From positions 1-64,000 of the forward strand of contig SCOE01000033.1 of the NCBI GenBank assembly GCA_005503065.1: 64,000 bases of DNA, given 5' to 3'. Numbering within the stretch: position 1 is the first letter of the stretch; each line of letters begins with the position of its first letter. Made by a program: the position numbers and the translations under genes. This document shows, piece by piece, positions 1 to 64,000 of the stretch. This DNA comes from Comamonadaceae bacterium ALPHA2B (GTDB lineage Bacteria; Pseudomonadota; Gammaproteobacteria; Burkholderiales; Burkholderiaceae_C). The notes below the pieces were generated by a model. The model made no database searches, was not told where the DNA came from, and saw only the letters and a list, made by a program, of their open reading frames with translations.

Positions 1-95
1 GGCACGGCCTTCAGCGAAGGCTTGGCCGGGGCGGCGGCGGGGGTGTCGGTGCGGGTGTCCGCATCGAGCGGCAGGTGGAAGACGGCGGCGACCAT
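1..95 (-). CDS. nrtB: Nitrate ABC transporter permease, N-terminal fragment (NrtB-like)
   Basis: Only the first 31 codons are inside the window; the gene runs off the left edge on the minus strand. The readable peptide starts MVAAVFHLPLDADTRTD and is a polar, Ala/Pro-rich N-terminus without a membrane segment yet, as is common for the cytoplasmic leader of NrtB permeases. The call rests mainly on position: it starts 35 bases after the stop of the NrtA-type receptor gene and in the same direction, where nrtB is expected. It would form the inner-membrane channel for nitrate, nitrite or cyanate uptake. Identity cannot be proven from this fragment. Confidence 0.55.
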   Translation of the reverse strand, partial: MVAAVFHLPLDADTRTDTPAAAPAKPSLKAV

Positions 96-130
96 GGGGG
101 CTCCGTGAGGGTTGGGTTGGAAGAGGGCGC

Positions 131-1381
131 TCAGCCCATCTGGACCTTGAAGGACTCGGCGTACTTCTTCGGGTCCTTGCCGTCCCAGACGATGCCGTCC
201 ATCAGCTTGCTGCTGCGCATCGGGCTGGCGGGCACGGGGGTCTTGGTGGCGGCGGCGGCCTGCTTGTACAGGTCGATGCGGTTGATCTCGGTGGCGACCT
301 TGAGGTAGTCGGGGTGCTCCTTGAGCAGGCCCCAGCGCTTGTGCTGCGTGAGGAACCACATGCCGTCGGAGAGGTAGGGGAAGGTGACGGCGCCGTCGGC
401 GTAGAACTTCATGTGGTTGGGGTCGTCCCAGCTCTTGCCCAGGCCGTTGGTGTAGCGGCCCAGGATGCGCTGGTTGATCGCGTCGACGCTGGTGTTGACG
501 TAGCTCTTGTCGGCGATGGTCTCGGCCATCTTGTTCTTGTTCTGCAGGCCGGCGTCGATCCACTTGCCGGCCTCCAGGATGGCGGCCGTCACGGCGCGCG
601 CCGTGTTGGGGTATTTCTTCGTGAATTCGGCGGTGGTGCCCAGCACCTTCTCAGGGTGGTCCTTCCAGATGTCCTGGGTGGTGATGGCCGTGATGCCGAT
701 GCCGTCCATGATGGCGCGCTGGCCCCAGGGCTCGCCCACGCAGAAGCCGTCCATGTTGCCCACGCGCATGTTGGCCACCATCTGCGGCGGGGGAACCACG
801 ATCGCCTTGGCGTCCTTCAGCGGGTTGATGCCGCTGGCGGCCAGCCAGTAGTAGAGCCACATGGCGTGCGTGCCGGTGGGAAAGGTCTGCGCGAAGGTGT
901 ATTCGCGCTTGTCGCTGGCCATCAGCTTGGCGAGCGAGGGACCGTCCACGGCGCCCTTGTCGGCGAGCTTCTTCGACAGCGTGATGGCCTGGCCGTTGTT
1001 GTTGAGGGTCATCAGCACGGCCATGTCCTTCTTGGGGCCTCCGACGCCCAGGTGCACGCCGTAGACCAGGCCGTAGAGGACATGGGCGAAGTCCAGTTCG
1101 CCATTGACCAGCTTGTCGCGCACGCCGGCCCAGCTCGCCTCCTTGCTGGGCACGATCTTCACGCCGTACTTCTTGTCGATGCCCAGCACCGAGGCCATGA
1201 CGACGCTGGCGCAGTCGGTCAGGGGGATGAAGCCGATCTTCACCTCCTCCTTCTCGGGCTTGTCGGAGCCCTGCGCCCAGACGGCGGCGCGCAAGGCGGG
1301 GTCGATGCCGACGGCGCCGGCGGCCGCCGCCTTGAGGACGGTGCGGCGGCTGAGCTTGCTGGGGATGAGGGATTCGGTCAT
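131..1381 (-). CDS. nrtA: Nitrate ABC transporter substrate-binding protein (NrtA-like)
   Basis: Predicted 416-residue periplasmic receptor of the NrtA/CmpA type, which binds nitrate or nitrite for an ABC importer. A twin-arginine signal (SRRTVLK, residues 10-16) is followed by an Ala-rich hydrophobic stretch ending near AVWAQ, so Tat export is likely. The mature part has the family's phrases KIGFIPLTDCASVVMAS, FAHVLYGLVYG and GYCVGEPW-like GFCVGEPWGQRA. The open frame extends 30 codons upstream, but that extension lies inside the leader terminator, so I start at the ATG at 1381. The gene follows a NIT-ANTAR regulator and precedes nrtB. Expression should depend on antitermination in the leader between 1382 and 1738. 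Confidence 0.9.
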   Translation of the reverse strand: MTESLIPSKLSRRTVLKAAAAGAVGIDPALRAAVWAQGSDKPEKEEVKIGFIPLTDCASVVMASVLGIDKKYGVKIVPSKEASWAGVRDKLVNGELDFAHVLYGLVYGVHLGVGGPKKDMAVLMTLNNNGQAITLSKKLADKGAVDGPSLAKLMASDKREYTFAQTFPTGTHAMWLYYWLAASGINPLKDAKAIVVPPPQMVANMRVGNMDGFCVGEPWGQRAIMDGIGITAITTQDIWKDHPEKVLGTTAEFTKKYPNTARAVTAAILEAGKWIDAGLQNKNKMAETIADKSYVNTSVDAINQRILGRYTNGLGKSWDDPNHMKFYADGAVTFPYLSDGMWFLTQHKRWGLLKEHPDYLKVATEINRIDLYKQAAAATKTPVPASPMRSSKLMDGIVWDGKDPKKYAESFKVQMG

Positions 1382-1430
1382 GGGGGCCAACTCCAGTCGA
1401 GGAAAGAAGAAAGGGGCGAAGCGGAAGACG

Positions 1431-1506
1431 AAAACAAAAAAGGCGTCCTCAGCCCACAGAAGCCGTCGCATGTTGCGAGCAGCCCTTGCGGGTCGAGGAC
1501 GCCTTT
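1431..1506 (-). terminator. Intrinsic terminator in the nrtA leader (attenuator)
   Basis: On the minus strand, AAAGGCGTCCTC (1506-1495) pairs perfectly over 12 bp with GAGGACGCCTTT, followed by a broken T-run at 1440-1431. The apical part between the arms contains smaller helices, including CCC-GCAA-GGG. It sits 50 bases upstream of the nrtA start and after the regulator gene, so it would stop transcription before nrtAB unless melted. Its 5' arm overlaps the second ANTAR hairpin. Confidence 0.9.
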
Positions 1507-1541
1507 GTCCGTGTCGGCGGGCCGCACCCGCCTTTGGATGC
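1497..1541 (-). promoter_or_regulatory. ANTAR-responsive tandem hairpin leader RNA
   Basis: Minus-strand RNA forms hairpin P1 at 1541-1524 (GCATCC-AAAGGC-GGGTGC) and hairpin P2 at 1510-1497 (GGAC-AAAGGC-GTCC). Both have the identical hexaloop AAAGGC, which fits the known ANTAR-target rule of A at loop position 1 and G at position 4. P2 uses bases that also make the 5' arm of the terminator at 1431-1506, so P2 and the terminator are mutually exclusive. The neighbouring gene encodes a NIT-ANTAR protein, the expected ligand-controlled binder. In Klebsiella, NasR works this way on the nasF leader. Confidence 0.88.
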
Positions 1542-1616
1542 CGCCTGCCTGGGACCGTCGCCGGTCCATGGCCGAGTCGATTGCAAGCGCCGTGCCAGGC
1601 CCGGGCGTGTGTTGTC

Positions 1617-1680
1617 TGCTATGAAATCAATAGCTGCCCGCGCAAGCGGGGCGGGCGCTGCAGGCCGATTTGCCCTGAAA
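1617..1680 (+). repeat. Dispersed Comamonadaceae-type intergenic repeat, copy A
   Basis: Contains the palindrome GCTAT-N7-ATAGC (1618-1634) followed by a CGCGCAAGC and GGCGCTGCAG block and GCCGATTTG. A second copy, inverted, lies at 42847-42920 and matches over about 64 bases with a minority of substitutions. It lies in the leader region between the NIT-ANTAR gene and nrtA. The origin and function of this repeat type are unknown to me. I recognise similar sequences from related genomes by memory only. Confidence 0.75.
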
Positions 1681-1738
1681 CTGCGCCGGGTGGAGTCGCA
1701 GCACGCAAGTTGTGCGACGCACCAATCAGGCGCCGTCG

Positions 1739-3028
1739 TCAGTGCCCGGGCAGGAACTCGGCCATCGCGAGCACCGATTCGGCAACCTCCACCAGCCGCC
1801 GGTTCTGGTTCATCGCGGTCTGGCGCAGCATCTTGTGCGCCTCTTCCTCGCTCAGGCGGCGATGGGCCATGAGCAGGCCTTTCGCGCGCTCGACCACCTT
1901 GCGTTCGTTGAGGCTGGCGCGCACCGTGGCCAGTTCGTCGCTCATCGCCTGCAGGCGGCGCGACTGCTCCTGCACCATGTCGAGGACCGAGCGCTCGAGG
2001 TGGCGGCCATAGCGCGAGCCGGCCGTGCCGGAGGCGTCGGCGAGTTCATCGCCGCCCGGCGGCGGCGCGGCATCGAAGAAGCCGGCCGGCATCGGCGCGC
2101 CGGCGTCCGTGCCCTGCGCCTGCACCGTGGCGAGCAGCGCCTCGTACTGTGCGAGCTCCGCGCGCGCCTGCGCGGTCTTGCGTTCGCACAGGCTGCGCAG
2201 TTCGTCGGCGAGGTGGTCCTCCACCAGGCGCATGGCGTCGATGCGGCGCGTGCAGCAGTCGAACCACACGGGACCGAGGTCGGGCACCAGCGCGCCGCCC
2301 GGCGCGGCGCAGCCGATGCGTCGCAGGCGTTCCAGCTCGGCCGTTCCGGCGCCGTCCTGCAGTTGCCGCCAATGCGCGCGCAGGGCCTCGTTGGCGAATT
2401 CGCTGAAGACCTCGAAGCAGCGCTCCTGCGACTCGATCAGGTGCAGCCACTGCTGGCGCTGCGCATCCTCGTTGCGCCCGCGGGTGAAGGCGGCGGCGCC
2501 GAAGGCACGCTCCTGGCCGGCGAGCTCCTTGCCCTGCATGAAGTTGAACATCGCGACCAGCCAGCGCGAGATCTGCGGGTCGGTCGCGCCGTCGGCGGCT
2601 TCGAAAACCAGCGCCAGCAGCCCGGCGATCAGCTTCACGAACGCGGCGGTGGCCTCGGCGGGCGGCATCTTCAGGGTCGCGATGCGCCCGCGCAATGCGG
2701 GCAGGCCCTCCAGCCCCGGCAGCACCCAGGCCACACGGCTGAACAGGCGCGCACCGTTGCCCAGGTGCTGCGGCTCGTGCTGGAGCGCGTCCAGGGCCGT
2801 GCGCACTTCCTGCGTGACGGCTTCACAGGCAGCGATCTGCTGCAGCCGCTGTTCTGCGAAGCGCGTGCCGCCGGAGCCGATGAAGACGTTGGAGATGCCG
2901 CGCTCCTTCTGCAGCGCGTGCACCAGGCGGCCGATGGTGCCGACCAGTGCGCTGGTGCGGCTGAGCTGGTCGAGCTCGTCGATCTCGCAACGGCGGGCGG
3001 CGACGAGGAAGGTGAGGCCGGAGGTCAT
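1739..3028 (-). CDS. nasR: NIT-domain/ANTAR transcription antiterminator (NasR-like)
   Basis: A 429-residue protein with an N-terminal NIT (nitrate/nitrite-sensing) region, roughly residues 25-300, beginning [20 protein letters not shown] and including the typical ERGISN motif. A linker of predicted helix leads to a C-terminal ANTAR RNA-binding domain at about 360-422 with [15 protein letters not shown]. In characterised relatives nitrate binding lets the ANTAR domain bind a two-hairpin leader RNA and prevent termination. The next gene downstream, nrtA, has exactly such a leader. The start is the ATG at 3028; no earlier in-frame start is apparent. It is divergent from tsaD across about 110 bases. 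The symbol is by analogy with Klebsiella. Confidence 0.9.
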
Positions 3029-3136
3029 GGGAGATTGTGCAATCGTGGCGCGGTCCGCCCGTCACGCGACCGCTGCCGTTGCCGTGCAAATTCCATGCCC
3101 CGACTTGGGGCGGACGCTGCTCCCTACACTAGTCGC

Positions 3137-4174
3137 ATGCGAATCCTGGGCATCGAATCCTCCTGCGACGAGACCGGCGTGGCGCTGGTGGAGAGTGGCG
3201 CCACGGGGGTGCCGCACCTGGTGGCGCATGCGCTGCACAGCCAGATTGCCATGCACCAGGCCTACGGCGGCGTGGTGCCCGAGCTGGCCAGTCGCGACCA
3301 CATCCGCCGCGTGCTGCCCCTGACCGAGCAGGTGCTGGGCGAAGCGGGCGTGGGCCGCGAGGCGATCGACGTGGTGGCCTACACGCGCGGGCCCGGCCTG
3401 GCCGGCGCGCTGCTGGTGGGCGCGGGCGTGGCCTGCGCGCTGGGCGCGGCGCTCGAGCGGCCCGTGCTGGGCGTGCATCACCTCGAGGGGCACCTGCTGT
3501 CGCCCTTCCTCAGCGCCGACCCGCCCGAATTTCCCTTCGTCGCCCTGCTGGTGTCGGGCGGCCACACGCAGCTCATGCGGGTGGAAGGGGTGGGGCGCTA
3601 CGAGATCCTCGGCGAGACCATCGACGACGCGGCCGGCGAGGCCTTCGACAAGAGCGCCAAGTTGATGGGCCTTCCCTATCCGGGCGGGCCGTGGCTGGCC
3701 AAGCTGGCCGAGGGGGGCGACGCCGAGGCCTTCAGGCTGCCGCGCCCGCTGCTGCACAGCGGCGACCTGGACTTTTCCTTCGCCGGCCTGAAGACGGCCG
3801 TCCTCACCCAGGCGAAGAAGCTGGGCGACCAGTTGGAGGCCCGCAAGGCCGACCTCGCGGCCTCGACCCAGGCCGCGATCGTGGAAGTGCTGCTGCGCAA
3901 GTCGCTGGCCGCCCTGGACGAGACGGGCATGAAGCGCCTGGTCGTGGCCGGCGGCGTGGGGGCCAACCGGCTGCTGCGCAGCCAGCTCGATGCGGCCTGC
4001 GGCCGCCGTCGGGTGCGCGTGCACTATCCGGAGCTGCACCTGTGCACCGACAACGGCGCCATGATCGCCATGGCCGCGGCGATGCGGTTGCAGGCGGGGC
4101 TGGAGCAGGCGAGCGCGCGCTACGCCTTCGACGTCAGGCCGCGTTGGGCACTGGACTCGCTGCCAGCGGCGTAG
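3137..4174 (+). CDS. tsaD: tRNA N6-adenosine threonylcarbamoyltransferase TsaD
   Basis: A 345-residue protein of the Kae1/Gcp/TsaD family, which with TsaB and TsaE transfers threonylcarbamoyl to A37 of ANN-decoding tRNAs. The start [18 protein letters not shown] is canonical. Metal-binding HHLEGH lies near residue 115, followed by [26 protein letters not shown] and [10 protein letters not shown] near the end, all as in active enzymes. The frame is open far upstream through the antisense regulator gene, but the family start is clearly the ATG at 3137. The 3' end overlaps the convergent hydrolase gene by 41 bases, so the two share coding DNA on opposite strands. Confidence 0.97.
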
Positions 4175-4862
4175 CGGAGGCGCGTACGCCGGCGGGAAGC
4201 GGCAGCACGTCGAGCATCTTGCGCCACAGGCGCGACCATTGCGGCCAGTCGTGGCCGCCTTCGGTGGTGAAGACGCGGTCCTGCGGCAGCGCGTCGGCCA
4301 GCAGCTGATGGTTGGCGGCGAAGCGGTCGGCCAGGCCGAAGCCCAGGTAGAGCGGCGGCAGTTCCTTGGGCGGCATGGCGTGCGCGTACTGCTGCAGCCA
4401 GGGCCACAGGCGCCGGTCCACTTCCTCGTCGGGCAGCGGGCCGGTCGGGGCCTTCCAGGCGCGCAGCCCGCCGGCCTTGTGGATCTCGGCGGCCAGCGGG
4501 CGTCGGCCCAGGTAGGGCGCCAGCGCCACGATGCCCTGCACCGAGCCCGGCTGCGCCAACTGGTGGATCAGGGCGCCGAAGCCGCCGATCGAGATGCCGA
4601 CCAGCCAGATCGATCCGTAGCCGAGCGCGCGTGCAGGCTCGATCACGTCCTTCTGCATGTGCTCGGTGAAGGTCTGGTCGTAGTAGTAGGACACGTTGGC
4701 GTCGACCAGCATGACGTCGGCGGCCACGTCGCGCTCCTGGATGGCGCTGACGAAGCCCTCGCGCTCGAACTCTTCAGGCGCGAGGAAGGCGCCGGGAAGG
4801 AAGACCAGCAAGACATCGGAGCGCTGGCCATCGGCACGCGTTACCTTGAGGTGTGTATCCAT
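4134..4862 (-). CDS. Alpha/beta hydrolase (esterase/thioesterase-like)
   Basis: A 242-residue cytoplasmic alpha/beta-hydrolase fold protein with no signal peptide. The nucleophile elbow is GISIGG with Ser91; Asp179 (GLADRF) and His204 (GGHDWPQW) are good candidates to complete the triad. [12 protein letters not shown] near residues 21-32 is in the oxyanion region. The substrate cannot be deduced. Its C-terminal end overlaps tsaD tail to tail by 41 bases. The start codon lies directly after an 8-bp inverted repeat that includes the likely Shine-Dalgarno sequence. It is in the same direction as hsp20 but separated from it by a terminator, so it probably has its own promoter between 4890 and 4990. 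Confidence 0.82.
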
Positions 4863-4888
4863 AGGTATCCTGACCGGCGTGGATACCT
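4863..4888 (-). promoter_or_regulatory. Inverted repeat over the hydrolase ribosome binding site
   Basis: AGGTATCC and GGATACCT form a perfect 8-bp inverted repeat with a 10-base spacer, ending one base before the minus-strand ATG at 4862. The second arm carries the AGGA that would serve as Shine-Dalgarno. In RNA this hairpin would hide the ribosome binding site; as DNA it could instead be a repressor operator. A further GGATAC follows inside the first codons. No trans-acting partner is identifiable. Confidence 0.55.
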
Positions 4889-4993
4889 TTGTTTGCCATC
4901 GAGCAAAACCATTCTCCGAACGCCAAAAGTGGTGGGCAAATGTCAGAAATCGCCGCGATCATGTGACGGATTTCTCACTAATTTTGCGTTCGG

Positions 4994-5029
4994 AAAAGAA
5001 AAAGGCCGGAAACGACGTGTTACCGGCCT
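4994..5029 (-). terminator. Intrinsic terminator of the small heat-shock gene
   Basis: Minus-strand stem AGGCCGG (5029-5023) with CCGGCCT (5009-5003), followed by TTTTTCTTTT at 5003-4994. It begins 18 bases after the hsp20 stop codon at 5048 and separates that gene from the hydrolase gene. Confidence 0.85.
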
Positions 5030-5047
5030 GAATGAACCTGAAAGTTT

Positions 5048-5422
5048 TTAGTTGATCGCGAGGTTCACCACCTTGCTCACCGGCTCCAGCTTGGCCAGGC
5101 GCAGGGTGAGCACGCCGTTCTCGAGCTTGGCTTCGCTCGCAGTGGTGTCGATGTCCTGCGGCAGCTCGTAGGCCGCCTTGAACTGGCGCGGGGCCTCGGC
5201 CCGGGTCTCGATGCGGACCACGGCGCCTTCGATGCCGATATTGAGGTCTTCACGCGCGACGCCGGGGACGTCGAGGCGAAGCGTCCAGGCCTTGTCGTCC
5301 TGTTCGACGTTCAGCGAGCGGCGTGCGCCGTCGAAGGCGTCGTTGACGAAGCGCTCGAAGCTGCGGTCGAAAGCGCGGGGCGAGACGAAGGCGCGGCTGC
5401 GCAGGGTGGGGGCGAAGAACAT
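5048..5422 (-). CDS. Small heat-shock protein, Hsp20/alpha-crystallin family
   Basis: A 124-residue ATP-independent chaperone of the Hsp20 family. The N-terminal region MFFAPTLRSRAFVSPRAF is followed by an alpha-crystallin domain from about residue 30, with WTLRLDVPGVAREDLNIGIE and the conserved ENGVLTLRLAK near the C-terminus. The frame could extend 32 codons further, but the ATG at 5422 has a good AGGAG eight to nine bases upstream, and the extension lies in the promoter/leader. A sigma32-like promoter is present about 95 bases upstream and a terminator follows, so the gene appears monocistronic and heat-inducible. Confidence 0.92.
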   Translation of the reverse strand: MFFAPTLRSRAFVSPRAFDRSFERFVNDAFDGARRSLNVEQDDKAWTLRLDVPGVAREDLNIGIEGAVVRIETRAEAPRQFKAAYELPQDIDTTASEAKLENGVLTLRLAKLEPVSKVVNLAIN

Positions 5423-5516
5423 GGTGGCAATCTCCTGGAATGAACACGGAGGGGACATGGAATGTGTGTCCCTTACACTGCGCGGCCTCTCAAAACGTGA
5501 GCGCCGCTTGAGCACC

Positions 5517-5545
5517 ATCTAGGGCGTGCCGCGCGGCGTTTCAAG
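5517..5545 (-). promoter_or_regulatory. Sigma32-type heat-shock promoter of hsp20
   Basis: On the minus strand CTTGAA (5545-5540), identical to the sigma32 -35 consensus, is followed after 15 bases by CCCTAGAT (5524-5517), close to the consensus CCCCATNT. The predicted transcript start is near 5510, leaving a leader of about 88 bases. The -35 element is only a few bases from the divergent receptor gene start. Confidence 0.75.
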
Positions 5546-5548
5546 GGA

Positions 5549-6838
5549 ATGACTCCTCGCTTTATTTCGCGCCGCGCGCTCTTGAAAACGGGCGCTGCGG
5601 CGCTATGCATGCCGACCCTCGGCCAGGCCACGACGCAGGGCGCGCAGCCGCCCATCCGGCTGGCCCTCGTCGAGAGCCTCAGCGGTCCCTTCGCGAACAC
5701 CGGCGAGGCGGTCTTTCGCAACCTGCTATGGGCGACGGAACGCGTGAACCAGCGTGGTGGCGTGCCGCTGCCCGGCGGCGCGCGGCCGCTGCGCATCGAC
5801 CGCTACGACAGCAAGGGCCAGACGGAAGAGGCGCTCTCTGCGCTGCGCTCCGCCATCGACGACGGCGCGGCCGTTGTCATGCAGGGCAACTCTTCCGCGA
5901 CGGCTGCGGCCATCCTCGATGCGCTGGCCAAGCACAACGATCGCAGCCCCCGCGCGCGCCAGGCGCTGTTCCTCAACTACTCGGCGGTGGACCCGATCCT
6001 CACCAACGAGCGCTGCAGCTACTGGCACTTCCGCTTCGATGCCCATGCCGACATGCGCGTCACTGCGTTGATGGCGGTGCTCAAGGACGACCGCGCGGTG
6101 CAGCGTGCCTACCTCATCGGGCAGGACTACAGCTTCGGCCAGGCCGTGCTGCGCGAAAGCAAGCGCCAGATGGCGCAACTTCGCCCCGACATCCAGGTCG
6201 TGGGCGAGGAACTGCACCCGATGGGCCGGGTGAAGGACTTCGCGCCCTATGCGGTGAAGATCAAGGCCAGCGGCGCGCAGGCGGTGGTCACGGGCAACTG
6301 GGGCAACGACCTCACGCTGCTCGTGAAAGCCGCGCGCGAGGTCGGTTTCGACGGCAAGTTCTACACCTTCTACGGCAACGCGCTTGGCGCACCGGCGGCG
6401 CTCGGCGAGGCCGGCGTGGGCAAGGTGATCGCGGTGGCCGACTGGCTGCCCAACGTGCCGACGCCGGAGTCCGCAGCCTTCTACCGTGCGTTCCGCCAGC
6501 GCTTCCCGCAGCCCGCGGACGACTACGTGCACATGCGCATGCAGCTTATGGTCGAGGCGCTGGCACAGGCCATCGGCCAGGCCCGCACGACCGACGCGCA
6601 GGATGTGGCGTCGCGGCTCGAGCACGCCCGGGTCAACCTGGGCGGGCGCAGCGGGCACATGCGCGCCTCGGACCACCAGTTCCAGCAGCCGCTGGTCGTC
6701 GGCGTGATGGACCGGCAGGGCACGCCGGGGGTGCCCTTCGATGTGGAGGGCTCGGGCTACGGCTTTCGTGTGGTCAAGGACATTCCCGCCGAGTTGACCG
6801 AGATGCCCACGACCTGCCGCATGCAACGGCCCGCCTGA
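5549..6838 (+). CDS. Branched-chain amino acid-type ABC substrate-binding protein (orphan)
   Basis: A 429-residue periplasmic receptor of the Leu/Ile/Val or urea-binding type (Peripla_BP_6 fold). The N-terminus has a twin-arginine motif ISRRALLK (residues 6-13) and a hydrophobic segment, so Tat or Sec export is predicted. Recognisable parts are IRLALVESLSGPFANTGEA, the sequence around QGNSSATAAAILDALAKH, and GQDYSFGQAVLRESKRQM. The ligand is unknown. No permease or ATPase gene adjoins it, which is common for this family. It is divergent from hsp20. The Shine-Dalgarno-like AAGGGA directly abuts the ATG, which is tighter than usual. Confidence 0.85.
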   Translation: MTPRFISRRALLKTGAAALCMPTLGQATTQGAQPPIRLALVESLSGPFANTGEAVFRNLLWATERVNQRGGVPLPGGARPLRIDRYDSKGQTEEALSALRSAIDDGAAVVMQGNSSATAAAILDALAKHNDRSPRARQALFLNYSAVDPILTNERCSYWHFRFDAHADMRVTALMAVLKDDRAVQRAYLIGQDYSFGQAVLRESKRQMAQLRPDIQVVGEELHPMGRVKDFAPYAVKIKASGAQAVVTGNWGNDLTLLVKAAREVGFDGKFYTFYGNALGAPAALGEAGVGKVIAVADWLPNVPTPESAAFYRAFRQRFPQPADDYVHMRMQLMVEALAQAIGQARTTDAQDVASRLEHARVNLGGRSGHMRASDHQFQQPLVVGVMDRQGTPGVPFDVEGSGYGFRVVKDIPAELTEMPTTCRMQRPA

Positions 6839-6849
6839 TCGCAGGGGCG

Positions 6850-6876
6850 TCGAAGCGGTTTCGAATCTTTTTGTTT
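6850..6876 (+). terminator. Weak candidate terminator after the receptor gene
   Basis: TCGAA-GCGGT-TTCGA (6850-6864) makes a five-base-pair stem followed by a T-rich stretch with TTTTTGTTT. It begins 12 bases after the stop codon. The short stem makes this uncertain. Confidence 0.4.
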
Positions 6877-6971
6877 CAAAAAAATGCGGCCATCTGTCGC
6901 GCCGCCGCCTCACGCCGGCTTGCGGGCGACCTGCAGCATGCCGAATCCACCCTTGTACAGACCCCGTGACC

Positions 6972-8138
6972 ATGCGCCCAGCCGTTGAACAACTCGAAGC
7001 CTCCAAGATCCGCGAGGTGGCCAACGCCGGCCTCGGGCGCGAAGACGTCCTGGCCTTCTGGTTCGGCGAAAGCGACGAGGTGACGCCGGAGCCGATCCGC
7101 CGCGCGGCCATCGAGTCGCTGGAGCGGGGCGAGACCTTCTATGCCCACAACCTGGGGCTGCCCGAGCTTCGCACCGCCATTGCGGGCTACATGTCCGGCC
7201 TGCACCCGACCATCGGCGCGGAGCGCATTGCGGTCACCTCGGGCGGGGTGAGTGCACTGATGCTGGCCGTGCAGGCGTTGGTGGACGCCGGCGACCAGGT
7301 GGTCGCGGTCACGCCCGTGTGGCCCAACCTGACGGCCCAGCCGGCCATTCTGGGCGCCCGGGTGCGCTGCGTGCCGCTGCGGCCCGTGGACGGCCAGTGG
7401 ACGCTGGACCTGCAGGCGCTGCGAGCGGCGGTCACGCCCGCGACGCGCCTGCTGATCGTCAATGCCCCGAACAATCCCACCGGCTGGACGCTGACGCGCG
7501 AGGAGCAGGCCGAGATCCTCGCGCACTGCCGCGGCACGGGCACCTGGATCCTGGCAGACGAGGTGTACGAGCGTCTGTACTTCGAGCCGACGCCCAGGGC
7601 CTGTGCGCCGAGCTTCCTCGACGTCGCGGTGCCCGACGACCGGCTGGTGGTAGCGCACAGCTTCTCCAAGAGCTTCCTCATGACCGGCTGGCGCCTGGGC
7701 TGGCTGGTGCTGCCCGCGTCGCTGATGGACGCGATGGGCAAGCTGATCGAGTTCAACACCTCCTGCACCAGCGTGTTCACGCAGCGTGCGGGCCTGGCCG
7801 CTCTGGCGCACGAGGCCGAGATCACGCCGCGGGTCGTGGCGCACCTCAAGACCTGCCGCGACACGCTGCTGCCCTTGCTGGCTGCGCTCCCAGGCGTGGA
7901 GGTGGCGCCTGCGCGCGGCGGCATGTACGCCTTCTTCCGGTTGGCGGGCTTCGCCGATTCGCTGGACGTGGCGAAGCGGCTCGTGGCGGAGGTCGGCCTC
8001 GGGCTGGCGCCGGGCAATGCCTTCGCGCCCGAGGCGCAGGGCTGGCTGCGCTGGTGCTTCGCCTCGCGCGATCCGCAGCGGCTGGTACGGGGCGTCGAGC
8101 GGCTCGCGGCCTGGCTGGCGGCCCAGCCACGGGGCTGA
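6972..8138 (+). CDS. PLP-dependent aminotransferase, class I/II
   Basis: A 388-residue fold-type I aminotransferase of the aspartate aminotransferase family. The PLP lysine is Lys233 in [17 protein letters not shown]. Asn168 and Pro169 in NAPNNPTGW and Asp196 in [12 protein letters not shown] form the cofactor pocket, and the carboxylate-binding Arg is in LRWCFAS near the C-terminus. The start is the ATG at 6972; a GTG two codons upstream is an alternative. The substrate pair cannot be assigned. It lies between an orphan amino acid receptor and rpsO, and the rpsO promoter begins within about 25 bases of its stop. Confidence 0.9.
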
Positions 8139-8163
8139 GGGCGGCGCAGCGGAGGGGCCGGTA

Positions 8164-8169
8164 TATAAT
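8164..8169 (+). promoter_or_regulatory. Likely -10 element of the rpsO promoter
   Basis: TATAAT, a perfect sigma70 -10 hexamer in very GC-rich DNA, is placed 90 bases upstream of the rpsO ATG. No good -35 hexamer is visible 16-18 bases upstream, so activity may rely on other contacts. Confidence 0.6.
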
Positions 8170-8259
8170 TCCAAGGCTTTGCATGCCGCAAGGCGCACGG
8201 CGCGTTCAGTTCCAGCGCGCGCCGCAAGTCAAACATCTTTGGAACGGGAAACTTTCAAA

Positions 8260-8526
8260 ATGATCGCAGCCGACAAGAAGGCGGACATCGTCAAGGACAA
8301 CGCACGCGCCGCCAACGACACGGGCAGCCCCGAAGTGCAAGTGGCCATCCTGACCGCCCGCATCAATGAACTCACTCCCCATTTCAAGACGCACGCCAAG
8401 GACCACCATGGTCGCCGTGGCCTGCTGCGGATGGTGAGCCGCCGCCGCAAGCTCCTGGACTACCTCAAGTCCAAGGATGCCGAACGCTACACCGCACTGA
8501 TCGCCAAGCTGGGTCTGCGCAAGTAA
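8260..8526 (+). CDS. rpsO: 30S ribosomal protein S15
   Basis: An 88-residue S15, the usual length, which binds the central domain of 16S rRNA early in 30S assembly. Signature parts are [47 protein letters not shown] and [12 protein letters not shown]. In enterobacteria S15 represses its own translation through its leader; the 90-base leader here could do so, but I see no obvious pseudoknot. It is followed by a strong terminator and then pnp, the classical order. Confidence 0.98.
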
Positions 8527-8543
8527 GACCCGCCTCGTGCGTG

Positions 8544-8578
8544 AAACGCCTGAGTTAGCCCGCTAGCTCAGGCGTTTT
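8544..8578 (+). terminator. Terminator between rpsO and pnp
   Basis: AACGCCTGAGTTAG pairs with CTAGCTCAGGCGTT (one G-U pair, loop CCCG) and ends in TTTT. It starts about 18 bases after the rpsO stop. Some readthrough into pnp is expected by analogy with Escherichia coli. Confidence 0.88.
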
Positions 8579-8614
8579 CTACTTCGGAGACCGCAAAACA
8601 GAGCGAAGCTGTGT

Positions 8615-8651
8615 CATTCCAAGGGGGTCCGGCCCGGGCCCCGCTGGAATG
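8615..8651 (+). promoter_or_regulatory. Hairpin in the pnp leader, possible RNase III site
   Basis: CATTCCA (8615-8621) and TGGAATG (8645-8651) flank an inner GGGG/CCCC pairing, giving a long imperfect stem about 70 bases upstream of the pnp ATG. In Escherichia coli, RNase III cuts a leader stem at this position to start PNPase autoregulation. The position matches, but the sequence is unrelated, so the role is inferred. Confidence 0.5.
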
Positions 8652-8721
8652 GCATCGTGTTCTGGATTGCGCTCCAACGCCCGCGGGCCCTGCGTGGTCC
8701 GCTATCAATAAAGGAGCATCC

Positions 8722-11046
8722 ATGAGCCTCTTCAACAAGATCACCAAGTCCTTCCAGTGGGGCGACAAGACCGTCGTCATGGAAACGGGCGAAATCGCCC
8801 GCCAGGCCACCGGCGCCGTGCTGGTCGACATCGACGGGACCGTCGTGCTGGCCACCGTGGTGGCGTCCAAGTCCGCCAAGCCCGGCCAGGACTTCTTCCC
8901 GCTGACGGTCGACTACATCGAGAAAACCTACGCCGCCGGCAAGATTCCCGGCAGCTTCTTCAAGCGTGAAGCCAAGCCCAGCGAACTCGAGACGCTGACC
9001 TCGCGCCTGATCGACCGCCCGATCCGCCCGCTGTTCCCCGAAGGCTTCCTGAACGAAGTGCACGTGGTGATCCACACCGTGTCGCTGAACCCCGAGGTCG
9101 ATGCCGACATCGCCGCCATGATCGCCGTGAGCGCCGCGCTCTCGATCTCCGGCATTCCCTTCAGCGGCCCGATCGGCGCCGCGCGCGTGGGCTACATCAA
9201 CGGCCAGTACGTGTTGAACCCGGGCAAGACCGCCCGCGCCGATTCGCAGATGGACCTGGTCGTCGCAGGCACCGAAGCGGCCGTGCTGATGGTCGAATCC
9301 GAAGCGCTGCAGCTGCCCGAGGACGTGATGCTCGGCGCCGTGGTCTTCGGCCACGAGCAGGGCAAGATCGCCATCAACGCCATCCACGAACTGACCCGCG
9401 ACGCCGGCAAGCCGCTGTGGACCGAGAACGGCACCTGGGCGCCCGAAGCCAAGGACGAGGCCTTCGAGGCCAAGATCAAGGGCCTGGCCGAAGAGAAGCT
9501 GCGCGCCGTCTACCAGATCCGCAGCAAGCAGGCCCGCACGCAGGCCCTGCGTGAAGCCAACGCCAGCGTCTTCGAGGCGCTGAAGGCCGAGGGCGTCGAG
9601 TACGACGCCGGCAAGGTCAGCGACCTGCTGTTCGCCATCGAAGCCAACATCGTGCGCAGCCAGATCCTCGAAGGCGAGCCGCGCATCGACGGTCGCGACA
9701 CGCGTACCGTGCGCCCGATCGAGATCCGCAACTCCGTGCTGCCCCGCACCCACGGCTCGGCGCTGTTCACGCGCGGCGAGACGCAGGCGCTGGTCGTGAC
9801 CACGCTGGGCACCGAGCGCGACGCTCAGCGCATCGACGCGCTGGCCGGCGAGTTCGAGGACCGCTTCCTGTTCCACTACAACATGCCTCCCTTCGCCACC
9901 GGCGAAGTGGGCCGCATGGGCTCCACCAAGCGCCGCGAAGTGGGCCACGGCCGCCTGGCCAAGCGCGCGCTGGTCGCCTGCCTGCCCAGCAAGGAAGAGT
10001 TTCCGTACACCGTGCGCGTGGTGTCGGAGATCACGGAGTCGAACGGCTCTTCGTCGATGGCCTCGGTCTGCGGCGGCTGCCTGTCGATGATGGACGCCGG
10101 CGTGCCGATGAAGGCCCACGTGGCCGGCATCGCCATGGGCCTGATCAAGGACGGCAACAGGTTCGCCGTGCTGACCGACATCCTGGGTGACGAAGATCAC
10201 CTGGGCGACATGGACTTCAAGGTGGCCGGCACGACCAACGGCATCACCGCCCTGCAGATGGACATCAAGATCCAGGGCATCACCAAGGAAATCATGCAGG
10301 TCGCGCTGGAGCAGGCCAAGGAGGCGCGCATGCACATCCTGGGCAAGATGCAGGAGGCGATGGGCGAGGCCAAGGCCGAGGTGTCGAGCTTCGCGCCCAA
10401 GCTGTACACGATGAAGATCAACCCCGAGAAGATCCGCGACGTGATCGGCAAGGGTGGCGCGGTGATCCGTGCGCTGACGGAAGAGACCGGCACGCAGATC
10501 AACATCGACGAGGACGGCACCATCACCATCGCCTCGACCGACAGCGCCAAGGCCGACGAGGCCAAGCGCCGCATCGAGCAGATCACGGCCGAGGTCGAGA
10601 TCGGCAAGGTGTACGAAGGCCCGGTCACCAAGATCCTGGACTTCGGCGCGCTGATCAACCTGCTGCCCGGCAAGGACGGCCTGCTGCACATCAGCCAGAT
10701 CGCGCACGAGCGCGTCGAGAAGGTCACCGACTACCTGTCGGAAGGCCAGATCGTGAAGGTCAAGGTGCTCGAGACCGACGACAAGGGCCGTGTCAAGCTG
10801 TCGATGAAGGCGCTGACCGAGCGCCCGGCCGGCATGCCCGAGTACGGCGACCGTCCGCCGCGCGAGGACCGCGGCGAAGGCCGCGGCGAGCGCCGCGAGC
10901 GTGGGGACCGCGGCGACCGTGGTGATCGCGGTGACCGTCCGCCGCGCGAGGAGCGCCGTCCGCGCGAAGAGCGCAACGAGCAACCGCCGGTCGACGCCAC
11001 GCAGCAGCAGCAGGACGCCGGCCGCGGCGAGCCGCATCAGGGCTGA
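8722..11046 (+). CDS. pnp: Polyribonucleotide nucleotidyltransferase (PNPase)
   Basis: A 774-residue 3'-5' phosphorolytic exoribonuclease. Domains in order: first RNase PH core (about 10-145), helical domain, second RNase PH core (about 325-460, with [17 protein letters not shown]), KH domain (about 560-615, [19 protein letters not shown]) and S1 domain (about 625-695, [19 protein letters not shown]). The C-terminal tail of some 75 residues is strongly charged with repeated RGD units and a Gln run, and is longer than in Escherichia coli PNPase (711 residues). The start at 8722 has AAGGAG seven bases upstream. The tail is probably disordered and may bind RNA or partners. Confidence 0.97.
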
Positions 11047-11050
11047 CCTG

Positions 11051-11088
11051 AAGCCCCGCGCCAGCGCGCGGGCTTGCTCTCTTTTTTA
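11051..11088 (+). terminator. Terminator after pnp
   Basis: AAGCCC pairs with GGGCTT and CGCG with CGCG around loop CCAG, with one bulged C, followed by a T-rich run including TTTTTT. It begins four bases after the pnp stop codon. Confidence 0.8.
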
Positions 11089-11133
11089 TAGCGCCCTGCG
11101 CCCGTCCCGCGGGCGCTGGAGCACGAAAAGACC

Positions 11134-12120
11134 ATGAAAGCCATCGAGATCACGTCTTACGGTGCCCCCGAGGTGCTGCGCCTGGCCGAGCGGCCCGATC
11201 CCGTCGCGGGTGCCGGCGAAGCCCTCATCCGTGTCGGCGCCAGCGGAGTGAACCGGCCCGACGTCCTGCAGCGCACCGGCAACTACCCCGTGCCGCCAGG
11301 CGCGTCGGACCTGCCTGGCCTCGAAGTCGCCGGGGAGATCGTGGCCGGTGATGCGCAGGCGCTCGCCGCAGCCGGGCTGTCGATCGGCGACCGCGTGTGT
11401 GCGCTCGTCGCGGGCGGCGGCTACGCGCAGCTGTGCGTGGCGCCCGTGGCCCAGTGCCTGCCGGTGCCCGCAGGCTGGAGCGACGTCGAGGCGGCATCGC
11501 TGCCCGAGACCTTCTTCACCGTCTGGAGCAACGTGTTCCAGCGCGGGCGCCTGCAGCGCGGCGAAACCCTGCTGGTGCAGGGCGGCACCAGCGGCATCGG
11601 CGTCACGGCCATCCAGCTGGCCAAGGCCATGGGCGCGACGGTGATCGCCACGGCCGGCAGCGACGCCAAGTGCGAGGCCTGCCTGGCGCTCGGCGCCGAC
11701 CATGCCATCAACTACCGCAGCGCCGACTTTGCGGCCGAAGCGAAGCGCCTGACCGATGGCCGCGGCGCCGACGTCGTGCTGGACATGGTGGCGGGAGACT
11801 ACGTCGCCCGCGAGATCGATTGCCTGGCCGAGGATGGCCGCCTGGTCATCATCGCCGTGCAGGGCGGGGTGAAGAGCGAATTCAATGCCGGACTGGTGCT
11901 GCGCCGCCGCTTGACCATCACCGGCTCGACCCTGCGCCCGCGACCCATCGCCTTCAAGGGCGCGATCGCCCAGGCGTTGCGCGAGCAGGTGTGGCCGCTG
12001 CTCGCCGCTGGCCAGGTGAAGCCGGTGATCCACAGCACCTTCGCGGCGGCCGATGCGGCGAAGGCCCATGCCCTGATGGAATCCAACCAGCACGTCGGCA
12101 AGATCGTGCTGACCTGGTGA
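11134..12120 (+). CDS. NAD(P)H:quinone oxidoreductase, zeta-crystallin/PIG3 type
   Basis: A 328-residue zinc-free medium-chain dehydrogenase/reductase. The N-terminal GroES-like domain contains [21 protein letters not shown], typical of the PIG3 quinone oxidoreductase group. The Rossmann domain has [19 protein letters not shown] around residues 148-166. The C-terminal [17 protein letters not shown] is also typical. It would reduce quinones in the cytoplasm with NADPH. The tpiA start lies nine bases after the stop, so the two genes are probably cotranscribed. Confidence 0.92.
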
Positions 12121-12128
12121 ACCCCGAG

Positions 12129-12884
12129 ATGACGAATCCCAAGAAGAAGCTGATCGCCGGCAACTGGAAGATGAACGGCAGCCTCGAGGCCAACGCCGTG
12201 CTGGTGGGCGCGCTGCGCGAAGGCATCGGCGCACCCGCATGCGATGTGACCGTGTGCGTGCCCGCACCGTATCTGGCGCAGGTGCAGGACCTCGTGGACG
12301 GCTCGCCGATCGCCCTGGGCGCGCAGGACGTGTCGCCCCATGCGCAGGGCGCCTACACCGGCGAGCAATCGGCCGCCATGCTCAAGGACTTCGGCGTGCG
12401 CTATGCCATCGTCGGCCACTCGGAGCGCCGTCAGTACCACGGCGAGAGCGACGAGACCGTCGCCGCGAAGGCCGCGGCTGCGCTGGCGGCGGGCATCGCG
12501 CCCATCGTGTGCGTGGGCGAGACGCTGGCCGAGCGCGAGGCAGGCCACACGGAAGAGGTGGTGCGCCGCCAACTGGCCGCGGTGATCCACGCCAACGGCC
12601 ATTGCATCAGCGAGATCGTGGTCGCCTACGAACCGGTCTGGGCCATCGGCACCGGCAAGACGGCCACGCCCGAGCAGGCGCAGGCGGTCCACGCCGTGCT
12701 GCGCGCCCAGTTGCACCATGCGGCCGGCGATCTGGCAGGGCGTATCCGCATCCTGTACGGCGGCAGCATGAACGCGGCCAACGCCGCGTCGCTGCTGGCC
12801 CAGGCCGACATCGATGGCGGCCTCATCGGTGGCGCTTCGCTGAAGGCGCCCGACTTTCTGCAGATCATTGCGGCGGCGCGCTGA
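12129..12884 (+). CDS. tpiA: Triosephosphate isomerase
   Basis: A 251-residue TIM-barrel enzyme interconverting dihydroxyacetone phosphate and glyceraldehyde 3-phosphate. The catalytic residues are present: Lys14 (GNWKMNG), His97 (IVGHSERR) and Glu168 ([13 protein letters not shown]). The phosphate loop is [12 protein letters not shown]. The open frame runs far upstream inside the previous gene; the ATG at 12129 gives the family length. A GTG overlapping the upstream stop is a less likely start. It is followed after about 40 bases by secG, the order seen in many proteobacteria. Confidence 0.97.
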
Positions 12885-12925
12885 ATGCCGCGCGACTCGC
12901 CCAGGCGAACAAGGAGTATTGACGA

Positions 12926-13342
12926 ATGAACGTGATGTTGAACATTCTGGTGGGCGTGCAGATGCTCGCGGCGATCGCGATGGTCGGGCTCATCCTGCTT
13001 CAGCATGGCAAGGGCGCGGACATGGGTGCCGCTTTCGGCAGTGGCAGCGCGGGCAGCCTTTTCGGTGCCAGCGGCAGCGCGAACTTCCTGTCCCGCACCA
13101 CGGCGGTGCTGGCCGCGGTGTTCTTCGCCTGCACCTTGCTGCTGGCCTACTTCAGCCATGCCCGCCCGACCAGCGGCGGCAGCCTGCTGGACCGCGCGCC
13201 GGTGAGCGCTCCGGCGCCCGCGCCTGCTGCTCCCGCGCCGGACTCGGCGTCGCAGATTCCTTCGGGCGGCGGCGCATCGAGCGCGCCTGCGGCGCCGGCG
13301 ACGAGTCCTGCCCAGAATCCTGCGCAGATCCCCTCGAAGTGA
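12926..13342 (+). CDS. secG: Protein translocase subunit SecG
   Basis: A 138-residue inner-membrane protein. Two transmembrane segments (about residues 3-22 and 54-74) flank the conserved LLQHGKGADMGAAFGSGSAG loop, as expected for SecG of the SecYEG channel. The last 60 residues form an Ala/Pro/Ser-rich cytosolic or periplasmic tail of low complexity that the Escherichia coli protein lacks. It follows tpiA closely and precedes tRNA-Leu. Confidence 0.95.
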   Translation: MNVMLNILVGVQMLAAIAMVGLILLQHGKGADMGAAFGSGSAGSLFGASGSANFLSRTTAVLAAVFFACTLLLAYFSHARPTSGGSLLDRAPVSAPAPAPAAPAPDSASQIPSGGGASSAPAAPATSPAQNPAQIPSK

Positions 13343-13410
13343 TCCGCGCGCGCGGTCCACTTTCTATAGTGCGCCGCAACATGCAAGAGCGTTTTTCAGG
13401 GTAAACTCTA

Positions 13411-13472
13411 AAGCTGTCCGGAAAGCCAACCGCCTTGCAAAAACAAGGCTCCTCATGCCATCCGGGCAGCTT
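13411..13472 (+). other. Large hairpin immediately upstream of tRNA-Leu
   Basis: AAGCTGTCCGG (13411-13421) pairs with CCGGGCAGCTT (13462-13472) over 11 bp with one G-U, and encloses an inner stem GCCTTG-CAAAAA-CAAGGC (13432-13449). There is no T-run after it, so it is not a standard terminator. It ends six bases before the tRNA 5' end, and could be a tRNA leader structure or a processing signal between secG and the tRNA. Confidence 0.55.
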
Positions 13473-13478
13473 CAAACC

Positions 13479-13563
13479 GCGGTCGTGGTGAAATTGGTAG
13501 ACACGCTATCTTGAGGGGGTAGTGGCGAAAGCTGTGCGAGTTCGAGTCTCGCCGACCGCACCA
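13479..13563 (+). tRNA. tRNA-Leu (anticodon GAG)
   Basis: An 85-nucleotide class II tRNA including an encoded CCA. The acceptor stem is GCGGTCG with CGACCGC. The D-arm contains AAATTGGTAGACAC. The anticodon stem is CTATC/GGTAG with loop TTGAGGG, giving anticodon GAG for CUC/CUU leucine codons. A short variable arm and the T-arm GCGAG-TTCGAGT-CTCGC complete the cloverleaf. It lies between secG and nuoA on the same strand and may be cotranscribed with either. Confidence 0.96.
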
Positions 13564-13571
13564 GATTGCAC

Positions 13572-13605
13572 CCGCAGAAGACTTCCTCGCGAAGGCCTTC
13601 TGCGG
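13572..13605 (+). other. Hairpin between tRNA-Leu and nuoA
   Basis: CCGCAGAAG (13572-13580) and CTTCTGCGG (13597-13605) form a perfect 9-bp stem with an inner CTTC/GAAG extension. No T-run follows. It begins nine bases after the tRNA CCA, so it may be a processing structure separating the tRNA from the nuo message or a weak terminator. Confidence 0.6.
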
Positions 13606-13635
13606 CACGCAGACGGTGAAAGAAGAACGCTCCCG

Positions 13636-13995
13636 ATGAACCTCGATTCCTACCTTCCCGTCCTGCTCTTCATTCTGGTCGGTATCGCTGTAGGCATCGC
13701 GCCTCAGGTTCTCGGTTACGTGCTCGGGCCCAACCGCCCCGACGCAGCGAAGAATTCCCCCTACGAGTGCGGCTTCGAAGCTTTCGAAAACGCCCGCATG
13801 CAATTCGATGTCCGCTACTACCTGGTGGCCATCCTCTTCATTCTTTTCGATCTCGAAATCGCGTTCCTCTTTCCCTGGGCCGTGGCGCTCAAGGACGTGG
13901 GCCCGCTCGGCTTCTGGGCCGCGGTGGTGTTCCTCGCGATCCTCGTCGTGGGCTTCGCCTACGAGTGGAAGAAGGGTGCCCTTGACTGGGAATGA
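13636..13995 (+). CDS. nuoA: NADH-quinone oxidoreductase subunit A
   Basis: A 119-residue complex I membrane subunit with three predicted transmembrane helices and the conserved loop [21 protein letters not shown] cut at several invariant residues (ECGFE, FDVRYY). It helps to form the quinone-channel region at the junction of peripheral and membrane arms. The ATG at 13636 is chosen because it opens the first helix; the frame is open 38 codons further back only because it runs through the tRNA. First gene of the 14-gene nuo operon. Confidence 0.96.
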
Positions 13996-14021
13996 GCTGA
14001 ACGCGGCAGGAGTGTGTGGCC

Positions 14022-14504
14022 ATGGCCATTGAAGGTGTTTTCAAGGAAGGCTTCATCACGACGTCCTATGACTCCGTGGTGAACTGGGCCAAGACCGGCT
14101 CGTTGTGGCCGATGACGTTCGGCCTCGCCTGCTGCGCGGTCGAGATGATGCATGCGGCCGCGGCGCGCTACGACATCGGCCGCTTCGGCGCGGAGGTGTT
14201 TCGCGCCAGTCCGCGCCAGTCCGACCTCATGATCGTGGCCGGCACGCTGTGCAACAAGATGGCACCGGCGCTGCGCAAGGTCTACGACCAGATGGCCGAG
14301 CCGCGCTGGGTGTTGTCGATGGGCTCGTGCGCCAATGGCGGCGGCTATTACCACTACAGCTACTCGGTCGTGCGTGGCTGCGATCGGATCGTTCCGGTCG
14401 ACGTGTACGTGCCGGGTTGTCCGCCGACGGCCGAGGCGCTGATCTACGGGATCATCCAGTTGCAGCAGAAGGTGCGTCGCACCAACAGCATCGCCCGTGC
14501 CTGA
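14022..14504 (+). CDS. nuoB: NADH-quinone oxidoreductase subunit B
   Basis: A 160-residue peripheral complex I subunit carrying the terminal [4Fe-4S] cluster N2, which passes electrons to quinone. The four ligands are visible: Cys37 and Cys38 ([10 protein letters not shown]), Cys103 (MGSCANGGG) and Cys133 ([11 protein letters not shown]). The start at 14022 has AGGAG nine bases upstream; a GTG two codons earlier is possible but less typical. It lies 26 bases after nuoA. Confidence 0.97.
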
Positions 14505-14520
14505 TCGGAGCCACGCCCCC

Positions 14521-15129
14521 ATGACGTCGTTTGCTGTCGATCCGCAGGTCCTCAAGGACACGATCTCTCTCTCGCTGGGCGACAAGCTCAAGCGCATCTC
14601 CGTCGCGCTCGGCGAGGTCACCGTCGTCGTGGATGCGGCCCATTACCTCGAGGCCATGCTGATCCTGCGCGATGCGCCGGGCTGCCAGTTCGAGCAGCTC
14701 ATCGACATCTGCGGTGTCGATTACTCCTCCTACCGCGACGAGTACTGGGAAGGCCTGCGCTACTGCGCCGTGTCGCACCTGCTGTCGGTCTCGCTCAACC
14801 AGCGCGTGCGCGTCAAGGTCTTCTGCCCGGACGACGACTTTCCGGTTGTGCCGTCGGTCGCCGCGCTGTGGAACTCGGCCAACTGGTTCGAGCGTGAAGC
14901 CTTCGACCTCTTCGGCATCGTCTTCGACGGCCATCCTGACCTGCGCCGCATCCTCACCGACTACGGCTTCATCGGCCACCCCTTCCGCAAGGACTTCCCG
15001 CTGTCGGGCCATGTGGAAATGCGCTACGACGCGGAACTGCAGCGCGTGGTGTACCAGCCGGTGACGATCGAACCCCGCGAGATCACGCCGCGCGTGATCC
15101 GCGAAGACAACTATGGAGGCCTGCACTGA
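14521..15129 (+). CDS. nuoC: NADH-quinone oxidoreductase subunit C
   Basis: A 202-residue peripheral-arm subunit (30-kDa type), separate from NuoD as in most bacteria outside the enterics. Family motifs are [43 protein letters not shown] within residues 125-150, and [13 protein letters not shown]. It has no cofactor and supports NuoD and NuoB. The start at 14521 is 16 bases after nuoB. Confidence 0.96.
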
Positions 15130-15156
15130 GGGCGCGTCGCGCCCTGGTGATCGAAC

Positions 15157-16410
15157 ATGGCTGAAATCAAGAACTACACGCTGAACTTCGGTCCGCAGCA
15201 TCCTGCGGCCCACGGTGTTCTGCGCCTCGTGCTCGAACTCGACGGCGAAGTCGTCCAGCGGGCCGACCCGCACATCGGCCTGCTGCACCGCGCCACCGAA
15301 AAGCTGGCCGAGCACAAGACCTACATCCAGTCGCTGCCGTACATGGACCGTCTCGACTACGTGTCGATGATGTGCAACGAGCATGCGTACTGCCTGGCCA
15401 TCGAGAAGCTGCTGGGCCTCGAGGTGCCGATCCGCGCCCAGTACATCCGCGTCATGTTCGCGGAGATCACGCGCCTGCTGAATCACCTCATGTGGCTCGG
15501 CTCGCACGGCAACGACTGCGGCAGCTCCACCATCCTGATCTACGCCTTCCGCGAGCGCGAAGACCTGTTCGACGTGTACGAAGCAGTGTCCGGTGCGCGC
15601 ATGCACGCGGCCTACTTCCGTCCGGGCGGCGTGTACCGTGACCTGCCGGACGCGATGCCGCAGTACAAGGTCAGCAAGATCAAGAACGCGAAGGCGCTAG
15701 AGCGCATGAACGAGGACCGCCAGGGCTCGGTGCTCGACTTCCTCGAGGGCTTCACCAAGCGCTTCCAGACCTACCTGGGCGAGTACCACACGCTGCTGAC
15801 CGACAACCGCATCTGGAAGCAGCGCACCGTGGGCATCGGCGTGATGTCGCCGGAGCGCGCGCTGAACCTGGGCCTGACGGGGCCGATGCTGCGTGGCTCC
15901 GGCATTGCGTGGGACCTGCGCAAGAAGCAGCCGTACGACGTGTACGACCGCATGGACTTCGACATCCCGGTGGGCAAGACCGGCGACTGCTACGACCGCT
16001 ACCTCGTCCGCATGGAGGAGATGAACCAGTCCAACCGGATCATCGCCCAGTGCGTTCAGTGGCTGAAGGCCAATCCCGGCCCGGTCATCACCGACAACCA
16101 CAAGGTGGCGCCGCCCGCCCGGGAGTCGATGAAGGCCAACATGGAAGAGTTGATCCACCACTTCAAGCTCTTCACCGAAGGCTTCCGCGTGCCCGAAGGC
16201 GAGGCCTACGCTGCCGTCGAGCATCCCAAGGGCGAGTTCGGCATCTACATGGTGAGCGATGGCGCCAACAAGCCGTATCGCCTCAAGATCCGCGCGCCGG
16301 GCTTCGCCCACCTGGCCGCCCTCGACGAGATGGCGCGCGGCCACATGATTGCCGACGCGGTGGCCGTGATCGGCACCCTGGACATCGTGTTCGGAGAGAT
16401 CGACCGATGA
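15157..16410 (+). CDS. nuoD: NADH-quinone oxidoreductase subunit D
   Basis: A 417-residue 49-kDa type subunit related to hydrogenase large subunits; with NuoB it builds the quinone-binding pocket. It begins [20 protein letters not shown], with the quinone-site His and the [10 protein letters not shown] motif. It contains [29 protein letters not shown] and a C-terminal IVFGEIDR, all as in the family. It ends in a four-base ATGA overlap with nuoE, pointing to translational coupling. Confidence 0.97.
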
Positions 16411-16952
16411 GCGACGCTTTTTCTTCTTCTGCTTCCCCGGAGCCCGCGCTCCTGCCGCAGGACGTGCTCGACCGCTTCGCACGCGAAGTGGCCAAGTACC
16501 CGGACAACGCCGCAGGCCGCCAGTCGGCGGTGATGGCCTGCCTGGCCATCGTGCAGCAGGTCGACGGCCACATTAGTGCCGAGAGCGAGGCGGCCATCGC
16601 CGATTACCTCGGCATGCCGCACATCGCCGTGCGCGAGGTCACGACCTTCTACAACATGTACAACCAGCACCCGGTGGGCAAGTTCAAGCTCAACGTGTGC
16701 ACGAACCTGCCGTGCCAGCTGCGCGACGGCGTGACCGCGCTGGTCCACCTCGAGAAGAAGCTCGGCATCAAGATGGGCGAGACCACGTCCGATGGCCTGT
16801 TCACGCTTCAGCAGAGCGAGTGCCTGGGCGCCTGCGCCGATTCGCCGGTGATGCTGGTCAACGACCGCACCATGTGCAGCTTCATGAGCAACGAGAAGCT
16901 CGATCAGCTGGTCGACGGCCTGCGTGGCGCGACGAGCGGGGAGGAGCGTTGA
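16407..16952 (+). CDS. nuoE: NADH-quinone oxidoreductase subunit E
   Basis: A 181-residue subunit of the NADH dehydrogenase module carrying [2Fe-2S] cluster N1a. The ligands are Cys98 and Cys103 (VCTNLPCQ) and Cys139 and Cys143 ([11 protein letters not shown]). The N-terminal helical bundle contains [17 protein letters not shown]. It overlaps nuoD by four bases and its stop overlaps the nuoF start by one base. Confidence 0.96.
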
Positions 16953-18292
16953 TGACCCCCGAACAGGTTCTCTCGCAGTTCCGCGCCACGGGCGTGCAGA
17001 CCTGCTTTCACGACCGGCATATCAACCCGCAGATCTACGCGGGGCTGGACGGCACCAACTGGCGCCTGGCCGACTACGAGGCGCGCGGCGGCTACCAAGC
17101 CCTGCGCAAGATCCTGACGGAGGGCCTGACGCCCGACCAGGTGATCGCCGAAGTCAAGGGTTCGGGGCTGCGGGGTCGCGGCGGCGCGGGCTTCCCGACG
17201 GGTCTCAAGTGGAGCTTCATGCCCCGGCAGTTCCCGGGCCAGAAATACCTGGTCTGCAACTCCGACGAGGGTGAGCCGGGCACGTGCAAGGACCGCGACA
17301 TCCTGCACTTCAATCCGCACATCGTCATCGAGGGCATGGCCATCGCCGCGTACGCGATGGGCATCGGCGTTGGCTACAACTACATCCACGGCGAGATCTT
17401 CGAGACCTACGAGCGTTTCGAGGCCGCGCTGGAAGAAGCCCGCGCCGCCGGCTACCTCGGCGACAGGATCATGGGCAGCGGCTACAGCTTCCAGCTGCAC
17501 GCGGCGCACGGCTTCGGCGCCTATATCTGCGGCGAGGAAACGGCGCTGCTCGAGTCGCTGGAAGGCAAAAAGGGTCAGCCGCGCTTCAAGCCGCCGTTCC
17601 CGGCCAGCTTCGGCCTGTACGGCAAGCCGACCACCATCAACAACACCGAGACCTTCGCCGCGGTGCCCTGGATCATCCGCAACGGCGGCCAGGCCTACCT
17701 GGAATGCGGCAAGCCGAACAACGGCGGCACCAAGATCTTCTCGGTGAGCGGTGACGTCGAACTGCCCGGCAACTACGAAGTGCCGATGGGCACGCCGTTC
17801 TCCAAGTTGCTGGAGCTCGCCGGCGGCGTGCGCAAGGGCCGCCAACTCAAGGCGGTGATTCCGGGCGGCTCGTCCGCCCCGGTGCTGCCGGCCTCCATCA
17901 TGATGGACTGCACGATGGACTACGACTCCATCGCCAAGGCCGGCTCCATGCTGGGCTCGGGCGCCGTGATCGTCATGGACGACTCGCGTTCCATGGTGGA
18001 GTCGCTCAAGCGACTGTCGTACTTCTACATGCACGAGTCCTGCGGCCAGTGCACGCCCTGCCGCGAGGGCACGGGCTGGCTGTGGCGCGTGGTGGACCGC
18101 ATCCACAACGGTCAGGGCCGCCCCACCGACATGGACCTGCTGAATTCGGTCGCCGACAACATCCAGGGCCGCACCATCTGCGCGCTCGGCGATGCGGCCG
18201 CCATGCCCGTGCGGGCCATGATCAAGCACTTCCGCCACGAGTTCGAGGCGCTGGTGCCGGGCTACGTGCCCAAGACGCCGGCTCAGGCCTGA
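16952..18292 (+). CDS. nuoF: NADH-quinone oxidoreductase subunit F
   Basis: A 446-residue flavoprotein of complex I that binds FMN and NADH and holds the [4Fe-4S] cluster N3. Visible are the glycine-rich loop [45 protein letters not shown] and the cluster motif [15 protein letters not shown] with a fourth Cys in [12 protein letters not shown]. The start is fixed by the one-base overlap with the nuoE stop. Confidence 0.97.
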
Positions 18293-18311
18293 GCGCGAAC
18301 GAGAACACGAC

Positions 18312-20504
18312 ATGGTTGAAATCGAACTCGACGGCAAGAAGGTCGAAGTGGCCGAGGGCAGCATGGTGATGCATGCCGCCGACAAGGCCGGCACCTACAT
18401 CCCGCATTTCTGCTATCACAAGAAGCTCAGCATCGCGGCCAACTGCCGCATGTGCCTGGTCGACATCGAGAAGGCGCCCAAGGCCATGCCGGCCTGTGCC
18501 ACGCCGGTCACGCAGGGCATGATCGTCCGCACCCAGAGCGAGAAGGCGGTCAAGGCGCAGAAGTCGGTGATGGAGTTTCTGCTCATCAATCACCCGCTCG
18601 ACTGCCCGATCTGCGACCAGGGCGGCGAATGCCAGCTCCAGGACCTGGCCGTGGGCTACGGCGGCTCCTCTTCGCGCTACGAGGAAGAAAAGCGCGTGGT
18701 CTTCCACAAGGACGTCGGCCCGCTCATCAGCATGGAAGAGATGAGCCGCTGCATCCACTGCACCCGTTGCGTGCGCTTCGGCCAGGAAGTGGCCGGCATC
18801 ATGGAACTGGGCATGGTCAACCGGGGCGAACACTCCGAGATCACCACCGTGGTGGGCGACACCGTCGATTCCGAGCTGTCGGGCAACATGATCGACATCT
18901 GCCCGGTCGGCGCGCTCACCAGCAAGCCTTTCCGCTACAGCGCCCGGACCTGGGAACTGAGCCGCCGCAAATCGGTGAGCCCGCACGATTCGACCGGTGC
19001 CAACCTGATCGTGCAGGTGAAGAACAACCAGGTGATGCGCGTGGTGCCGCTCGAGAACGAAGACGTGAACGAGTGCTGGATCGCCGACCGCGACCGCTTC
19101 TCGTACGAAGCGCTCAACGGCGACGAGCGCCTGACCCAGCCCATGCTGAAGCAGGGCGGCCAATGGCAAGTGGTCGATTGGCAGACGGCGCTCGAATACG
19201 TCGCCAACGGCCTGCGCCAGATCAAGGCGGACCATGGCGCCGCTTCCATCGGTGCGCTGGTCAGCCCGCACAGCACCGTGGAAGAGCTCGCGCTGGCCAC
19301 GGCCCTCATGCGCGGCCTGGGCAGCGAGAACATCGACCACCGCCTGCGCCACGCCGACTTCACGCGCGGTGCGGGCGTGCGCTGGCTCGGCACCTCGATC
19401 GCGTCGTTGTCGCAGCTGCAGCGCGTGCTGGTGGTCGGTTCCAACCTGCGCAAGGATCACCCGCTTTTCGCGCAACGCATCCGCCAGGCGGCGCGCAAGG
19501 GCGCCGCGGTGCATGCCATCGCCAGCCAGGCGCAGCTCGCATCGCACGATGCATGGGCCATGCCACTCGCCAGCCTGCAGATCGCCGAGGCTGCGGGTTG
19601 GGGCGATGCCCTGGCCGTGCTGGCGGCTGCCGTGGCCGTTGAAAAGGGCGTGACCGCGCCCTCGGATGCGCAGCCGACGGACGCCGCGCGGGCGACTGCC
19701 AAGTCGCTGCTGGGCGGCGAGCGCAAGGCCATTCTTCTTGGCAATGCGGCCGCACACGCTGCAGACGCCGCGCGCTTGCTTGCCCTGGCCCAGTGGATCG
19801 GCGAGCAGACCGGCGCCTCGGTCGGCTATCTGACCGAAGCGGCCAACACGGTCGGCGCCCAATGGGTCGGCGCACTGCCGGGCTCCCAGGGGCTCGACGC
19901 GGGCCAGATGCTGTCGGGTGGTCTCAAGGCGGTGCTGCTGCTCAACAACGAGCCCGAGTTCGATTCGGCTGCGGGTGCCAAGGCCGCACAGGCGCTGGAC
20001 GGCGCGCAGATGGTCGTGACGCTGAGTCCCTTCAAGGCGAACCTGGCTTTCAGCGACGTGCTGTTGCCCATCTCGCCCTTCAGCGAAACCCCGGGCACCT
20101 TCGTCAATGCCGAGGGCCGGATCCAGAGTTTCCATGCGGTGGTCAAGCCCCGTGGCGAAACCCGTCCAGGCTGGAAGGTGCTGCGCGTGCTGGGCAACCT
20201 GCTCGGCCTGACGGGCTTCGATTTCGAGACTTCGCAGGACGTGCTTGCGCACGTTCGCAACGGGCTCGAGGCCGCTGCCACGCACATTCCCGCCGATCGG
20301 CTGAGCAATGCGCTGGCTGAGCCTGTCGACCTGGCAGCGCCGCCGGCGGCACCCGCCGCAGAACCGGTGGCGGCCTCCATCTACCAGTTGGACGGCCTCG
20401 TGCGCCGGGCCCCCTCGCTGCAACTCACGGCCGACGGCCGCGGCAGCGCGCATGCCGTCCGCGGCGTCGCCTACTACCAGGCCATCGACGAGGTGACCGC
20501 ATGA
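18312..20504 (+). CDS. nuoG: NADH-quinone oxidoreductase subunit G
   Basis: A 730-residue peripheral subunit. The N-terminal ferredoxin-like domain carries the [2Fe-2S] motif ([16 protein letters not shown] and later PAC), then the His-Cys3 motif [18 protein letters not shown] and a [4Fe-4S] motif [10 protein letters not shown] with a distal [11 protein letters not shown]. The remainder is a molybdopterin-oxidoreductase-like domain without cofactor ligands. The C-terminal section is Ala-rich and less conserved. It overlaps nuoH by four bases. Confidence 0.96.
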
Positions 20505-21577
20505 TCGACACGATCTACGGTTTCGGGCGCGGGCTGATCGATGCGGGCTGGTGGACGGGGGCCGGCTGGCCCGTGGTCTGGTCGCTGATCAAGATCGTGT
20601 GCGTGCTGCTTCCTCTGCTTGGCGCAGTGGCCTACCTGACCCTTTGGGAACGCAAGTTCCTCGGCTGGATCCAGGTGCGCCACGGTCCCAACCGCGTCGG
20701 CCCCATGGGACTGCTGCAGCCGATCGCCGACGCGCTCAAACTGCTGACCAAGGAACTGATCAACCCGACGGCGGCCAACAAGGGCCTGTTCCGTCTGGGC
20801 CCGGTCATGGCGATCATGCCGGCGCTGGCGGCCTGGGTGGCGATTCCCTTCGGCCCCGATGCGGTGCTGGCCAACGTCAATGCCGGCCTGCTGCTGATCA
20901 TGGCCATTACCTCGATCGAGGTGTACGGCGTGATCATCGCCGGCTGGGCCTCCAACTCGAAGTACGCCTTCCTGGGCGCGCTGCGTGCGTCGGCCCAGAT
21001 GGTCAGCTACGAAATCGCCATGGGTTTCTGCCTGGTGGTCGTCATCATGGTGTCGGGCAGCCTGCACCTCGGCGAGGTCGTGGCCGCGCAGGCCAGGGGC
21101 ATGGGCGCCAGCATGGGTCTGGGCTTCCTGTCCTGGAACTGGCTGCCGCTGCTGCCGATCTTCGTCGTCTACGTGATCTCGGGCGTTGCCGAGACCAACC
21201 GCCATCCCTTCGACGTGGTGGAAGGCGAGGCGGAAATCGTCGCCGGCCACATGGTCGAGTACTCCGGCATGGGCTTCGCGATCTTCTTTCTGGCCGAGTA
21301 CGCCAGCATGTGGCTGATCTCGATCCTGGCCGCGCTGATGTTCCTGGGCGGCTGGCTGTCGCCCATCGGCTTCCTCGACTTCATCCCCGGATGGATCTGG
21401 CTGGGCCTGAAGACCTTCTTCGTGGTCTCGCTGTTCATCTGGATCCGGGGCACTTTCCCGCGCTTCCGCTACGACCAGATCATGCGGCTGGGCTGGAAGA
21501 TCTTCATTCCTGTCACCCTCGTGTGGCTGCTGGTGGTCGGGGGCTGGATGCAGACGCCCTGGAACATCTGGAACTAA
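20501..21577 (+). CDS. nuoH: NADH-quinone oxidoreductase subunit H
   Basis: A 358-residue membrane subunit with eight or more predicted helices that links the quinone cavity to the proton channels. Conserved parts are [32 protein letters not shown], the acidic loop [20 protein letters not shown] and [18 protein letters not shown]. It starts in a four-base overlap with nuoG and is followed by nuoI after 14 bases. Confidence 0.96.
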
Positions 21578-21591
21578 GCGGAGCGAACAAG

Positions 21592-22101
21592 ATGACAGCC
21601 ATCGCTGCCTCGTCCTTTTCGATCAAGGATTTCTTCAAGAGCTTCATGCTCGCCGAACTGTTCAAGGGCATGGCCCTGACGGGCCGCTATGCGCTGCGCC
21701 GCAAGATCACGGTGCAGTTCCCCGAAGAGAAGACGCCCCTGTCGCCGCGCTTTCGCGGCCTGCATGCGCTGCGCCGCTACGAGAACGGCGAGGAACGCTG
21801 CATCGCCTGCAAGCTGTGCGAAGCCGTGTGCCCCGCGGTGGCAATCACCATCGAGTCGACGGTGCGCGACGACGGTTCGCGCCGCACCTCGCGCTACGAC
21901 ATCGACCTGACCAAGTGCATCTTCTGCGGCTTCTGCGAAGAGAGTTGCCCGGTCGACTCGATCGTCGAGACGCACATCCTCGAATACCACGGCGAGAAGC
22001 GTGGCGACCTCTACTTCACCAAGGACATGCTCCTGGCAGTGGGCGATCGCTATGAGAAGGAAATCGCCGCCAACAAGGCGGCAGACGCCAAGTACCGCTG
22101 A
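21592..22101 (+). CDS. nuoI: NADH-quinone oxidoreductase subunit I
   Basis: A 169-residue 8Fe ferredoxin-like subunit (TYKY type) carrying clusters N6a and N6b. Both motifs are complete: Cys70, 73, 76, 80 ([12 protein letters not shown]) and Cys109, 112, 115, 119 ([12 protein letters not shown]). An amphipathic N-terminus ([16 protein letters not shown]) lies along the membrane in related structures. The ATG at 21592 is the only sensible start; the upstream open frame is the shadow of nuoH. Confidence 0.97.
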
Positions 22102-22127
22102 TCCCGGCGCCCGAAAAGAACAATCTC

Positions 22128-22784
22128 ATGGACGTCAAGACCGGCTTCTTCTACCTTTTCTCGGTCGTGCTGCTGTTTGCAGCCTTCCGGGTCATCACCG
22201 CGCGCAATCCCGTGCACGCGGTGCTGTATCTGATGCTCGCCTTCTCGCAAGCCGCCGCCGTGTGGCTGCTGCTGAAGGCCGAATTCCTGGCCATCGCGCT
22301 GGTGCTGGTCTACCTCGGCGCCGTGATGGTGCTCTTCCTCTTCGTGGTGATGATGCTCGATCTCAACATCGACAGCCTTCGCCAGGGGTTCTGGAAGCAC
22401 TTCCCCTTGGCCGCCCTGATCGGCGTGGTCATCGCCCTCGAAATGGCCTACGTGCTCATGGGCGGCTTCCGCCTGCAGGGCAGTGCGCCGGTCGAGATGG
22501 CGCAGGCGGCCGCCGCGCAGGGATCGAACACCAAGGCGCTGGGCCTGCTGCTCTACAGCGAGTACGTCTATCCCGTCCAGATCGCGGCCGTGATCCTGGT
22601 GGTCGCCATGATCGCCGCCATCGCGCTGACGCTGCGTCAACGCAAGGACACCAAGTTCGTCAACGTGAAGGACCAGGTGCATGTGAAGGCCGCCGAACGC
22701 ATGAGCGTGGTGAAGCTGGCCGCGACGCTGCCCCCGCCGCCGCCGGCCGCGGCCACCGACGCCGAAGCGGAGAAGAAGGCATGA
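22128..22784 (+). CDS. nuoJ: NADH-quinone oxidoreductase subunit J
   Basis: A 218-residue membrane subunit with five predicted helices, including the conserved third helix with [17 protein letters not shown] that twists during turnover in structural work. Helices are followed by a cytoplasmic C-terminal tail ending in a proline run (PPPPP) and acidic/lysine residues. It overlaps nuoK by four bases. Confidence 0.95.
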
Positions 22785-23089
22785 CGCTGACCCTGGGCCA
22801 TTACCTGTCGCTGGGCGCGATGCTGTTCGCGCTGTCGGTGATCGGCATCTTCCTGAACCGCAAGAACCTGATCGTCCTGCTGATGTGCATCGAATTGATG
22901 CTGCTCGCGGTCAACATGAACTTCGTCGCCTTCTCGCACTACCTGGGCGACATGCACGGCCAGATCTTCGTGTTCTTCATCCTCACCGTCGCGGCCGCCG
23001 AATCGGCGATCGGGCTGGCGCTGCTCGTCCTGCTGTTCCGCAACAAGTCGAACATCAACGTCGACGAGCTCAACTCGCTCAAGGGATAA
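22781..23089 (+). CDS. nuoK: NADH-quinone oxidoreductase subunit K
   Basis: A 102-residue three-helix membrane subunit. The conserved membrane glutamates lie in [15 protein letters not shown] (helix 2) and in [17 protein letters not shown] (helix 3). The length matches the family. Translation is probably coupled to nuoJ through the ATGA overlap; nuoL starts 11 bases after the stop. Confidence 0.96.
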
Positions 23090-23100
23090 CGACAACCACC

Positions 23101-25131
23101 ATGAGCGCAACGCTATCTGCTTCCACCCTGCTGGCCGTACCGCTCGCGCCCCTCATGGGCTCGGCGCTGGCGGGCCTGTTCGGCACGAAATTCGGCGGCA
23201 ATCATCTGGGCCGCAAGGTCGTCCATTCCCTGACGATCCTGGGCGTGCTGGTTGCCTTTGTCATTTCCGCCATGACGCTCAAGAGCGTCGTGGTGGATGG
23301 TGCACGCTTCAACGCGACCATTTACGAATGGATGGTCGTTGGCGGCTTGAAGATGGAGGTCGGCTTCCTGGTCGACGGCCTCACGGCCATGATGATGTGC
23401 GTCGTGACCTTCGTGTCGCTGATGGTCCACATCTACACCATCGGCTACATGGAAGAGGACGCGGGCTACAACCGCTTCTTCGCCTACATCTCGCTGTTCA
23501 CCTTCTCGATGCTGATGCTCGTGATGAGCAACAACATGCTCCAGCTGTTCTTCGGCTGGGAAGCGGTGGGCCTGGTGTCGTACCTGCTGATCGGCTTCTG
23601 GTTCAACAAGCCCACGGCAATCTTCGCGAACATGAAGGCCTTCCTGGTCAACCGCGTGGGTGACTTCGGCTTCATTCTCGGCATCGGCCTGATCGCCGCA
23701 TACGCCGGCACGCTGAACTACACCGAAGCCTTCGCCAAGGCCGACCAGCTCGCCAAGATCGGCTTCCCCGGCACGGACTGGATGCTGATCACCGTGATCT
23801 GCATCTGCCTGTTCATCGGCGCCATGGGCAAGAGCGCGCAGTTCCCGCTGCATGTGTGGCTGCCCGATTCGATGGAAGGCCCGACCCCCATCTCGGCACT
23901 GATCCATGCCGCCACCATGGTGACGGCGGGCATCTTCATGGTCAGCCGCATGTCGCCGCTGTTCGAACTGAGCGACACCGCGCTGAGCTTCATCCTGGTG
24001 ATCGGCGCCATCACCGCGCTGTTCATGGGCTTCCTGGGCATCATCCAGAACGACATCAAGCGCGTGGTGGCGTACTCCACGCTCTCGCAGCTGGGCTACA
24101 TGACCGTCGCGCTGGGCGCCTCGGCGTATTCGGTGGCAGTGTTTCACCTGATGACCCACGCCTTCTTCAAGGCGCTGCTGTTCCTTGGTGCGGGCTCGGT
24201 CATCATCGGCATGCACCACAACCAGGACATCCGCTGGATGGGCGGCGTGCGCAAGTACATGCCGATCACCTGGATCACCTCCCTGTTGGGTTCGTTGGCG
24301 CTGATCGGCACGCCGCTGTTCTCGGGCTTCTATTCCAAGGACAGCATCATTGAGGCGGTGCACGAGAGCCACCTGTGGGGCTCGGGCTTTGCGTACTTCT
24401 CGGTGCTTGCGGGCGTGTTCATCACCGCGTTCTATTCGTTCCGCATGTACTTCCTCGTCTTCCACGGCAAGGAGCGCTACGACCAGAACCCGGATGCGCA
24501 CCACGACGACCACGCGCACGACGACCACCACGGCCATGGCCATGACGCCAAGCCGCACGAGTCGCCCTGGGTCGTCTGGCTGCCGCTGGTGCTGCTGGCC
24601 ATCCCTTCGGTGCTGATCGGCTACTTCACCATCCAGCCGATGCTCTATGGCGAGTTCTTCAAGGACGCGATCTTCGTGGACGCATCCAAGCACCACGCGA
24701 TGAAGGAACTGGCCGAGGCCTTCCATGGCCCCATCGCCATGGCCTTGCACGGCCTGCAGGCGCCGCCTTTCTGGCTGGCTTTGGCCGGCGTGGCGCTGTC
24801 CTGGTACATGTACATGATCAACCCGGCGCTGCCGGCGGCCATCAAGCGCGCCTTCGGCCCGGTCTACCGCCTGCTCGAGAACAAGTACTACATGGACTGG
24901 TTCAACGAGAACGTGCTGGCACGCGGCACCCGCGCGCTGGGTACCGGGCTGTGGAAGGGCGGCGACCAGGCCCTGATCGATGGCGCCGTGGTCAACGGCT
25001 CGTGGAAGCTGATCGGCCGTCTGGCGGGTGTGGTGCGCTGGTTCCAGTCCGGCTACATCTACCACTACGCCTTCGCGATGCTGCTGGGCATCTTCGTCCT
25101 GATGACGTACTTCGTCTGGTTCAACCGCTGA
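23101..25131 (+). CDS. nuoL: NADH-quinone oxidoreductase subunit L
   Basis: A 676-residue antiporter-like proton channel subunit with about 16 helices and the long lateral helix near the C-terminus. Core features include NRVGDFGFILGIGLI, HVWLPDSMEGPTPISALIHAATMVTAG, and the lysine in IKRVVAYSTLSQLGYM. A histidine/aspartate-rich hydrophilic loop of about 25 residues (encoded near 24490-24560, around HHDDHAHDDHHGHGHD) interrupts two helices; it is longer than in Escherichia coli and could bind metal. Confidence 0.96.
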   Translation: MSATLSASTLLAVPLAPLMGSALAGLFGTKFGGNHLGRKVVHSLTILGVLVAFVISAMTLKSVVVDGARFNATIYEWMVVGGLKMEVGFLVDGLTAMMMCVVTFVSLMVHIYTIGYMEEDAGYNRFFAYISLFTFSMLMLVMSNNMLQLFFGWEAVGLVSYLLIGFWFNKPTAIFANMKAFLVNRVGDFGFILGIGLIAAYAGTLNYTEAFAKADQLAKIGFPGTDWMLITVICICLFIGAMGKSAQFPLHVWLPDSMEGPTPISALIHAATMVTAGIFMVSRMSPLFELSDTALSFILVIGAITALFMGFLGIIQNDIKRVVAYSTLSQLGYMTVALGASAYSVAVFHLMTHAFFKALLFLGAGSVIIGMHHNQDIRWMGGVRKYMPITWITSLLGSLALIGTPLFSGFYSKDSIIEAVHESHLWGSGFAYFSVLAGVFITAFYSFRMYFLVFHGKERYDQNPDAHHDDHAHDDHHGHGHDAKPHESPWVVWLPLVLLAIPSVLIGYFTIQPMLYGEFFKDAIFVDASKHHAMKELAEAFHGPIAMALHGLQAPPFWLALAGVALSWYMYMINPALPAAIKRAFGPVYRLLENKYYMDWFNENVLARGTRALGTGLWKGGDQALIDGAVVNGSWKLIGRLAGVVRWFQSGYIYHYAFAMLLGIFVLMTYFVWFNR

Positions 25132-25156
25132 TCCGCTGCGCTGGAGAACAAGAAAA

Positions 25157-26632
25157 ATGGGTTTGTTGAGCCTTGCCATCTGGCTGCCGATCGCGGTGGG
25201 CGCCGTCCTGCTGCTGTTCGGCCGCGAGAACCAAGCGCGTGCTGTCCGCTGGGTCGCGCTGATCGGCGCGATCGCCAGCTTCCTCGTCACCCTTCCGCTG
25301 TACACGCGCTTCCAGGCCGGCACTGCGGCCATGCAGTTCGTCGAGAAGGCACCGTGGATCGAGCGCTTCCACATCAACTACCACCTGGGTGTGGATGGCC
25401 TGTCCATGTGGTTCGTGCTGCTGACTGCCTTCATCACCGTCATCGTGGTGATCTCGGCCTGGGAGGTCATCACCGAGCGCGTCAACCAGTACATGGGCGC
25501 ATTCCTGATCCTGTCGGGCCTGATGATCGGCGTGTTCTCGGCCCTCGACGGGATGCTGTTCTACGTCTTCTTCGAGGCGACCCTGATCCCGATGTACCTG
25601 ATCATCGGCATCTGGGGCGGCCCGAACAAGATCTACGCGGCCTTCAAGTTCTTCCTGTACACGCTGCTCGGCTCCCTGCTCATGCTGGTCGCGCTGATCT
25701 ACCTGTACAACACCTCGGGCGGCAGCTTCGACATCCTGGCCTGGCACAAGCTGCCGCTGGGTGGCCATGCCCAGACCCTGCTGTTCTTCGCCTTCTTCGC
25801 CGCCTTCGCCGTGAAGGTGCCGATGTGGCCGGTGCACACCTGGCTGCCCGACGTCCACGTCGAGGCCCCGACGGGCGGTTCGGCCGTCCTGGCCGCCATC
25901 ATGCTGAAGCTCGGCGCCTACGGCTTCCTGCGCTTCTCGATGCCGATCGCCCCGGACGCCTCACGTGAGTGGGCCTGGTTCATGATCGCGCTGTCGCTGG
26001 TGGCCGTGATCTACGTGGGCCTGGTCGCGCTGGTGCAGCAGGACATGAAGAAGCTGGTGGCGTACTCGTCGGTGGCCCACATGGGGTTCGTGACCCTCGG
26101 CTTCTTCATCTTCAACAGCCTGGGCGTGGCCGGCGGCATCGTGCAGATGATCTCGCACGGCTTCGTGTCCGGCGCCATGTTCCTGTGCATCGGCGTGCTG
26201 TACGACCGCGTGCACTCGCGGCAGATCGCCGACTACGGCGGCGTGGTGAACACCATGCCCAAGTTCGCGGCCTTCGCGCTGCTGTTCGCGATGGCCAACT
26301 GCGGGCTGCCCGCCACGGCCGGCTTCGTGGGCGAGTGGATGGTGATCCTGGGCGCCGTCAAGGCCAACTTCTGGGTCGGCCTGGGTGCGGCCACCGCGCT
26401 GATCTTCGGTGCTGCCTACACGCTGTGGATGTACAAGCGCGTGTACCTCGGCCCGGTCGGCAACAAGCATGTGGAAGAACTCACCGACATCAACGCCCGC
26501 GAGTTCCTGATGCTGGCCCTGCTGGCGATCGCGGTGCTCTGGATGGGCCTGTTCCCGAAGCCCTTCACCGACGTGATGGACGCCTCGGTCACGGAATTGC
26601 TGCGCCATGTCGCCGCGTCCAAGCTGCCCTGA
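25157..26632 (+). CDS. nuoM: NADH-quinone oxidoreductase subunit M
   Basis: A 491-residue antiporter-like proton channel subunit with about 14 helices. Conserved elements are LGVDGLSMWFVLLTAF, the helix with the membrane Glu in YVFFEATLIPMYLIIGIWGG, VPMWPVHTWLPDVHVEAPTG and the Lys in DMKKLVAYSSVAHMG. It follows nuoL after 25 bases. It is separated from nuoN by 111 bases that hold a structured repeat, the only sizeable gap in the operon. Confidence 0.96.
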   Translation: MGLLSLAIWLPIAVGAVLLLFGRENQARAVRWVALIGAIASFLVTLPLYTRFQAGTAAMQFVEKAPWIERFHINYHLGVDGLSMWFVLLTAFITVIVVISAWEVITERVNQYMGAFLILSGLMIGVFSALDGMLFYVFFEATLIPMYLIIGIWGGPNKIYAAFKFFLYTLLGSLLMLVALIYLYNTSGGSFDILAWHKLPLGGHAQTLLFFAFFAAFAVKVPMWPVHTWLPDVHVEAPTGGSAVLAAIMLKLGAYGFLRFSMPIAPDASREWAWFMIALSLVAVIYVGLVALVQQDMKKLVAYSSVAHMGFVTLGFFIFNSLGVAGGIVQMISHGFVSGAMFLCIGVLYDRVHSRQIADYGGVVNTMPKFAAFALLFAMANCGLPATAGFVGEWMVILGAVKANFWVGLGAATALIFGAAYTLWMYKRVYLGPVGNKHVEELTDINAREFLMLALLAIAVLWMGLFPKPFTDVMDASVTELLRHVAASKLP

Positions 26633-26639
26633 AGAAATG

Positions 26640-26722
26640 ACCCCCACGCTTGCGTCTTCGCCGCTGCGCTGCCCCCCGAGGGGGCAGGCGGCCCGCCTTG
26701 GGGCGGCCCGGCGGCGGGCCGG
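26640..26722 (+). repeat. Double-hairpin GC-rich repeat between nuoM and nuoN
   Basis: Hairpin 1 is CTGCCCCC-CGA-GGGGGCAG (26669-26687). Hairpin 2 is GGCCCGCC (26690-26697) with GGCGGGCC (26713-26720) around a 15-base loop TTGGGGCGGCCCGGC. A second copy at 37606-37683 has the identical loop and a different but equally perfect stem. It lies inside an operon, so it may act as an mRNA stabiliser or weak attenuator affecting nuoN. The family is dispersed in related genomes from memory. Confidence 0.85.
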
Positions 26723-26743
26723 CGCGCTGAACAAGAGAACGAG

Positions 26744-28231
26744 ATGATTGACAAACTCAGCTGGATCACGATCTACCCCGAGATCGTCCTGCTCGTGATG
26801 GCGTGCATCATCGCGCTGGTGGACCTGTCGACCACCGATGCGCGCCGCACCCGCACCTATGTGCTCACCCTGCTGACCCTTGCCGTGGTGGCTGTGCTTA
26901 CCGGCATGCAGGCGAACGCCGGCCAGACCGTGTACGGCTTCGGCGGCATGGTGGTCAGCGACCCGATGGGCAACTGGCTCAAGTGCTTCGCCACCGTGGC
27001 ATTGATGGTCACGCTCGTGTATGGCCGGCCTTACGCGGCCGACCGCCAGATGCTGCGCGGCGGGGAGATGTTCACCATCAGCATGTTCTCGCTGCTGGGC
27101 ATGTTCGTCATGATCTCGGGCAGCAACTTCCTGCTGATCTACCTCGGCCTGGAACTGCTCACGCTCTCGAGTTACGCGCTGGTCGCCCTGCGTCGCGACA
27201 ACGCCGTGGCCAGCGAAGCGGCCATGAAGTACTTCGTGCTCGGCGCCATGGCCAGCGGCTTTCTGCTGTACGGCCTGTCGATGATGTACGGCGCGACGGG
27301 CTCGCTCGACGTGAATGAGGTCTTCAAGGCCATCGCCAGCCGCAAGGTCAACCACCAGGTGCTGGTCTTCGGCCTGGTCTTCATCGTCGCCGGCCTGGCC
27401 TTCAAGCTGGGGGCCGCACCCTTCCACATGTGGGTGCCCGACGTGTACCAGGGCGCCCCCACGGCCATCACGCTGCTCATCGGTGCAGCACCCGAACTGG
27501 CTGCCTTCGCGATCGTGATCCGCCTGCTGGTCGAAGGGCTGCTGCCGCTGGCCATCGACTGGCAGCAGATGCTGGCGCTGCTGGCCATCGCCTCGCTGCT
27601 CGTGGGCAACCTGGCGGCCATCGCACAGACCAACCTCAAGCGCATGCTGGCCTACTCGACCATCGCGCAGATGGGCTTCATGCTGCTGGGCCTGGTGGCG
27701 GGCGTGGTCAACGGCAACACCTACAACGCGCAGTACGCGTACAGCGCGTCGATGTTCTACATCGTCACCTACGTCCTGACCACGCTGGCCAGCTTCGGCA
27801 TCATCCTGCTGCTGGCGCGCGAGGGCTTCGAGAGCGAGGAGATCTCCGACCTCGCCGGCCTCAACCAGCGCAGCCCACTGTACGCCGGCGTGATGGCGAT
27901 CGCGATGTTCTCGCTGGCCGGCATCCCGCCGCTGGTGGGCTTCTACGCCAAGCTGGCCGTCCTGCAGGCGCTCATCGCCTCGGGCCAGGCGCTGTACATC
28001 GGGCTCGCGGTCTTCGCGGTGGTGATGTCGCTGGTCGGCGCGTTCTACTACCTGCGCGTCGTCAAGGTCATGTACTTCGACGCACCGCTCACGGCCACCA
28101 CCGTCTCGGCACCGCGCGACGTGCGCACGGTGCTGACGCTCAACGGCGCGCTGATCCTGATCCTGGGCATCGTGCCCGGCGGCCTGATGACGCTGTGCGC
28201 GCAGGCCATCGTGGCCACGCTGGCCAGCTGA
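26744..28231 (+). CDS. nuoN: NADH-quinone oxidoreductase subunit N
   Basis: A 495-residue antiporter-like proton channel subunit and the last nuo gene. Features are [19 protein letters not shown] with the membrane Glu, [23 protein letters not shown], the Lys in [17 protein letters not shown], and a C-terminal [12 protein letters not shown]. The start at 26744 has GAGAACGAG just upstream. It is the only nuo gene preceded by a repeat element. Confidence 0.96.
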
Positions 28232-28244
28232 ACGCGCCAGGCGC

Positions 28245-28565
28245 ATGGGCGGGCTGTCGCAGAGCGCCTCGGTCTGGCTGGTGCTGCTGGTCGCAGTGCT
28301 GGCGGCCAACCTGCCTTTCCTGACCGAGCGTCTGCTGGGAGTGCTGCCGGTCCCGGGCGGGCAGAAGTCCTTGGCATGGCGGCTGGCCGAACTGGCCGTG
28401 CTGTATGGGTTGACCGGCGCCGTCGGCCTGCTGTTCGAGCGGCGCCTCGGCCAGATCGCCCCGCAAGGCTGGGAGTTCTATGCCGTGACGGGTGCGCTCT
28501 TTCTGGTGCTGGCCTTTCCCGGCTTCACCTGGCGCTACCTCGTGAAGCATCGTGCGGCCGCCTGA
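28245..28565 (+). CDS. DUF2818 family membrane protein
   Basis: A 106-residue protein with three predicted transmembrane segments (about residues 8-26, 48-66 and 78-97) and a conserved GWEFYAVTGALFLVLAFPGF near the C-terminus. I recognise it as a DUF2818 protein, a family repeatedly found directly after nuoN in Burkholderiales. It begins 13 bases after nuoN in the same direction, so it is likely part of the nuo transcript. No function is known; a role in assembly or stability of complex I is only a guess from position. Confidence 0.8.
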   Translation: MGGLSQSASVWLVLLVAVLAANLPFLTERLLGVLPVPGGQKSLAWRLAELAVLYGLTGAVGLLFERRLGQIAPQGWEFYAVTGALFLVLAFPGFTWRYLVKHRAAA

Positions 28566-28601
28566 GCGGCGCATCGCCAACCTTCTCTTTCCAGATCCAT
28601 C

Positions 28602-29195
28602 ATGAGCGACACCCACCTCAAGGAAGAGCGCGTCGGCTCGCAGGAACTGTTCAAGGGCAACTTCCTCGAGGCGCGCCGGGACACCATTCGCCTGCCAGAT
28701 GGCAAGACGGCGACGCGCGAATACGTCGTGCACCCGGGTGCCGTCGTGGTGATTCCGCTGCTGGACGATGGCCGCGTCGTGCTGGAGCGGCAGTACCGCT
28801 ACCCGGTCGGCCAGGTGATGGTGGAGTTCCCGGCCGGCAAGCTCGATGCCGGCGAAGACCCCTTCATCTGCGGGCAACGCGAACTGATCGAGGAAACCGG
28901 CTACCGCGCCCGCGAATGGGCGCGCGCAGGCGCGATGCACCTCGCCGTGGCCTATTCGACCGAGATCATCCACATCTACTTCGCGCGCGGCCTCACGGCA
29001 GGCGAGCGGCAACTCGACCATGGCGAGTTCCTCGACGTGTTCGCGGCGACGCCCGAGGAACTGCTCGGCTGGTGCCGCGACGGCACCGTCACCGACGCCA
29101 AGACGCTGACCTGCACCGTCTGGCTGCAGAACGTCCTCTCGGGCGCATGGACGCTGGACTGGTCGGCGGGCGAGGGCGCCGCCGTCGCCGGATAA
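28602..29195 (+). CDS. Nudix hydrolase, ADP-ribose pyrophosphatase type
   Basis: A 197-residue cytoplasmic Nudix protein. The Nudix box is complete and runs from GKLDAGE (x7) to RELIEETGY, fitting G-x5-E-x7-REUxEExGU. The upstream RQYRYPVGQVMVEFPAG is the phrase typical of ADP-ribose pyrophosphatases (NudF type), which cleave ADP-ribose to AMP and ribose 5-phosphate. It starts 36 bases after the DUF2818 gene and is followed by a DUF1178 gene eight bases later, so the three may share the end of the nuo transcript. Confidence 0.9.
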   Translation: MSDTHLKEERVGSQELFKGNFLEARRDTIRLPDGKTATREYVVHPGAVVVIPLLDDGRVVLERQYRYPVGQVMVEFPAGKLDAGEDPFICGQRELIEETGYRAREWARAGAMHLAVAYSTEIIHIYFARGLTAGERQLDHGEFLDVFAATPEELLGWCRDGTVTDAKTLTCTVWLQNVLSGAWTLDWSAGEGAAVAG

Positions 29196-29203
29196 TCGTT
29201 GCC

Positions 29204-29638
29204 ATGAAAGTCCTCAACCTGCGTTGCGAGCACAGCCATACCTTCGAGGGTTGGTTCGCTTCGGCCGAGGACTTCGAATCGCAATGCGCGCGCGGGCTGG
29301 TCGAGTGCCCGATGTGCGGCAGCACCGCGATCACCAAGGGCCTCAGCGCCCCGCGGCTGAACCTTGGCGCGACCCGCGAGCCCGAGGCGCCCAAGGCGGC
29401 GCCCGCGGCCGACACCCCCGAGGCCCGCTGGATGCGCGCCGTGCGCGAGGTGCTGGCGCGCACCGAGGACGTCGGCGACCGCTTCGTCGAGGAAGCGCGC
29501 CGCATGCACTACGGCGAGACCGAGGAGCGCGGCATCCGCGGCCAGGCGAGCCCCGAGCAGGCCGAGGCCTTGCTGGACGAGGGCATCGTCGTCATGCCGC
29601 TGCCGGTCCCTCCTGGCGCCAAGGGCACGCTTCAGTAA
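29204..29638 (+). CDS. DUF1178 family protein
   Basis: A 144-residue soluble protein of the DUF1178 family. It begins MKVLNLRCEHSHTFEGWF and has cysteines at 8, 28, 35 and 38 (the last two in ECPMCGS), a likely zinc ribbon. A middle Ala/Pro/Glu-rich linker is followed by a helical section with RWMRAVREVLARTEDVGDRF. Function unknown. It follows the Nudix gene after eight bases and is convergent with the ABC exporter. Confidence 0.85.
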   Translation: MKVLNLRCEHSHTFEGWFASAEDFESQCARGLVECPMCGSTAITKGLSAPRLNLGATREPEAPKAAPAADTPEARWMRAVREVLARTEDVGDRFVEEARRMHYGETEERGIRGQASPEQAEALLDEGIVVMPLPVPPGAKGTLQ

Positions 29639-29663
29639 GCCTGAGTGCCTCGCAGCGCGAGAT

Positions 29664-29735
29664 CGTCACGTTCGTGACGAATTCGGCTGCAACGCCCGTC
29701 CTGCGAGGGCTGCAGCCCGATTGCACTTTCGTTGC
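29664..29735. repeat. Palindrome and possible diverged intergenic repeat
   Basis: CGTCACG-TT-CGTGACG (29664-29679) is a perfect 7-bp inverted repeat just after the DUF1178 stop, perhaps part of a transcription end between convergent genes. It is followed by GGGCTGCAGCCCGATTGCA, which resembles the GCTGCAG...CGATTTG part of the repeat at 1617-1680. Assignment to that family is tentative. Confidence 0.35.
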
Positions 29736-31538
29736 TCAGGCCACGAACTGCAGCGCCGCGAGTTGCGCGTAGACACCGCCCAGCGCCACCAGTTCGGCGT
29801 GCGTGCCCTGCTCGACGATCGCGCCGTGGTCCAGCACGACGATGCGGTCGGCCTTCTGCACCGTCGCCAGGCGGTGCGCGATGACCACAGTCGTGCGGTC
29901 CCGCATCGCCGATTCGAGCGCCGCCTGGACCATGCGCTCGCTCTCGGCGTCCAGGGCGCTGGTGGCCTCGTCGAGCAGCAGCAGTGGCGGGTTCTTCAGC
30001 ATGGCGCGCGCGATCGCGATGCGCTGGCGTTGTCCGCCCGACAGCCGCACGCCCCGTTCGCCGAGGAAGGTGTCGAAGCCTTCGGGCAGCGCGTCGATGA
30101 AGGCCTCGGCGTGCGCGGCGCGGGCCGCGGCGCGCACCTCGTCGTCGCTCGCGCCGGGGCGGCCGTAGCGGATGTTCTCCAGCGCGCTGGTGGAGAAGAT
30201 GACGGCATCCTGCGGCACCAGGCCGATGCGCTGGCGCAGGTCGTCCAGGGCCAGCGTCGCCAGCGGCTGGCCGTCGAGCAGGATGCGGCCGGACTGGGCG
30301 TCGTAGAAGCGCAGCAGCAACTGGAACACCGTGCTCTTGCCGGCACCGCTGGCGCCGACCAGCGCCACCGTTTCGCCGGGCGCGATGGCGAGGTCGAAGT
30401 GCCGCAGCGCCGGCGTGCCGGGCCGCGAGGGATAGTGGAAGTCGACCGCTTCGAAGCGCACCGCGCTGCCGCCCTGCGGTACCGGCGCCACCGCCGGCTG
30501 GCGCGGCGAGGCGATGACGGGGCGCGCATGCAGCAGTTCCATCAGGCGCTCCGTGGCGCCCGCCGCGCGCAGCAGTTCGCCGTAGACCTCGCCCAGCACC
30601 GCCGAGGCGCTGGCCAGGATGATCACGTAGACCACCGTCTGCCCCAGGTGGCCGGCCGTGATCTCGCCGCGCATCACCGCCTGCGTGCCGGCGTACAGGC
30701 CCCAGAGCAGGGCGGCGGAGGTGGCGATGATGATGAACGCCACCAGCACCGCGCGCGCCTTGGTACGCCGCACCGCGGTGCGAAAGGCGTCCTGCGTCGA
30801 GGCCGCGAACCGCTCCGACTCGCGCGCCTCGGCCGTGTAGCTCTGCACCACGGGAATGGCGTTGAGCACCTCGCCGGCGATCGCGCTTGCATCGGCCACC
30901 CGGTCCTGGCTGGCGCGTGACAGGCGACGGACACGACGCCCGAACAGCATGCTCGGCACCACGACCAGCACCAGGATCAGGCCCACCTGCGCCATCACGT
31001 AGGGGTTGGTCCACACCAGCATCACCAGCGCGCCCAGGCCCATCACGGCATTGCGCAGCCCCATGCTGAGCGAGGAGCCCACCACGGTCTGTACCAGGGT
31101 GGTGTCGGCCGTCAGGCGCGACAACACCTCGCCGGTCTGCGTGGTCTCGAAGAACTGCGGGCTCTGCCGCAGCACGTGGCGGTACACGGCGTTGCGCAGG
31201 TCGGCCGTGATGCGCTCGCCCAGCCAGCTCACCGTGTAGAAGCGCGCGGCCGAGAACACCCCCAATGCGATGGCGACCAGGAACAGCTCGAAGAAGTGGT
31301 TGCGCAGCGCCAGCGCCTGCGCGCCGCGGTCGGACGGCACCAGCCCGCCGTCGATCAACCCGCGCAGGGCCAGCGGGAAGAGCAGGGTGGTCACGGCGGC
31401 CAGCACCAGGAAAAGCGCCGCCAGGCCGATCTGCACGCGGTAGGGCCGCAGGAAGGGGCGAAGGCCCGAGAGCGCGCGCGGCGATGCCTTGGCCGGCGCG
31501 GGGGAAAGATCGCCCGTGGCGGGCAGGGAGGCAGCCAT
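29736..31538 (-). CDS. MsbA-like ABC transporter, fused permease and ATPase
   Basis: A 600-residue half-transporter. The N-terminal membrane domain has six predicted helices (about 25-330). The C-terminal ATPase has Walker A GASGAGKST, the signature RLSGGQRQR, Walker B PLLLLDEATSALD and the H-loop IAHRL, all intact. Such proteins act as homodimers exporting lipids, peptides or drugs; the closest named types are MsbA and BmrA-like, and the substrate is not deducible. The ATG at 31538 is preferred over an adjacent GTG. It is divergent from the MarR efflux operon across about 75 bases. Confidence 0.9.
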   Translation of the reverse strand: MAASLPATGDLSPAPAKASPRALSGLRPFLRPYRVQIGLAALFLVLAAVTTLLFPLALRGLIDGGLVPSDRGAQALALRNHFFELFLVAIALGVFSAARFYTVSWLGERITADLRNAVYRHVLRQSPQFFETTQTGEVLSRLTADTTLVQTVVGSSLSMGLRNAVMGLGALVMLVWTNPYVMAQVGLILVLVVVPSMLFGRRVRRLSRASQDRVADASAIAGEVLNAIPVVQSYTAEARESERFAASTQDAFRTAVRRTKARAVLVAFIIIATSAALLWGLYAGTQAVMRGEITAGHLGQTVVYVIILASASAVLGEVYGELLRAAGATERLMELLHARPVIASPRQPAVAPVPQGGSAVRFEAVDFHYPSRPGTPALRHFDLAIAPGETVALVGASGAGKSTVFQLLLRFYDAQSGRILLDGQPLATLALDDLRQRIGLVPQDAVIFSTSALENIRYGRPGASDDEVRAAARAAHAEAFIDALPEGFDTFLGERGVRLSGGQRQRIAIARAMLKNPPLLLLDEATSALDAESERMVQAALESAMRDRTTVVIAHRLATVQKADRIVVLDHGAIVEQGTHAELVALGGVYAQLAALQFVA

Positions 31539-31578
31539 CACCCGATTCTAGCGAACCGTTGCCGTCACAAAGTCAGCC

Positions 31579-31607
31579 TTGACAATTACTGCCATGGCAA
31601 TTAATAT
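31579..31607 (+). promoter_or_regulatory. Promoter with embedded MarR operator
   Basis: TTGACA (31579-31584), a 17-base spacer and TAATAT (31602-31607) make a near-consensus sigma70 promoter. The spacer holds the palindrome TGCCATGGCA (31590-31599), flanked by ATTAC/AATTAAT half-symmetry, a suitable MarR dimer site. The predicted transcript start is 31614-31615, right at the ATG at 31615. A bound repressor would cover the spacer and block polymerase. Confidence 0.8.
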
Positions 31608-31614
31608 TTGCGCC

Positions 31615-32160
31615 ATGCCTCAGGACACGCCCTCTGCCGATCCCTCGGCCGGCCAGACCTTCTACCGTCCCGACAACTACTCGGCCGACGAAAGCATCGG
31701 GCTGATGATGCGGCGCATCATCACGGCCGTGGGGCAGGCCGTGGAGGCCGAACTGGTGGAGCCGGGGGGCCCCACCTACCCGCAGTGGATCCCGCTGCAC
31801 AAGCTGCACATGCACACCGGCCCGTCGACCACCGTGGCCGAACTGGCCCGTGTGTGCGAACTCGACACCGGCGCCATGACCCGCCTGCTCGACCGTCTCG
31901 AGGCCAAGGGCCTGGTGCGCCGCGTGCGCTCCGTGGCCGACCGCCGCGTCGTCCACATCGAGCTCACCGACGAGGGCGCCGAGCACGCCAAGCGCGTTCC
32001 GCACGTGCTGTGCCGGGTGCACAACGAATTCCTCGCCGGCTTCGACGAAGCCGAGTGGAAACAGCTGAAGGCGTACCTCCGCCGCATCCTCAACAACTCC
32101 ATCGACGCCTCGGCCCGTGCCGCGGCACGCAAAGAAAAAGATGACAGCGCTTCTTCCTGA
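31615..32160 (+). CDS. MarR family transcriptional regulator of the efflux operon
   Basis: A 181-residue winged-helix repressor. Residues near 75-120 form the DNA-binding part: TVAELARVCELDTGAMTRLLDRLEAKGLVRRVR, where the recognition helix and the wing (SVADRRVVHIELTDEG) are typical. Two earlier in-frame starts (31579 TTG, 31594 ATG) lie inside the promoter, so I use the ATG at 31615, which would make a leaderless message. It overlaps nodT by 20 bases and is the first gene of marR-nodT-emrA-emrB; such repressors are usually released by the drug or phenolic substrate. Confidence 0.9.
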   Translation: MPQDTPSADPSAGQTFYRPDNYSADESIGLMMRRIITAVGQAVEAELVEPGGPTYPQWIPLHKLHMHTGPSTTVAELARVCELDTGAMTRLLDRLEAKGLVRRVRSVADRRVVHIELTDEGAEHAKRVPHVLCRVHNEFLAGFDEAEWKQLKAYLRRILNNSIDASARAAARKEKDDSASS

Positions 32161-33631
32161 TCTTCCCGTGGCACGGCGTGGTGCCGTGGTGCTCGCCGCG
32201 GCCGCGCTGGCCGCGGCCCTGGCGGGCTGTGCCGACATGGCCGGCATCGGCTCGCAGGCGCAGATGCGCGACGCTGCCGCCGTCGGCCTGCCCGCGGCCG
32301 ATGCGGCCGCCACCGTGGCGCCGGCTGTGGACAGCCAATGGTGGCGCGGCTTCGGCGATGCCCAGCTCGACGGCCTGATCGACACCGCCCTGCAGGGCAA
32401 CCCCAACCTCGCCGTCGCGGCGGCGCGCCTGGCCAAGGCCGAGGCGACGATCCGCGCCGCGCGTGCGGCCGACCTGCCGCAGATCAAGGGCGATCTGAAC
32501 CTGAACCGTTCGCTGTTCTCCGAAAACTACATCTACCCGTCCCCGCTTGGCGGCTCGATCCAGAACAGCGGGCTGCTGCAGATCGACGGGAGCTGGGAGC
32601 TCGACTTCTTCGGAAAGAACCGCGCCGCCATCGAGGCGGCCGTGGGCAACGCCCGTGCCGCGCAGGCCGATGCCGAGGCGGCGCGCGTGCTGCTCGCCAG
32701 CAACGTTGCGCGCAGCTACGTGCAGTGGGCGCGCCTGGAGGCCCAGCTGGCCGTCGCCAAGCGCACGCTGGCCCAGCGCGACGAGACGCTTCGCCTCGTG
32801 CGCGACCGCGTTTCGGCGGGCCTCGATACCCGGCTCGAGTTGCGCCAGAGCGAGGGGGGCCTGCCCGAGGCGCGCCAGCAGATCGAGGCGCTGAACGAAC
32901 AGATCGGCATCGCCAAGCATGCGCTCGATGCCCTGGTTGCCAAGCCGAATGTGGCCGAAACGCTCACCCCGCCTGCGCTGGCAGCTATGAAAAACATAGC
33001 AATCCAGCCCGTGCTGCCAGCCGACCTGCTGGGCCGCCGCGCCGACATCGCCGCCGCCCGCTGGCGCGCCGAGGCAGCGACCAGCGACGTCGACTACGCC
33101 CGCAAGCAGTTCTATCCCAACGTCAACCTCACCGCCTTCGTCGGCGTGCAGTCGCTGGGCTTCGGCAACCTGCTGAAGTCGGGCAGCGAGCAGTGGGGCG
33201 TGGGACCCGCCATCACGCTGCCGATCTTCGAGGGCGGCCGCCTGCGCGCCAACCTGCGCGGCAAGGCAGCCGACCGCGATGCGGCCGTGGAAAGCTACAA
33301 CGCTGCGGTGATCGACGCCGTGCGCGACGTGGCGGACCAGGTCACCAGCATCCAGTCCGTGACGCGCCAGCAGGCCCAGCAGCGCGAGGCGCAGGCCGCC
33401 GCCGAAGGCGCCTACGACATCGCCGTGCAGCGCTATGGCGCGGGCCTGGGCAACTACCTGAACGTGCTCACCGCCGAGACCAACGTGCTGGTCCAGCGCC
33501 GCCAGGCCGTCGATCTGGCCGCGCGAGCGCTCGACACGCAGGTTGCGCTGGCGCGCGCCCTGGGCGGCGGCTGGCGCCCCGCCGACGCGCAGGCCACGGC
33601 ATCGGCCGCGGCGTCCGCGACGGCCCATTGA
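32141..33631 (+). CDS. NodT/OprM-family outer membrane efflux lipoprotein
   Basis: A 496-residue outer-membrane channel protein of the RND/MFS tripartite type. The signal peptide ends in the lipobox LAGC at about residue 30, so it should be lipid-anchored. Family phrases are WWRGFGDAQLDGLIDTALQGNPNL and later QFYPNVNLTAFVG, and GGRLRANLRGK. The start at 32141 overlaps marR. It pairs with the downstream EmrA and EmrB. A small repeat (32983-33006) is read through in frame as part of AAMKNIAIQP. Confidence 0.92.
   Translation: MTALLPDLPVARRGAVVLAAAALAAALAGCADMAGIGSQAQMRDAAAVGLPAADAAATVAPAVDSQWWRGFGDAQLDGLIDTALQGNPNLAVAAARLAKAEATIRAARAADLPQIKGDLNLNRSLFSENYIYPSPLGGSIQNSGLLQIDGSWELDFFGKNRAAIEAAVGNARAAQADAEAARVLLASNVARSYVQWARLEAQLAVAKRTLAQRDETLRLVRDRVSAGLDTRLELRQSEGGLPEARQQIEALNEQIGIAKHALDALVAKPNVAETLTPPALAAMKNIAIQPVLPADLLGRRADIAAARWRAEAATSDVDYARKQFYPNVNLTAFVGVQSLGFGNLLKSGSEQWGVGPAITLPIFEGGRLRANLRGKAADRDAAVESYNAAVIDAVRDVADQVTSIQSVTRQQAQQREAQAAAEGAYDIAVQRYGAGLGNYLNVLTAETNVLVQRRQAVDLAARALDTQVALARALGGGWRPADAQATASAAASATAH
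32983..33006 (+). repeat. Repeat core embedded in the nodT coding sequence
   Basis: AGCTATGAAAAACATAGC followed by AATCCA matches 21 of 24 bases of a segment at 46600-46623 inside another coding region. The GCTAT...ATAGC palindrome resembles the repeat family at 1617-1680. It is translated in frame without disrupting the protein. Confidence 0.6.
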
Positions 33632-33681
33632 GCCGCCCCACCGTCGACCCCATCGTCTCTTCAAGATTTCCTTCCAACACC

Positions 33682-35007
33682 ATGAGCGAGAACACCACCC
33701 CCAACACCCCGGCCGCCGCAGCGCCGGCCGAAGCACCCGCCGGCAACGGCAAGCGCCGCCGTGCGCTCACGGCCCTGGCGGCCGTCGTCATCGTCGTCGG
33801 CGGCGGCTGGGGCCTGTACGAATGGCTGGTCGCCAGCCACTACGAGGACACCGACAACGCCTACGTGCAGGGCAACGTGATCCAGATCACGCCGCAGATC
33901 GGCGGCACCGTGATGGCCATCGGCGCCGACGACACCGACTTCGTCAAGGCCGGCCAGCCGCTGGTGCAGCTCGACCCGGCCGATGCAAAGGTCGCGCTCG
34001 AGCAGGCCGAGGCCGCGCTCGGCCAGGCGGTGCGCCAGGTGCGCACGCTGTATGCCAACAACGGCTCGCTGGCCGCCCAGGTGGCACTGCGTCAGGCCGA
34101 CGTGGTGAAGGCGCAGAGCGACATCGCCCGCGCGCAGGACGACCTCAAGCGCCGCCAGGCGCTGTCGGGCAACGGCGCCGTGTCGAAGGAAGAGCTCAAC
34201 CATTCCGAGACCACGCTGGCCAACGCGAAGAGCGCCCTGGCGGCAGCCCAGGCGGGCGTCGCGGCAGCGCGCGAGAACCTGGCCAGCAACCGGTCGCTCA
34301 CGGACGGCACCAGCGTCGAGGACCACCCCAGCGTGCAGGCTGCGGCCGCCAAGGTGCGCGAGGCGTATCTCGCCACGCAGCGCGTCGCCATGCCGGCACC
34401 GGTCGACGGCTATGTCGCCAAGCGCACCGTGCAGCTGGGCCAGCGCGTGAGCCCCGGCACGCCGATGATGTCGATCGTGCCCTTGAACCAGCTGTGGGTC
34501 GATGCGAACTTCAAGGAGCCGCAACTGCGCAACATCCGCATCGGCCAGGGCGTGAAGCTCACCGCCGACCTGTACGGCAAGAAGGTCGAGTACGACGGCA
34601 AGGTGGCCGGCCTGGGTGTGGGCACCGGCGCCGCCTTCGCACTGCTGCCGGCGCAGAACGCGACGGGCAACTGGATCAAGGTGGTGCAGCGCGTGCCCGT
34701 GCGCATCGCGCTCGAGCCCTCGCAGCTCAAGGCCAACCCGCTGCGCGTCGGCCTGTCGATGGACGTCGAGATCGACGTGCGCAACAAGGACGGCCAGATG
34801 CTGGCCGAGGCGCCGCGCACCACCGCGCTGGCGCAGACCGAGGTCTACAGCACGCTCGACAAGGGCGCCGAGGCCGAGGTGCGCCGCATCATCGCCGCCA
34901 ACCTCGGGCGCGAGCCAGCGGCCGCGCCCGGCGCGCACCGCCCGGGCTCGGCCGCGCCCACGGCCGGCGACGCCGCCCACGTGGCGCTGCAGAACAAGCC
35001 GATCTGA
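33682..35007 (+). CDS. emrA: EmrA/HlyD-family membrane fusion protein
   Basis: A 441-residue periplasmic adaptor. An Ala/Pro-rich cytoplasmic N-terminus is followed by one transmembrane helix (about 27-46), then DTDNAYVQGNVIQITPQIGGTV, the start of the lipoyl-like domain. A long alpha-helical coiled coil lies around residues 95-215, then the second lipoyl half (VAMPAPVDGYVAKRTVQLGQ) and a beta-barrel. It should link the MFS pump EmrB to the outer-membrane channel. A low-complexity Ala/Pro tail ends the protein. It starts 50 bases after nodT. Confidence 0.94.
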   Translation: MSENTTPNTPAAAAPAEAPAGNGKRRRALTALAAVVIVVGGGWGLYEWLVASHYEDTDNAYVQGNVIQITPQIGGTVMAIGADDTDFVKAGQPLVQLDPADAKVALEQAEAALGQAVRQVRTLYANNGSLAAQVALRQADVVKAQSDIARAQDDLKRRQALSGNGAVSKEELNHSETTLANAKSALAAAQAGVAAARENLASNRSLTDGTSVEDHPSVQAAAAKVREAYLATQRVAMPAPVDGYVAKRTVQLGQRVSPGTPMMSIVPLNQLWVDANFKEPQLRNIRIGQGVKLTADLYGKKVEYDGKVAGLGVGTGAAFALLPAQNATGNWIKVVQRVPVRIALEPSQLKANPLRVGLSMDVEIDVRNKDGQMLAEAPRTTALAQTEVYSTLDKGAEAEVRRIIAANLGREPAAAPGAHRPGSAAPTAGDAAHVALQNKPI

Positions 35008-35031
35008 TCCCGCCACCCGCCATCGATCCGT

Positions 35032-36594
35032 ATGTCGACCCCCCAAGCCGCCTACGTGCCGCCGCCGCCCCTCGAAGGGGCAGCGCGCGTCTGGGGCACC
35101 ATCGCGCTGTCGGCCGCGACATTCATGAACGTGCTCGATTCGTCGATCGCGAACGTGTCGTTGCCGGCCATCTCGGGTGACCTGGGCGTCAGCCCCACGC
35201 AGGGCACCTGGGTCATCACCAGCTTCGGCGTGGCCAACGCCATTGCCGTGCCGCTCACCGGCTTCATGACGCAGCGCTTCGGGCAGGTGCGCCTGTTCAT
35301 GGCCAGCGTCATCCTGTTCATCATCAGTTCGTGGCTGTGCGGCCTGGCGCCCAACATGACCACGCTGATCGCGTTCCGCGCGCTGCAGGGCTTCGTCGCG
35401 GGCCCGATGATCCCGCTGTCGCAGACGCTGCTGCTGTCGAGCTACCCGCGCGCCAAGGCGGGGCTGGCCATGGCCATGTGGTCGATGACCACGCTGGTCG
35501 CGCCGGTGATGGGGCCGCTCCTGGGCGGCTGGATCACCGACAACATCTCCTGGCCCTGGATCTTCTACATCAACATTCCCGTGGGCCTGATGGCCGCCGG
35601 CATCACCTGGGCCATCTACAAGGACCGCGAGAGCGTCACCCGCAAGGTCCCCATCGACGCCATCGGCCTGGCGCTGCTGGTGCTGTGGGTGGGCGCGCTG
35701 CAGCTGATGCTCGACAAGGGCAAGGAACTCGACTGGTTCCACTCGATGCAGATCGTGGTGCTGGCCGTGCTGGCGGTCGTGGGCTTCGCGTTCTTCCTGG
35801 TCTGGGAACTGACCGAGAAGCACCCGGTGGTCGACCTGTCGCTCTTCAAGCGGCGCAACTTCTGGTCGGGCGCGCTGGCCACTGCCGTGGGCTATGGCCT
35901 CTTCTTCGGCAACGTGGTGATCCTCCCGCTGTGGCTGCAGCAGTACATGGGCTACACCGCCACGCAGGCCGGCATGGTGCTGGCGCCGGTGGGCCTGCTG
36001 GCCATCGTGCTGTCGCCGATGGTGGGGCTCACGGTGGGCAAGGTCGATCCGCGCCGCTATGCGACGGTCTCCTTCCTGGTGTTCGCGCTGATCCTGTGGA
36101 TGCGCTCGCGCTTCAACACGCAGGCCGACTTCGCCACGATCATGATCCCGACCCTGATCCAGGGCATCGCGATGGCATTCTTCTTCATCCCGCTGGTCAC
36201 GATCACGCTGTCGGGCCTCACGCCGGACCGGATCCCGGCGGCGTCGGGGCTGTCGAACTTCGCGCGCATCACGGCCGGTGCCATGGGCACGTCGATCGCC
36301 ACCACGCTGTGGGAGAACCGCGCCACGCTGCACCACGCGCAGCTCACCGAGGCCGTCAACCAGGGCAGCACCGCCGCCACGGGGGCCATCAGTGCGCTGG
36401 GCAGCGCAGGATTCAGCCCGGAGCAGGTGCTGGCGCAGATCAACCGGCTCGTCGACCAGCAGGCCTTCATGCTCGCGACCGCCGATTTGTTCTACGGCTC
36501 GGCAGTGCTTTTCCTGCTGCTGATCCCGGTGATCTGGCTGTCGAAGCCGGCGCGCGGTGGCGGGTCTTCGGACGCCGCGGCCGGCGCGCACTGA
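35032..36594 (+). CDS. emrB: DHA2-family MFS multidrug efflux transporter (EmrB type)
   Basis: A 520-residue inner-membrane drug/proton antiporter with 14 predicted helices. Motif C-like GPLLGGWITDNISWPWIFYIN, the start FMNVLDSSIANVSLPAISGDLGVSPTQGTWV (split as LDSSIANVSLPAI and QGTWVITSF) and SGLSNFARITAGAMGTSIATT are typical of EmrB. It works with EmrA and the NodT protein to move hydrophobic toxins such as uncouplers or phenolics to the outside. Last gene of the operon, closed by a strong terminator 20 bases later. Confidence 0.95.
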   Translation: MSTPQAAYVPPPPLEGAARVWGTIALSAATFMNVLDSSIANVSLPAISGDLGVSPTQGTWVITSFGVANAIAVPLTGFMTQRFGQVRLFMASVILFIISSWLCGLAPNMTTLIAFRALQGFVAGPMIPLSQTLLLSSYPRAKAGLAMAMWSMTTLVAPVMGPLLGGWITDNISWPWIFYINIPVGLMAAGITWAIYKDRESVTRKVPIDAIGLALLVLWVGALQLMLDKGKELDWFHSMQIVVLAVLAVVGFAFFLVWELTEKHPVVDLSLFKRRNFWSGALATAVGYGLFFGNVVILPLWLQQYMGYTATQAGMVLAPVGLLAIVLSPMVGLTVGKVDPRRYATVSFLVFALILWMRSRFNTQADFATIMIPTLIQGIAMAFFFIPLVTITLSGLTPDRIPAASGLSNFARITAGAMGTSIATTLWENRATLHHAQLTEAVNQGSTAATGAISALGSAGFSPEQVLAQINRLVDQQAFMLATADLFYGSAVLFLLLIPVIWLSKPARGGGSSDAAAGAH

Positions 36595-36614
36595 GTCAGC
36601 GGCCATTCATCTGG

Positions 36615-36640
36615 AAAAGGGGACCTTCGGGTCCCCTTTT
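36615..36640. terminator. Bidirectional-looking terminator after emrB
   Basis: AAAAGGGGACC-TTCG-GGTCCCCTTTT is an 11-bp perfect stem with a stable UUCG loop and a T-run on the plus strand (A-run before it). It ends the marR-nodT-emrAB transcript and insulates the liv operon. Confidence 0.93.
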
Positions 36641-36826
36641 CGTTGCTGTGGACGCTGTCATGCGCCGGGCGCGCATTGCACCGCAGCATCCGCATTTGCC
36701 CCAGTACGCATTTGCAGGGCGGCCGCCAACAATCGTCCCCGCTTCGCCACCCGGCCGGCCCAACGCAACGCAACCTCCCGCACGCATGACTGCACTTTCC
36801 TTCCAGCATCGAGGTGGCCTCGGGCG

Positions 36827-37597
36827 ATGAGCGACATCATTCTCGAGACGCGCCAGCTCACCAAGGAATTCAAGGGATTCACCGCGGTCAGCAAGGTCGA
36901 CCTGAAAGTGGCGCGCGGGTCCATCCACGCGCTGATCGGCCCCAACGGCGCGGGCAAGACCACCTGCTTCAACCTGCTGACGAAGTTCCTGGAGCCCACC
37001 TCGGGCCAGATCCTCTTCAACGGCCACGACATCACCGGCGAGCGGCCGGCGCAGATCGCGCGGCGCGGCATCATCCGCTCCTTCCAGATTTCGGCGGTGT
37101 TCCCGCACCTGACGGTGCTCGAGAACGTGCGCCTGGGCCTGCAGCGCGCGCTGGGCACGAGCTACCACTTCTGGAAGAGCGAGAAATCGCTGCTGCCGCT
37201 GAACGCCCGCGCACGCGAACTCCTCGCAGAGGTCGGCCTGGAGGACCTCGCCGAGGAGGAAACCGTGAACCTGCCCTACGGCCGCAAGCGCGCGCTGGAG
37301 ATCGCCACCACGCTGGCGATGGAGCCCGAGCTCATGCTGCTCGACGAGCCGACGCAGGGCATGGGCCACGAGGACGTGCACCGCGTGGCCGAGCTCATCA
37401 AGCGCGTGTCGGCGGGGCGCACCATCCTGATGGTGGAGCACAACATGAGCGTGGTCTCCACCATCGCCGACACCATCACGGTGCTGCAGCGCGGCGCCGT
37501 GCTGGCCGAGGGTCCCTACGGCGTGGTGTCGAAGAATCCGCAGGTCATGGAGGCCTACATGGGCACGACCGACGGCCAGCTGCAAGGGGCGCACTGA
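36827..37597 (+). CDS. livG: Branched-chain amino acid-type ABC transporter ATPase (LivG)
   Basis: A 256-residue ATPase. Walker A is GPNGAGKTT, the signature is the divergent NLPYGRKRALEIA usual for LivG-type subunits, Walker B is LMLLDEPTQGM and the H-loop is MVEHNM. It forms a heterodimer with LivF to power the LivHM permease. The start at 36827 follows from the family N-terminus MSDIILETRQLTKEF; the upstream open frame is noncoding. The 232-base gap before it holds the emrB terminator and presumably the operon promoter, for which I found no convincing hexamers. Confidence 0.93.
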   Translation: MSDIILETRQLTKEFKGFTAVSKVDLKVARGSIHALIGPNGAGKTTCFNLLTKFLEPTSGQILFNGHDITGERPAQIARRGIIRSFQISAVFPHLTVLENVRLGLQRALGTSYHFWKSEKSLLPLNARARELLAEVGLEDLAEEETVNLPYGRKRALEIATTLAMEPELMLLDEPTQGMGHEDVHRVAELIKRVSAGRTILMVEHNMSVVSTIADTITVLQRGAVLAEGPYGVVSKNPQVMEAYMGTTDGQLQGAH

Positions 37598-37605
37598 TGG
37601 CAACC

Positions 37606-37683
37606 CTCACGCTCCCCACTTCGTACGGTTCGCTGCCCCCCGAGGAGGCGCGTGCCTCCCTTGGGGCGGCCCGGCGGGAGGCA
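37606..37683 (+). repeat. Double-hairpin GC-rich repeat between livG and livF
   Basis: Second copy of the element at 26640-26722. Hairpin 2 is TGCCTCCC (37653-37660) paired with GGGAGGCA (37676-37683) around the identical 15-base loop TTGGGGCGGCCCGGC. The GGGAGG in the 3' arm is the only visible Shine-Dalgarno sequence for livF, so the repeat both supplies and hides that ribosome binding site. Confidence 0.85.
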
Positions 37684-37685
37684 TG

Positions 37686-38399
37686 ATGTCGTCGGCCCCC
37701 GCACTCGAAATCAACGGCCTGCAGGCCTGGTATGGCGAATCGCATGTGCTGCACGGCGTCGACATGGTCGTGCAGCCCGGCGAGGTGGTCACGCTGCTGG
37801 GCCGCAACGGCGCCGGCCGCACCACCACGCTGCGCGCCGTCATGGGCCTGACCGGCACGCGCAAGGGCAGCATCCGCGTCAACGGCCACGAGACCATCGG
37901 CCTGCCCACCCACCGCATCGCGCATTTCGGCATCGGCTACTGCCCGGAGGAGCGCGGCATCTTCGCCAGCCTCTCGGCCGAGGAGAACCTGATGCTCCCG
38001 CCGCCGCTCAAGGGCAGCGACGCGGGCATGTCGGTCGACGAGATCTACGCCATGTTCCCCAACCTGGCGGAGCGCCGTCACAGCCAGGGCACGCGGCTGT
38101 CGGGTGGCGAGCAGCAGATGCTGGCCGTTGCGCGCATCCTGCGCACCGGCGCGCGGCTGCTGCTGCTCGACGAGATCTCCGAAGGCCTCGCACCGGTCAT
38201 CGTGCAGGCGCTGGCGCGCATGATCACCATGCTGCGCGCCAAGGGCTACACGGTGGTGATGGTGGAGCAGAACTTCCGCTTCGCCGCGCCCCTGGCCGAC
38301 CGCTTCTACGTGATGGAGCACGGGCGCATCGTCGAGAGTTTCGGTGCGCCCGAGCTGCAGGCCAAGATGCCCGTGCTCAACGAATTGCTCGGTGTTTGA
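37686..38399 (+). CDS. livF: Branched-chain amino acid-type ABC transporter ATPase (LivF)
   Basis: A 237-residue ATPase paired with LivG. The signature RLSGGEQQMLAVAR, Walker B LLLLDEISEGLAP and VVMVEQNFRFA are typical of LivF. The Walker A motif is GRNGAGRTT: the lysine that normally contacts ATP phosphates is replaced by arginine. Two ATG codons at 37683 and 37686 compete; I use the second, which gives GGGAGG a workable distance. The ribosome binding site lies in a repeat hairpin, which may reduce livF translation relative to livG. Confidence 0.92.
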   Translation: MSSAPALEINGLQAWYGESHVLHGVDMVVQPGEVVTLLGRNGAGRTTTLRAVMGLTGTRKGSIRVNGHETIGLPTHRIAHFGIGYCPEERGIFASLSAEENLMLPPPLKGSDAGMSVDEIYAMFPNLAERRHSQGTRLSGGEQQMLAVARILRTGARLLLLDEISEGLAPVIVQALARMITMLRAKGYTVVMVEQNFRFAAPLADRFYVMEHGRIVESFGAPELQAKMPVLNELLGV

Positions 38400-38430
38400 A
38401 TCTTTCCATTTCTTCCAAGGAGACTCCGTG

Positions 38431-39627
38431 ATGACAGCAAAGCATTTCACTGCGATCGCAATGGCCATCGGCGCGCTGGCGATCGCCACGGGCGCACAGG
38501 CACAGGAGAAGGTGAAGATCGGCCTCATCACCGACATGTCCAGCCTGTACTCGGACGTGGAAGGCAAGAACGGCGCGGTCGCGATCCAGATGGCGATCGA
38601 CGACTTCGGCGGCAAGGTGCTGGGCCAGCCCATCGAACTGATGTCGGCCGATCACCAGAACAAGGCCGACATCGCCGCCTCCAAGGCGCGCGAATGGGTC
38701 GACACCCAGGGCCTGACGATGATCTTCGGTGGCACCAACTCCGGTACTGCCCTGGCAATGGCCAAGGTGGCCGAAGAGAAGAAGCGCGTCTACTTCAACA
38801 ACGGTGCCGGCACTTCGGCGCTGACCAACGAGGCCTGCACGCCCTACACGGTGCACTACGCCTACGACACGGTGGCCCTGGCCAAGGGCACCGGCGGCGC
38901 GGTGGTCGATCGCGGCGGCAAGAGCTGGTTCTTCCTCACGGCCGACTACGCCTTCGGCCAGGCGCTGGAGGCCGACACCACCGCCGTGATCAAGGCCAAG
39001 GGGGGCACGGTCGTCGGCAGCGTCAAGCACCCGCTCAACGCCTCGGACTTCTCGTCCTTCCTGCTGCAGGCGCAGAACTCCAAGGCGCAGATCCTGGGCC
39101 TGGCCAACGCCGGCGGCGACACCATCAATGCCATCAAGGCGGCCAAGGAGTTCGGCATCGACAAGACGATGAAGACCGCCGGCCTGCTGGTCTTCCTGTC
39201 CGACATCCACAGCCTGGGCCTGAAGAACACCGCCGGCCTGCTGCACACCACCAGCTGGTACTGGGACATGAACGACAACACGCGCAAGTTCGCCAACCGC
39301 TTCTTCGAGAAGACCAAGCGCATGCCGACCGACGTGCAGGCCGCCGACTACTCGGCCACGATGACCTACCTCAAGGCCGTGCAGGCCGCCAAGACCACCG
39401 ATGCCGACAAGGTCATGGCGCAGCTCAAGAGCATGAAGATCGACGACTTCTACGGCAAGGGCAGCATCCGCGCCGACGGCAGCTTCATCCACGACATGTA
39501 CCTGGTCGAGGCCAAGGATCCCAAGGAGTCGAAGAAGCCCTGGGACTACCTCAAGGTGTTGAAGACCATGCCCGGCGAAGAAGTCTTCACCGCCAAGGCC
39601 GACACCAAGTGCAAGCTCTGGAAGTGA
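38431..39627 (+). CDS. ABC transporter substrate-binding protein, LivK-like (paralogue 1)
   Basis: A 398-residue periplasmic receptor with a Sec signal peptide ending AQAQE near residue 23 and the two-lobe Peripla_BP_6 fold. Phrases include KIGLITDMSSLYSDVEGKNG, ADHQNKADIAASKAREW and LKNTAGLLHTTSWYWDMND. AAGGAG lies eight bases before the ATG. It is followed 49 bases later by a highly similar receptor gene. The SYSD and NKAD regions are typical of receptors for small organic acids or amino acids, but the ligand is not deducible. Confidence 0.92.
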   Translation: MTAKHFTAIAMAIGALAIATGAQAQEKVKIGLITDMSSLYSDVEGKNGAVAIQMAIDDFGGKVLGQPIELMSADHQNKADIAASKAREWVDTQGLTMIFGGTNSGTALAMAKVAEEKKRVYFNNGAGTSALTNEACTPYTVHYAYDTVALAKGTGGAVVDRGGKSWFFLTADYAFGQALEADTTAVIKAKGGTVVGSVKHPLNASDFSSFLLQAQNSKAQILGLANAGGDTINAIKAAKEFGIDKTMKTAGLLVFLSDIHSLGLKNTAGLLHTTSWYWDMNDNTRKFANRFFEKTKRMPTDVQAADYSATMTYLKAVQAAKTTDADKVMAQLKSMKIDDFYGKGSIRADGSFIHDMYLVEAKDPKESKKPWDYLKVLKTMPGEEVFTAKADTKCKLWK

Positions 39628-39676
39628 TGCACCGCGCGCCGGCTGCTTCGGTCCACTCCATCCGCCAAGGTCGTTC

Positions 39677-40876
39677 ATGAACAAGCCCTCCGCCCTGTCC
39701 GCACTGTCGCTGGCCATCGTGCTGGCGTCCGCTCCCATCCACGCGCAGACGCCCGACAAGGTGCGGATCGGCTTCGTCACCGACATGTCGAGCCTGTACT
39801 CCGACGTCGACGGCAAGGGCGGCCTCACGGCCATCCAGATGGCCATCGACGACTTCGGCGGCAAGGTCAACGGCCTGCCGATCGAACTGCTGAGCGCCGA
39901 CCACCAGAACAAGGCCGACATCGCCGCCTCGAAGGCACGCGAATGGATGGACACGCAGGGCCTGTCCCTGCTCGTCGGCGGCACCAACTCCGGCACGGCG
40001 CTGGCGATGGCGAAGGTGGCGCAGGAGAAGAAGCGCGTCTTCATCGCCATCGGTGCCGGCACCTCGGCGCTCACCAACGAGCAGTGCAGCCCCTACACCA
40101 TCCACTACGCCTACGACACCGTGGCCCTGGCCAAGGGCACCGGCGGCGCCGTGGTGGGGCAGGGCGGCAAGAGCTGGTTCTTCCTGACGGCCGACTACGC
40201 CTTCGGGGCAGCGCTCGAAGCCGACACCTCGCGTGTGGTGAAGGAGAAGGGCGGCACCGTGGTCGGCGGCGTCAAGCACCCGCTCAACGCCTCGGATTTC
40301 TCGTCCTTCCTGCTGCAGGCGCAGAACTCCAAGGCGCAGATTCTGGGCCTGGCGAACGCGGGCGGCGACACCATCAACGCCATCAAGGCCGCCAAGGAAT
40401 TCGGCATCACCAAGACCATGAAGATGGCGGGCCTGCTGGTCTTCGTGAGCGACGTGCACAGCCTGGGCCTGAAGAACACCGAAGGCCTGTTGCTGACCAC
40501 CAGCTGGGACTGGAACCTGGACGACGAATCCCGCAAGTTCGGCAAGCGCTACTTCGACAAGATGAAGCGCATGCCGACCGACATCCAGGCGGCCGATTAT
40601 TCGGCCACGATGAACTACCTCAAGGCCGTGCAGGCCACCAAGACCACCGATTCGGACAAGGTCATGGCCTACCTGAAGAGCACGCCGCTCAAGGACTTCT
40701 ACGCGCAGGGCACCGTCCGCCCCGACGGCCGCTACGTGCACGACATGTACCTGATGCAGGTCAAGAGCACGGCGGAATCCAAGCAGCCGTGGGACTACTA
40801 CAAGGTCGTGTCCAAGCTGCCCGGCGACCAGGTCTACACGACCAAGGCCGAGAGCAAGTGCGCCCTCTGGAAATGA
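39677..40876 (+). CDS. ABC transporter substrate-binding protein, LivK-like (paralogue 2)
   Basis: A 399-residue periplasmic receptor with a Sec signal peptide ending IHAQT near residue 24. It is very similar to the preceding gene product along its whole length, including long stretches such as VKHPLNASDFSSFLLQAQNS, identical in both. Differences concentrate in the signal peptide and in parts such as LLLTTSWDWNLDDES versus LLHTTSWYWDMNDNT, where ligand contacts may lie. A recent tandem duplication with specialisation is the simplest reading. Confidence 0.92.
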   Translation: MNKPSALSALSLAIVLASAPIHAQTPDKVRIGFVTDMSSLYSDVDGKGGLTAIQMAIDDFGGKVNGLPIELLSADHQNKADIAASKAREWMDTQGLSLLVGGTNSGTALAMAKVAQEKKRVFIAIGAGTSALTNEQCSPYTIHYAYDTVALAKGTGGAVVGQGGKSWFFLTADYAFGAALEADTSRVVKEKGGTVVGGVKHPLNASDFSSFLLQAQNSKAQILGLANAGGDTINAIKAAKEFGITKTMKMAGLLVFVSDVHSLGLKNTEGLLLTTSWDWNLDDESRKFGKRYFDKMKRMPTDIQAADYSATMNYLKAVQATKTTDSDKVMAYLKSTPLKDFYAQGTVRPDGRYVHDMYLMQVKSTAESKQPWDYYKVVSKLPGDQVYTTKAESKCALWK

Positions 40877-40942
40877 CGACGACCCGGCCGGGCGCCGCTG
40901 CCGCGTGCGTCCCGGCTTTCCGCTTCTGACCGCCGCCTCCCC

Positions 40943-41818
40943 ATGAACATCTCAATGCCCGCGCTGCTGAGCCAGCTCCTGCTGGGACTGGTCAACGGAT
41001 CGTTCTACGCGATCCTCAGCCTTGGCCTCGCGGTCATCTTCGGCCTGCTCAACGTCATCAACTTCGCGCACGGCGCCCTCTTCATGATGGGCGCGGTGCT
41101 GACGTGGATGGCCATGAACTATTTCGACGTCAACTACTGGGTCATGCTGATCGCCGCCCCGGTCATCGTCGGCCTGTTCGGCGTGCTCATCGAGCGGCTG
41201 CTGCTGCGCTGGATCTACAAGCTCGACCACCTCTACGGCCTGCTGCTCACGCTCGGGCTGACGCTGCTGATCGAGGGCGCGTTCCGCTCGGTGTACGGCG
41301 TCTCGGGGCTGTCGTACGACGCGCCCGACCAGCTGTCGGGCGCGACCAACCTGGGCTTCATGATCCTGCCCAACTACCGGGCGTGGGTCGTGGTGGCCTC
41401 GCTGGTGGTGTGCTTCGCCACCTGGTTCGTGATCGAGAAGACGCGCATCGGCGCCTACCTGCGCGCGGGCACCGAGAACCCGCGCCTGGTCGAGGCCTTC
41501 GGTGTCAACGTGCCGCTGATGATCACGCTGACCTACGGGTTCGGCGTGGCGCTCGCCGCCTTCGCCGGCGTGCTCGCGGCGCCGGTCATCCAGGTGTCGC
41601 CGCTGATGGGGCAGAACCTCATCATCGTCGTCTTCGCGGTGGTGGTGATCGGCGGCATGGGCTCGATCATGGGCGCCATCCTCACCGGCCTGGGTCTGGG
41701 CGTGGTCGAGGGCTTCACCAAGGTCTTCTACCCCGAGGCCTCGTCCACCGTCGTGTTCGTGATCATGGTGATCGTGCTGCTGATCCGTCCTGCCGGCCTC
41801 TTCGGCAAAGAGAAGTGA
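40943..41818 (+). CDS. livH: Branched-chain amino acid-type ABC permease LivH
   Basis: A 291-residue inner-membrane permease with about eight helices. The family start LLGLVNGSFYAILSLGLAVIFGLLNVINFAHG (cut: NGSFYAILSLGLAVIFGLLN) and the EAA-like loop TENPRLVEAFGVNVPLMI are clear, as is VVIGGMGSIMGAILTGLGLG. It pairs with LivM. It begins 66 bases after the second receptor gene. Confidence 0.94.
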   Translation: MNISMPALLSQLLLGLVNGSFYAILSLGLAVIFGLLNVINFAHGALFMMGAVLTWMAMNYFDVNYWVMLIAAPVIVGLFGVLIERLLLRWIYKLDHLYGLLLTLGLTLLIEGAFRSVYGVSGLSYDAPDQLSGATNLGFMILPNYRAWVVVASLVVCFATWFVIEKTRIGAYLRAGTENPRLVEAFGVNVPLMITLTYGFGVALAAFAGVLAAPVIQVSPLMGQNLIIVVFAVVVIGGMGSIMGAILTGLGLGVVEGFTKVFYPEASSTVVFVIMVIVLLIRPAGLFGKEK

Positions 41819-41837
41819 GAAGAAGGGCGGCACCTCG

Positions 41838-42821
41838 ATGAACAACAGATCCCTCCTCGGCTACGGCCTCCTGCTCGCTGCGCTGATCGCGGCGCCCTTC
41901 GTGGGCGCGTACCCGGTCTTCGTGATGAAGCTGATGTGCTTCGCGCTTTTCGCATCCGCCTTCAACCTGCTGCTGGGCTTCACCGGGCTGCTGTCCTTCG
42001 GCCACGCCGCGTTCCTGGGTTTCTCGGCCTACATCGCCGGCTACTGCCTGCGCGACCTGGGCCTCACGCCCGAACTGGGCCTGATCGCCGGAACGCTGAC
42101 GGGCGCCTTGCTGGGCTGGGTCTTCGGGCTGCTGGCGATCCGTCGCCAGGGCATCTACTTCGCGATGATCACGCTGGCGCTGGCGCAGATGGTGTTCTTC
42201 TTCTGCCTTCAGGCGAAGTTCACCGGCGGCGAGGACGGCCTGCAGGGCGTGCCGCGCGGCAAGCTCTTCGGCGTGCTCGACCTGTCCAGCGACATGACCA
42301 TGTACTACGTCACGCTCGTGGTCGTGGTGGCGGCCTTCCTGCTCATCGTGCGCACCATCCACTCGCCCTTCGGCCAGGTGCTCAAGGGCATCAAGGAGAA
42401 CGAGCCGCGCGCGCTTTCGCTGGGCTACGACGTCAGCCGCTTCAAGCTGCTGGCCTTCGTGATCTCGGCCGCGCTCTCGGGCCTGGCCGGTTCGCTCAAG
42501 ACGCTGGTGCTGGGCTTCGCCACGCTGACCGACGTGCACTGGTCGTCCTCGGGCTCGGTCATCCTCATGACGCTGCTGGGCGGGCTGGGCACCCTGTCGG
42601 GCCCGATCGTGGGCGCGGCGGTGGTGGTCGCGCTGGAGAACAAGATCGGCGACCTGGGCACCGCGCTGGCGCACCTCACCGGCGTCGACTGGTTCAACAC
42701 CCTGGGCGAGTCGGTCACCATGGTCACGGGCCTGATCTTCGTGGTCTGCGTGCTGGCCTTCCGGCGCGGCATCATGGGCGAGGTGATTGCGCTGCTGGGG
42801 CGTCGCCGCAAGGGCGGCTGA
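41838..42821 (+). CDS. livM: Branched-chain amino acid-type ABC permease LivM
   Basis: A 327-residue inner-membrane permease with about ten helices. Conserved are FNLLLGFTGLLSFGHAAFLG, LAIRRQGIYFAMITLALAQM, the loop GIKENEPRALSLGYDVSRFK and MTLLGGLGTLSGPIVGAAV. It starts 19 bases after livH and ends the liv operon. A repeat and then convergent genes follow. Confidence 0.94.
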   Translation: MNNRSLLGYGLLLAALIAAPFVGAYPVFVMKLMCFALFASAFNLLLGFTGLLSFGHAAFLGFSAYIAGYCLRDLGLTPELGLIAGTLTGALLGWVFGLLAIRRQGIYFAMITLALAQMVFFFCLQAKFTGGEDGLQGVPRGKLFGVLDLSSDMTMYYVTLVVVVAAFLLIVRTIHSPFGQVLKGIKENEPRALSLGYDVSRFKLLAFVISAALSGLAGSLKTLVLGFATLTDVHWSSSGSVILMTLLGGLGTLSGPIVGAAVVVALENKIGDLGTALAHLTGVDWFNTLGESVTMVTGLIFVVCVLAFRRGIMGEVIALLGRRRKGG

Positions 42822-42846
42822 CGGGACGGCGGATCCGAGACGCGGG

Positions 42847-42920
42847 TTTGCAGTTTTTGAGCCAAATCGGGCTGCAGCGCCCGACCTGCTTGCGCGAGCA
42901 GCTATCGATTTCGTAGCAAG
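42847..42920 (-). repeat. Dispersed intergenic repeat, copy B (inverted)
   Basis: Reverse complement of this segment matches copy A at 1617-1680 over about 64 bases, including TGCTACGAAATCGATAGC, GCGCAAGC and GGGCGCTGCAG followed by CCGATTTGG. It lies between the convergent livM and the AttH-like gene and is the only notable content of this 121-base gap. Confidence 0.8.
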
Positions 42921-42942
42921 GCGCCGGCAACCGGGCAGCGTC

Positions 42943-44019
42943 TCACAGCCGCAGCGCCGCCGCGTATCCCGTCATCTCCAGGTAGCCGTGCCCCAAGGTG
43001 CGGCCCTGCGCGTCGCGCAGCGCACTCAGGCCCTCCCAGTAGATTGCGCCGGTCGAGCCGCGGCTGTCCAGCTCCTGGTCGTCGAGCAGCGAGGCCAGCT
43101 CGAAGCGGCCCGCCGGCGTGTCGATCGTCCACTGCACCGGATAGCGCCCGCCCGAGCGCGGACTGGCCCACACCCGCCCGGGCATGAAGCGCACGTCCTG
43201 CGGCCCGAAGGTCTGCACCGCGCCACCCGGGGCGCGCCAGGATCCGCCGGCCCACAGCGCCGAGCCGTCGCGTCGCCGCAGGCGGAAGGCGGTGAGCGCA
43301 CTGCCGTCGTCGAGGTTCATGCCGATCCAGTCCCAGCCCACGGCCTCGGGGTGCATCAGCGCCTCGCTCCATTCGTGGTCCAGCCAGGCTCGGCCCGTCA
43401 CCTCGAGCGGCGCCTGCCCCTGCAGCGCGATGCGGCCCTGCACGGCCAGTTGCGGCTCGCTGTAGTAGTAGCTGGCCTGCGACGCGTCCGGCCCCTTGCG
43501 CGACAGGCCGGCGCTGCCCTGCAGCAGCAGCGGTTGCATGGGTGCGAAGCGCAGCGACAGGCCGAAGCCCTCGGCGCCCGCATCCGCCGCCACCTCGGCC
43601 TGGTAGCGGCCGCTGGCGGCATCGCGCACCAGCGACCAGTCCTGCAGCCGCACGTCGGTGTCGGCCTCCGATGCGCTCGCGATGCCGAAGCCGGCGCGCG
43701 CGATGCGCTGCTCGTGCCGCAGTTGGCGGCCCTGCAGGTCGGTGACCGCCGCGTGCGCGAACAGCAACTGCTTCGCCGCGAAGGCCGAGCGCATCGGCTG
43801 CGCGGCGTCCACGCGCGAGCGGAAGAAGGTGACCTGGAAGCCGAAGCGCCGTCTGCCGGCGGCCTCGGCATGGCCGGTGATGTACCACCACTCGGTGCGC
43901 AGCTCGGGATGGCTGCCGAAGTCGCGCGGGAACTGCAGGGTTCGTGGCGGCAAGGCCCTCGCCGACGTGGCCCAGGCCAGTGCGGGCAGCAGCGCCAGGG
44001 TGTGTCGTCGGGTCAGCAT
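42943..44019 (-). CDS. AttH/CrtC-like lipocalin-type protein
   Basis: A 358-residue secreted protein with an N-terminal signal (LTRRHTLALLPALAWATSARA) that may use Tat. The early motif RTEWWYITGHAE is the hallmark of the AttH/CrtC (hydroxyneurosporene synthase-like) family, a tandem lipocalin fold. A second conserved part is RAWLDHEWSEALMHPEAVGWDW. Function in bacteria without carotenoids is unclear; it is often encoded with FtsX-type permeases, as here. The start at 44019 is used because the longer frame lacks support. Confidence 0.85.
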   Translation of the reverse strand: MLTRRHTLALLPALAWATSARALPPRTLQFPRDFGSHPELRTEWWYITGHAEAAGRRRFGFQVTFFRSRVDAAQPMRSAFAAKQLLFAHAAVTDLQGRQLRHEQRIARAGFGIASASEADTDVRLQDWSLVRDAASGRYQAEVAADAGAEGFGLSLRFAPMQPLLLQGSAGLSRKGPDASQASYYYSEPQLAVQGRIALQGQAPLEVTGRAWLDHEWSEALMHPEAVGWDWIGMNLDDGSALTAFRLRRRDGSALWAGGSWRAPGGAVQTFGPQDVRFMPGRVWASPRSGGRYPVQWTIDTPAGRFELASLLDDQELDSRGSTGAIYWEGLSALRDAQGRTLGHGYLEMTGYAAALRL

Positions 44020-44042
44020 GGCGGAGAAAGGGCGCGCCGCGA

Positions 44043-45113
44043 TCAGGCCAGCGCCGCTTCGATGCGCTGCTGCGCCGCGGCGCCATCGCCGAACTGCGCC
44101 TGGACCCACGCCGCGTCGTGGTACGTTGGCAGGTAACGCTCGCCCGCATCGCACAGCAGCGAGAGGATCGAGCCCTGCCGGCCGGCGGCTTTCATCTCCT
44201 GTGCCAACGCCAGCATGCCGACGAAGTTGGTGCCGGTGGAGGGGCCGACCCTGCGGCCCAGCAGCGCCGACAGCACGCGCATCGCGGCGATCGAGTCGAG
44301 GTTCGGCACCTCGAACATGCGGTCGACCACGGTGCGTACGAAGCTGGGCTCCACGCGCGGCCGGCCGATGCCTTCGATGCGCGAGCCTGGCGCCGTCAGG
44401 GCCGCATCGCCGGTGCGGAAGTACGCGCCGAACACCGAGCCTTCGGGATCGGCCACCGCCACCTGCGTGTCGTGGCAGCGGTAGCGCACATAGCGCCCGA
44501 TCGTGGCGCTGGTGCCGCCGGTGCCCGCACCCACCACGATCCATGCCGGCACCGGATGCCGCTCGCACGCCATCTGCTGGAACATGGAATCGGCGATGTT
44601 GTTGTTGCCGCGCCAGTCGGTCCCGCGCTCGGCGTTCGTGAACTGGTCCATGTAGTGCCCGCCGCCGGGACCGGGCGCCTGCGCGGCCACCGTGCGCGCC
44701 GCCTCGTAGACCTCGCCCGCATGGTCGACGAAGTGGCAGCGCCCGCCGTAGAAGGCGATCTGTGCGATCTTCTCGGGCGAGGTGCTGCGCGGCATCACCG
44801 CCACGAAGGGCAGGCCCAGCAGTCGCGCGAAATACGCCTCGCTCACGGCCGTCGAGCCGCTGGACGCTTCCACGATCGTCGTGCCCTCGCGCACGAAGCC
44901 GTTCACCAGGGCGTAGAGGAAGAGCGAGCGCGCCAGCCGGTGCTTGAGGCTGCCTGTCGGGTGCGTGGACTCGTCCTTCAGGTAGAGGTCGATGCCCGCC
45001 GCGCCGAAGGCCGGCAGTGGCAGCGGGATGAGGTGCGTGTCGGCGCTGCGCTGGTAGTCGGCTTCGATGCGGCGGATGGCGGCGGTGGGGAGCCAGGGGG
45101 ACGTGACGCTCAT
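44043..45113 (-). CDS. PLP-dependent cysteine synthase/desulfhydrase-like enzyme
   Basis: A 356-residue fold-type II PLP enzyme. The Schiff-base lysine is in [12 protein letters not shown] near residue 57. The Asn-loop equivalent is [15 protein letters not shown] and the phosphate-binding loop is [14 protein letters not shown]. It resembles putative cysteine synthase/L-cysteine desulfhydrase proteins rather than CysK or CysM, and no CysE-type partner is nearby. It lies between the permease and AttH-like genes in the same direction, 23 bases from the latter, an unexpected position for a sulfur enzyme. Confidence 0.85.
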
Positions 45114-45159
45114 CGGAATGGCTTCTGTGGATGGAAACGGGGGCGGTCCAGCATAGCGC

Positions 45160-47829
45160 TCACCAATCCTCCTTCACCGCCAACACCGCCTCCCGCGAGG
45201 CCGCCGCGCGCCCCGCCAGCCAGGCCGTGACGGTGCCGGCCGCGACCACTGCCGCGCACAGCAGCGACAGCCGGCCCCAGGGCACCAGCAGGTCCATGCT
45301 CCAGTGGAAGCTCTGCGGGTTGACCACCTTCACCAGCACGACGGATACGGCCAGCCCCAGCGCCAGCCCGGCGACCGCGCCGATGGCGGTCCACGCCGCG
45401 CCTTCTCCGGCGACCACGGCCAGCACCTGCCGCCGCGTGAGGCCCAAATGCGCCAGCAGGCCGAACTCCTTGCGCCGCGCCAGCACCTGGGCGCTGAAGC
45501 TGGCCGCCACACCGAACAGGCCGATGGCGATGGCCACGGCCTGCAGCCAGTAGGTGACGGCGAAGCTGCGGTCGAAGATGCGCAGCGAGTTGGCGCGGAT
45601 CTGCGCGACGGACGAGAACTCGATGGCGTTGGCGTCGCCGCCGAAGGCCTTGGCCGCGACGGCGCGCGCGGCCTGCTGCACGTCGGCTTCGCGCGCGCCG
45701 GGCGCGAGCCACAGCGCGATGTCGCTCACGCGCCGGTCGTCCGTGAGGCGGATGAAGTCGGCGCTGTCCATCGTCACGGCGCCGAACTGGCGAACGTAGT
45801 CGCGCCACACGCCCGCGATGAAAAAAGTGGCGCCTTGCGCAGGCTGGTCGGGCGCTGCAGCCGAAGGTGTGGCGCCCACGCGCGGCACCTCGTGTCCTTG
45901 CTGCCCCTCGAGGGCGCGTTCGCTTGCCGGGGACGGGCCGGCACTGCGCTCAAAAGCCTTCCAAAGCTCGGGCCAGTCCTGCCCCGGCCGCAGGCCATAC
46001 AGCGCCACCATCGGCTCGCTCACGTACAGGCCGACGCGCCCGGCGGGCACGGGCAGGGCAGGGCCGACCAGCGGCAGCGAGCGTGCGGCGTCGCCGGGAT
46101 CGATGGCGCGCGCGATCAGCGTGACGGGCGGCCGCGCGGCATCGAGCAGCAGGCTGCGCGTGCGCAGGGTGCTGGCCCGTGCCACGCCGGGGAGCTGCGC
46201 CACCTGCTGCACCAGCGCGGCGTCGAAGGGCGCGGCGTCGGTAGACGCGCCGCCGGTGCCGGCCGCGCGCAGGTACAGGTCGGCGGGCAGCACCACGTCG
46301 AGCCACTGCGTCACCGAGTCGCGAAAGCTCGCAACCATCACCGTCAGCGCGACCGAGAGCGCCAGGCTCGCGACCACGCCGCTCACCGCCACGGCCGCCG
46401 TGCCCCGCATGCGCCGCGCGCGTTCGATGGCCAGCATGGGAAGCAGACGCTGCCCCAGCCGCGGGGCGAGCCGGTCGTACACCGTCTCGATCAGCCAGGG
46501 CAGGCCGGCGATGCCGCCGACCAGCAGCAGCCCGACCGAGACGTACGCTGCCAACGGAATGCCAAAAACGGCTGGAGCGCCCGCCAGAACTGCGCCGCCA
46601 GCTATCAAAAAAAGAGCAATCCACGGTCTGCGCGCGGTGGCGTTGCCGGCGCCCAGGCCCTTGAGCGTCTGCGCCTCGGGCAGGCGCTGCGCCGCGCGCG
46701 CCGGCCACCAGCCGCCCACGCCCGCCGCAGCGAACCCCAGCGCGCCGTAGAGCAGGGCGGCCGGCGTGCTCCATTGCAGGCGCGGCGACACGCCGGCGAA
46801 GTAGCCGCCGCCCAGGTCGCCGCCCAGCAGGCGCAGCGCGGCCCAGGCAAGCGTGCCACCCAGGACCAGCCCGGCCGCGCTGCCCACGGCGCCCAGCAGC
46901 AGCGACTCCGCCAGCACCAGCCGCAGGCGCTGGCGCGGCGTGAGGCCCAACACGCCGAGCAGCGCGAACTGCTGCGCGCGCTTGGTCACGCTCAGCGCCA
47001 GCACCGAGAACACCAGGAAGGCGCCGGTGAACAGCGCCACCAGCGCCAGCACGGTGAGGTTGACGCGGTAGGCGCGCGACAGGTTGCTCGCACGCTCGGC
47101 CGCGTCGCCGGGCTCCGCCACCCGCACGTTGGCGGGCCAGCCGGGCAGGCGCGGCAGCGCGGCCACGAAGGCCGCACGATCGGTGCCCGGCGCGAGCCGC
47201 AGGTCGATGCGCGTGAGTTCGCCGCCCCGGCCCAGCAGGTCCTGCGCGGCGCCGATGTCCATCACCGCCAGCGCGCTGCCGCCGGCGGCCACGGTGCCGG
47301 CGATGCGCAGGGGCGGCTGCCCGGGCGCCGCGCTGTCCAGTTGCAGCGTGGGCGACGTGCCCGCGGCCTGCTGCGCGGCCAGGTTGAGGAACGCGCGGCC
47401 CGGCGAGAGCATGGCGAAACGCGTGGCTTCGTCCGGACCCTGCGTGGGCACCGGCATCAGCGACGGCGCGATGCCGGGCACCACCAGCGCGTCGACCCCG
47501 ACCACCCGCAGGCCGAAGCGCCGGCCGTCGGGCGTGCGCGCAATGGCCTGCACCTCCAGCACCGGGCTCGCCAGCCGCACCTGCGGCAGCCGCGCCACCT
47601 GCGCATACACCTGCTCGTCGAAGCCACCCTGCACGGCGCGCAGTTCCAGGTCGGGTTGGCCATTGACCGAACGCACCGCGCCCTGGAACTCGTCGAGCGC
47701 CGAGGCGTTGATCAGGTGCACCGAGAAGGCCAGCGCCACGCCCAGCATGACGGCCACCACCGCGGCCAGGTTGCGCCACGGGTGGTGCCGCAGCTCTTGC
47801 CAGGAAAAGGTGCGCAGCAGGGCCAGCAT
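45160..47829 (-). CDS. FtsX-type ABC transporter permease (large, two-domain)
   Basis: An 889-residue inner-membrane protein. N-terminal helix about 20-40, a large periplasmic domain, then a first FtsX block near 255-380, further helices, a second periplasmic domain and a second FtsX block near 765-880. It belongs with the MacB/LolC-like or YbbP permeases that move lipids or work mechanically on periplasmic partners. No ATPase gene adjoins it; its partner must be elsewhere. Two segments look like read-through repeats: near 46600-46623 (ALFLIAGG) and a low-complexity Ser/Pro/Gly stretch around 45835-45950. Confidence 0.9.
45870..45943 (+). repeat. Possible degenerate GC-rich repeat inside the permease gene
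   Basis: GCGCCCACGCG, CTGCCCCTCGAGGGCGC and TTGCCGGGGACGGGCCGG occur in the same order and spacing as the blocks of the double-hairpin repeat at 26640 and 37606, but with many substitutions. The minus-strand protein here is a low-complexity insertion. Tentative. Confidence 0.35.
46600..46623 (+). repeat. Repeat core embedded in the permease coding sequence
   Basis: AGCTATCAAAAAAAGAGC followed by AATCCA matches 21 of 24 bases of 32983-33006. It is read on the opposite strand within the permease, where it encodes a hydrophobic ALFLIAG segment of a membrane helix. Confidence 0.6.
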
Positions 47830-47897
47830 GGGGGCATTGTGGCGCCGTGCATGGGCGACACCGGCGGCCGACGGGGAACGATGCCGTCAGCGCCAGG

Positions 47898-48755
47898 TCA
47901 TCCCGCGCGAGCGACCAGCTCGCCCAGCACGGTTGCCAGCGACACCGTGCCGCGCCGTGCCGTGCCCTCGAAGCGCAGCCATCCTTCGTTGAAGCCGTCG
48001 AGCATGCGTGCGCGGGGCCCGGGGTGCTGCGAACCCTGCTGCCTGAAGCGGGCCTCCCACTCGGCGTGCGGAACGGGCTGCGCCCGCACCGGCCGGCCGA
48101 GCAGGGCGCCGAGCCCTGCGGCGATGTCGGCGGGCGACACGGGTGCCGGTCCTGCGAGTTCGACCACGCGCGGTCCGTCGCCGGGCGACAGCAGCATCTC
48201 CGCGGCGGTGCGACCCACGTCCTCCGTGGCCACCATGGGGATGGGGCGCTCCACGGGCTGCAGGTAGGCGTCGATCACGCCCGTGTCGCGTGCAGGCACC
48301 ACGTCCCACAGGGCGTTCTCCATGAACCAGGCCGGCCGGATGAAGCGCACGTCCAGCGGCAGGGCGCCCAGCGCGTCTTCCAGCAGGCCAAGCTGGGTCA
48401 GCAGGTTCTCCGGCGCGGCTTGCGCACCGATCGTGGACAGTGCCACCACACGGGGCGGGCGCGCCTGCGCCAGCGCCTGCGCGATGGCGCCGATCAGGCC
48501 GCGTGCCTCCGGAAAGCCCGGTGCCGGATCGAAGTTGGCCGGCAGCATGACGAACACGCCCTGCGTATCGGCGAATGCGCTCGCCAGTGCCTGGGCATCG
48601 TCCAGCCCGGCGACGGCCACGTCGGCGCCCCGGTCCGTCCAGGGCGCGGCGCGCGCGGCATCGCGCACCACGGCGCGCACGGGTTGATGGCGGGCCAGCA
48701 GGGCGCGCGCCACGGCGCCCCCCACCTGGCCGGTGATTCCGGTGACGGCATACAT
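47898..48755 (-). CDS. NmrA-like NAD(P)-binding protein / quinone reductase-type
   Basis: A 285-residue atypical short-chain dehydrogenase of the NmrA/HSCARG or QOR2 type. The dinucleotide loop is AVTGITGQVGGAVARALLA at the very N-terminus, followed by VRAVVRDAARA. There is no YxxxK catalytic pair, so it may be a redox sensor or a quinone reductase. The ATG at 48755 has AAGGAG eight bases upstream; the longer frame would run into the operator. It is divergent from a LysR gene and probably its target. Confidence 0.87.
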   Translation of the reverse strand: MYAVTGITGQVGGAVARALLARHQPVRAVVRDAARAAPWTDRGADVAVAGLDDAQALASAFADTQGVFVMLPANFDPAPGFPEARGLIGAIAQALAQARPPRVVALSTIGAQAAPENLLTQLGLLEDALGALPLDVRFIRPAWFMENALWDVVPARDTGVIDAYLQPVERPIPMVATEDVGRTAAEMLLSPGDGPRVVELAGPAPVSPADIAAGLGALLGRPVRAQPVPHAEWEARFRQQGSQHPGPRARMLDGFNEGWLRFEGTARRGTVSLATVLGELVARAG

Positions 48756-48795
48756 CGTCGAAGCTCCTTGCACCCGCACCGTGCGGGCAATGGAC

Positions 48796-48862
48796 GCCAT
48801 TCTGGAAAACCGAACGCCATTTCTCAATGACATGAAAGTCATTCAATGAATGCCAGAATGGC
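48796..48862. promoter_or_regulatory. Inverted repeats in the NmrA-LysR intergenic region
   Basis: GCCATTCTGG (48796-48805) and CCAGAATGGC (48853-48862) form a perfect 10-bp inverted repeat separated by 47 bases. Between them AATGAC-ATGAAA-GTCATT (48826-48843) is another inverted repeat. Together they look like a multi-site LysR operator controlling both divergent genes. Confidence 0.65.
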
Positions 48863-49787
48863 ATGCATGGAACGCTTCGACGAACGCATGCTCAACGGCA
48901 TGGGCGTGTTTGCCGCCATCGTGCGCAGCGGCAGCTTCGCTGCGGCCGCGGCACAGCTCGAGATGTCGCAGCCCGGCGTGAGCCGGTCGATCGCGCGGCT
49001 CGAAGCGCGGCTGGGCATCCGGCTGTTCGAGCGCAGCGCCCGTGCAGTGCGGCTGACCGACGAGGGTCGGCGCTTCCACGCGCAGACGGCGCCGCTGCTC
49101 GCCGGGCTGGAGGAGGCTGCGGCCACGGCAGCCGGCGCGGCAACCACCGTGCGCGGACATCTGCGCGTCAATGTCGACCCCTACTTCTCGCGCCTCATCC
49201 TGGGGCCGCAGCTGGAGTCCTTCATGACCCGGCATCCCGACCTGCAGCTCGAACTCGCCACACGGCCCCAGCTCGGCGACATGCTGTCAGAAGGCATGGA
49301 CCTCGCGCTGCGGTTCGGCGAACCGCCGACGTCGAGCCTGGTGGCGCGCAAGCTGCTCGACACGCGCATCCTCACCGTCGCCGCGCCCGCCTACCTCGCG
49401 CGCCACGGCCAGCCGGCGCGGCCGCAGGAACTGGCCGACGGCCGCCACGTGTGCATCGAGTTCCGCGATCCGCAGACCGGGCGGCCCTTCCCGTGGGAGT
49501 TCCATCGGCGCGGGCGGCGCATCGTCGTGCCGACCGGCGGCCGGCTGGTGCTCAACGACGCGGGCACCCTGCACAGCGTGTGCATCGCCGGCTATGGCGT
49601 CGCGCAGATGATGGACCTGGGCGCCGGGGAGCTGCTGGCCAGCGGCGCGCTGGTGGCGCTCTTCCCGGACTGGGCCGAAGAGCGCTTTCCCCTCTACGCG
49701 CTGTACCCGTCGCGCCAGCACCTGCCCTCGAAGACGCGTGCCTTCCTGGACTTCGTGGTCGAGCTCACGCAGGACCACCGCCGCTGA
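48846..49787 (+). CDS. LysR family transcriptional regulator
   Basis: A 313-residue LysR protein. The helix-turn-helix lies at about residues 20-75 (GSFAAAAAQLEMSQPGVSRS, then LGIRLFERSARAVRLTDEG), and the C-terminal effector-binding part begins near 100. The first ATG at 48846 is in the inverted-repeat region; the in-frame ATG at 48867 (MERFDERM) is an alternative start that would free the operator. It presumably controls the divergent NmrA-like gene. Its 3' end overlaps the convergent ADP-ribosylglycohydrolase gene by 23 bases. Confidence 0.92.
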   Translation: MNARMACMERFDERMLNGMGVFAAIVRSGSFAAAAAQLEMSQPGVSRSIARLEARLGIRLFERSARAVRLTDEGRRFHAQTAPLLAGLEEAAATAAGAATTVRGHLRVNVDPYFSRLILGPQLESFMTRHPDLQLELATRPQLGDMLSEGMDLALRFGEPPTSSLVARKLLDTRILTVAAPAYLARHGQPARPQELADGRHVCIEFRDPQTGRPFPWEFHRRGRRIVVPTGGRLVLNDAGTLHSVCIAGYGVAQMMDLGAGELLASGALVALFPDWAEERFPLYALYPSRQHLPSKTRAFLDFVVELTQDHRR

Positions 49788-50700
49788 GGGGCGCCGCTGC
49801 CTGGTGCAGGCGGCGGGCCATCGTGTCGATGTCGTCGCGCATCGCGAGCCGTGCCAGCCAGTGCGCCGGGATCGCATCGACGCCGTAGTGCGCGCCCGCG
49901 AGCTGGCCGCAGATCGCGGCCGTGGTGTCGGCGTCGTCGCCCAGGTTGGCGGCGGCGAGCACGGCGGCCTCGAAACTGTCGGTGTGGGCGAAGCACCAGA
50001 TCGCCGCCTCCAGCGCCGCCAGGCAATGGCCGCTGCCGTGGATCGTCTCGATGGGCTTCCCGCGCCAGGCGCCTGCGGCCAGGGCCGCGGTGGCTGCATC
50101 GCCCAGCGGGTGCGGGCAGCGCGGCGACAGGATCGCGTCGCGCGGTGCGCCGGCCAGCGCCTCGCGCAGCATCCACGCAAAGAGCTGCGAGCAGGCGATG
50201 GCCTGCGCCGCGCCGTGCGTGGTGCGTGTGCTTTCACCGGCGAAGTGCCAGGTCGCCTGCGCGTCGGCCGCGAAGAACATCGGGATGGGCGCCAGGCGCA
50301 TCAGCGCGCCGTTGCCGGCCGAGCGGGGATCGGGCGAACCCGCGAACGGATCGCCGCTGGCCAGGTAGCGGCTGAGCGCCGACGAGACCGTGATGCCGAT
50401 GTCGAAGCAGCGCCCGTTGCTGCTCATGTAGCCCACGCTGCGCCAGTTGCAGTAGCGGTTCATCTGGTCGACGGCGTCGAAGCCCCGGCGATGCAGCAGG
50501 CTCGCGCCCAGGCACAGCGCCATCGAGGTGTCGTCCGTCCATTCGCCCGGCTGCAGCCCGAAGGGGCCGCCCCCGAGCATGTCGCTCACCGGTGCAAAGC
50601 TCCCGCGCGGTCTGAACTCGACCGTCGTGCCCACCGCATCGCCGGCGGCCAGGCCGAGCAGGCAGCCGCGGTAGCGGGCGAGGGGGTCGAGGCTGCTCAT
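49765..50700 (-). CDS. ADP-ribosylglycohydrolase family protein (DraG-like)
   Basis: A 311-residue protein of the ADP-ribosylglycohydrolase fold. The metal-binding signatures are present: GLAAGDAVGTTVEF near the N-terminus, EWTDDTSMALCL, and NLGDDADTTAAICGQLAGAHYG near the C-terminus. Relatives remove ADP-ribose from proteins or cleave ADP-ribosyl compounds. The start at 50700 overlaps a possible 36-codon ORF by four bases (ATGA). It is divergent from an NrtR-type regulator, which in other bacteria controls NAD metabolism and sometimes a DraG-like gene. Confidence 0.9.
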   Translation of the reverse strand: MSSLDPLARYRGCLLGLAAGDAVGTTVEFRPRGSFAPVSDMLGGGPFGLQPGEWTDDTSMALCLGASLLHRRGFDAVDQMNRYCNWRSVGYMSSNGRCFDIGITVSSALSRYLASGDPFAGSPDPRSAGNGALMRLAPIPMFFAADAQATWHFAGESTRTTHGAAQAIACSQLFAWMLREALAGAPRDAILSPRCPHPLGDAATAALAAGAWRGKPIETIHGSGHCLAALEAAIWCFAHTDSFEAAVLAAANLGDDADTTAAICGQLAGAHYGVDAIPAHWLARLAMRDDIDTMARRLHQAAAPLSGGGPA

Positions 50701-50807
50701 GGCCGCACCGCCATCAGGTTGCCCCACACCATGACGACGAAGCGGGAGGCCGGCTGCTGCCAGTGGAGGGTCTGCAGCTTCTTGCGCCGGCAGTCGACGG
50801 TGGTCAC
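50697..50807 (-). CDS. Possible small ORF upstream of the ADP-ribosylglycohydrolase gene
   Basis: A GTG-started frame of 36 codons giving a basic peptide beginning TTVDCRRKKLQTLHWQQ and ending VVMVWGNLMAVRP. Its stop overlaps the next ATG as ATGA, the usual sign of translational coupling, and AAGAGG lies 11 bases before the GTG. I do not recognise a family; it could be a coupling leader peptide, a real small protein or chance. There is no ATG start. Confidence 0.4.
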   Translation of the reverse strand: MTTVDCRRKKLQTLHWQQPASRFVVMVWGNLMAVRP

Positions 50808-50834
50808 GATGAGATTCGCCTCTTGGTAGTTCTG

Positions 50835-50863
50835 TACAACTAAGTATGGTTGTAGAGTACAAC
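50835..50863. promoter_or_regulatory. Triple half-site operator, likely NrtR box
   Basis: TACAAC (50835-50840), GTTGTA (50849-50854) and TACAAC (50858-50863) give two overlapping inverted repeats: TACAAC-N8-GTTGTA and GTTGTA-GAG-TACAAC. It sits between the divergent ADP-ribosylglycohydrolase and Nudix regulator genes. NrtR proteins bind palindromes in just such positions, so this is the probable site of autoregulation. Confidence 0.75.
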
Positions 50864-50902
50864 TTAATCCGCCCAAGTCAACACCAGGCCTCCGAGACCG
50901 TT

Positions 50903-51652
50903 GTGAATCCCCCGCAGCCGATCGCCCCCATGCTGGGCTTCCCCCGACCGCTGGTCACGGTGGACGTGATCCTCTTCACCGTCCAGGCCGATGCACTGCA
51001 GGTGCTGCTGGTGCGCCGCCCCGACGACAAGCGCGAGCCCTTTCCCGGCCGCTGGGCGTTGCCGGGCGGTTTCGTCAATGTGGACGCCGATGCCAGCCTG
51101 CTCGACTGTGCCTTGCGCAAGCTGCGCGAGAAGACCGGCGCGATCACCCCTTATCTGGAGCAGTTGGGCAGTTGGGGCAACGCCACGCGCGATCCGCGCG
51201 GCTGGTCGGCCACGCACTGCTTCTATGCGCTGGTGCCGGTGCAGGCGGTGGAATTGCAGAAGGGGGCCAACGCCGCCGAGGTCGGCTGGTTCGAGGTCGA
51301 GGCGGCCCTGCGCAAGCGCCTGGCCTTCGACCACGCCGAACTGCTGGCCGCCGCCGTGGCGCGCCTGCGCGGCAAGGTCGAGTACACATCGCTGCCGGCC
51401 TTCCTGATCGAGGAGCCCTTCACCCTGCCGGCGCTGCAACATGTCTACGAGGTCGTGCTGGGCCGCCCGGTGGACAAGAGCGCGTTCCGCAAGCGCATGC
51501 AGGGCGGCGAGTTCATGGAAGAGGCGGGCATGCGTGCCGCCGAGGCCGGCCAGCTGGGCCGGCCCGCCATGACGTACCGCCTGCGCGACCGCTCGCAGGC
51601 GGTGCTGTTCCCGCGCACCTTCAACGCCCGCGGTGCCGACGAGGTCGCCTGA
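50903..51652 (+). CDS. nrtR: NrtR-type Nudix-related transcriptional regulator
   Basis: A 249-residue protein with an N-terminal Nudix-like domain (VTVDVILFTVQADALQVLLV, then RWALPGGFVNVDADAS and LRKLREKTG) whose Nudix box lacks the full set of catalytic acids (REKTG instead of REEXG), and a C-terminal winged helix beginning LPALQHVYEVVLG. This is the architecture of NrtR, an ADP-ribose-responsive repressor of NAD metabolism. I start at the GTG at 50903 because the ATG at 50846 lies inside the operator; the ATG at 50930 is another option. Confidence 0.88.
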   Translation: MNPPQPIAPMLGFPRPLVTVDVILFTVQADALQVLLVRRPDDKREPFPGRWALPGGFVNVDADASLLDCALRKLREKTGAITPYLEQLGSWGNATRDPRGWSATHCFYALVPVQAVELQKGANAAEVGWFEVEAALRKRLAFDHAELLAAAVARLRGKVEYTSLPAFLIEEPFTLPALQHVYEVVLGRPVDKSAFRKRMQGGEFMEEAGMRAAEAGQLGRPAMTYRLRDRSQAVLFPRTFNARGADEVA

Positions 51653-51737
51653 ACCGGCCGGCGCTACCACCTCTGCCATATTGCCGCCGCGTGCGGCCCT
51701 CGCGGATGCTGCGGCCTTCCACCGGAGGCAGCCGCGC

Positions 51738-52262
51738 ATGGCCCAGTTCACCGTCAACCCGAAGCGTTTCGACCCCTACAAGGCCTTCAAATTCCGCGTG
51801 AAGTGGGACGGCCGCTACGTCGCCGGCGTGAGCCGCATCTCGGCCCTGCGCCGCAGCACCGAGGTGATCGAGTACCGCGAGGGCGGCGATCCGTCGTCGG
51901 TGCGCAAGTCGCCGGGGCGCACGAAGTTCGACGCCATCACGCTGCAGCGCGGCGTCACGCACGACGTGGAGTTCGAGCGCTGGGCGCAGAAGGTCTGGAG
52001 CCTCGGCGGCGGCCTGGGCGCGGAGGTGTCGCTCAAGGACTTCCGCAAGGACCTGATGATCGAGCTCTACAACGAGGCCGGCCAACTCGTGCTGGCCTAC
52101 AAGGTGTACCGCGCCTGGGTGTCGGAGTTCGTCGCGCTGCCCGAGCTCGACGCCAATGCGCACGCGGTCGCGATCCAGCGCATCCGGCTCGAGAACGAGG
52201 GCTGGGAGCGCGACATCGACGTGGTGGAGCCGGCCGAGCCGTCGCTCGGTGGGCCGGCCTGA
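51738..52262 (+). CDS. Phage tail tube / contractile injection tube protein (gp19-like)
   Basis: A 174-residue protein resembling the tail-tube family of phages and extracellular contractile injection systems. Typical parts are FDPYKAFKFRVKWDGRYVAG, the SRISALRRSTEVIEYREGGD phrase, and KFDAITLQRGVTHDVEFERW. GGAGG lies nine bases before the ATG at 51738. Tube proteins stack as hexamers to form the inner tube through which effectors pass. Here no sheath, baseplate, spike or assembly ATPase gene is nearby, only one further tail-like gene 15 bases downstream. Confidence 0.8.
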   Translation: MAQFTVNPKRFDPYKAFKFRVKWDGRYVAGVSRISALRRSTEVIEYREGGDPSSVRKSPGRTKFDAITLQRGVTHDVEFERWAQKVWSLGGGLGAEVSLKDFRKDLMIELYNEAGQLVLAYKVYRAWVSEFVALPELDANAHAVAIQRIRLENEGWERDIDVVEPAEPSLGGPA

Positions 52263-52277
52263 GCGGCGGGCCGGGCG

Positions 52278-52838
52278 ATGAAGGAAGCGGCATTGGCCAA
52301 GGCCGGGCTGCTCGTGCTGGCGCCCGATGGCGCGCAGCTGCGGCAGGCGATCGTCTTCCAGTTCAACCCCGACACGCTCACGCGCCAGATCGGGCCTGTG
52401 CCTGGTGCTGTGCCGGGCGAGGCGGCCGCAGTCGTCGAGACCCTGCGGTTCGAGGCGCACTTCGACGCCCACGCGATGGCGGCCGAGGCGCCCGCGCCGG
52501 CAGGCATCGCGCCGTGGCTGGCCGCGCTCGAGGCACTGGTGATGCCCGAGCCCGACGGGCCGGTGCAGCGGCCGCTGGTGCTCTTCACCTGGGGGCGGCA
52601 GCGCGTGCAGCCGGTGCGTGTGCTGGCGCTGGACATCGTCGAGCAGGCCTTCGACCGGGCGCTGGACCCGCTGCGCGCGCAGGTGACGCTGCACCTGTGC
52701 GCGCTTGCGGCGCACGAGTTCGACGCAGGCAGCCGCGGCGCGAAGCTGCTCGCCTCCCACGCGCGCACGCGCGCCGCGCTGGCGGCGCAGGTCGGGCTGC
52801 AGGGCCTGGAGGCGCTGGGGCTCGCGGCGCTGCCCTGA
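52278..52838 (+). CDS. Contractile injection system tube-associated protein
   Basis: A 186-residue protein with the phrase IVFQFNPDTLTRQIGP, which recalls the N-terminal domain of injection-system tube-associated (CIS_tube, Afp7/Pvc7-like) proteins that sit between tube and baseplate and usually carry LysM repeats. The rest is Ala/Leu-rich with a conserved-looking LFTWGRQRVQPVRVLALDI and no obvious LysM. Starts 15 bases after the tube gene, same operon. The family call is from motif memory and is moderately sure. Confidence 0.65.
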   Translation: MKEAALAKAGLLVLAPDGAQLRQAIVFQFNPDTLTRQIGPVPGAVPGEAAAVVETLRFEAHFDAHAMAAEAPAPAGIAPWLAALEALVMPEPDGPVQRPLVLFTWGRQRVQPVRVLALDIVEQAFDRALDPLRAQVTLHLCALAAHEFDAGSRGAKLLASHARTRAALAAQVGLQGLEALGLAALP

Positions 52839-52908
52839 CCGAATGACCGCTGCGCAGGGCCGGGAAAGTCGGCACTGCGGTGTCACGCGCCGCGCCGACA
52901 ATGGCGGC

Positions 52909-53679
52909 ATGTCCTTTTCCGTCGAAGCCATCGAACGCGCCACGCTGGCGGCCGTGCCGCCGGACACCCTCGAAGAGCAGGCCGGTTGGCTGCTCCCGCT
53001 GGATGCGGGCACGGTCGGTCGCGCCCACAGCGCCGTCCCGCTGCACCATGGCGCGCCCGACCTGGCGCTGCTGCCCCCGATCGAGGCCCGTTACCGCGCT
53101 GCCGGTCTGCCGCCGGTCTTCCGCCTGCCGGTGGAGACGCCGGCCTTCTCCGACTTCGACGCGGCGCTGCGCGAGCGTGGTTACGTCCCGTCGCGGCCCA
53201 CGCTGGTGATGACCGGCAGCGCCGCATCCATGGCCGCGGGCGGGCGCGCCGATGCGGTGCAGCTCGACACCCAACCCGGCGAGGAATGGTCGCGTGTTTA
53301 CCTGGGCGAAGGCTTCGACCCGGTCGACGGCGCGCACCGCGTGCGGCTGCTGCGCCGCGCCCAGGACGCGGTGTACGCCAGCGTGCACCTGGCGCTGGAG
53401 CCCGGCGCGCCCGAGCAATTGGGCGCCGTCGGCTGCGCCTGCTTCAGCCATGGGCTGGTCGGCGTGCACGGCATGCGCACGCGCCCGCGCTTCCGCGGCC
53501 GTGGGCTCGCGCGCCAGCTCATGGCGGCGATGGGTGTCGAGGCCGAGCGGCGCGGCATCGCGGACGCCTTCCTGCAGGTGGAGGTGGAGAACTACCTGGC
53601 GCGGTCGCTGTATGCGCGCATCGGCTTCGAGCCGGCGTGGACCTATGTGTACTGGCAGCAGCCGTCGGTGGGGGGCTGA
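52909..53679 (+). CDS. GNAT family N-acetyltransferase
   Basis: A 256-residue protein. The C-terminal half is a GNAT domain with the acetyl-CoA loop RFRGRGLARQLMAAMG (around residues 195-210) and the final AFLQVEVENYLARSLYARIGF. The N-terminal half is a divergent second GNAT-like or accessory domain (YRAAGLPPVFRLPVETPAFS). The acceptor is unknown. It follows the tail-like genes by 70 bases, so cotranscription is possible but not shown. Confidence 0.85.
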   Translation: MSFSVEAIERATLAAVPPDTLEEQAGWLLPLDAGTVGRAHSAVPLHHGAPDLALLPPIEARYRAAGLPPVFRLPVETPAFSDFDAALRERGYVPSRPTLVMTGSAASMAAGGRADAVQLDTQPGEEWSRVYLGEGFDPVDGAHRVRLLRRAQDAVYASVHLALEPGAPEQLGAVGCACFSHGLVGVHGMRTRPRFRGRGLARQLMAAMGVEAERRGIADAFLQVEVENYLARSLYARIGFEPAWTYVYWQQPSVGG

Positions 53680-53689
53680 GCGCTTCGAG

Positions 53690-53710
53690 ATGCTATCGAT
53701 TTCGTAGCAT
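53690..53710. repeat. Partial dispersed repeat, copy C
   Basis: GCTATCGATTTCGTAGCA at 53692-53709 is identical to the palindromic core of copy B at 42901-42918. The rest of the repeat is missing. It lies just after the GNAT stop codon. Confidence 0.65.
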
Positions 53711-53780
53711 ACAGCGCAGATGGCGCGGTCGCTGCGGCCGTTTTCGATTCGATGCGTCGCGACCGCCGGCGAGCGGATCG

Positions 53781-54080
53781 TCAGGCGATGCCCGTGAGCA
53801 GCAGCCCTGCTTCGTAGGCGCCGTGCGCGGCGGATTTGATGGCCTCGAGCAGCGTCTTCAGGCGCTCTTCCTCCTCCTGGGGATGCGGTGTGTCGGGCGG
53901 GCGCACGAGCTCATCCACGACACCCATCAGGATGCTGGACGCCTCGAGGCTCTTGCGTGCGGCCATGCGCTCCCGCCACGAGACCTTCGGGTCAAACGCG
54001 TCGTCGCTCTCGAATCGTGCGAGCATGACCTCGATCATCCGCTGCGCGGCTGACATGTCCGGCACCTCAGGTGTCCTCAT
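53781..54080 (-). CDS. Hypothetical protein
   Basis: A 99-residue, mostly helical soluble protein without recognisable domain. It contains MIEVMLARFESDDAFDPKV, an acidic proline stretch RPPDTPHPQEEEERL and a helical end. An internal ATG eight codons in is an alternative start. No signal peptide or membrane segment. It lies between the GNAT gene and the MocR regulator on the opposite strand. Coding status rests only on the clean frame and codon pattern. Confidence 0.5.
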   Translation of the reverse strand: MRTPEVPDMSAAQRMIEVMLARFESDDAFDPKVSWRERMAARKSLEASSILMGVVDELVRPPDTPHPQEEEERLKTLLEAIKSAAHGAYEAGLLLTGIA

Positions 54081-54308
54081 CGAATCTCCGTTGAAAGGCC
54101 GGGCCCCGGCCGGCGAATTGTGGGAGTCCGCAGTCTTGTCGGTCGAGCGCGCGCTGAACAGGGCCAGTTGCGACGCATCGTGGCAGGCCAGCGTTGTTTG
54201 TTCGGGAGACGCCTTGCGATCGCGCTGTCGGGCCGGCCCGAAAGGGTCACCGAAATGCCGGTCGGTGAGAGAATCGCGCGCGGCCCCTCAATCCACTTGA
54301 GCGGAGTC

Positions 54309-55730
54309 ATGACCCTCTACGAACGCTGCGCCGACGACATTGCGGAGTTGATCCGCAATGGCATCCTGCGGCCCGGCGACAAGTTGCCGTCGGTGCGTGA
54401 CGCGAGCCTGGCACGCGGCGTGAGCCGTTCGACGGTCTTCCAGGCCTATTACCACCTCGAGTCCATGGGATTGATCGAGGCACGCCCGCGTTCTGGCTAC
54501 TACGTCAGGACCGGCAGCCAGCCCGTCAGTTCTCCGGAGCCGGTCGACTCGACGCCGGACGGCAACGCCAAGGAGGTGGCCATCGGCCCCATGGTCTTCG
54601 AGTTGCTCAGATCGATGAACCGGCGCGACTTCGTGCCGCTCGGTTCGGCCTTCCTGAATCCTTCGCTTTGCCCGCTGACTCGGCTGGCGCGGCACCTTGG
54701 AGCGGCCATGCGCGACTTCGATCCGTGGCGCCTGATCGAGGACCTGTCCCCCGGCAACGAGTCGCTGCGCCGCCACATCGTGCTGCGCTACGGATTGGAC
54801 GGGATGGTGATCGACCCCAACGAGGTCGTCCTGACCAATGGCGCGATGGAGGGACTGAACCTGAGCTTGCAGGCGGTCACGCGGCCTGGCGACGTGGTGC
54901 TTGTCGAATCGCCGACCTTCTACGCGGCACTGCAGGCGCTCGATCGGCTGCAGTTGCGTTCGCTGGAGGTTGCGACGTCGTCGGCCTGGGGAATCGACAT
55001 CGACGCCGTGGCCAAGGCGCTCAAGGGCCAGCGGGTGGCGGCCTGCTGGATCATGCCGAATTTCCAGAACCCCCTGGGCAGCTCGATGCCCGATGACCGG
55101 AAGAAGGCGCTGGTCGCATTGCTCGCCGAGCAGGAGATTCCGCTCATCGAAGATGACGTGTATGCCGAGCTCTACTTCGGCGCCAGGAAGCCACTGCCGG
55201 CCAAGGCCTGGGACACCCGGGGTCTCGTGATCCACTGTGGCTCCTTTTCCAAGTGCCTGGCACCCGGCTACCGTGTCGGCTGGGTGGCGGGCGGGCGCCA
55301 CGCGGCAAGGATCGAACAGATGCGCCTCATGTACACGCTTTCGCCGGCGATTCCGTCCGAGGCAGCCATCGCCGCTTACCTTGACCACGGTGGCTACGAC
55401 CGGCACCTGCGGCGAATGCGTGCAGCGCTCGAGCGCTATCGAGCGATCGCCATGGAAGCGGTCCGGGCCCACTTTCCCGCCGGGACCCGCATGTCGACAC
55501 CGCAGGGCGGCTATTTCCTGTGGCTCGAAATGCCCGAGAGCGTGGATGCGTCCCGGCTGCACGCGCTGGCGCGCGAGCGCGGCATCAGCCTGGCGCCGGG
55601 CGCATTGTTCTTCAACCATCCGCGCTCCACGCACTGCCTGCGGCTGAACTATGGGCATGCCGGCGACCCCCGCTTTGCGGGCGCCATGCAGACCGTCGGA
55701 CGACTCGCTGCCGATATGGCGCAAGGCTGA
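54309..55730 (+). CDS. MocR/PdxR-type GntR regulator with aminotransferase domain
   Basis: A 473-residue regulator. The N-terminal GntR winged helix starts directly with MTLYERCADDIAELIRNG and contains ILRPGDKLPSVRDASLARGVS and HLESMGLIEARPRSGYYV. The C-terminal part is an aspartate aminotransferase fold with PLP lysine in CGSFSKCLAPGYRVGWV. MocR proteins use PLP and an amino compound as effectors. Frames extend upstream to 54120, but the ATG at 54309 matches the family start. It is convergent with the catabolic operon; its target is not evident. Confidence 0.93.
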   Translation: MTLYERCADDIAELIRNGILRPGDKLPSVRDASLARGVSRSTVFQAYYHLESMGLIEARPRSGYYVRTGSQPVSSPEPVDSTPDGNAKEVAIGPMVFELLRSMNRRDFVPLGSAFLNPSLCPLTRLARHLGAAMRDFDPWRLIEDLSPGNESLRRHIVLRYGLDGMVIDPNEVVLTNGAMEGLNLSLQAVTRPGDVVLVESPTFYAALQALDRLQLRSLEVATSSAWGIDIDAVAKALKGQRVAACWIMPNFQNPLGSSMPDDRKKALVALLAEQEIPLIEDDVYAELYFGARKPLPAKAWDTRGLVIHCGSFSKCLAPGYRVGWVAGGRHAARIEQMRLMYTLSPAIPSEAAIAAYLDHGGYDRHLRRMRAALERYRAIAMEAVRAHFPAGTRMSTPQGGYFLWLEMPESVDASRLHALARERGISLAPGALFFNHPRSTHCLRLNYGHAGDPRFAGAMQTVGRLAADMAQG

Positions 55731-55938
55731 GCTCGCGCGTCCGCGCGCACCAGGCGCCGTGCGATGCGCCACCCGGCCCGCCCGCCGGGTCGTCACGTGC
55801 GAATGCGTGACCATCGCCATCGCCATCGCCGAGGACATGACGCGCCATCGGCACGTCGTGGGCCAGGCCAACATCCGGATCGAATGAATGGTGCGACGGC
55901 CGCCCCCGACGCCTCGCCGTGGCTGGGCCGTCGGGTGC

Positions 55939-56931
55939 TCAGTCCGTCGTGATGTGGTTGTCCCTGACCACCTTGGCCCAGGCGCGGGCATCCTCGTCCA
56001 GGAACCTGCGGAAGGCCTCGGGGCCTTCGCCGACGGGCGTCAGGCCGTAGTCCAGCAGCTTGGCACGAAAGGCGGGGTCGGCCATGATCATCTGCGAGGT
56101 GGCCAGCAGCGCGGCCTGGACGGCCTCGGGGGTGCCTCTGGGCGCGAAGATGCCGTGCCACGAGTCGCCGACAAAGCCGGGGTATTGCTCCGCGATCGCC
56201 GGCACGTCGGGCAGGCCGGGAATGCGCTGAGCGCTCGTCACGCCCAGCGCGCGCACCTTGCCCGCCCGCACCTGCGGGATGGCGCCGGTGCTGGCGTCCA
56301 GCGCCACGTCGACGCGCCCGGCGATCACGTCGGGCACGAACTGGTCCTTGTAGGGCACGTGGGTCATCTTCAGGCCGGCCTGGTTGAGCCAGCGCGCCAG
56401 TGCGACATGCGTGCCCTGGCCGATGCCGGCGCTGGCGTAGCTCAGCGCATCGGGCCGGGCCTTGGCCTCGCGCGCCAGGTCCTGCAGGGTGCGGTACTTC
56501 GAATCCACCGAGGTGACCAGCACATAGGGCACCGAGAGGATGCGCGTGATGGGCACGAAGTCCTCGGCCTTGTACGGCAGCTTCCTGTAGACGTAGGGAT
56601 TGATCGAGAAGGTGTTGTTGACCGTCCAGAGCAGGGTATAGCCGTCGGCCGGTGCATTGGCCACGGCCTGCGCGCCGATGATGGTGCTGGCGCCCGGGCG
56701 GTTCTCGACCACCACCGGCTGGCCGGTCAGGCGGGTGAAGCCCTCGCCCCACAGGCGCGCGATCACGTCGGGCGACACGCCGGGCGGAAAAGGCACCACC
56801 AGCTTGACGGCCCTGGCAGGATAGGCCGGCTGTGCCGATGCTGCCGTGGGCAGCGCGGCCGCCAGAAGGGCGGCAACAGCGACGGTGCCCAGGCGGCGGC
56901 GGGAGATGGTGGAGAGGGGCCAGGAGGGCAT
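55939..56931 (-). CDS. Bug/TctC-family periplasmic solute receptor
   Basis: A 330-residue receptor of the tripartite tricarboxylate type. The signal peptide includes SRRRLGTVAVAALLAAAL and ends TAASAQP. Typical Bug phrases are VKLVVPFPPGVSPDVIARLW, VVVENRPGASTIIGA and ADGYTLLWTV. The gene is last in the catabolic operon and lies just after a truncated hydrolase gene. No TctA or TctB membrane genes are in the window. The start at 56931 follows AGGAG; the longer frame reaches back into the pseudogene. Confidence 0.9.
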   Translation of the reverse strand: MPSWPLSTISRRRLGTVAVAALLAAALPTAASAQPAYPARAVKLVVPFPPGVSPDVIARLWGEGFTRLTGQPVVVENRPGASTIIGAQAVANAPADGYTLLWTVNNTFSINPYVYRKLPYKAEDFVPITRILSVPYVLVTSVDSKYRTLQDLAREAKARPDALSYASAGIGQGTHVALARWLNQAGLKMTHVPYKDQFVPDVIAGRVDVALDASTGAIPQVRAGKVRALGVTSAQRIPGLPDVPAIAEQYPGFVGDSWHGIFAPRGTPEAVQAALLATSQMIMADPAFRAKLLDYGLTPVGEGPEAFRRFLDEDARAWAKVVRDNHITTD

Positions 56932-56950
56932 GTCGTATGTCTCGTGATGT

Positions 56951-57193
56951 TCAAGGACGAAAGGCGGGACGGGCTGAAGGCTGAGCGGCACGGCTGCGGC
57001 ACTGATCGCACACCTGGCCGGCCATGCGCTCCCAGCCTTGGCGGAAAGCCAGCGAGGCCACCGCATCGGGCTGGCGCGCGGCCTCATGCGGCGGCGCGCA
57101 CATGGCCTCGATCTCGCCGATCCGCGCGCCCATCTCGATGGCCGGATCGAACGAAAGGTTCCAGGCGTGGTTGGTGGGAGAGTGCTTGAACAT
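56951..57193 (-). pseudogene. Truncated alpha/beta hydrolase gene (N-terminal fragment)
   Basis: An 80-codon frame beginning MFKHSPTNHAWNLSFDPAI and including EMGARIGEIEAMCAPPHEAA, which resembles the N-terminus of alpha/beta hydrolases of the dihydroxypseudooxynicotine-hydrolase-like group (about 380 residues). After about residue 64 the similarity ends and the frame continues as an Ala/Arg/Pro tail to a stop 20 bases before the Bug gene. The catalytic part is missing, so a deletion has probably joined the remnant to the Bug gene. Family recall is from memory. Confidence 0.45.
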
Positions 57194-57246
57194 GGCGTTC
57201 GGTTTTCGGAGCGTTCGATGGGCGTGCGGTCGTCGCGAGTGACGGA

Positions 57247-58038
57247 TCAGCTGCCGTCCGAAATCACCGTCCCGCCGTCCACCACGAGCGTCTGTCCGGT
57301 GATGAAGGCGCCGGCCGGGGAGGCGAGCATCACGGCGACACCGGCCACCTCGTGCGGCTCGCCGACGCGGCGCAGCGGTGTGGCTGCCAGCCGGCGGGCC
57401 ATGAAGGCCTCATTGCCCATCAAGCCTTCGGCCAGTGGCGTGCGGATGAGGCCCGGTGCGATCGCGTTGACGCACACGCCACGCGGGCCCCATTCCACGG
57501 CCAGGTTGCGCGCCATCTGCGCCAGTGCCGCCTTGCTGAGGCCATACAGCCCGATGGCGCCGTTGCCGCGCAGCGCGGCGATGCTGGCCATCAGGATCAC
57601 GCGGCCATGGCTGCGCTCCGCCATGGCCGGAACCAGCGCCGCGCACAGTGCATGGGCGCTGGCCAGGTTGACCTGGAACACACGCGCCCAGTCTTCGTTT
57701 TCCACCGACAGGAGCGCAGCGGCGGGGCCCTGCATGCCGGCATTGCAGACCAGCAGGTCGATGCGGCCGAAGGCAGCGTGGGCCTGCTCCGCCAGCGCCT
57801 CCACCTGCCTGGGCTCGGCCAGGTCGGCCGCCACGGTCGCTACAGCGGTGCCGTGCGCCTCGCACTGCACGGCCACCTGCCGCAGGGCGGTGTCATTGCG
57901 GTCCGACAGCACCAGCTGCGCGCCGTGCTGCGCACAGGCCGTGGCGATGGCGCGGCCCAGGCCCCCGGCCGCGCCGGTGACCAGGGCCACCTGGCCTTCC
58001 AGCGAGAAGAGGCCTCGCGCCACCGCTTCCTCATTCAA
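57247..58038 (-). CDS. Short-chain dehydrogenase/reductase (SDR)
   Basis: A 263-residue classical SDR. The cofactor loop is VTGAAGGLGRAIA (about residues 20-32), the structural NAG is in LLVCNAGMQG, and the catalytic Ser-Tyr-Lys are in LMASIAALRG and YGLSKAALAQ. The C-terminal motif FITGQTLVVDGG is complete. NAD(H) versus NADP(H) cannot be fixed, although SDRND after beta2 suggests NAD. Its start overlaps the preceding Bug gene by eight bases, so it belongs to the catabolic operon. Confidence 0.94.
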   Translation of the reverse strand: MNEEAVARGLFSLEGQVALVTGAAGGLGRAIATACAQHGAQLVLSDRNDTALRQVAVQCEAHGTAVATVAADLAEPRQVEALAEQAHAAFGRIDLLVCNAGMQGPAAALLSVENEDWARVFQVNLASAHALCAALVPAMAERSHGRVILMASIAALRGNGAIGLYGLSKAALAQMARNLAVEWGPRGVCVNAIAPGLIRTPLAEGLMGNEAFMARRLAATPLRRVGEPHEVAGVAVMLASPAGAFITGQTLVVDGGTVISDGS

Positions 58039-59047
58039 GCTTCACTCCCACCTGGTGGATCACCTGGCCCCAGCGTGCCGTCTCGGTGCGGATGAGCTCG
58101 GCGAACTCGGTGCGCGAACTGGGCGCGACGACCAGGCCCAGGTCGGTATAGCGCTGCACCACGTCGGGCGACTGCACGGCCTTGACCAGTTCGTCGTGCA
58201 GCCGGTTGGCGACGGGCTCGGGCGTGCCGCTGCGCACCACCATGCCGGTCCAGCCCGGGATGTTCAATGCCGGCAGCCCCAGCTCGGCGATGGTGGGCAC
58301 GCTCGGCAGCTGGGCCAGGCGCTTGTCGCTGCCCACCACGGCCAGGGCACGGGCCTTGTTCTCGCGCACCAGCGGGATGGCGCTGGGCGCCACGTCCAGC
58401 ATGGCGTCGATGTGGCCGGCCATCAGGTCCTGCACCGCGGGTGCGCCGCCCTTGTAGGCCACGTGCGTGAGGTTGCCCTTGACCTGGCCGCGCAGCATCT
58501 CCATCCAGATGTGCGGCTGGCTGCCCATGCCGTAGGAGCCGTAGTTCAGGCCCTTGCCGCCCGCCTGCGCGGCACGCACGAAGTCGGCGAAGCGCTGATA
58601 GGGGCTGGCAGCCGGCACCAGCAGCAGCGTGGGCGAGATCAGGAGCCGCGTGAGCGGCATGAAGTCCTTGAGCGTGTCGTAGCTCAGCTTGGGGTAGAGG
58701 CCTGCGTTCATCGAGAACGGCCCCAGGTCGCCATAGAACAACGTGTGGCCGTCGGCCGGCTGCTGCTTCACATAGTTGGCACCGATCTGGCCGCCGGCGC
58801 CGGGCCGGTTGTCGATCACCACCGGCTGGCCCAGGCTCGCCGCCATCTTCTGCGCCAGCATGCGCGACAGCGCATCGCCGAAGCCGCCGGCCGGATAGGG
58901 CACGACCCAGGTGACTGGTCGCGAAGGAAAGCCGTCCTGGGCGCGCGCAGCGTTCGAAGCCAGCAGGGGAACGGCGGCCAGGGCGGCGGCGCCGCGCAGC
59001 AGCGTGCGGCGGGTGGGCTCAATGAATGAAGTCGAGGAAGCGGTCAT
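58031..59047 (-). CDS. Bug/TctC-family periplasmic solute receptor
   Basis: A 338-residue receptor with a twin-arginine-like signal (PTRRTLLRGAAALAAVPLL) ending ARAQDG. Bug phrases include VTWVVPYPAGGFGDALSRML, PVVIDNRPGAGGQIGANYV and a VAYKGGAPAVQDLMAGHID block. It sits between the DenD-like and SDR genes and overlaps the latter by eight bases. With the receptor at 55939 it makes two Bug proteins in one operon, which suggests two related ligands or redundancy. Confidence 0.92.
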   Translation of the reverse strand: MTASSTSFIEPTRRTLLRGAAALAAVPLLASNAARAQDGFPSRPVTWVVPYPAGGFGDALSRMLAQKMAASLGQPVVIDNRPGAGGQIGANYVKQQPADGHTLFYGDLGPFSMNAGLYPKLSYDTLKDFMPLTRLLISPTLLLVPAASPYQRFADFVRAAQAGGKGLNYGSYGMGSQPHIWMEMLRGQVKGNLTHVAYKGGAPAVQDLMAGHIDAMLDVAPSAIPLVRENKARALAVVGSDKRLAQLPSVPTIAELGLPALNIPGWTGMVVRSGTPEPVANRLHDELVKAVQSPDVVQRYTDLGLVVAPSSRTEFAELIRTETARWGQVIHQVGVKLE

Positions 59048-59071
59048 CGAAAGGTCTCCTGAACGGTGATG

Positions 59072-60046
59072 TCAAAGGTTGTCGTCATCGCCCGGGGCGT
59101 CGGCAGGCGCGAGCGCGCGGCGCACCAGGGCACGTGCGTCGCCGTCGTCGCGCAGGCCCAGTGCGCGGGGAATGCGGTCGTCCAGGGGCGGGTAACGGCC
59201 GAACACAGCCTCCACGTCGGACCGAGGCGCATGGCCAACGAGCGCGCGGCCGTCGACGCCGAACTCGGCCGACAGCGCCTGCACCACCTCGTCCATCGAC
59301 AGGCGCAGCACGGGCAGTGGCCAGGCGCGGGCCGGGTCGTCGCCGACGGGCATGGTGGCGCCATGCACCAGGTTCCAGGCACAGCGGCGGGCCGACATCC
59401 ACCAGGCAGTCGCCTCGGGGCCCACGGGCAGCGTGATGGGCTCGCCGGCCGCCAGCGCATGCAGCAGCTCGCTCATGAAGGCCGAGACCAAGCCGGACGG
59501 CGCCCGCGGCCTGGCGACGATGCCGGGCAGCCGCAATGCGCGACCGTCGAGCCGGCCGCGGCGCGAGAAGTCGGCCAGCAGCACTTCGCAGGCGAGCTTG
59601 TGGGCGCCATAGACGAGTGGCGGACGCAGGGGCGTGTGCGGCGTCACCGTCTGCGGCAGGTGGCTGCCGTAGACGGCGATGGTGCTGGCATAGACCACCA
59701 CCGGCGCCGGCCCGCCCGTGCCGGCCGTGGCCAGCGTATCGAACAGGTCCAGCGTGGCATCGAGGTTGACCCGCCGGCTCAGTGCCGGGTCGGCCTCGGC
59801 CGCACCGCCGGGCACGGCGGCCAAGTGGAGGCAGCAATCGGGTGCGAAGGCGGCGATGCGCGAGAGCACCTCGTCGCTGCCCAGGTCGCCCTGCAGCGCG
59901 ACCACGCCGGCCGGCAGCGCGCCCAGTCGCTGGTCCACCGCGGCCAGCGCGGCAATGCGCCGCCCACCCACATGGCGCTGCCGGTGCAGCAGCGCGAGCA
60001 CATGCGCGCCGATGAAGCCACCGGCGCCGGTCACGAGGACTTTCAT
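59072..60046 (-). CDS. NAD-dependent epimerase/dehydratase, DenD-like
   Basis: A 324-residue extended SDR. It starts MKVLVTGAGGFIGAHVLALL with the NAD loop, then LHLAAVPGGAAEADPALSRR, Ser and Tyr/Lys catalytic residues in YASTIAVYG and VYGAHKLACEVLLADFSRRG, and RALRLPGIVARPRAPSG. These phrases are those of D-erythronate dehydrogenase (DenD) and relatives that oxidise four-carbon sugar acids. Here C4 kinase and isomerase partners are absent, so the substrate may differ. It is two bases from the cyclase gene. Confidence 0.85.
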   Translation of the reverse strand: MKVLVTGAGGFIGAHVLALLHRQRHVGGRRIAALAAVDQRLGALPAGVVALQGDLGSDEVLSRIAAFAPDCCLHLAAVPGGAAEADPALSRRVNLDATLDLFDTLATAGTGGPAPVVVYASTIAVYGSHLPQTVTPHTPLRPPLVYGAHKLACEVLLADFSRRGRLDGRALRLPGIVARPRAPSGLVSAFMSELLHALAAGEPITLPVGPEATAWWMSARRCAWNLVHGATMPVGDDPARAWPLPVLRLSMDEVVQALSAEFGVDGRALVGHAPRSDVEAVFGRYPPLDDRIPRALGLRDDGDARALVRRALAPADAPGDDDNL

Positions 60047-60048
60047 GC

Positions 60049-60834
60049 TCAGTCTTCGAAGATCGCGACGGCGCGCGTCCATCCGGCCGAGGCGCCGCGG
60101 ATCTTGTGCGGGAAGCAGCAGATGGTGAAGCCGTCGCCGGGCAGCGCTTCCAGGTTGTGCAGCTTCTCCAGGTGGCAGTAGCCGATGTCGCGCCCGGCCT
60201 TGTGGCCTTCCCAGATCAGCGAGGTGTCGCCGGTCTCGGCGATGCGCTGCGCGGTGTACGAGAATGGCGCGTCCCAGCTCCAGGCGTCGGTGCCGGTCAG
60301 GCGCACGCCGCGCTCCAGCAGGTACATGGTGGCCTCGTAGCCCATGCCGCAGCCGGTGTTGACGTAGTCGTCGTGGCCGTAGCGGCTGCCCGCCCGGGTG
60401 TTGACCACCACGATGTCCATGGGCTGCAGCACATGGCCGATGCGGGCCAGCTCGGCCTCGACCTCGACGGCGCTCACCACGTGGCCGTCGGGCAGGTGGC
60501 GGAAGTCGAGCTTCACGCCAGGGCGGAAGCACCAGTCCAGCGGTACCTCGTCGATGGTCATCGACGGGCGGCTGCCGCCGGCCTTGGCATCCTGCGTCGA
60601 ATGGAAGTGCCATGGCGCGTCCAGGTGCGTGCCGCTGTGCGTGGTCAGCACCACGCGCTCGGCTGCTGCGGCCTCGCCGTCCGGATAGTCCTCGGCCCGC
60701 GTGCCGGGGATCAGCTGCATGAACTCGGGCAGCGTGTCCTGGTGGGTCTGGTAGGTGATCTTCGGCGCCAGCGGGGGCGGGTCGGAGAGCACGTCGTTCT
60801 CGAGGTAGATCGACAGGTCGACGAAGCGGGGCAT
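60049..60834 (-). CDS. Cyclase family protein (metal-dependent hydrolase)
   Basis: A 261-residue member of the cyclase/kynurenine formamidase-like family. The metal-binding signature is TTHSGTHLDAPWHF (HxGTHxDxPxH), with a distal acidic motif in VNTGCGMGYEA. It would hydrolyse an amide, ester or lactone in the operon's pathway. A preferred start is the ATG at 60834 because MPRFVDLSIYLEND is the family N-terminus. Two bases before the DenD-like gene. Confidence 0.9.
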   Translation of the reverse strand: MPRFVDLSIYLENDVLSDPPPLAPKITYQTHQDTLPEFMQLIPGTRAEDYPDGEAAAAERVVLTTHSGTHLDAPWHFHSTQDAKAGGSRPSMTIDEVPLDWCFRPGVKLDFRHLPDGHVVSAVEVEAELARIGHVLQPMDIVVVNTRAGSRYGHDDYVNTGCGMGYEATMYLLERGVRLTGTDAWSWDAPFSYTAQRIAETGDTSLIWEGHKAGRDIGYCHLEKLHNLEALPGDGFTICCFPHKIRGASAGWTRAVAIFED

Positions 60835-60848
60835 GGCGGTGCGCTCCT

Positions 60849-61838
60849 TCAGGCGGCCGGCGGCAGGGCCTGCACCACGCGCTGGTCGATGGCGCCAAAG
60901 ACCGGTGCGCCTTGCCACTGCGCTTCCATGCGCACCCGCTCGCCGAAGTGCAGGAAGGGCGTACGGCTGGCGCCGTGTTCGATCAGCTCGATGGCGCGTC
61001 GCTCGGCGATGCAGGCCGAGCCACGCTGGCCGCCCGCGTTGGAAACGGTGCCCGAGCCCACGATGGTGCCGGCACGCAGGCGGCGCGTGAGGGCGGCATG
61101 TGCGATCAGCTGGTCGAAGCCGAAGCTCATCTCGCCGCCGTTGGGAAAGCCGAAGCGCTCGTCTCCGCGCAGCACCGTCAGGTCCAGATGCACCCGGCCA
61201 TCGCGCCAGGCATCGCCGATCTCGTCGGGCGTCACCGCCACCGGCGCGAAGCTGGACGAGGGTTTGGCCTGGAAGAAGCCGAAGCCCGTGCGCATTTCGC
61301 GCGGGCCGAAGGCGCGCAGGCTCACGTCGTTGATCTGCACCAGCAGGCGCACATGGCGCAGCGCCTGTGCGGCGGGGCAGCCCAGGGGCACGTCGCCAAC
61401 GATCACCCCGAACTCGCCCTCGAAGTCGATGCCGTGCGCCTCGTCGGGCAACGGCAGTTCGTCGTGCGGACCCAGCAGGTCATCGGAGCCGCCCTGGTAC
61501 ATCAGCGGGATGCGGTCCGCGTCGGGCATGGGCGCGATGTCGAAGGCCTTCTCCATCAGCCGGCCGTGGTTGAGGAAGGCCGAGCCGTCGCACCACTGCG
61601 GCGCGCGCGGCAGCGGCGCGGCCGCAAGGGCCGGGTCGAAGGCAAAGGCGCCCTCGGCCGTGCCATCGTTCAGGCGTTCGTACAGCGCCAGCAGGGGCGC
61701 CTCGGTCTGGTGCCAGCGCTCGAGCGCGTCGAGCAGCGTGGGCGCGATGGCTGCGGCATCGGCCGCGCGCTGCAGGTCGCGCGAGACGACAACCAGCCGG
61801 CCATCCTTGCGGCCGTTCTTGAGGGTGGCGAGTTTCAT
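60849..61838 (-). CDS. Fumarylacetoacetate hydrolase family protein
   Basis: A 329-residue FAH-fold protein, with the metal-binding glutamates in DFEGEFGVIVGDVP. It begins MKLATLKNGRKDGRLVVVS and contains FLNHGRLMEKAFDIAP, MYQGGSDDLLGP, SLRAFGPREMRTGFGFFQAK and the final TIVGSGTVSNAGG. Relatives cleave C-C bonds of beta-diketo acids or act as decarboxylases or pyruvate hydrolases. It overlaps the SMP-30 gene by four bases. Confidence 0.92.
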   Translation of the reverse strand: MKLATLKNGRKDGRLVVVSRDLQRAADAAAIAPTLLDALERWHQTEAPLLALYERLNDGTAEGAFAFDPALAAAPLPRAPQWCDGSAFLNHGRLMEKAFDIAPMPDADRIPLMYQGGSDDLLGPHDELPLPDEAHGIDFEGEFGVIVGDVPLGCPAAQALRHVRLLVQINDVSLRAFGPREMRTGFGFFQAKPSSSFAPVAVTPDEIGDAWRDGRVHLDLTVLRGDERFGFPNGGEMSFGFDQLIAHAALTRRLRAGTIVGSGTVSNAGGQRGSACIAERRAIELIEHGASRTPFLHFGERVRMEAQWQGAPVFGAIDQRVVQALPPAA

Positions 61839-62872
61839 GCGGGAAAGTCCTCGTTCCAGTGGATGGGAGCCTGGCCGGCCACCGGGGCGCGGAAGCTCGG
61901 CAGGGTGGTGCCGCGCAGGCTGCCGAGGTAGACGGTCTGCAGGTCGGGGCCGCCGAAGCTCAGGCTCGCCATCCAAGGTGCCAGCGTGCCATGGGCGGCG
62001 GCCATGATCCCGGGCGTAAGCGTGCGCGACTCGTAGTGCGCATCGAGCGCGTGTGTGGCTTCCGGGTTGCCATCGTCGAGCAGGGTCAGCAACTCCCCGT
62101 CGGGCGTGATCGCCACCAGGCGGTCGCTCATGATGAGCGTCACCCACAGGTTGCCGAAGGCGTCGAAGGCGAAGCCGTCGGGAAAGCCGGGCAGCCGCGC
62201 CGGGCCATAGATCTCACGCGTGCCCAACGTGCCGTCTGCCTTCACGCGCAAACGCGAGATGCGGCGTGCATTGCTTTCCACCACGTACATCCACTCGCCG
62301 GCGTCATCCAGGCGGATCTCGTTGGTGCCTTCGAAGCCGTCGGCCACGATCCGGGCGTGGCCCGACTGGTCGAAGAGTGCGATGTAGCCATCGGCGGCCC
62401 GGGCGTTGATGGAGTCGGTCCAGGGCTGCATGCGGGTTGTCACCGTCAGGTAAAGCCGGCCATGGCGGTCGCGCAGCGGGAAGTTGGCCTTGCCCAGCGG
62501 CTGGCCGTCGATGCGGTCGAACAGCCGCCGCACGCGGCCCCGGCGATCCATCACCTCGACGGCATCGGTGCCCCAGTTGGCGATCAGCAGGTCGCCATTG
62601 GCCAGAAAGGCCATCCCGTTGGGCAGCGAACCTTCGCTGCGCACGTAGCGCTGGTCGAAGTCGACCGGGTCCGCAGCGGTCGGCATGGACGGCACGATGA
62701 GCTGCTGCGTGCCGTCCGGTGCGATGCGCATGGCGCCGCCGCGGGCGTCGGCGGCCCACACGGTGCCGTCACGCTGGCACAGGATGCATTCGGGGCGCTG
62801 CAGGTCGCGGCCCACGTGGCGGATGGCGGCGCGGTCGACCTGCCAGCCGCGCAGGGGGTTGTCTCTGGTCAT
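61835..62872 (-). CDS. SMP-30/gluconolactonase family protein
   Basis: A 345-residue six-bladed beta-propeller lactonase. Likely metal ligands lie in RPECILCQRDG (Glu), LPNGMAFLANGDLLIAN (Asn) and FPDGFAFDAFGNLWV (Asp). It is probably cytoplasmic: no signal peptide is evident. First gene of the catabolic operon; it would open a lactone produced by sugar or aromatic oxidation. Its start at 62872 is chosen because the longer frame runs into the regulator-operator region. Confidence 0.92.
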   Translation of the reverse strand: MTRDNPLRGWQVDRAAIRHVGRDLQRPECILCQRDGTVWAADARGGAMRIAPDGTQQLIVPSMPTAADPVDFDQRYVRSEGSLPNGMAFLANGDLLIANWGTDAVEVMDRRGRVRRLFDRIDGQPLGKANFPLRDRHGRLYLTVTTRMQPWTDSINARAADGYIALFDQSGHARIVADGFEGTNEIRLDDAGEWMYVVESNARRISRLRVKADGTLGTREIYGPARLPGFPDGFAFDAFGNLWVTLIMSDRLVAITPDGELLTLLDDGNPEATHALDAHYESRTLTPGIMAAAHGTLAPWMASLSFGGPDLQTVYLGSLRGTTLPSFRAPVAGQAPIHWNEDFPA

Positions 62873-62933
62873 TGGGAATCTCGAAGCGGGCCGCAGTGTG
62901 GTCCGCGTAGGCCGGGAAGACCAACAGATTCGC

Positions 62934-62950
62934 CCGATGCCAGCCATCGG
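62934..62950. promoter_or_regulatory. Candidate LysR operator
   Basis: CCGATG-CCAGC-CATCGG is a perfect 6-bp inverted repeat with a five-base centre, about halfway between the SMP-30 start and the LysR start. Its position suits a shared operator. No second site is obvious. Confidence 0.4.
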
Positions 62951-63020
62951 CCGGCACGATGCCTGGCGCGGGGGCTGCCGGCGTCTCCTAAGATCGGCGC
63001 CCTAGCTGGAGAAGACCTGC

Positions 63021-63938
63021 ATGCGCTACCAACGCATCGACCTCAACCTGCTGGCGGCCTTGGACGCGCTGCTGGCCGAGCGCAACGTGACCCGCGCCGC
63101 CGAGCGCCTGCACATGACCCAGTCAGCCATGAGCGGGGTGCTGGCCCGTCTGCGCGACTATTTCGGCGACGCCCTGCTGGTGCCGGTGGGCCGCACCCTG
63201 CAGCTCACGCCGCGGGCCGAGGCGCTGATCTCGCCGGTGCGCCAGATCATCCTGCAGGTGGATGCCACGCTGGGCGTGCAGCCCGAATTCGACCCGCCCA
63301 CGGCGCGGCGGCACTTCACCGTGATCGCGTCGGACTACGTCACGCAGGTGCTCATGGCCGAGGCGCTGAGGCGCATCGCCCTGCTGGCGCCCGGCCTGAG
63401 TTTCGACGTGCGGCCCACGCATGCGGGGATGGCCCAGGATCTGGACCAGGGCCGGGTGGACCTGCTGGTGACGCCCGCGCACCTGACGCTGCCCGACCAT
63501 CCGCAGCAACTGCTTTTCGAGGACACCTACCACATCGTCGCCTGTGCGCAGAACGCCGCGCTGGCCGAGGGCATCACTGCCGCGCAATACCTGCAGATGG
63601 GCCACGTTGTCTACCAGGACGACCAGGGCTCGAACCCGTGGTTCGAGCAGTGGTACGCCAACCAGCATCGCGGCAACCGGCGCGTGGAGGTGGTTGCGCA
63701 CGGCTTCCTGCTGATGCCGCGCTTCGTGATGGGCACGTCGCGCATCGCGACCATCCAGACCCGGCTGGCCCAGCAGTTCGTTCAGGCCATGCCGCTGCGG
63801 CTGCTGGAGCCGCCCATGCCGACGCCAAGGCTCACCGAGATCCTTCAGTGGCACCGGCTGCGCGACGACGATCCGGGCGTGCGCTGGGTGCGTGAACAGA
63901 TTCAGGCCGTGGCCCGGCAGCTGCCGCCGGTCGACTAG
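63021..63938 (+). CDS. LysR family transcriptional regulator (NodD/LinR-like)
   Basis: A 305-residue LysR protein. It begins MRYQRIDLNLLAALDALLAE with the helix-turn-helix NVTRAAERLHMTQSAMSGVL near residues 22-42 and FGDALLVPVGRTLQLTP, which is the NodD/LinR branch. The effector part includes FTVIASDYVTQVLMAEALR. It is divergent from the catabolic operon and most likely controls it. The stop codon is the TAG of a CTAG at 63935-63938 that abuts a probable IS end, so the last residues could have been changed by the insertion. Confidence 0.92.
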   Translation: MRYQRIDLNLLAALDALLAERNVTRAAERLHMTQSAMSGVLARLRDYFGDALLVPVGRTLQLTPRAEALISPVRQIILQVDATLGVQPEFDPPTARRHFTVIASDYVTQVLMAEALRRIALLAPGLSFDVRPTHAGMAQDLDQGRVDLLVTPAHLTLPDHPQQLLFEDTYHIVACAQNAALAEGITAAQYLQMGHVVYQDDQGSNPWFEQWYANQHRGNRRVEVVAHGFLLMPRFVMGTSRIATIQTRLAQQFVQAMPLRLLEPPMPTPRLTEILQWHRLRDDDPGVRWVREQIQAVARQLPPVD

Positions 63939-64000
63939 GGCCTGTTAACACTAATTGCAATGCCCGCCATCATGCTTGATACTGCTCGGCATGGAGATCA
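63939..64000 (+). mobile_element. Left end of a probable IS5-family element, with start of a transposase
   Basis: GGCCTGTTAACACTAATTGC directly follows CTAG at 63935-63938, and an ATG at 63991 starts MEI..., which is how IS5-family (IS427-group) transposases usually begin (MEITE...). That group duplicates a short TA-containing target such as CTAG. The element runs off the window, so only the end and the first four codons are visible. A family-level call from memory of such ends. Confidence 0.5.

Follow-up and report, generated by a model that had tools for sequence, protein, structure and literature searches.

What does the DNA between a NIT-ANTAR regulator gene and the nrtA gene of a soil bacterium of the Comamonadaceae encode, and could it place the transporter under the control of the protein encoded upstream? 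We addressed this question in a 64-kb stretch of DNA (the window), whose minus strand carries, in order, the NIT-ANTAR gene, a gap of 189 nt, a leader at 1549-1431, nrtA at 1381-131 and the start of nrtB. Judged from the sequence tests described below, it is highly probable that the leader is an ANTAR attenuator of the NasR/nasF type that serves a nitrate-assimilation operon. The locus thus offers a contiguous set of sensor, RNA target and target gene in cultivable Comamonadaceae.

The nrtA-like gene (131-1381, minus strand) encodes an ABC transporter substrate-binding protein (Pfam NMT1_2, 1.3e-101). The start of nrtB (1-95, minus strand) is cut by the end of the window and contig (64,046 bases), and its first residues resemble those of nrtB in L036, itself a TIGR01183 match. 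This locus, from Xenophilus aerolatus, is the closest named relative (96%); there, nrtA precedes genes for a permease and an ATPase, which score above the TIGR01183 and TIGR01184 cut-offs, and the ATPase gene is in turn followed by one for an oxidoreductase of 438 aa with NirB as its best family (TIGR02374, 428 bits; cut-off 578). The latter frame (L036:10843-12159, after nrtD) corresponds to the first half of NirB only and ends at a stop, and it may be a separate reductase subunit. At the other end of the window locus, tsaD (3137-4174) adjoins the NIT-ANTAR gene divergently.

The NIT-ANTAR gene (1739-3028, minus strand) encodes a NasR-type nitrate-responsive antiterminator of 429 aa with matches to Pfam NIT (E 4.9e-59) and ANTAR (E 2e-20), and K. 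oxytoca NasR, whose structure is solved (4akk), matches it across both domains (E 2.3e-52). A first-pass annotation had placed such a gene just upstream of the leader, with sensor, target and transporter contiguous, and the domain matches agree with it. In its own genome (G000) the gene is the sole ANTAR match at E 0.001. The protein retains the NasR stretches ERG and GKELAGQER together with R176, Q194, R340, K341 and K347, and has Arg in place of NasR K345 and His in place of NasR W362. According to PMC7496416, from which we take the roles of the NasR ANTAR residues and of Q194, K345R was like wild type and W362A lowered RNA binding by NasR. In the excerpts of PMC5424462, nasR is described as a mainly gammaproteobacterial gene; the window puts the NIT-ANTAR type in a large betaproteobacterial clade, beyond that description.

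Anatomy of the leader

The leader, minus strand 1541-1431, contains two hairpins 13 nt apart with the same hexaloop AAAGGC, which has A in the first and G in the fourth position (A1 and G4). The inner P1 hairpin (1524-1541), read from the letters and the fold, pairs GCAUCC (1541-1536) with GGGUGC (1529-1524) in 6 bp, one of them U-G, and closes the first hexaloop at 1535-1530. Around it the fold adds two outer 3-bp helices, giving an extended P1 hairpin at 1516-1549, the outer pairs of which are kept in part among relatives. The linker (1523-1511) leads to P2, the antiterminator hairpin (1497-1510), with GGAC (1510-1507) and GUCC (1500-1497) forming 4 bp around the second hexaloop at 1506-1501. 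The intrinsic terminator (1431-1506) has a base of 12 bp with zero mismatches, AAAGGCGUCCUC (5' arm, 1506-1495) pairing with GAGGACGCCUUU (3' arm, 1450-1439); above this base the arms extend as a longer interrupted stem, and a U-rich tail runs to 1431. P2 and the terminator have the stretch 1506-1497 in common, and 49 nt separate 1431 from the nrtA ATG at 1381. The twin loops, the 13-base linker and the overlap of P2 with the 5' arm of a 12-bp terminator were all as the first-pass annotation had described them, its distance of 50 bases to the start codon being 49 nt.

The fold of 1510-1434 has a predicted energy of -48.7 kcal/mol (z -7.9), which 0 of 200 shuffles match. P2 by itself is weak (-5.4 kcal/mol), with 16 of 200 shuffles as good. 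A composite scan was made for two A1/G4 hexaloops with stems of at least 4, a C-G closing pair, a linker of at most 20 and an overlapping T-tailed inverted repeat; its single place in the 64-kb window is this leader, and 40 Markov-1 randomised windows contained no instance. Hexaloop pairs without a terminator occur three times in the window, against a mean of 0.55 and a maximum of 2 in 40 Markov-1 windows. A simple terminator scan of the window did not list the 1506-1439 hairpin, probably because that scan takes loops of 3-8 nt only. An anti-P1 hairpin, in which the 3' side of P1 would pair with the linker (GGCGGGU/GCCCGCC), was dropped, its linker half being broken in L003-L006 and the leader from 1549 preferring P1.

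Twin A1/G4 hexaloop ANTAR leaders are established (PMC3369931, PMC3369936, PMC8934654), and in its anatomy the window leader agrees with published descriptions of eut, amiE and nasF leaders (PMC3369931, PMC3369936). In eut leaders the linkers are 5-12 nt, and linkers of 3 and 14 nt drastically lowered eutP induction (PMC3369931). The 13 nt of the window leader thus stand at the edge of EutV tolerance, unless the outer P1 helices (1549-1516) form, in which case the free linker would shrink to 5 nt. Some ANTAR targets are terminator-less and lie near or over ribosome-binding sites (PMC3369931), so that here too the regulator might control translation or the stability of the RNA, with a terminator that is only partial. 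However, the hairpin that P2 overlaps is strong and ends in a U-rich tail, and the element stops short of the start codon by the 49 nt given above, and we regard such a mode of action as very improbable.

The covariance-model search that had been proposed as a check gave a divided result. Rfam returned no match over the whole 64-kb window at gathering thresholds. The closest sub-threshold matches of the leader were narK RNA (RF03032; 23 bits, E 0.024, gathering cut-off 43.2 bits) and P11 (RF00625; 17.6 bits, E 0.091, gathering cut-off 70 bits). A model built here, R1, matches the leader strongly, but the match is not independent since R1 was built from this and related leaders.

Conservation, covariation and a proposed exchange of the regulator

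A protein search matched 29 of 40 genomes, including the window's own, and among the 39 relatives 15 have a full-length NIT-ANTAR orthologue. The leader is present in all 15 orthologue loci, 13 by scan and two (L007, L016) by reading. A protein scan of genome contigs confirmed 142 of 189 stretches, and the best 80 loci were kept, which include Xenophilus, Pseudacidovorax, Variovorax, Polaromonas, Ramlibacter, Pseudorhodoferax, Xylophilus and others. R1 was derived from 14 sequences, of which six came from short-ANTAR loci. It places the leader downstream of the gene at 78 of these 80 loci; in L057 and L059 the contigs end 267 and 75 nt past the gene. Sources of R1 recur among the 80 loci, so the hits in Xenophilus and Pseudacidovorax are not independent, while Variovorax and Polaromonas did not feed the model. 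The leader is well supported in Comamonadaceae.

Twin hexaloops with stems were found by script in 76 of the 78 leaders of relatives, and the other two (L085, L102) have one P1 mismatch. A1 and G4 occur in both loops of all 78, by a script that requires them in 76 and by eye in L085 and L102. Over the 76 leaders, the P1 loop begins with A (76), A (75), a variable letter and G (76), and the P2 loop reads A (76), A (76), A (63) or C (13), G (76), G (76) and C (76). Conservation of both hexaloops in relatives, on which the first-pass annotation depended, is thus seen in the orthologue loci and in the best loci alike. The linker spans 7-40 nt among script-counted elements, varying with how far P1 was extended.

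The leader alignment comprises 16 sequences in 15 distinct rows. In the 15 distinct rows, 6 of the 12 P1 pairs have changed on both sides. The covariation score for P1 and P2 together is 0.221 against a shuffle mean of 0.105, is reached by 0 of 500 shuffles and falls to at most 0.074 when slid, although kinship alone can beat shuffles. Some P1 pairs fail, namely the inner pair 10-25 in 5 of 15 rows and the outer pairs 3-32 in 5 of 14 and 5-30 in 8 of 15. The four P2 pairs show no change in 15 rows, and P2 is without covariation support because these pairs never vary; a fifth pair that could be added is missing from 7 of 15. Among relatives, 99.4% of terminator cells are paired, and two pairs show both-side changes. 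In L017, the P2 loop is AACGGC, and the matching terminator pair shifts from A-U to C-G.

Seven further loci were scanned outside the family. The leader was found by script in L199-L201 and with an imperfect stem only in L204 (the same leader as L192); it was not found within the 700 nt scanned in L202, L203 and L205.

In the window's own genome, R1 scores 114.5 bits at this leader and 21.3 bits at the next best place, which resembles coding DNA by eye, and a single sense-strand match lies below E 0.001 (150 of 8375 first-look candidates scored). L117 (E 0.008), tried as a further target in this genome, resembles by eye coding DNA for an acyl-CoA dehydrogenase. Opposite-strand matches (model 44-111) were rejected as the terminator palindrome read in reverse, and the weak matches L195-L197 (G012, G011, G003) and L180 resemble by eye ordinary terminators without P1. 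At E 0.001, R1 matches 26 of the 40 genomes, own included. Second leaders precede a NirB-like frame truncated where the contig ends in L048 (542 bits), a transporter whose best family is NarK in L113 (TIGR00886, 233 bits; cut-off 311.7) and another NarK-like transporter in G030 (L178, 295 bits). In G017, a second leader (L181) lies about 6.7 kb downstream of the first, before DNA that looks nirB-like by eye; its P2 loop is GAAGGC, with A1 replaced by G.

In other Burkholderiales, an ANTAR protein of 191-233 aa is followed by a like leader and then by an nrtA-like gene (L019, L020, L023-L027, L030). Among the 14 loci without a full-length NIT-ANTAR protein (L018-L031), the leader was found by scan in L019, L023, L024 and L026 and by reading in L020, L025, L027 and L030. 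It was not accepted in L018, L021, L022, L028, L029 and L031, of which L021 and L028 have A1/G4 hairpins (79 nt apart in L028). Alignment A2 left out L020 and L025, whose P1 is ambiguous, and eight near-identical NIT-ANTAR leaders (L003-L006, L010, L012-L014). Three of these short, NasT-like ANTAR proteins were tested for a receiver domain, which scores above the cut-off in L019 and L024 and below it in L023. The nrtA-like gene of L024 matches NMT1_2, and those at the other short-ANTAR loci were called by eye. From this architecture we infer that the sensor has been exchanged between NIT-ANTAR and short ANTAR proteins over a constant RNA target. Such an exchange makes the specificity between ANTAR proteins and RNA testable, as proteins with different sensors should interchange on the same leader. 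In one relative, G021, a protein (L029:1141-2385) bears a PilJ domain C-terminal to its ANTAR domain, which is an uncommon arrangement of ANTAR and putative sensor.

Promoter motif and a proposed double gate

Between the NIT-ANTAR gene and the leader, the minus strand carries a sigma-54 (-24/-12) promoter motif, TGGCACGGCGCTTGCA, at 1582-1597, which agrees with 11 of 11 consensus positions, and a tentative NtrC-like site, GCGCCTGATTGGTGC, at 1719-1733, with 10 of 12. Both were scored against the sigma-54 and NtrC consensus sequences. A sigma-54 score of at least 10/11 is reached between gene and leader in 79 of 79 cases (the window and the 78 leaders) against 1 of 395 base-shuffled sequences. 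NtrC-like sites of at least 9/12 occur in 74 of 79 against 43 of 395 shuffled, being enriched but not decisive. The end of the sigma-54 motif lies 7-38 nt before the model start in the 79 leaders, implying that P1 is near the beginning of the transcript, and in the window transcription may start at about 1571. The window's own genome encodes NtrC and RpoN, both above their family cut-offs.

These data bear on whether the hairpin is an ordinary terminator of the NIT-ANTAR transcript, with coincidental twin hexaloops and with nrtA served by its own downstream promoter. The terminator does sit between both genes, and its arm would constrain the P2 loop and 3' strand in any case. However, the sigma-54 motif lies upstream of the terminator in every one of the 79 leaders, P1 covaries, and the 5' strand of P2, GGAC, is invariant in the 15 rows while lying outside the terminator. 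The composite element was also absent from the 40 random windows, and the same leader stands before nrtA-like genes in relatives with other ANTAR regulators. A simple promoter scan found none in the 49 nt between the terminator and nrtA. We consider the ordinary-terminator explanation slightly less probable still than an action on translation or stability.

We return to the ANTAR attenuator, for which the following course of events can be proposed. Under nitrogen limitation, NtrC and the sigma-54 polymerase would initiate near 1571, and the RNA polymerase would yield P1, P2 and the long terminator in that order. When nitrate is absent, 1506-1439 would fold as the terminator, and transcription would end near 1431. 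When nitrate or nitrite is present, the NIT-ANTAR dimer would release both of its ANTAR domains, which would grip the A1/G4 loops of P1 and P2. With P2 held closed, its loop and 3' strand would be withheld from the 5' arm of the terminator, which would allow read-through into nrtA. As the sigma-54 motif precedes the leader in all 79 cases, the leader is probably a double gate, in which nitrogen shortage is required for initiation and nitrate, subsequently, for elongation.

The first-pass annotation had called the element an ANTAR antitermination leader and had presented it as an extension of the Klebsiella nasR-nasF mechanism to an ABC importer. The architecture and the mechanism are supported by the sequence tests, whereas the claimed extension does not stand. 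In Klebsiella, the first genes of the nasF operon, nasFED, already encode an ABC nitrate importer, and the nitrate-assimilation operon of the window starts with an ABC importer in the same way. Moreover, Ramesh et al. (2012) already described ANTAR targets both from Burkholderia and ahead of nitrate/nitrite transporters (PMC3369931), and ANTAR leaders of this kind are known.

Compared with the K. oxytoca NasR-nasF system, the nasF leader being taken from its description, the window has the same one-component NIT-ANTAR regulator, two A1/G4 hexaloops and a P2 that overlaps the terminator; it differs in its betaproteobacterial host and in the replacement of W362 by His. NasT-type leaders before nasA are established as well (PMC3795266, PMC5424462), and in the NasS-NasT systems (Paracoccus nasA, Pseudomonas nirBD, Azotobacter) an ANTAR protein likewise acts on the leader RNA of nitrate assimilation genes. 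However, NasT lacks a nitrate-sensing domain and is held by NasS, whereas sensing and RNA binding are combined in one protein in the window. Enterococcus EutV-eutP is also a dual hexaloop ANTAR antiterminator, but it differs in its signal, in its phosphorylated response regulator and in its shorter linkers.

Relation to narK RNA and P11

The two nearest Rfam entries were examined for the same features. RF03032 matches were found in 34 of 300 genomes of the order under strict filters, three of them above the cut-off. ANTAR (PF03861) occurs in 148 of the 300 genomes, and all 34 RF03032-positive genomes are among them (hypergeometric 4e-12, a value that ignores relatedness). In 31 of the 34, the contig also carries the nearest listed ANTAR place, which is at most 600 nt away in 20 and at most 7 kb away in 30; it lies 4 Mb away in G201 and on another contig in G114, G122 and G218. 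Twin A1/G4 hexaloops are present in 32 of 32 narK loci examined (29 in the first scan and three short-contig loci), which comprise 30 of the 34 order hits plus L032 and L034. The Rfam narK RNA model pairs the first hairpin only, and the window leader scores below its gathering cut-off.

RF00625 matches were found in 10 of 274 genomes of the class, one of them above the cut-off. All 10 RF00625-positive genomes encode ANTAR. A search made with the window protein, and not with the ANTAR family, gave matches in 107 of 321 genomes of the class. Although P11 is catalogued as a Pseudomonas sRNA, most of the 10 loci have twin hexaloops and a sigma-54 motif like the window leader: twin hexaloops were found by script in seven and with an imperfect stem by eye in L186 and L192, and L190 has P2 only. 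Sigma-54 scores of at least 10/11 are reached in 26 of 27 narK loci (L032, L034 and the three short loci being left out) and in 9 of 10 P11 loci, these counts being without a shuffle control.

From the twin hexaloops, the co-occurrence with ANTAR and the sigma-54 motifs, narK RNA and P11 are best read as ANTAR leaders. More broadly, they are likely to be parts of one widespread proteobacterial attenuator, sigma-54-started and ANTAR-controlled, that stands before nrtA, narK or nirB-like genes and in which NIT-ANTAR and short Rec-ANTAR-type proteins have replaced one another as sensor over an unchanging RNA. If so, P11 would be the terminated leader, accumulating when nitrogen is short and nitrate is absent, and the comparison would suggest what narK RNA does and by what mechanism the timing of P11 production is set. 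The converse reading, in which the window leader would be a riboswitch for a metabolite or a small RNA in its own right and not the target of a protein, could appeal to the cis-regulatory and sRNA status of narK RNA and P11, respectively, and to the fact that terminated leaders can build up as short RNAs, but conservation is centred on two small hexaloop hairpins and the terminator and ANTAR proteins accompany narK matches in 34 of 34 genomes, making it the least probable of the explanations considered.

Parts of this comparison touch on earlier work. P11 has been reported as a trigger of inherited avoidance in C. elegans. A study by Romeo et al. in 2012 reportedly, by its title, deals with antitermination within the nirBD operon of P. 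aeruginosa, which fits P11 as an ANTAR leader, and narK RNA is said to have been described by Weinberg et al. in 2017. P11 is stated to regulate a nitrogen assimilation operon (PMC12080996, citing Marogi et al. 2024), and the P11 part of our reading may already be known. Our literature search turned up nothing that names narK RNA as the target of an ANTAR protein; the original narK RNA description was outside its coverage, so that an earlier mention is possible. Among the papers listed, those that join narK and 'ANTAR domain' concern Paracoccus.

The genes that follow the narK leaders vary. An nrtA/NasS-like motif follows in 19 of 30 narK loci. By eye, a NarK-type transporter lies downstream in L130, L136, L151 and L154, nirB in L127 and L150, and a reductase-like gene in L138, and no downstream gene was found by eye in L131 and L155. 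Other frames follow the narK leaders of L144 and L147. In L147, after about 1605, the leader of the narK-RNA/ANTAR type stands before an EAL-type c-di-GMP-like frame (by eye), outside nitrogen assimilation.
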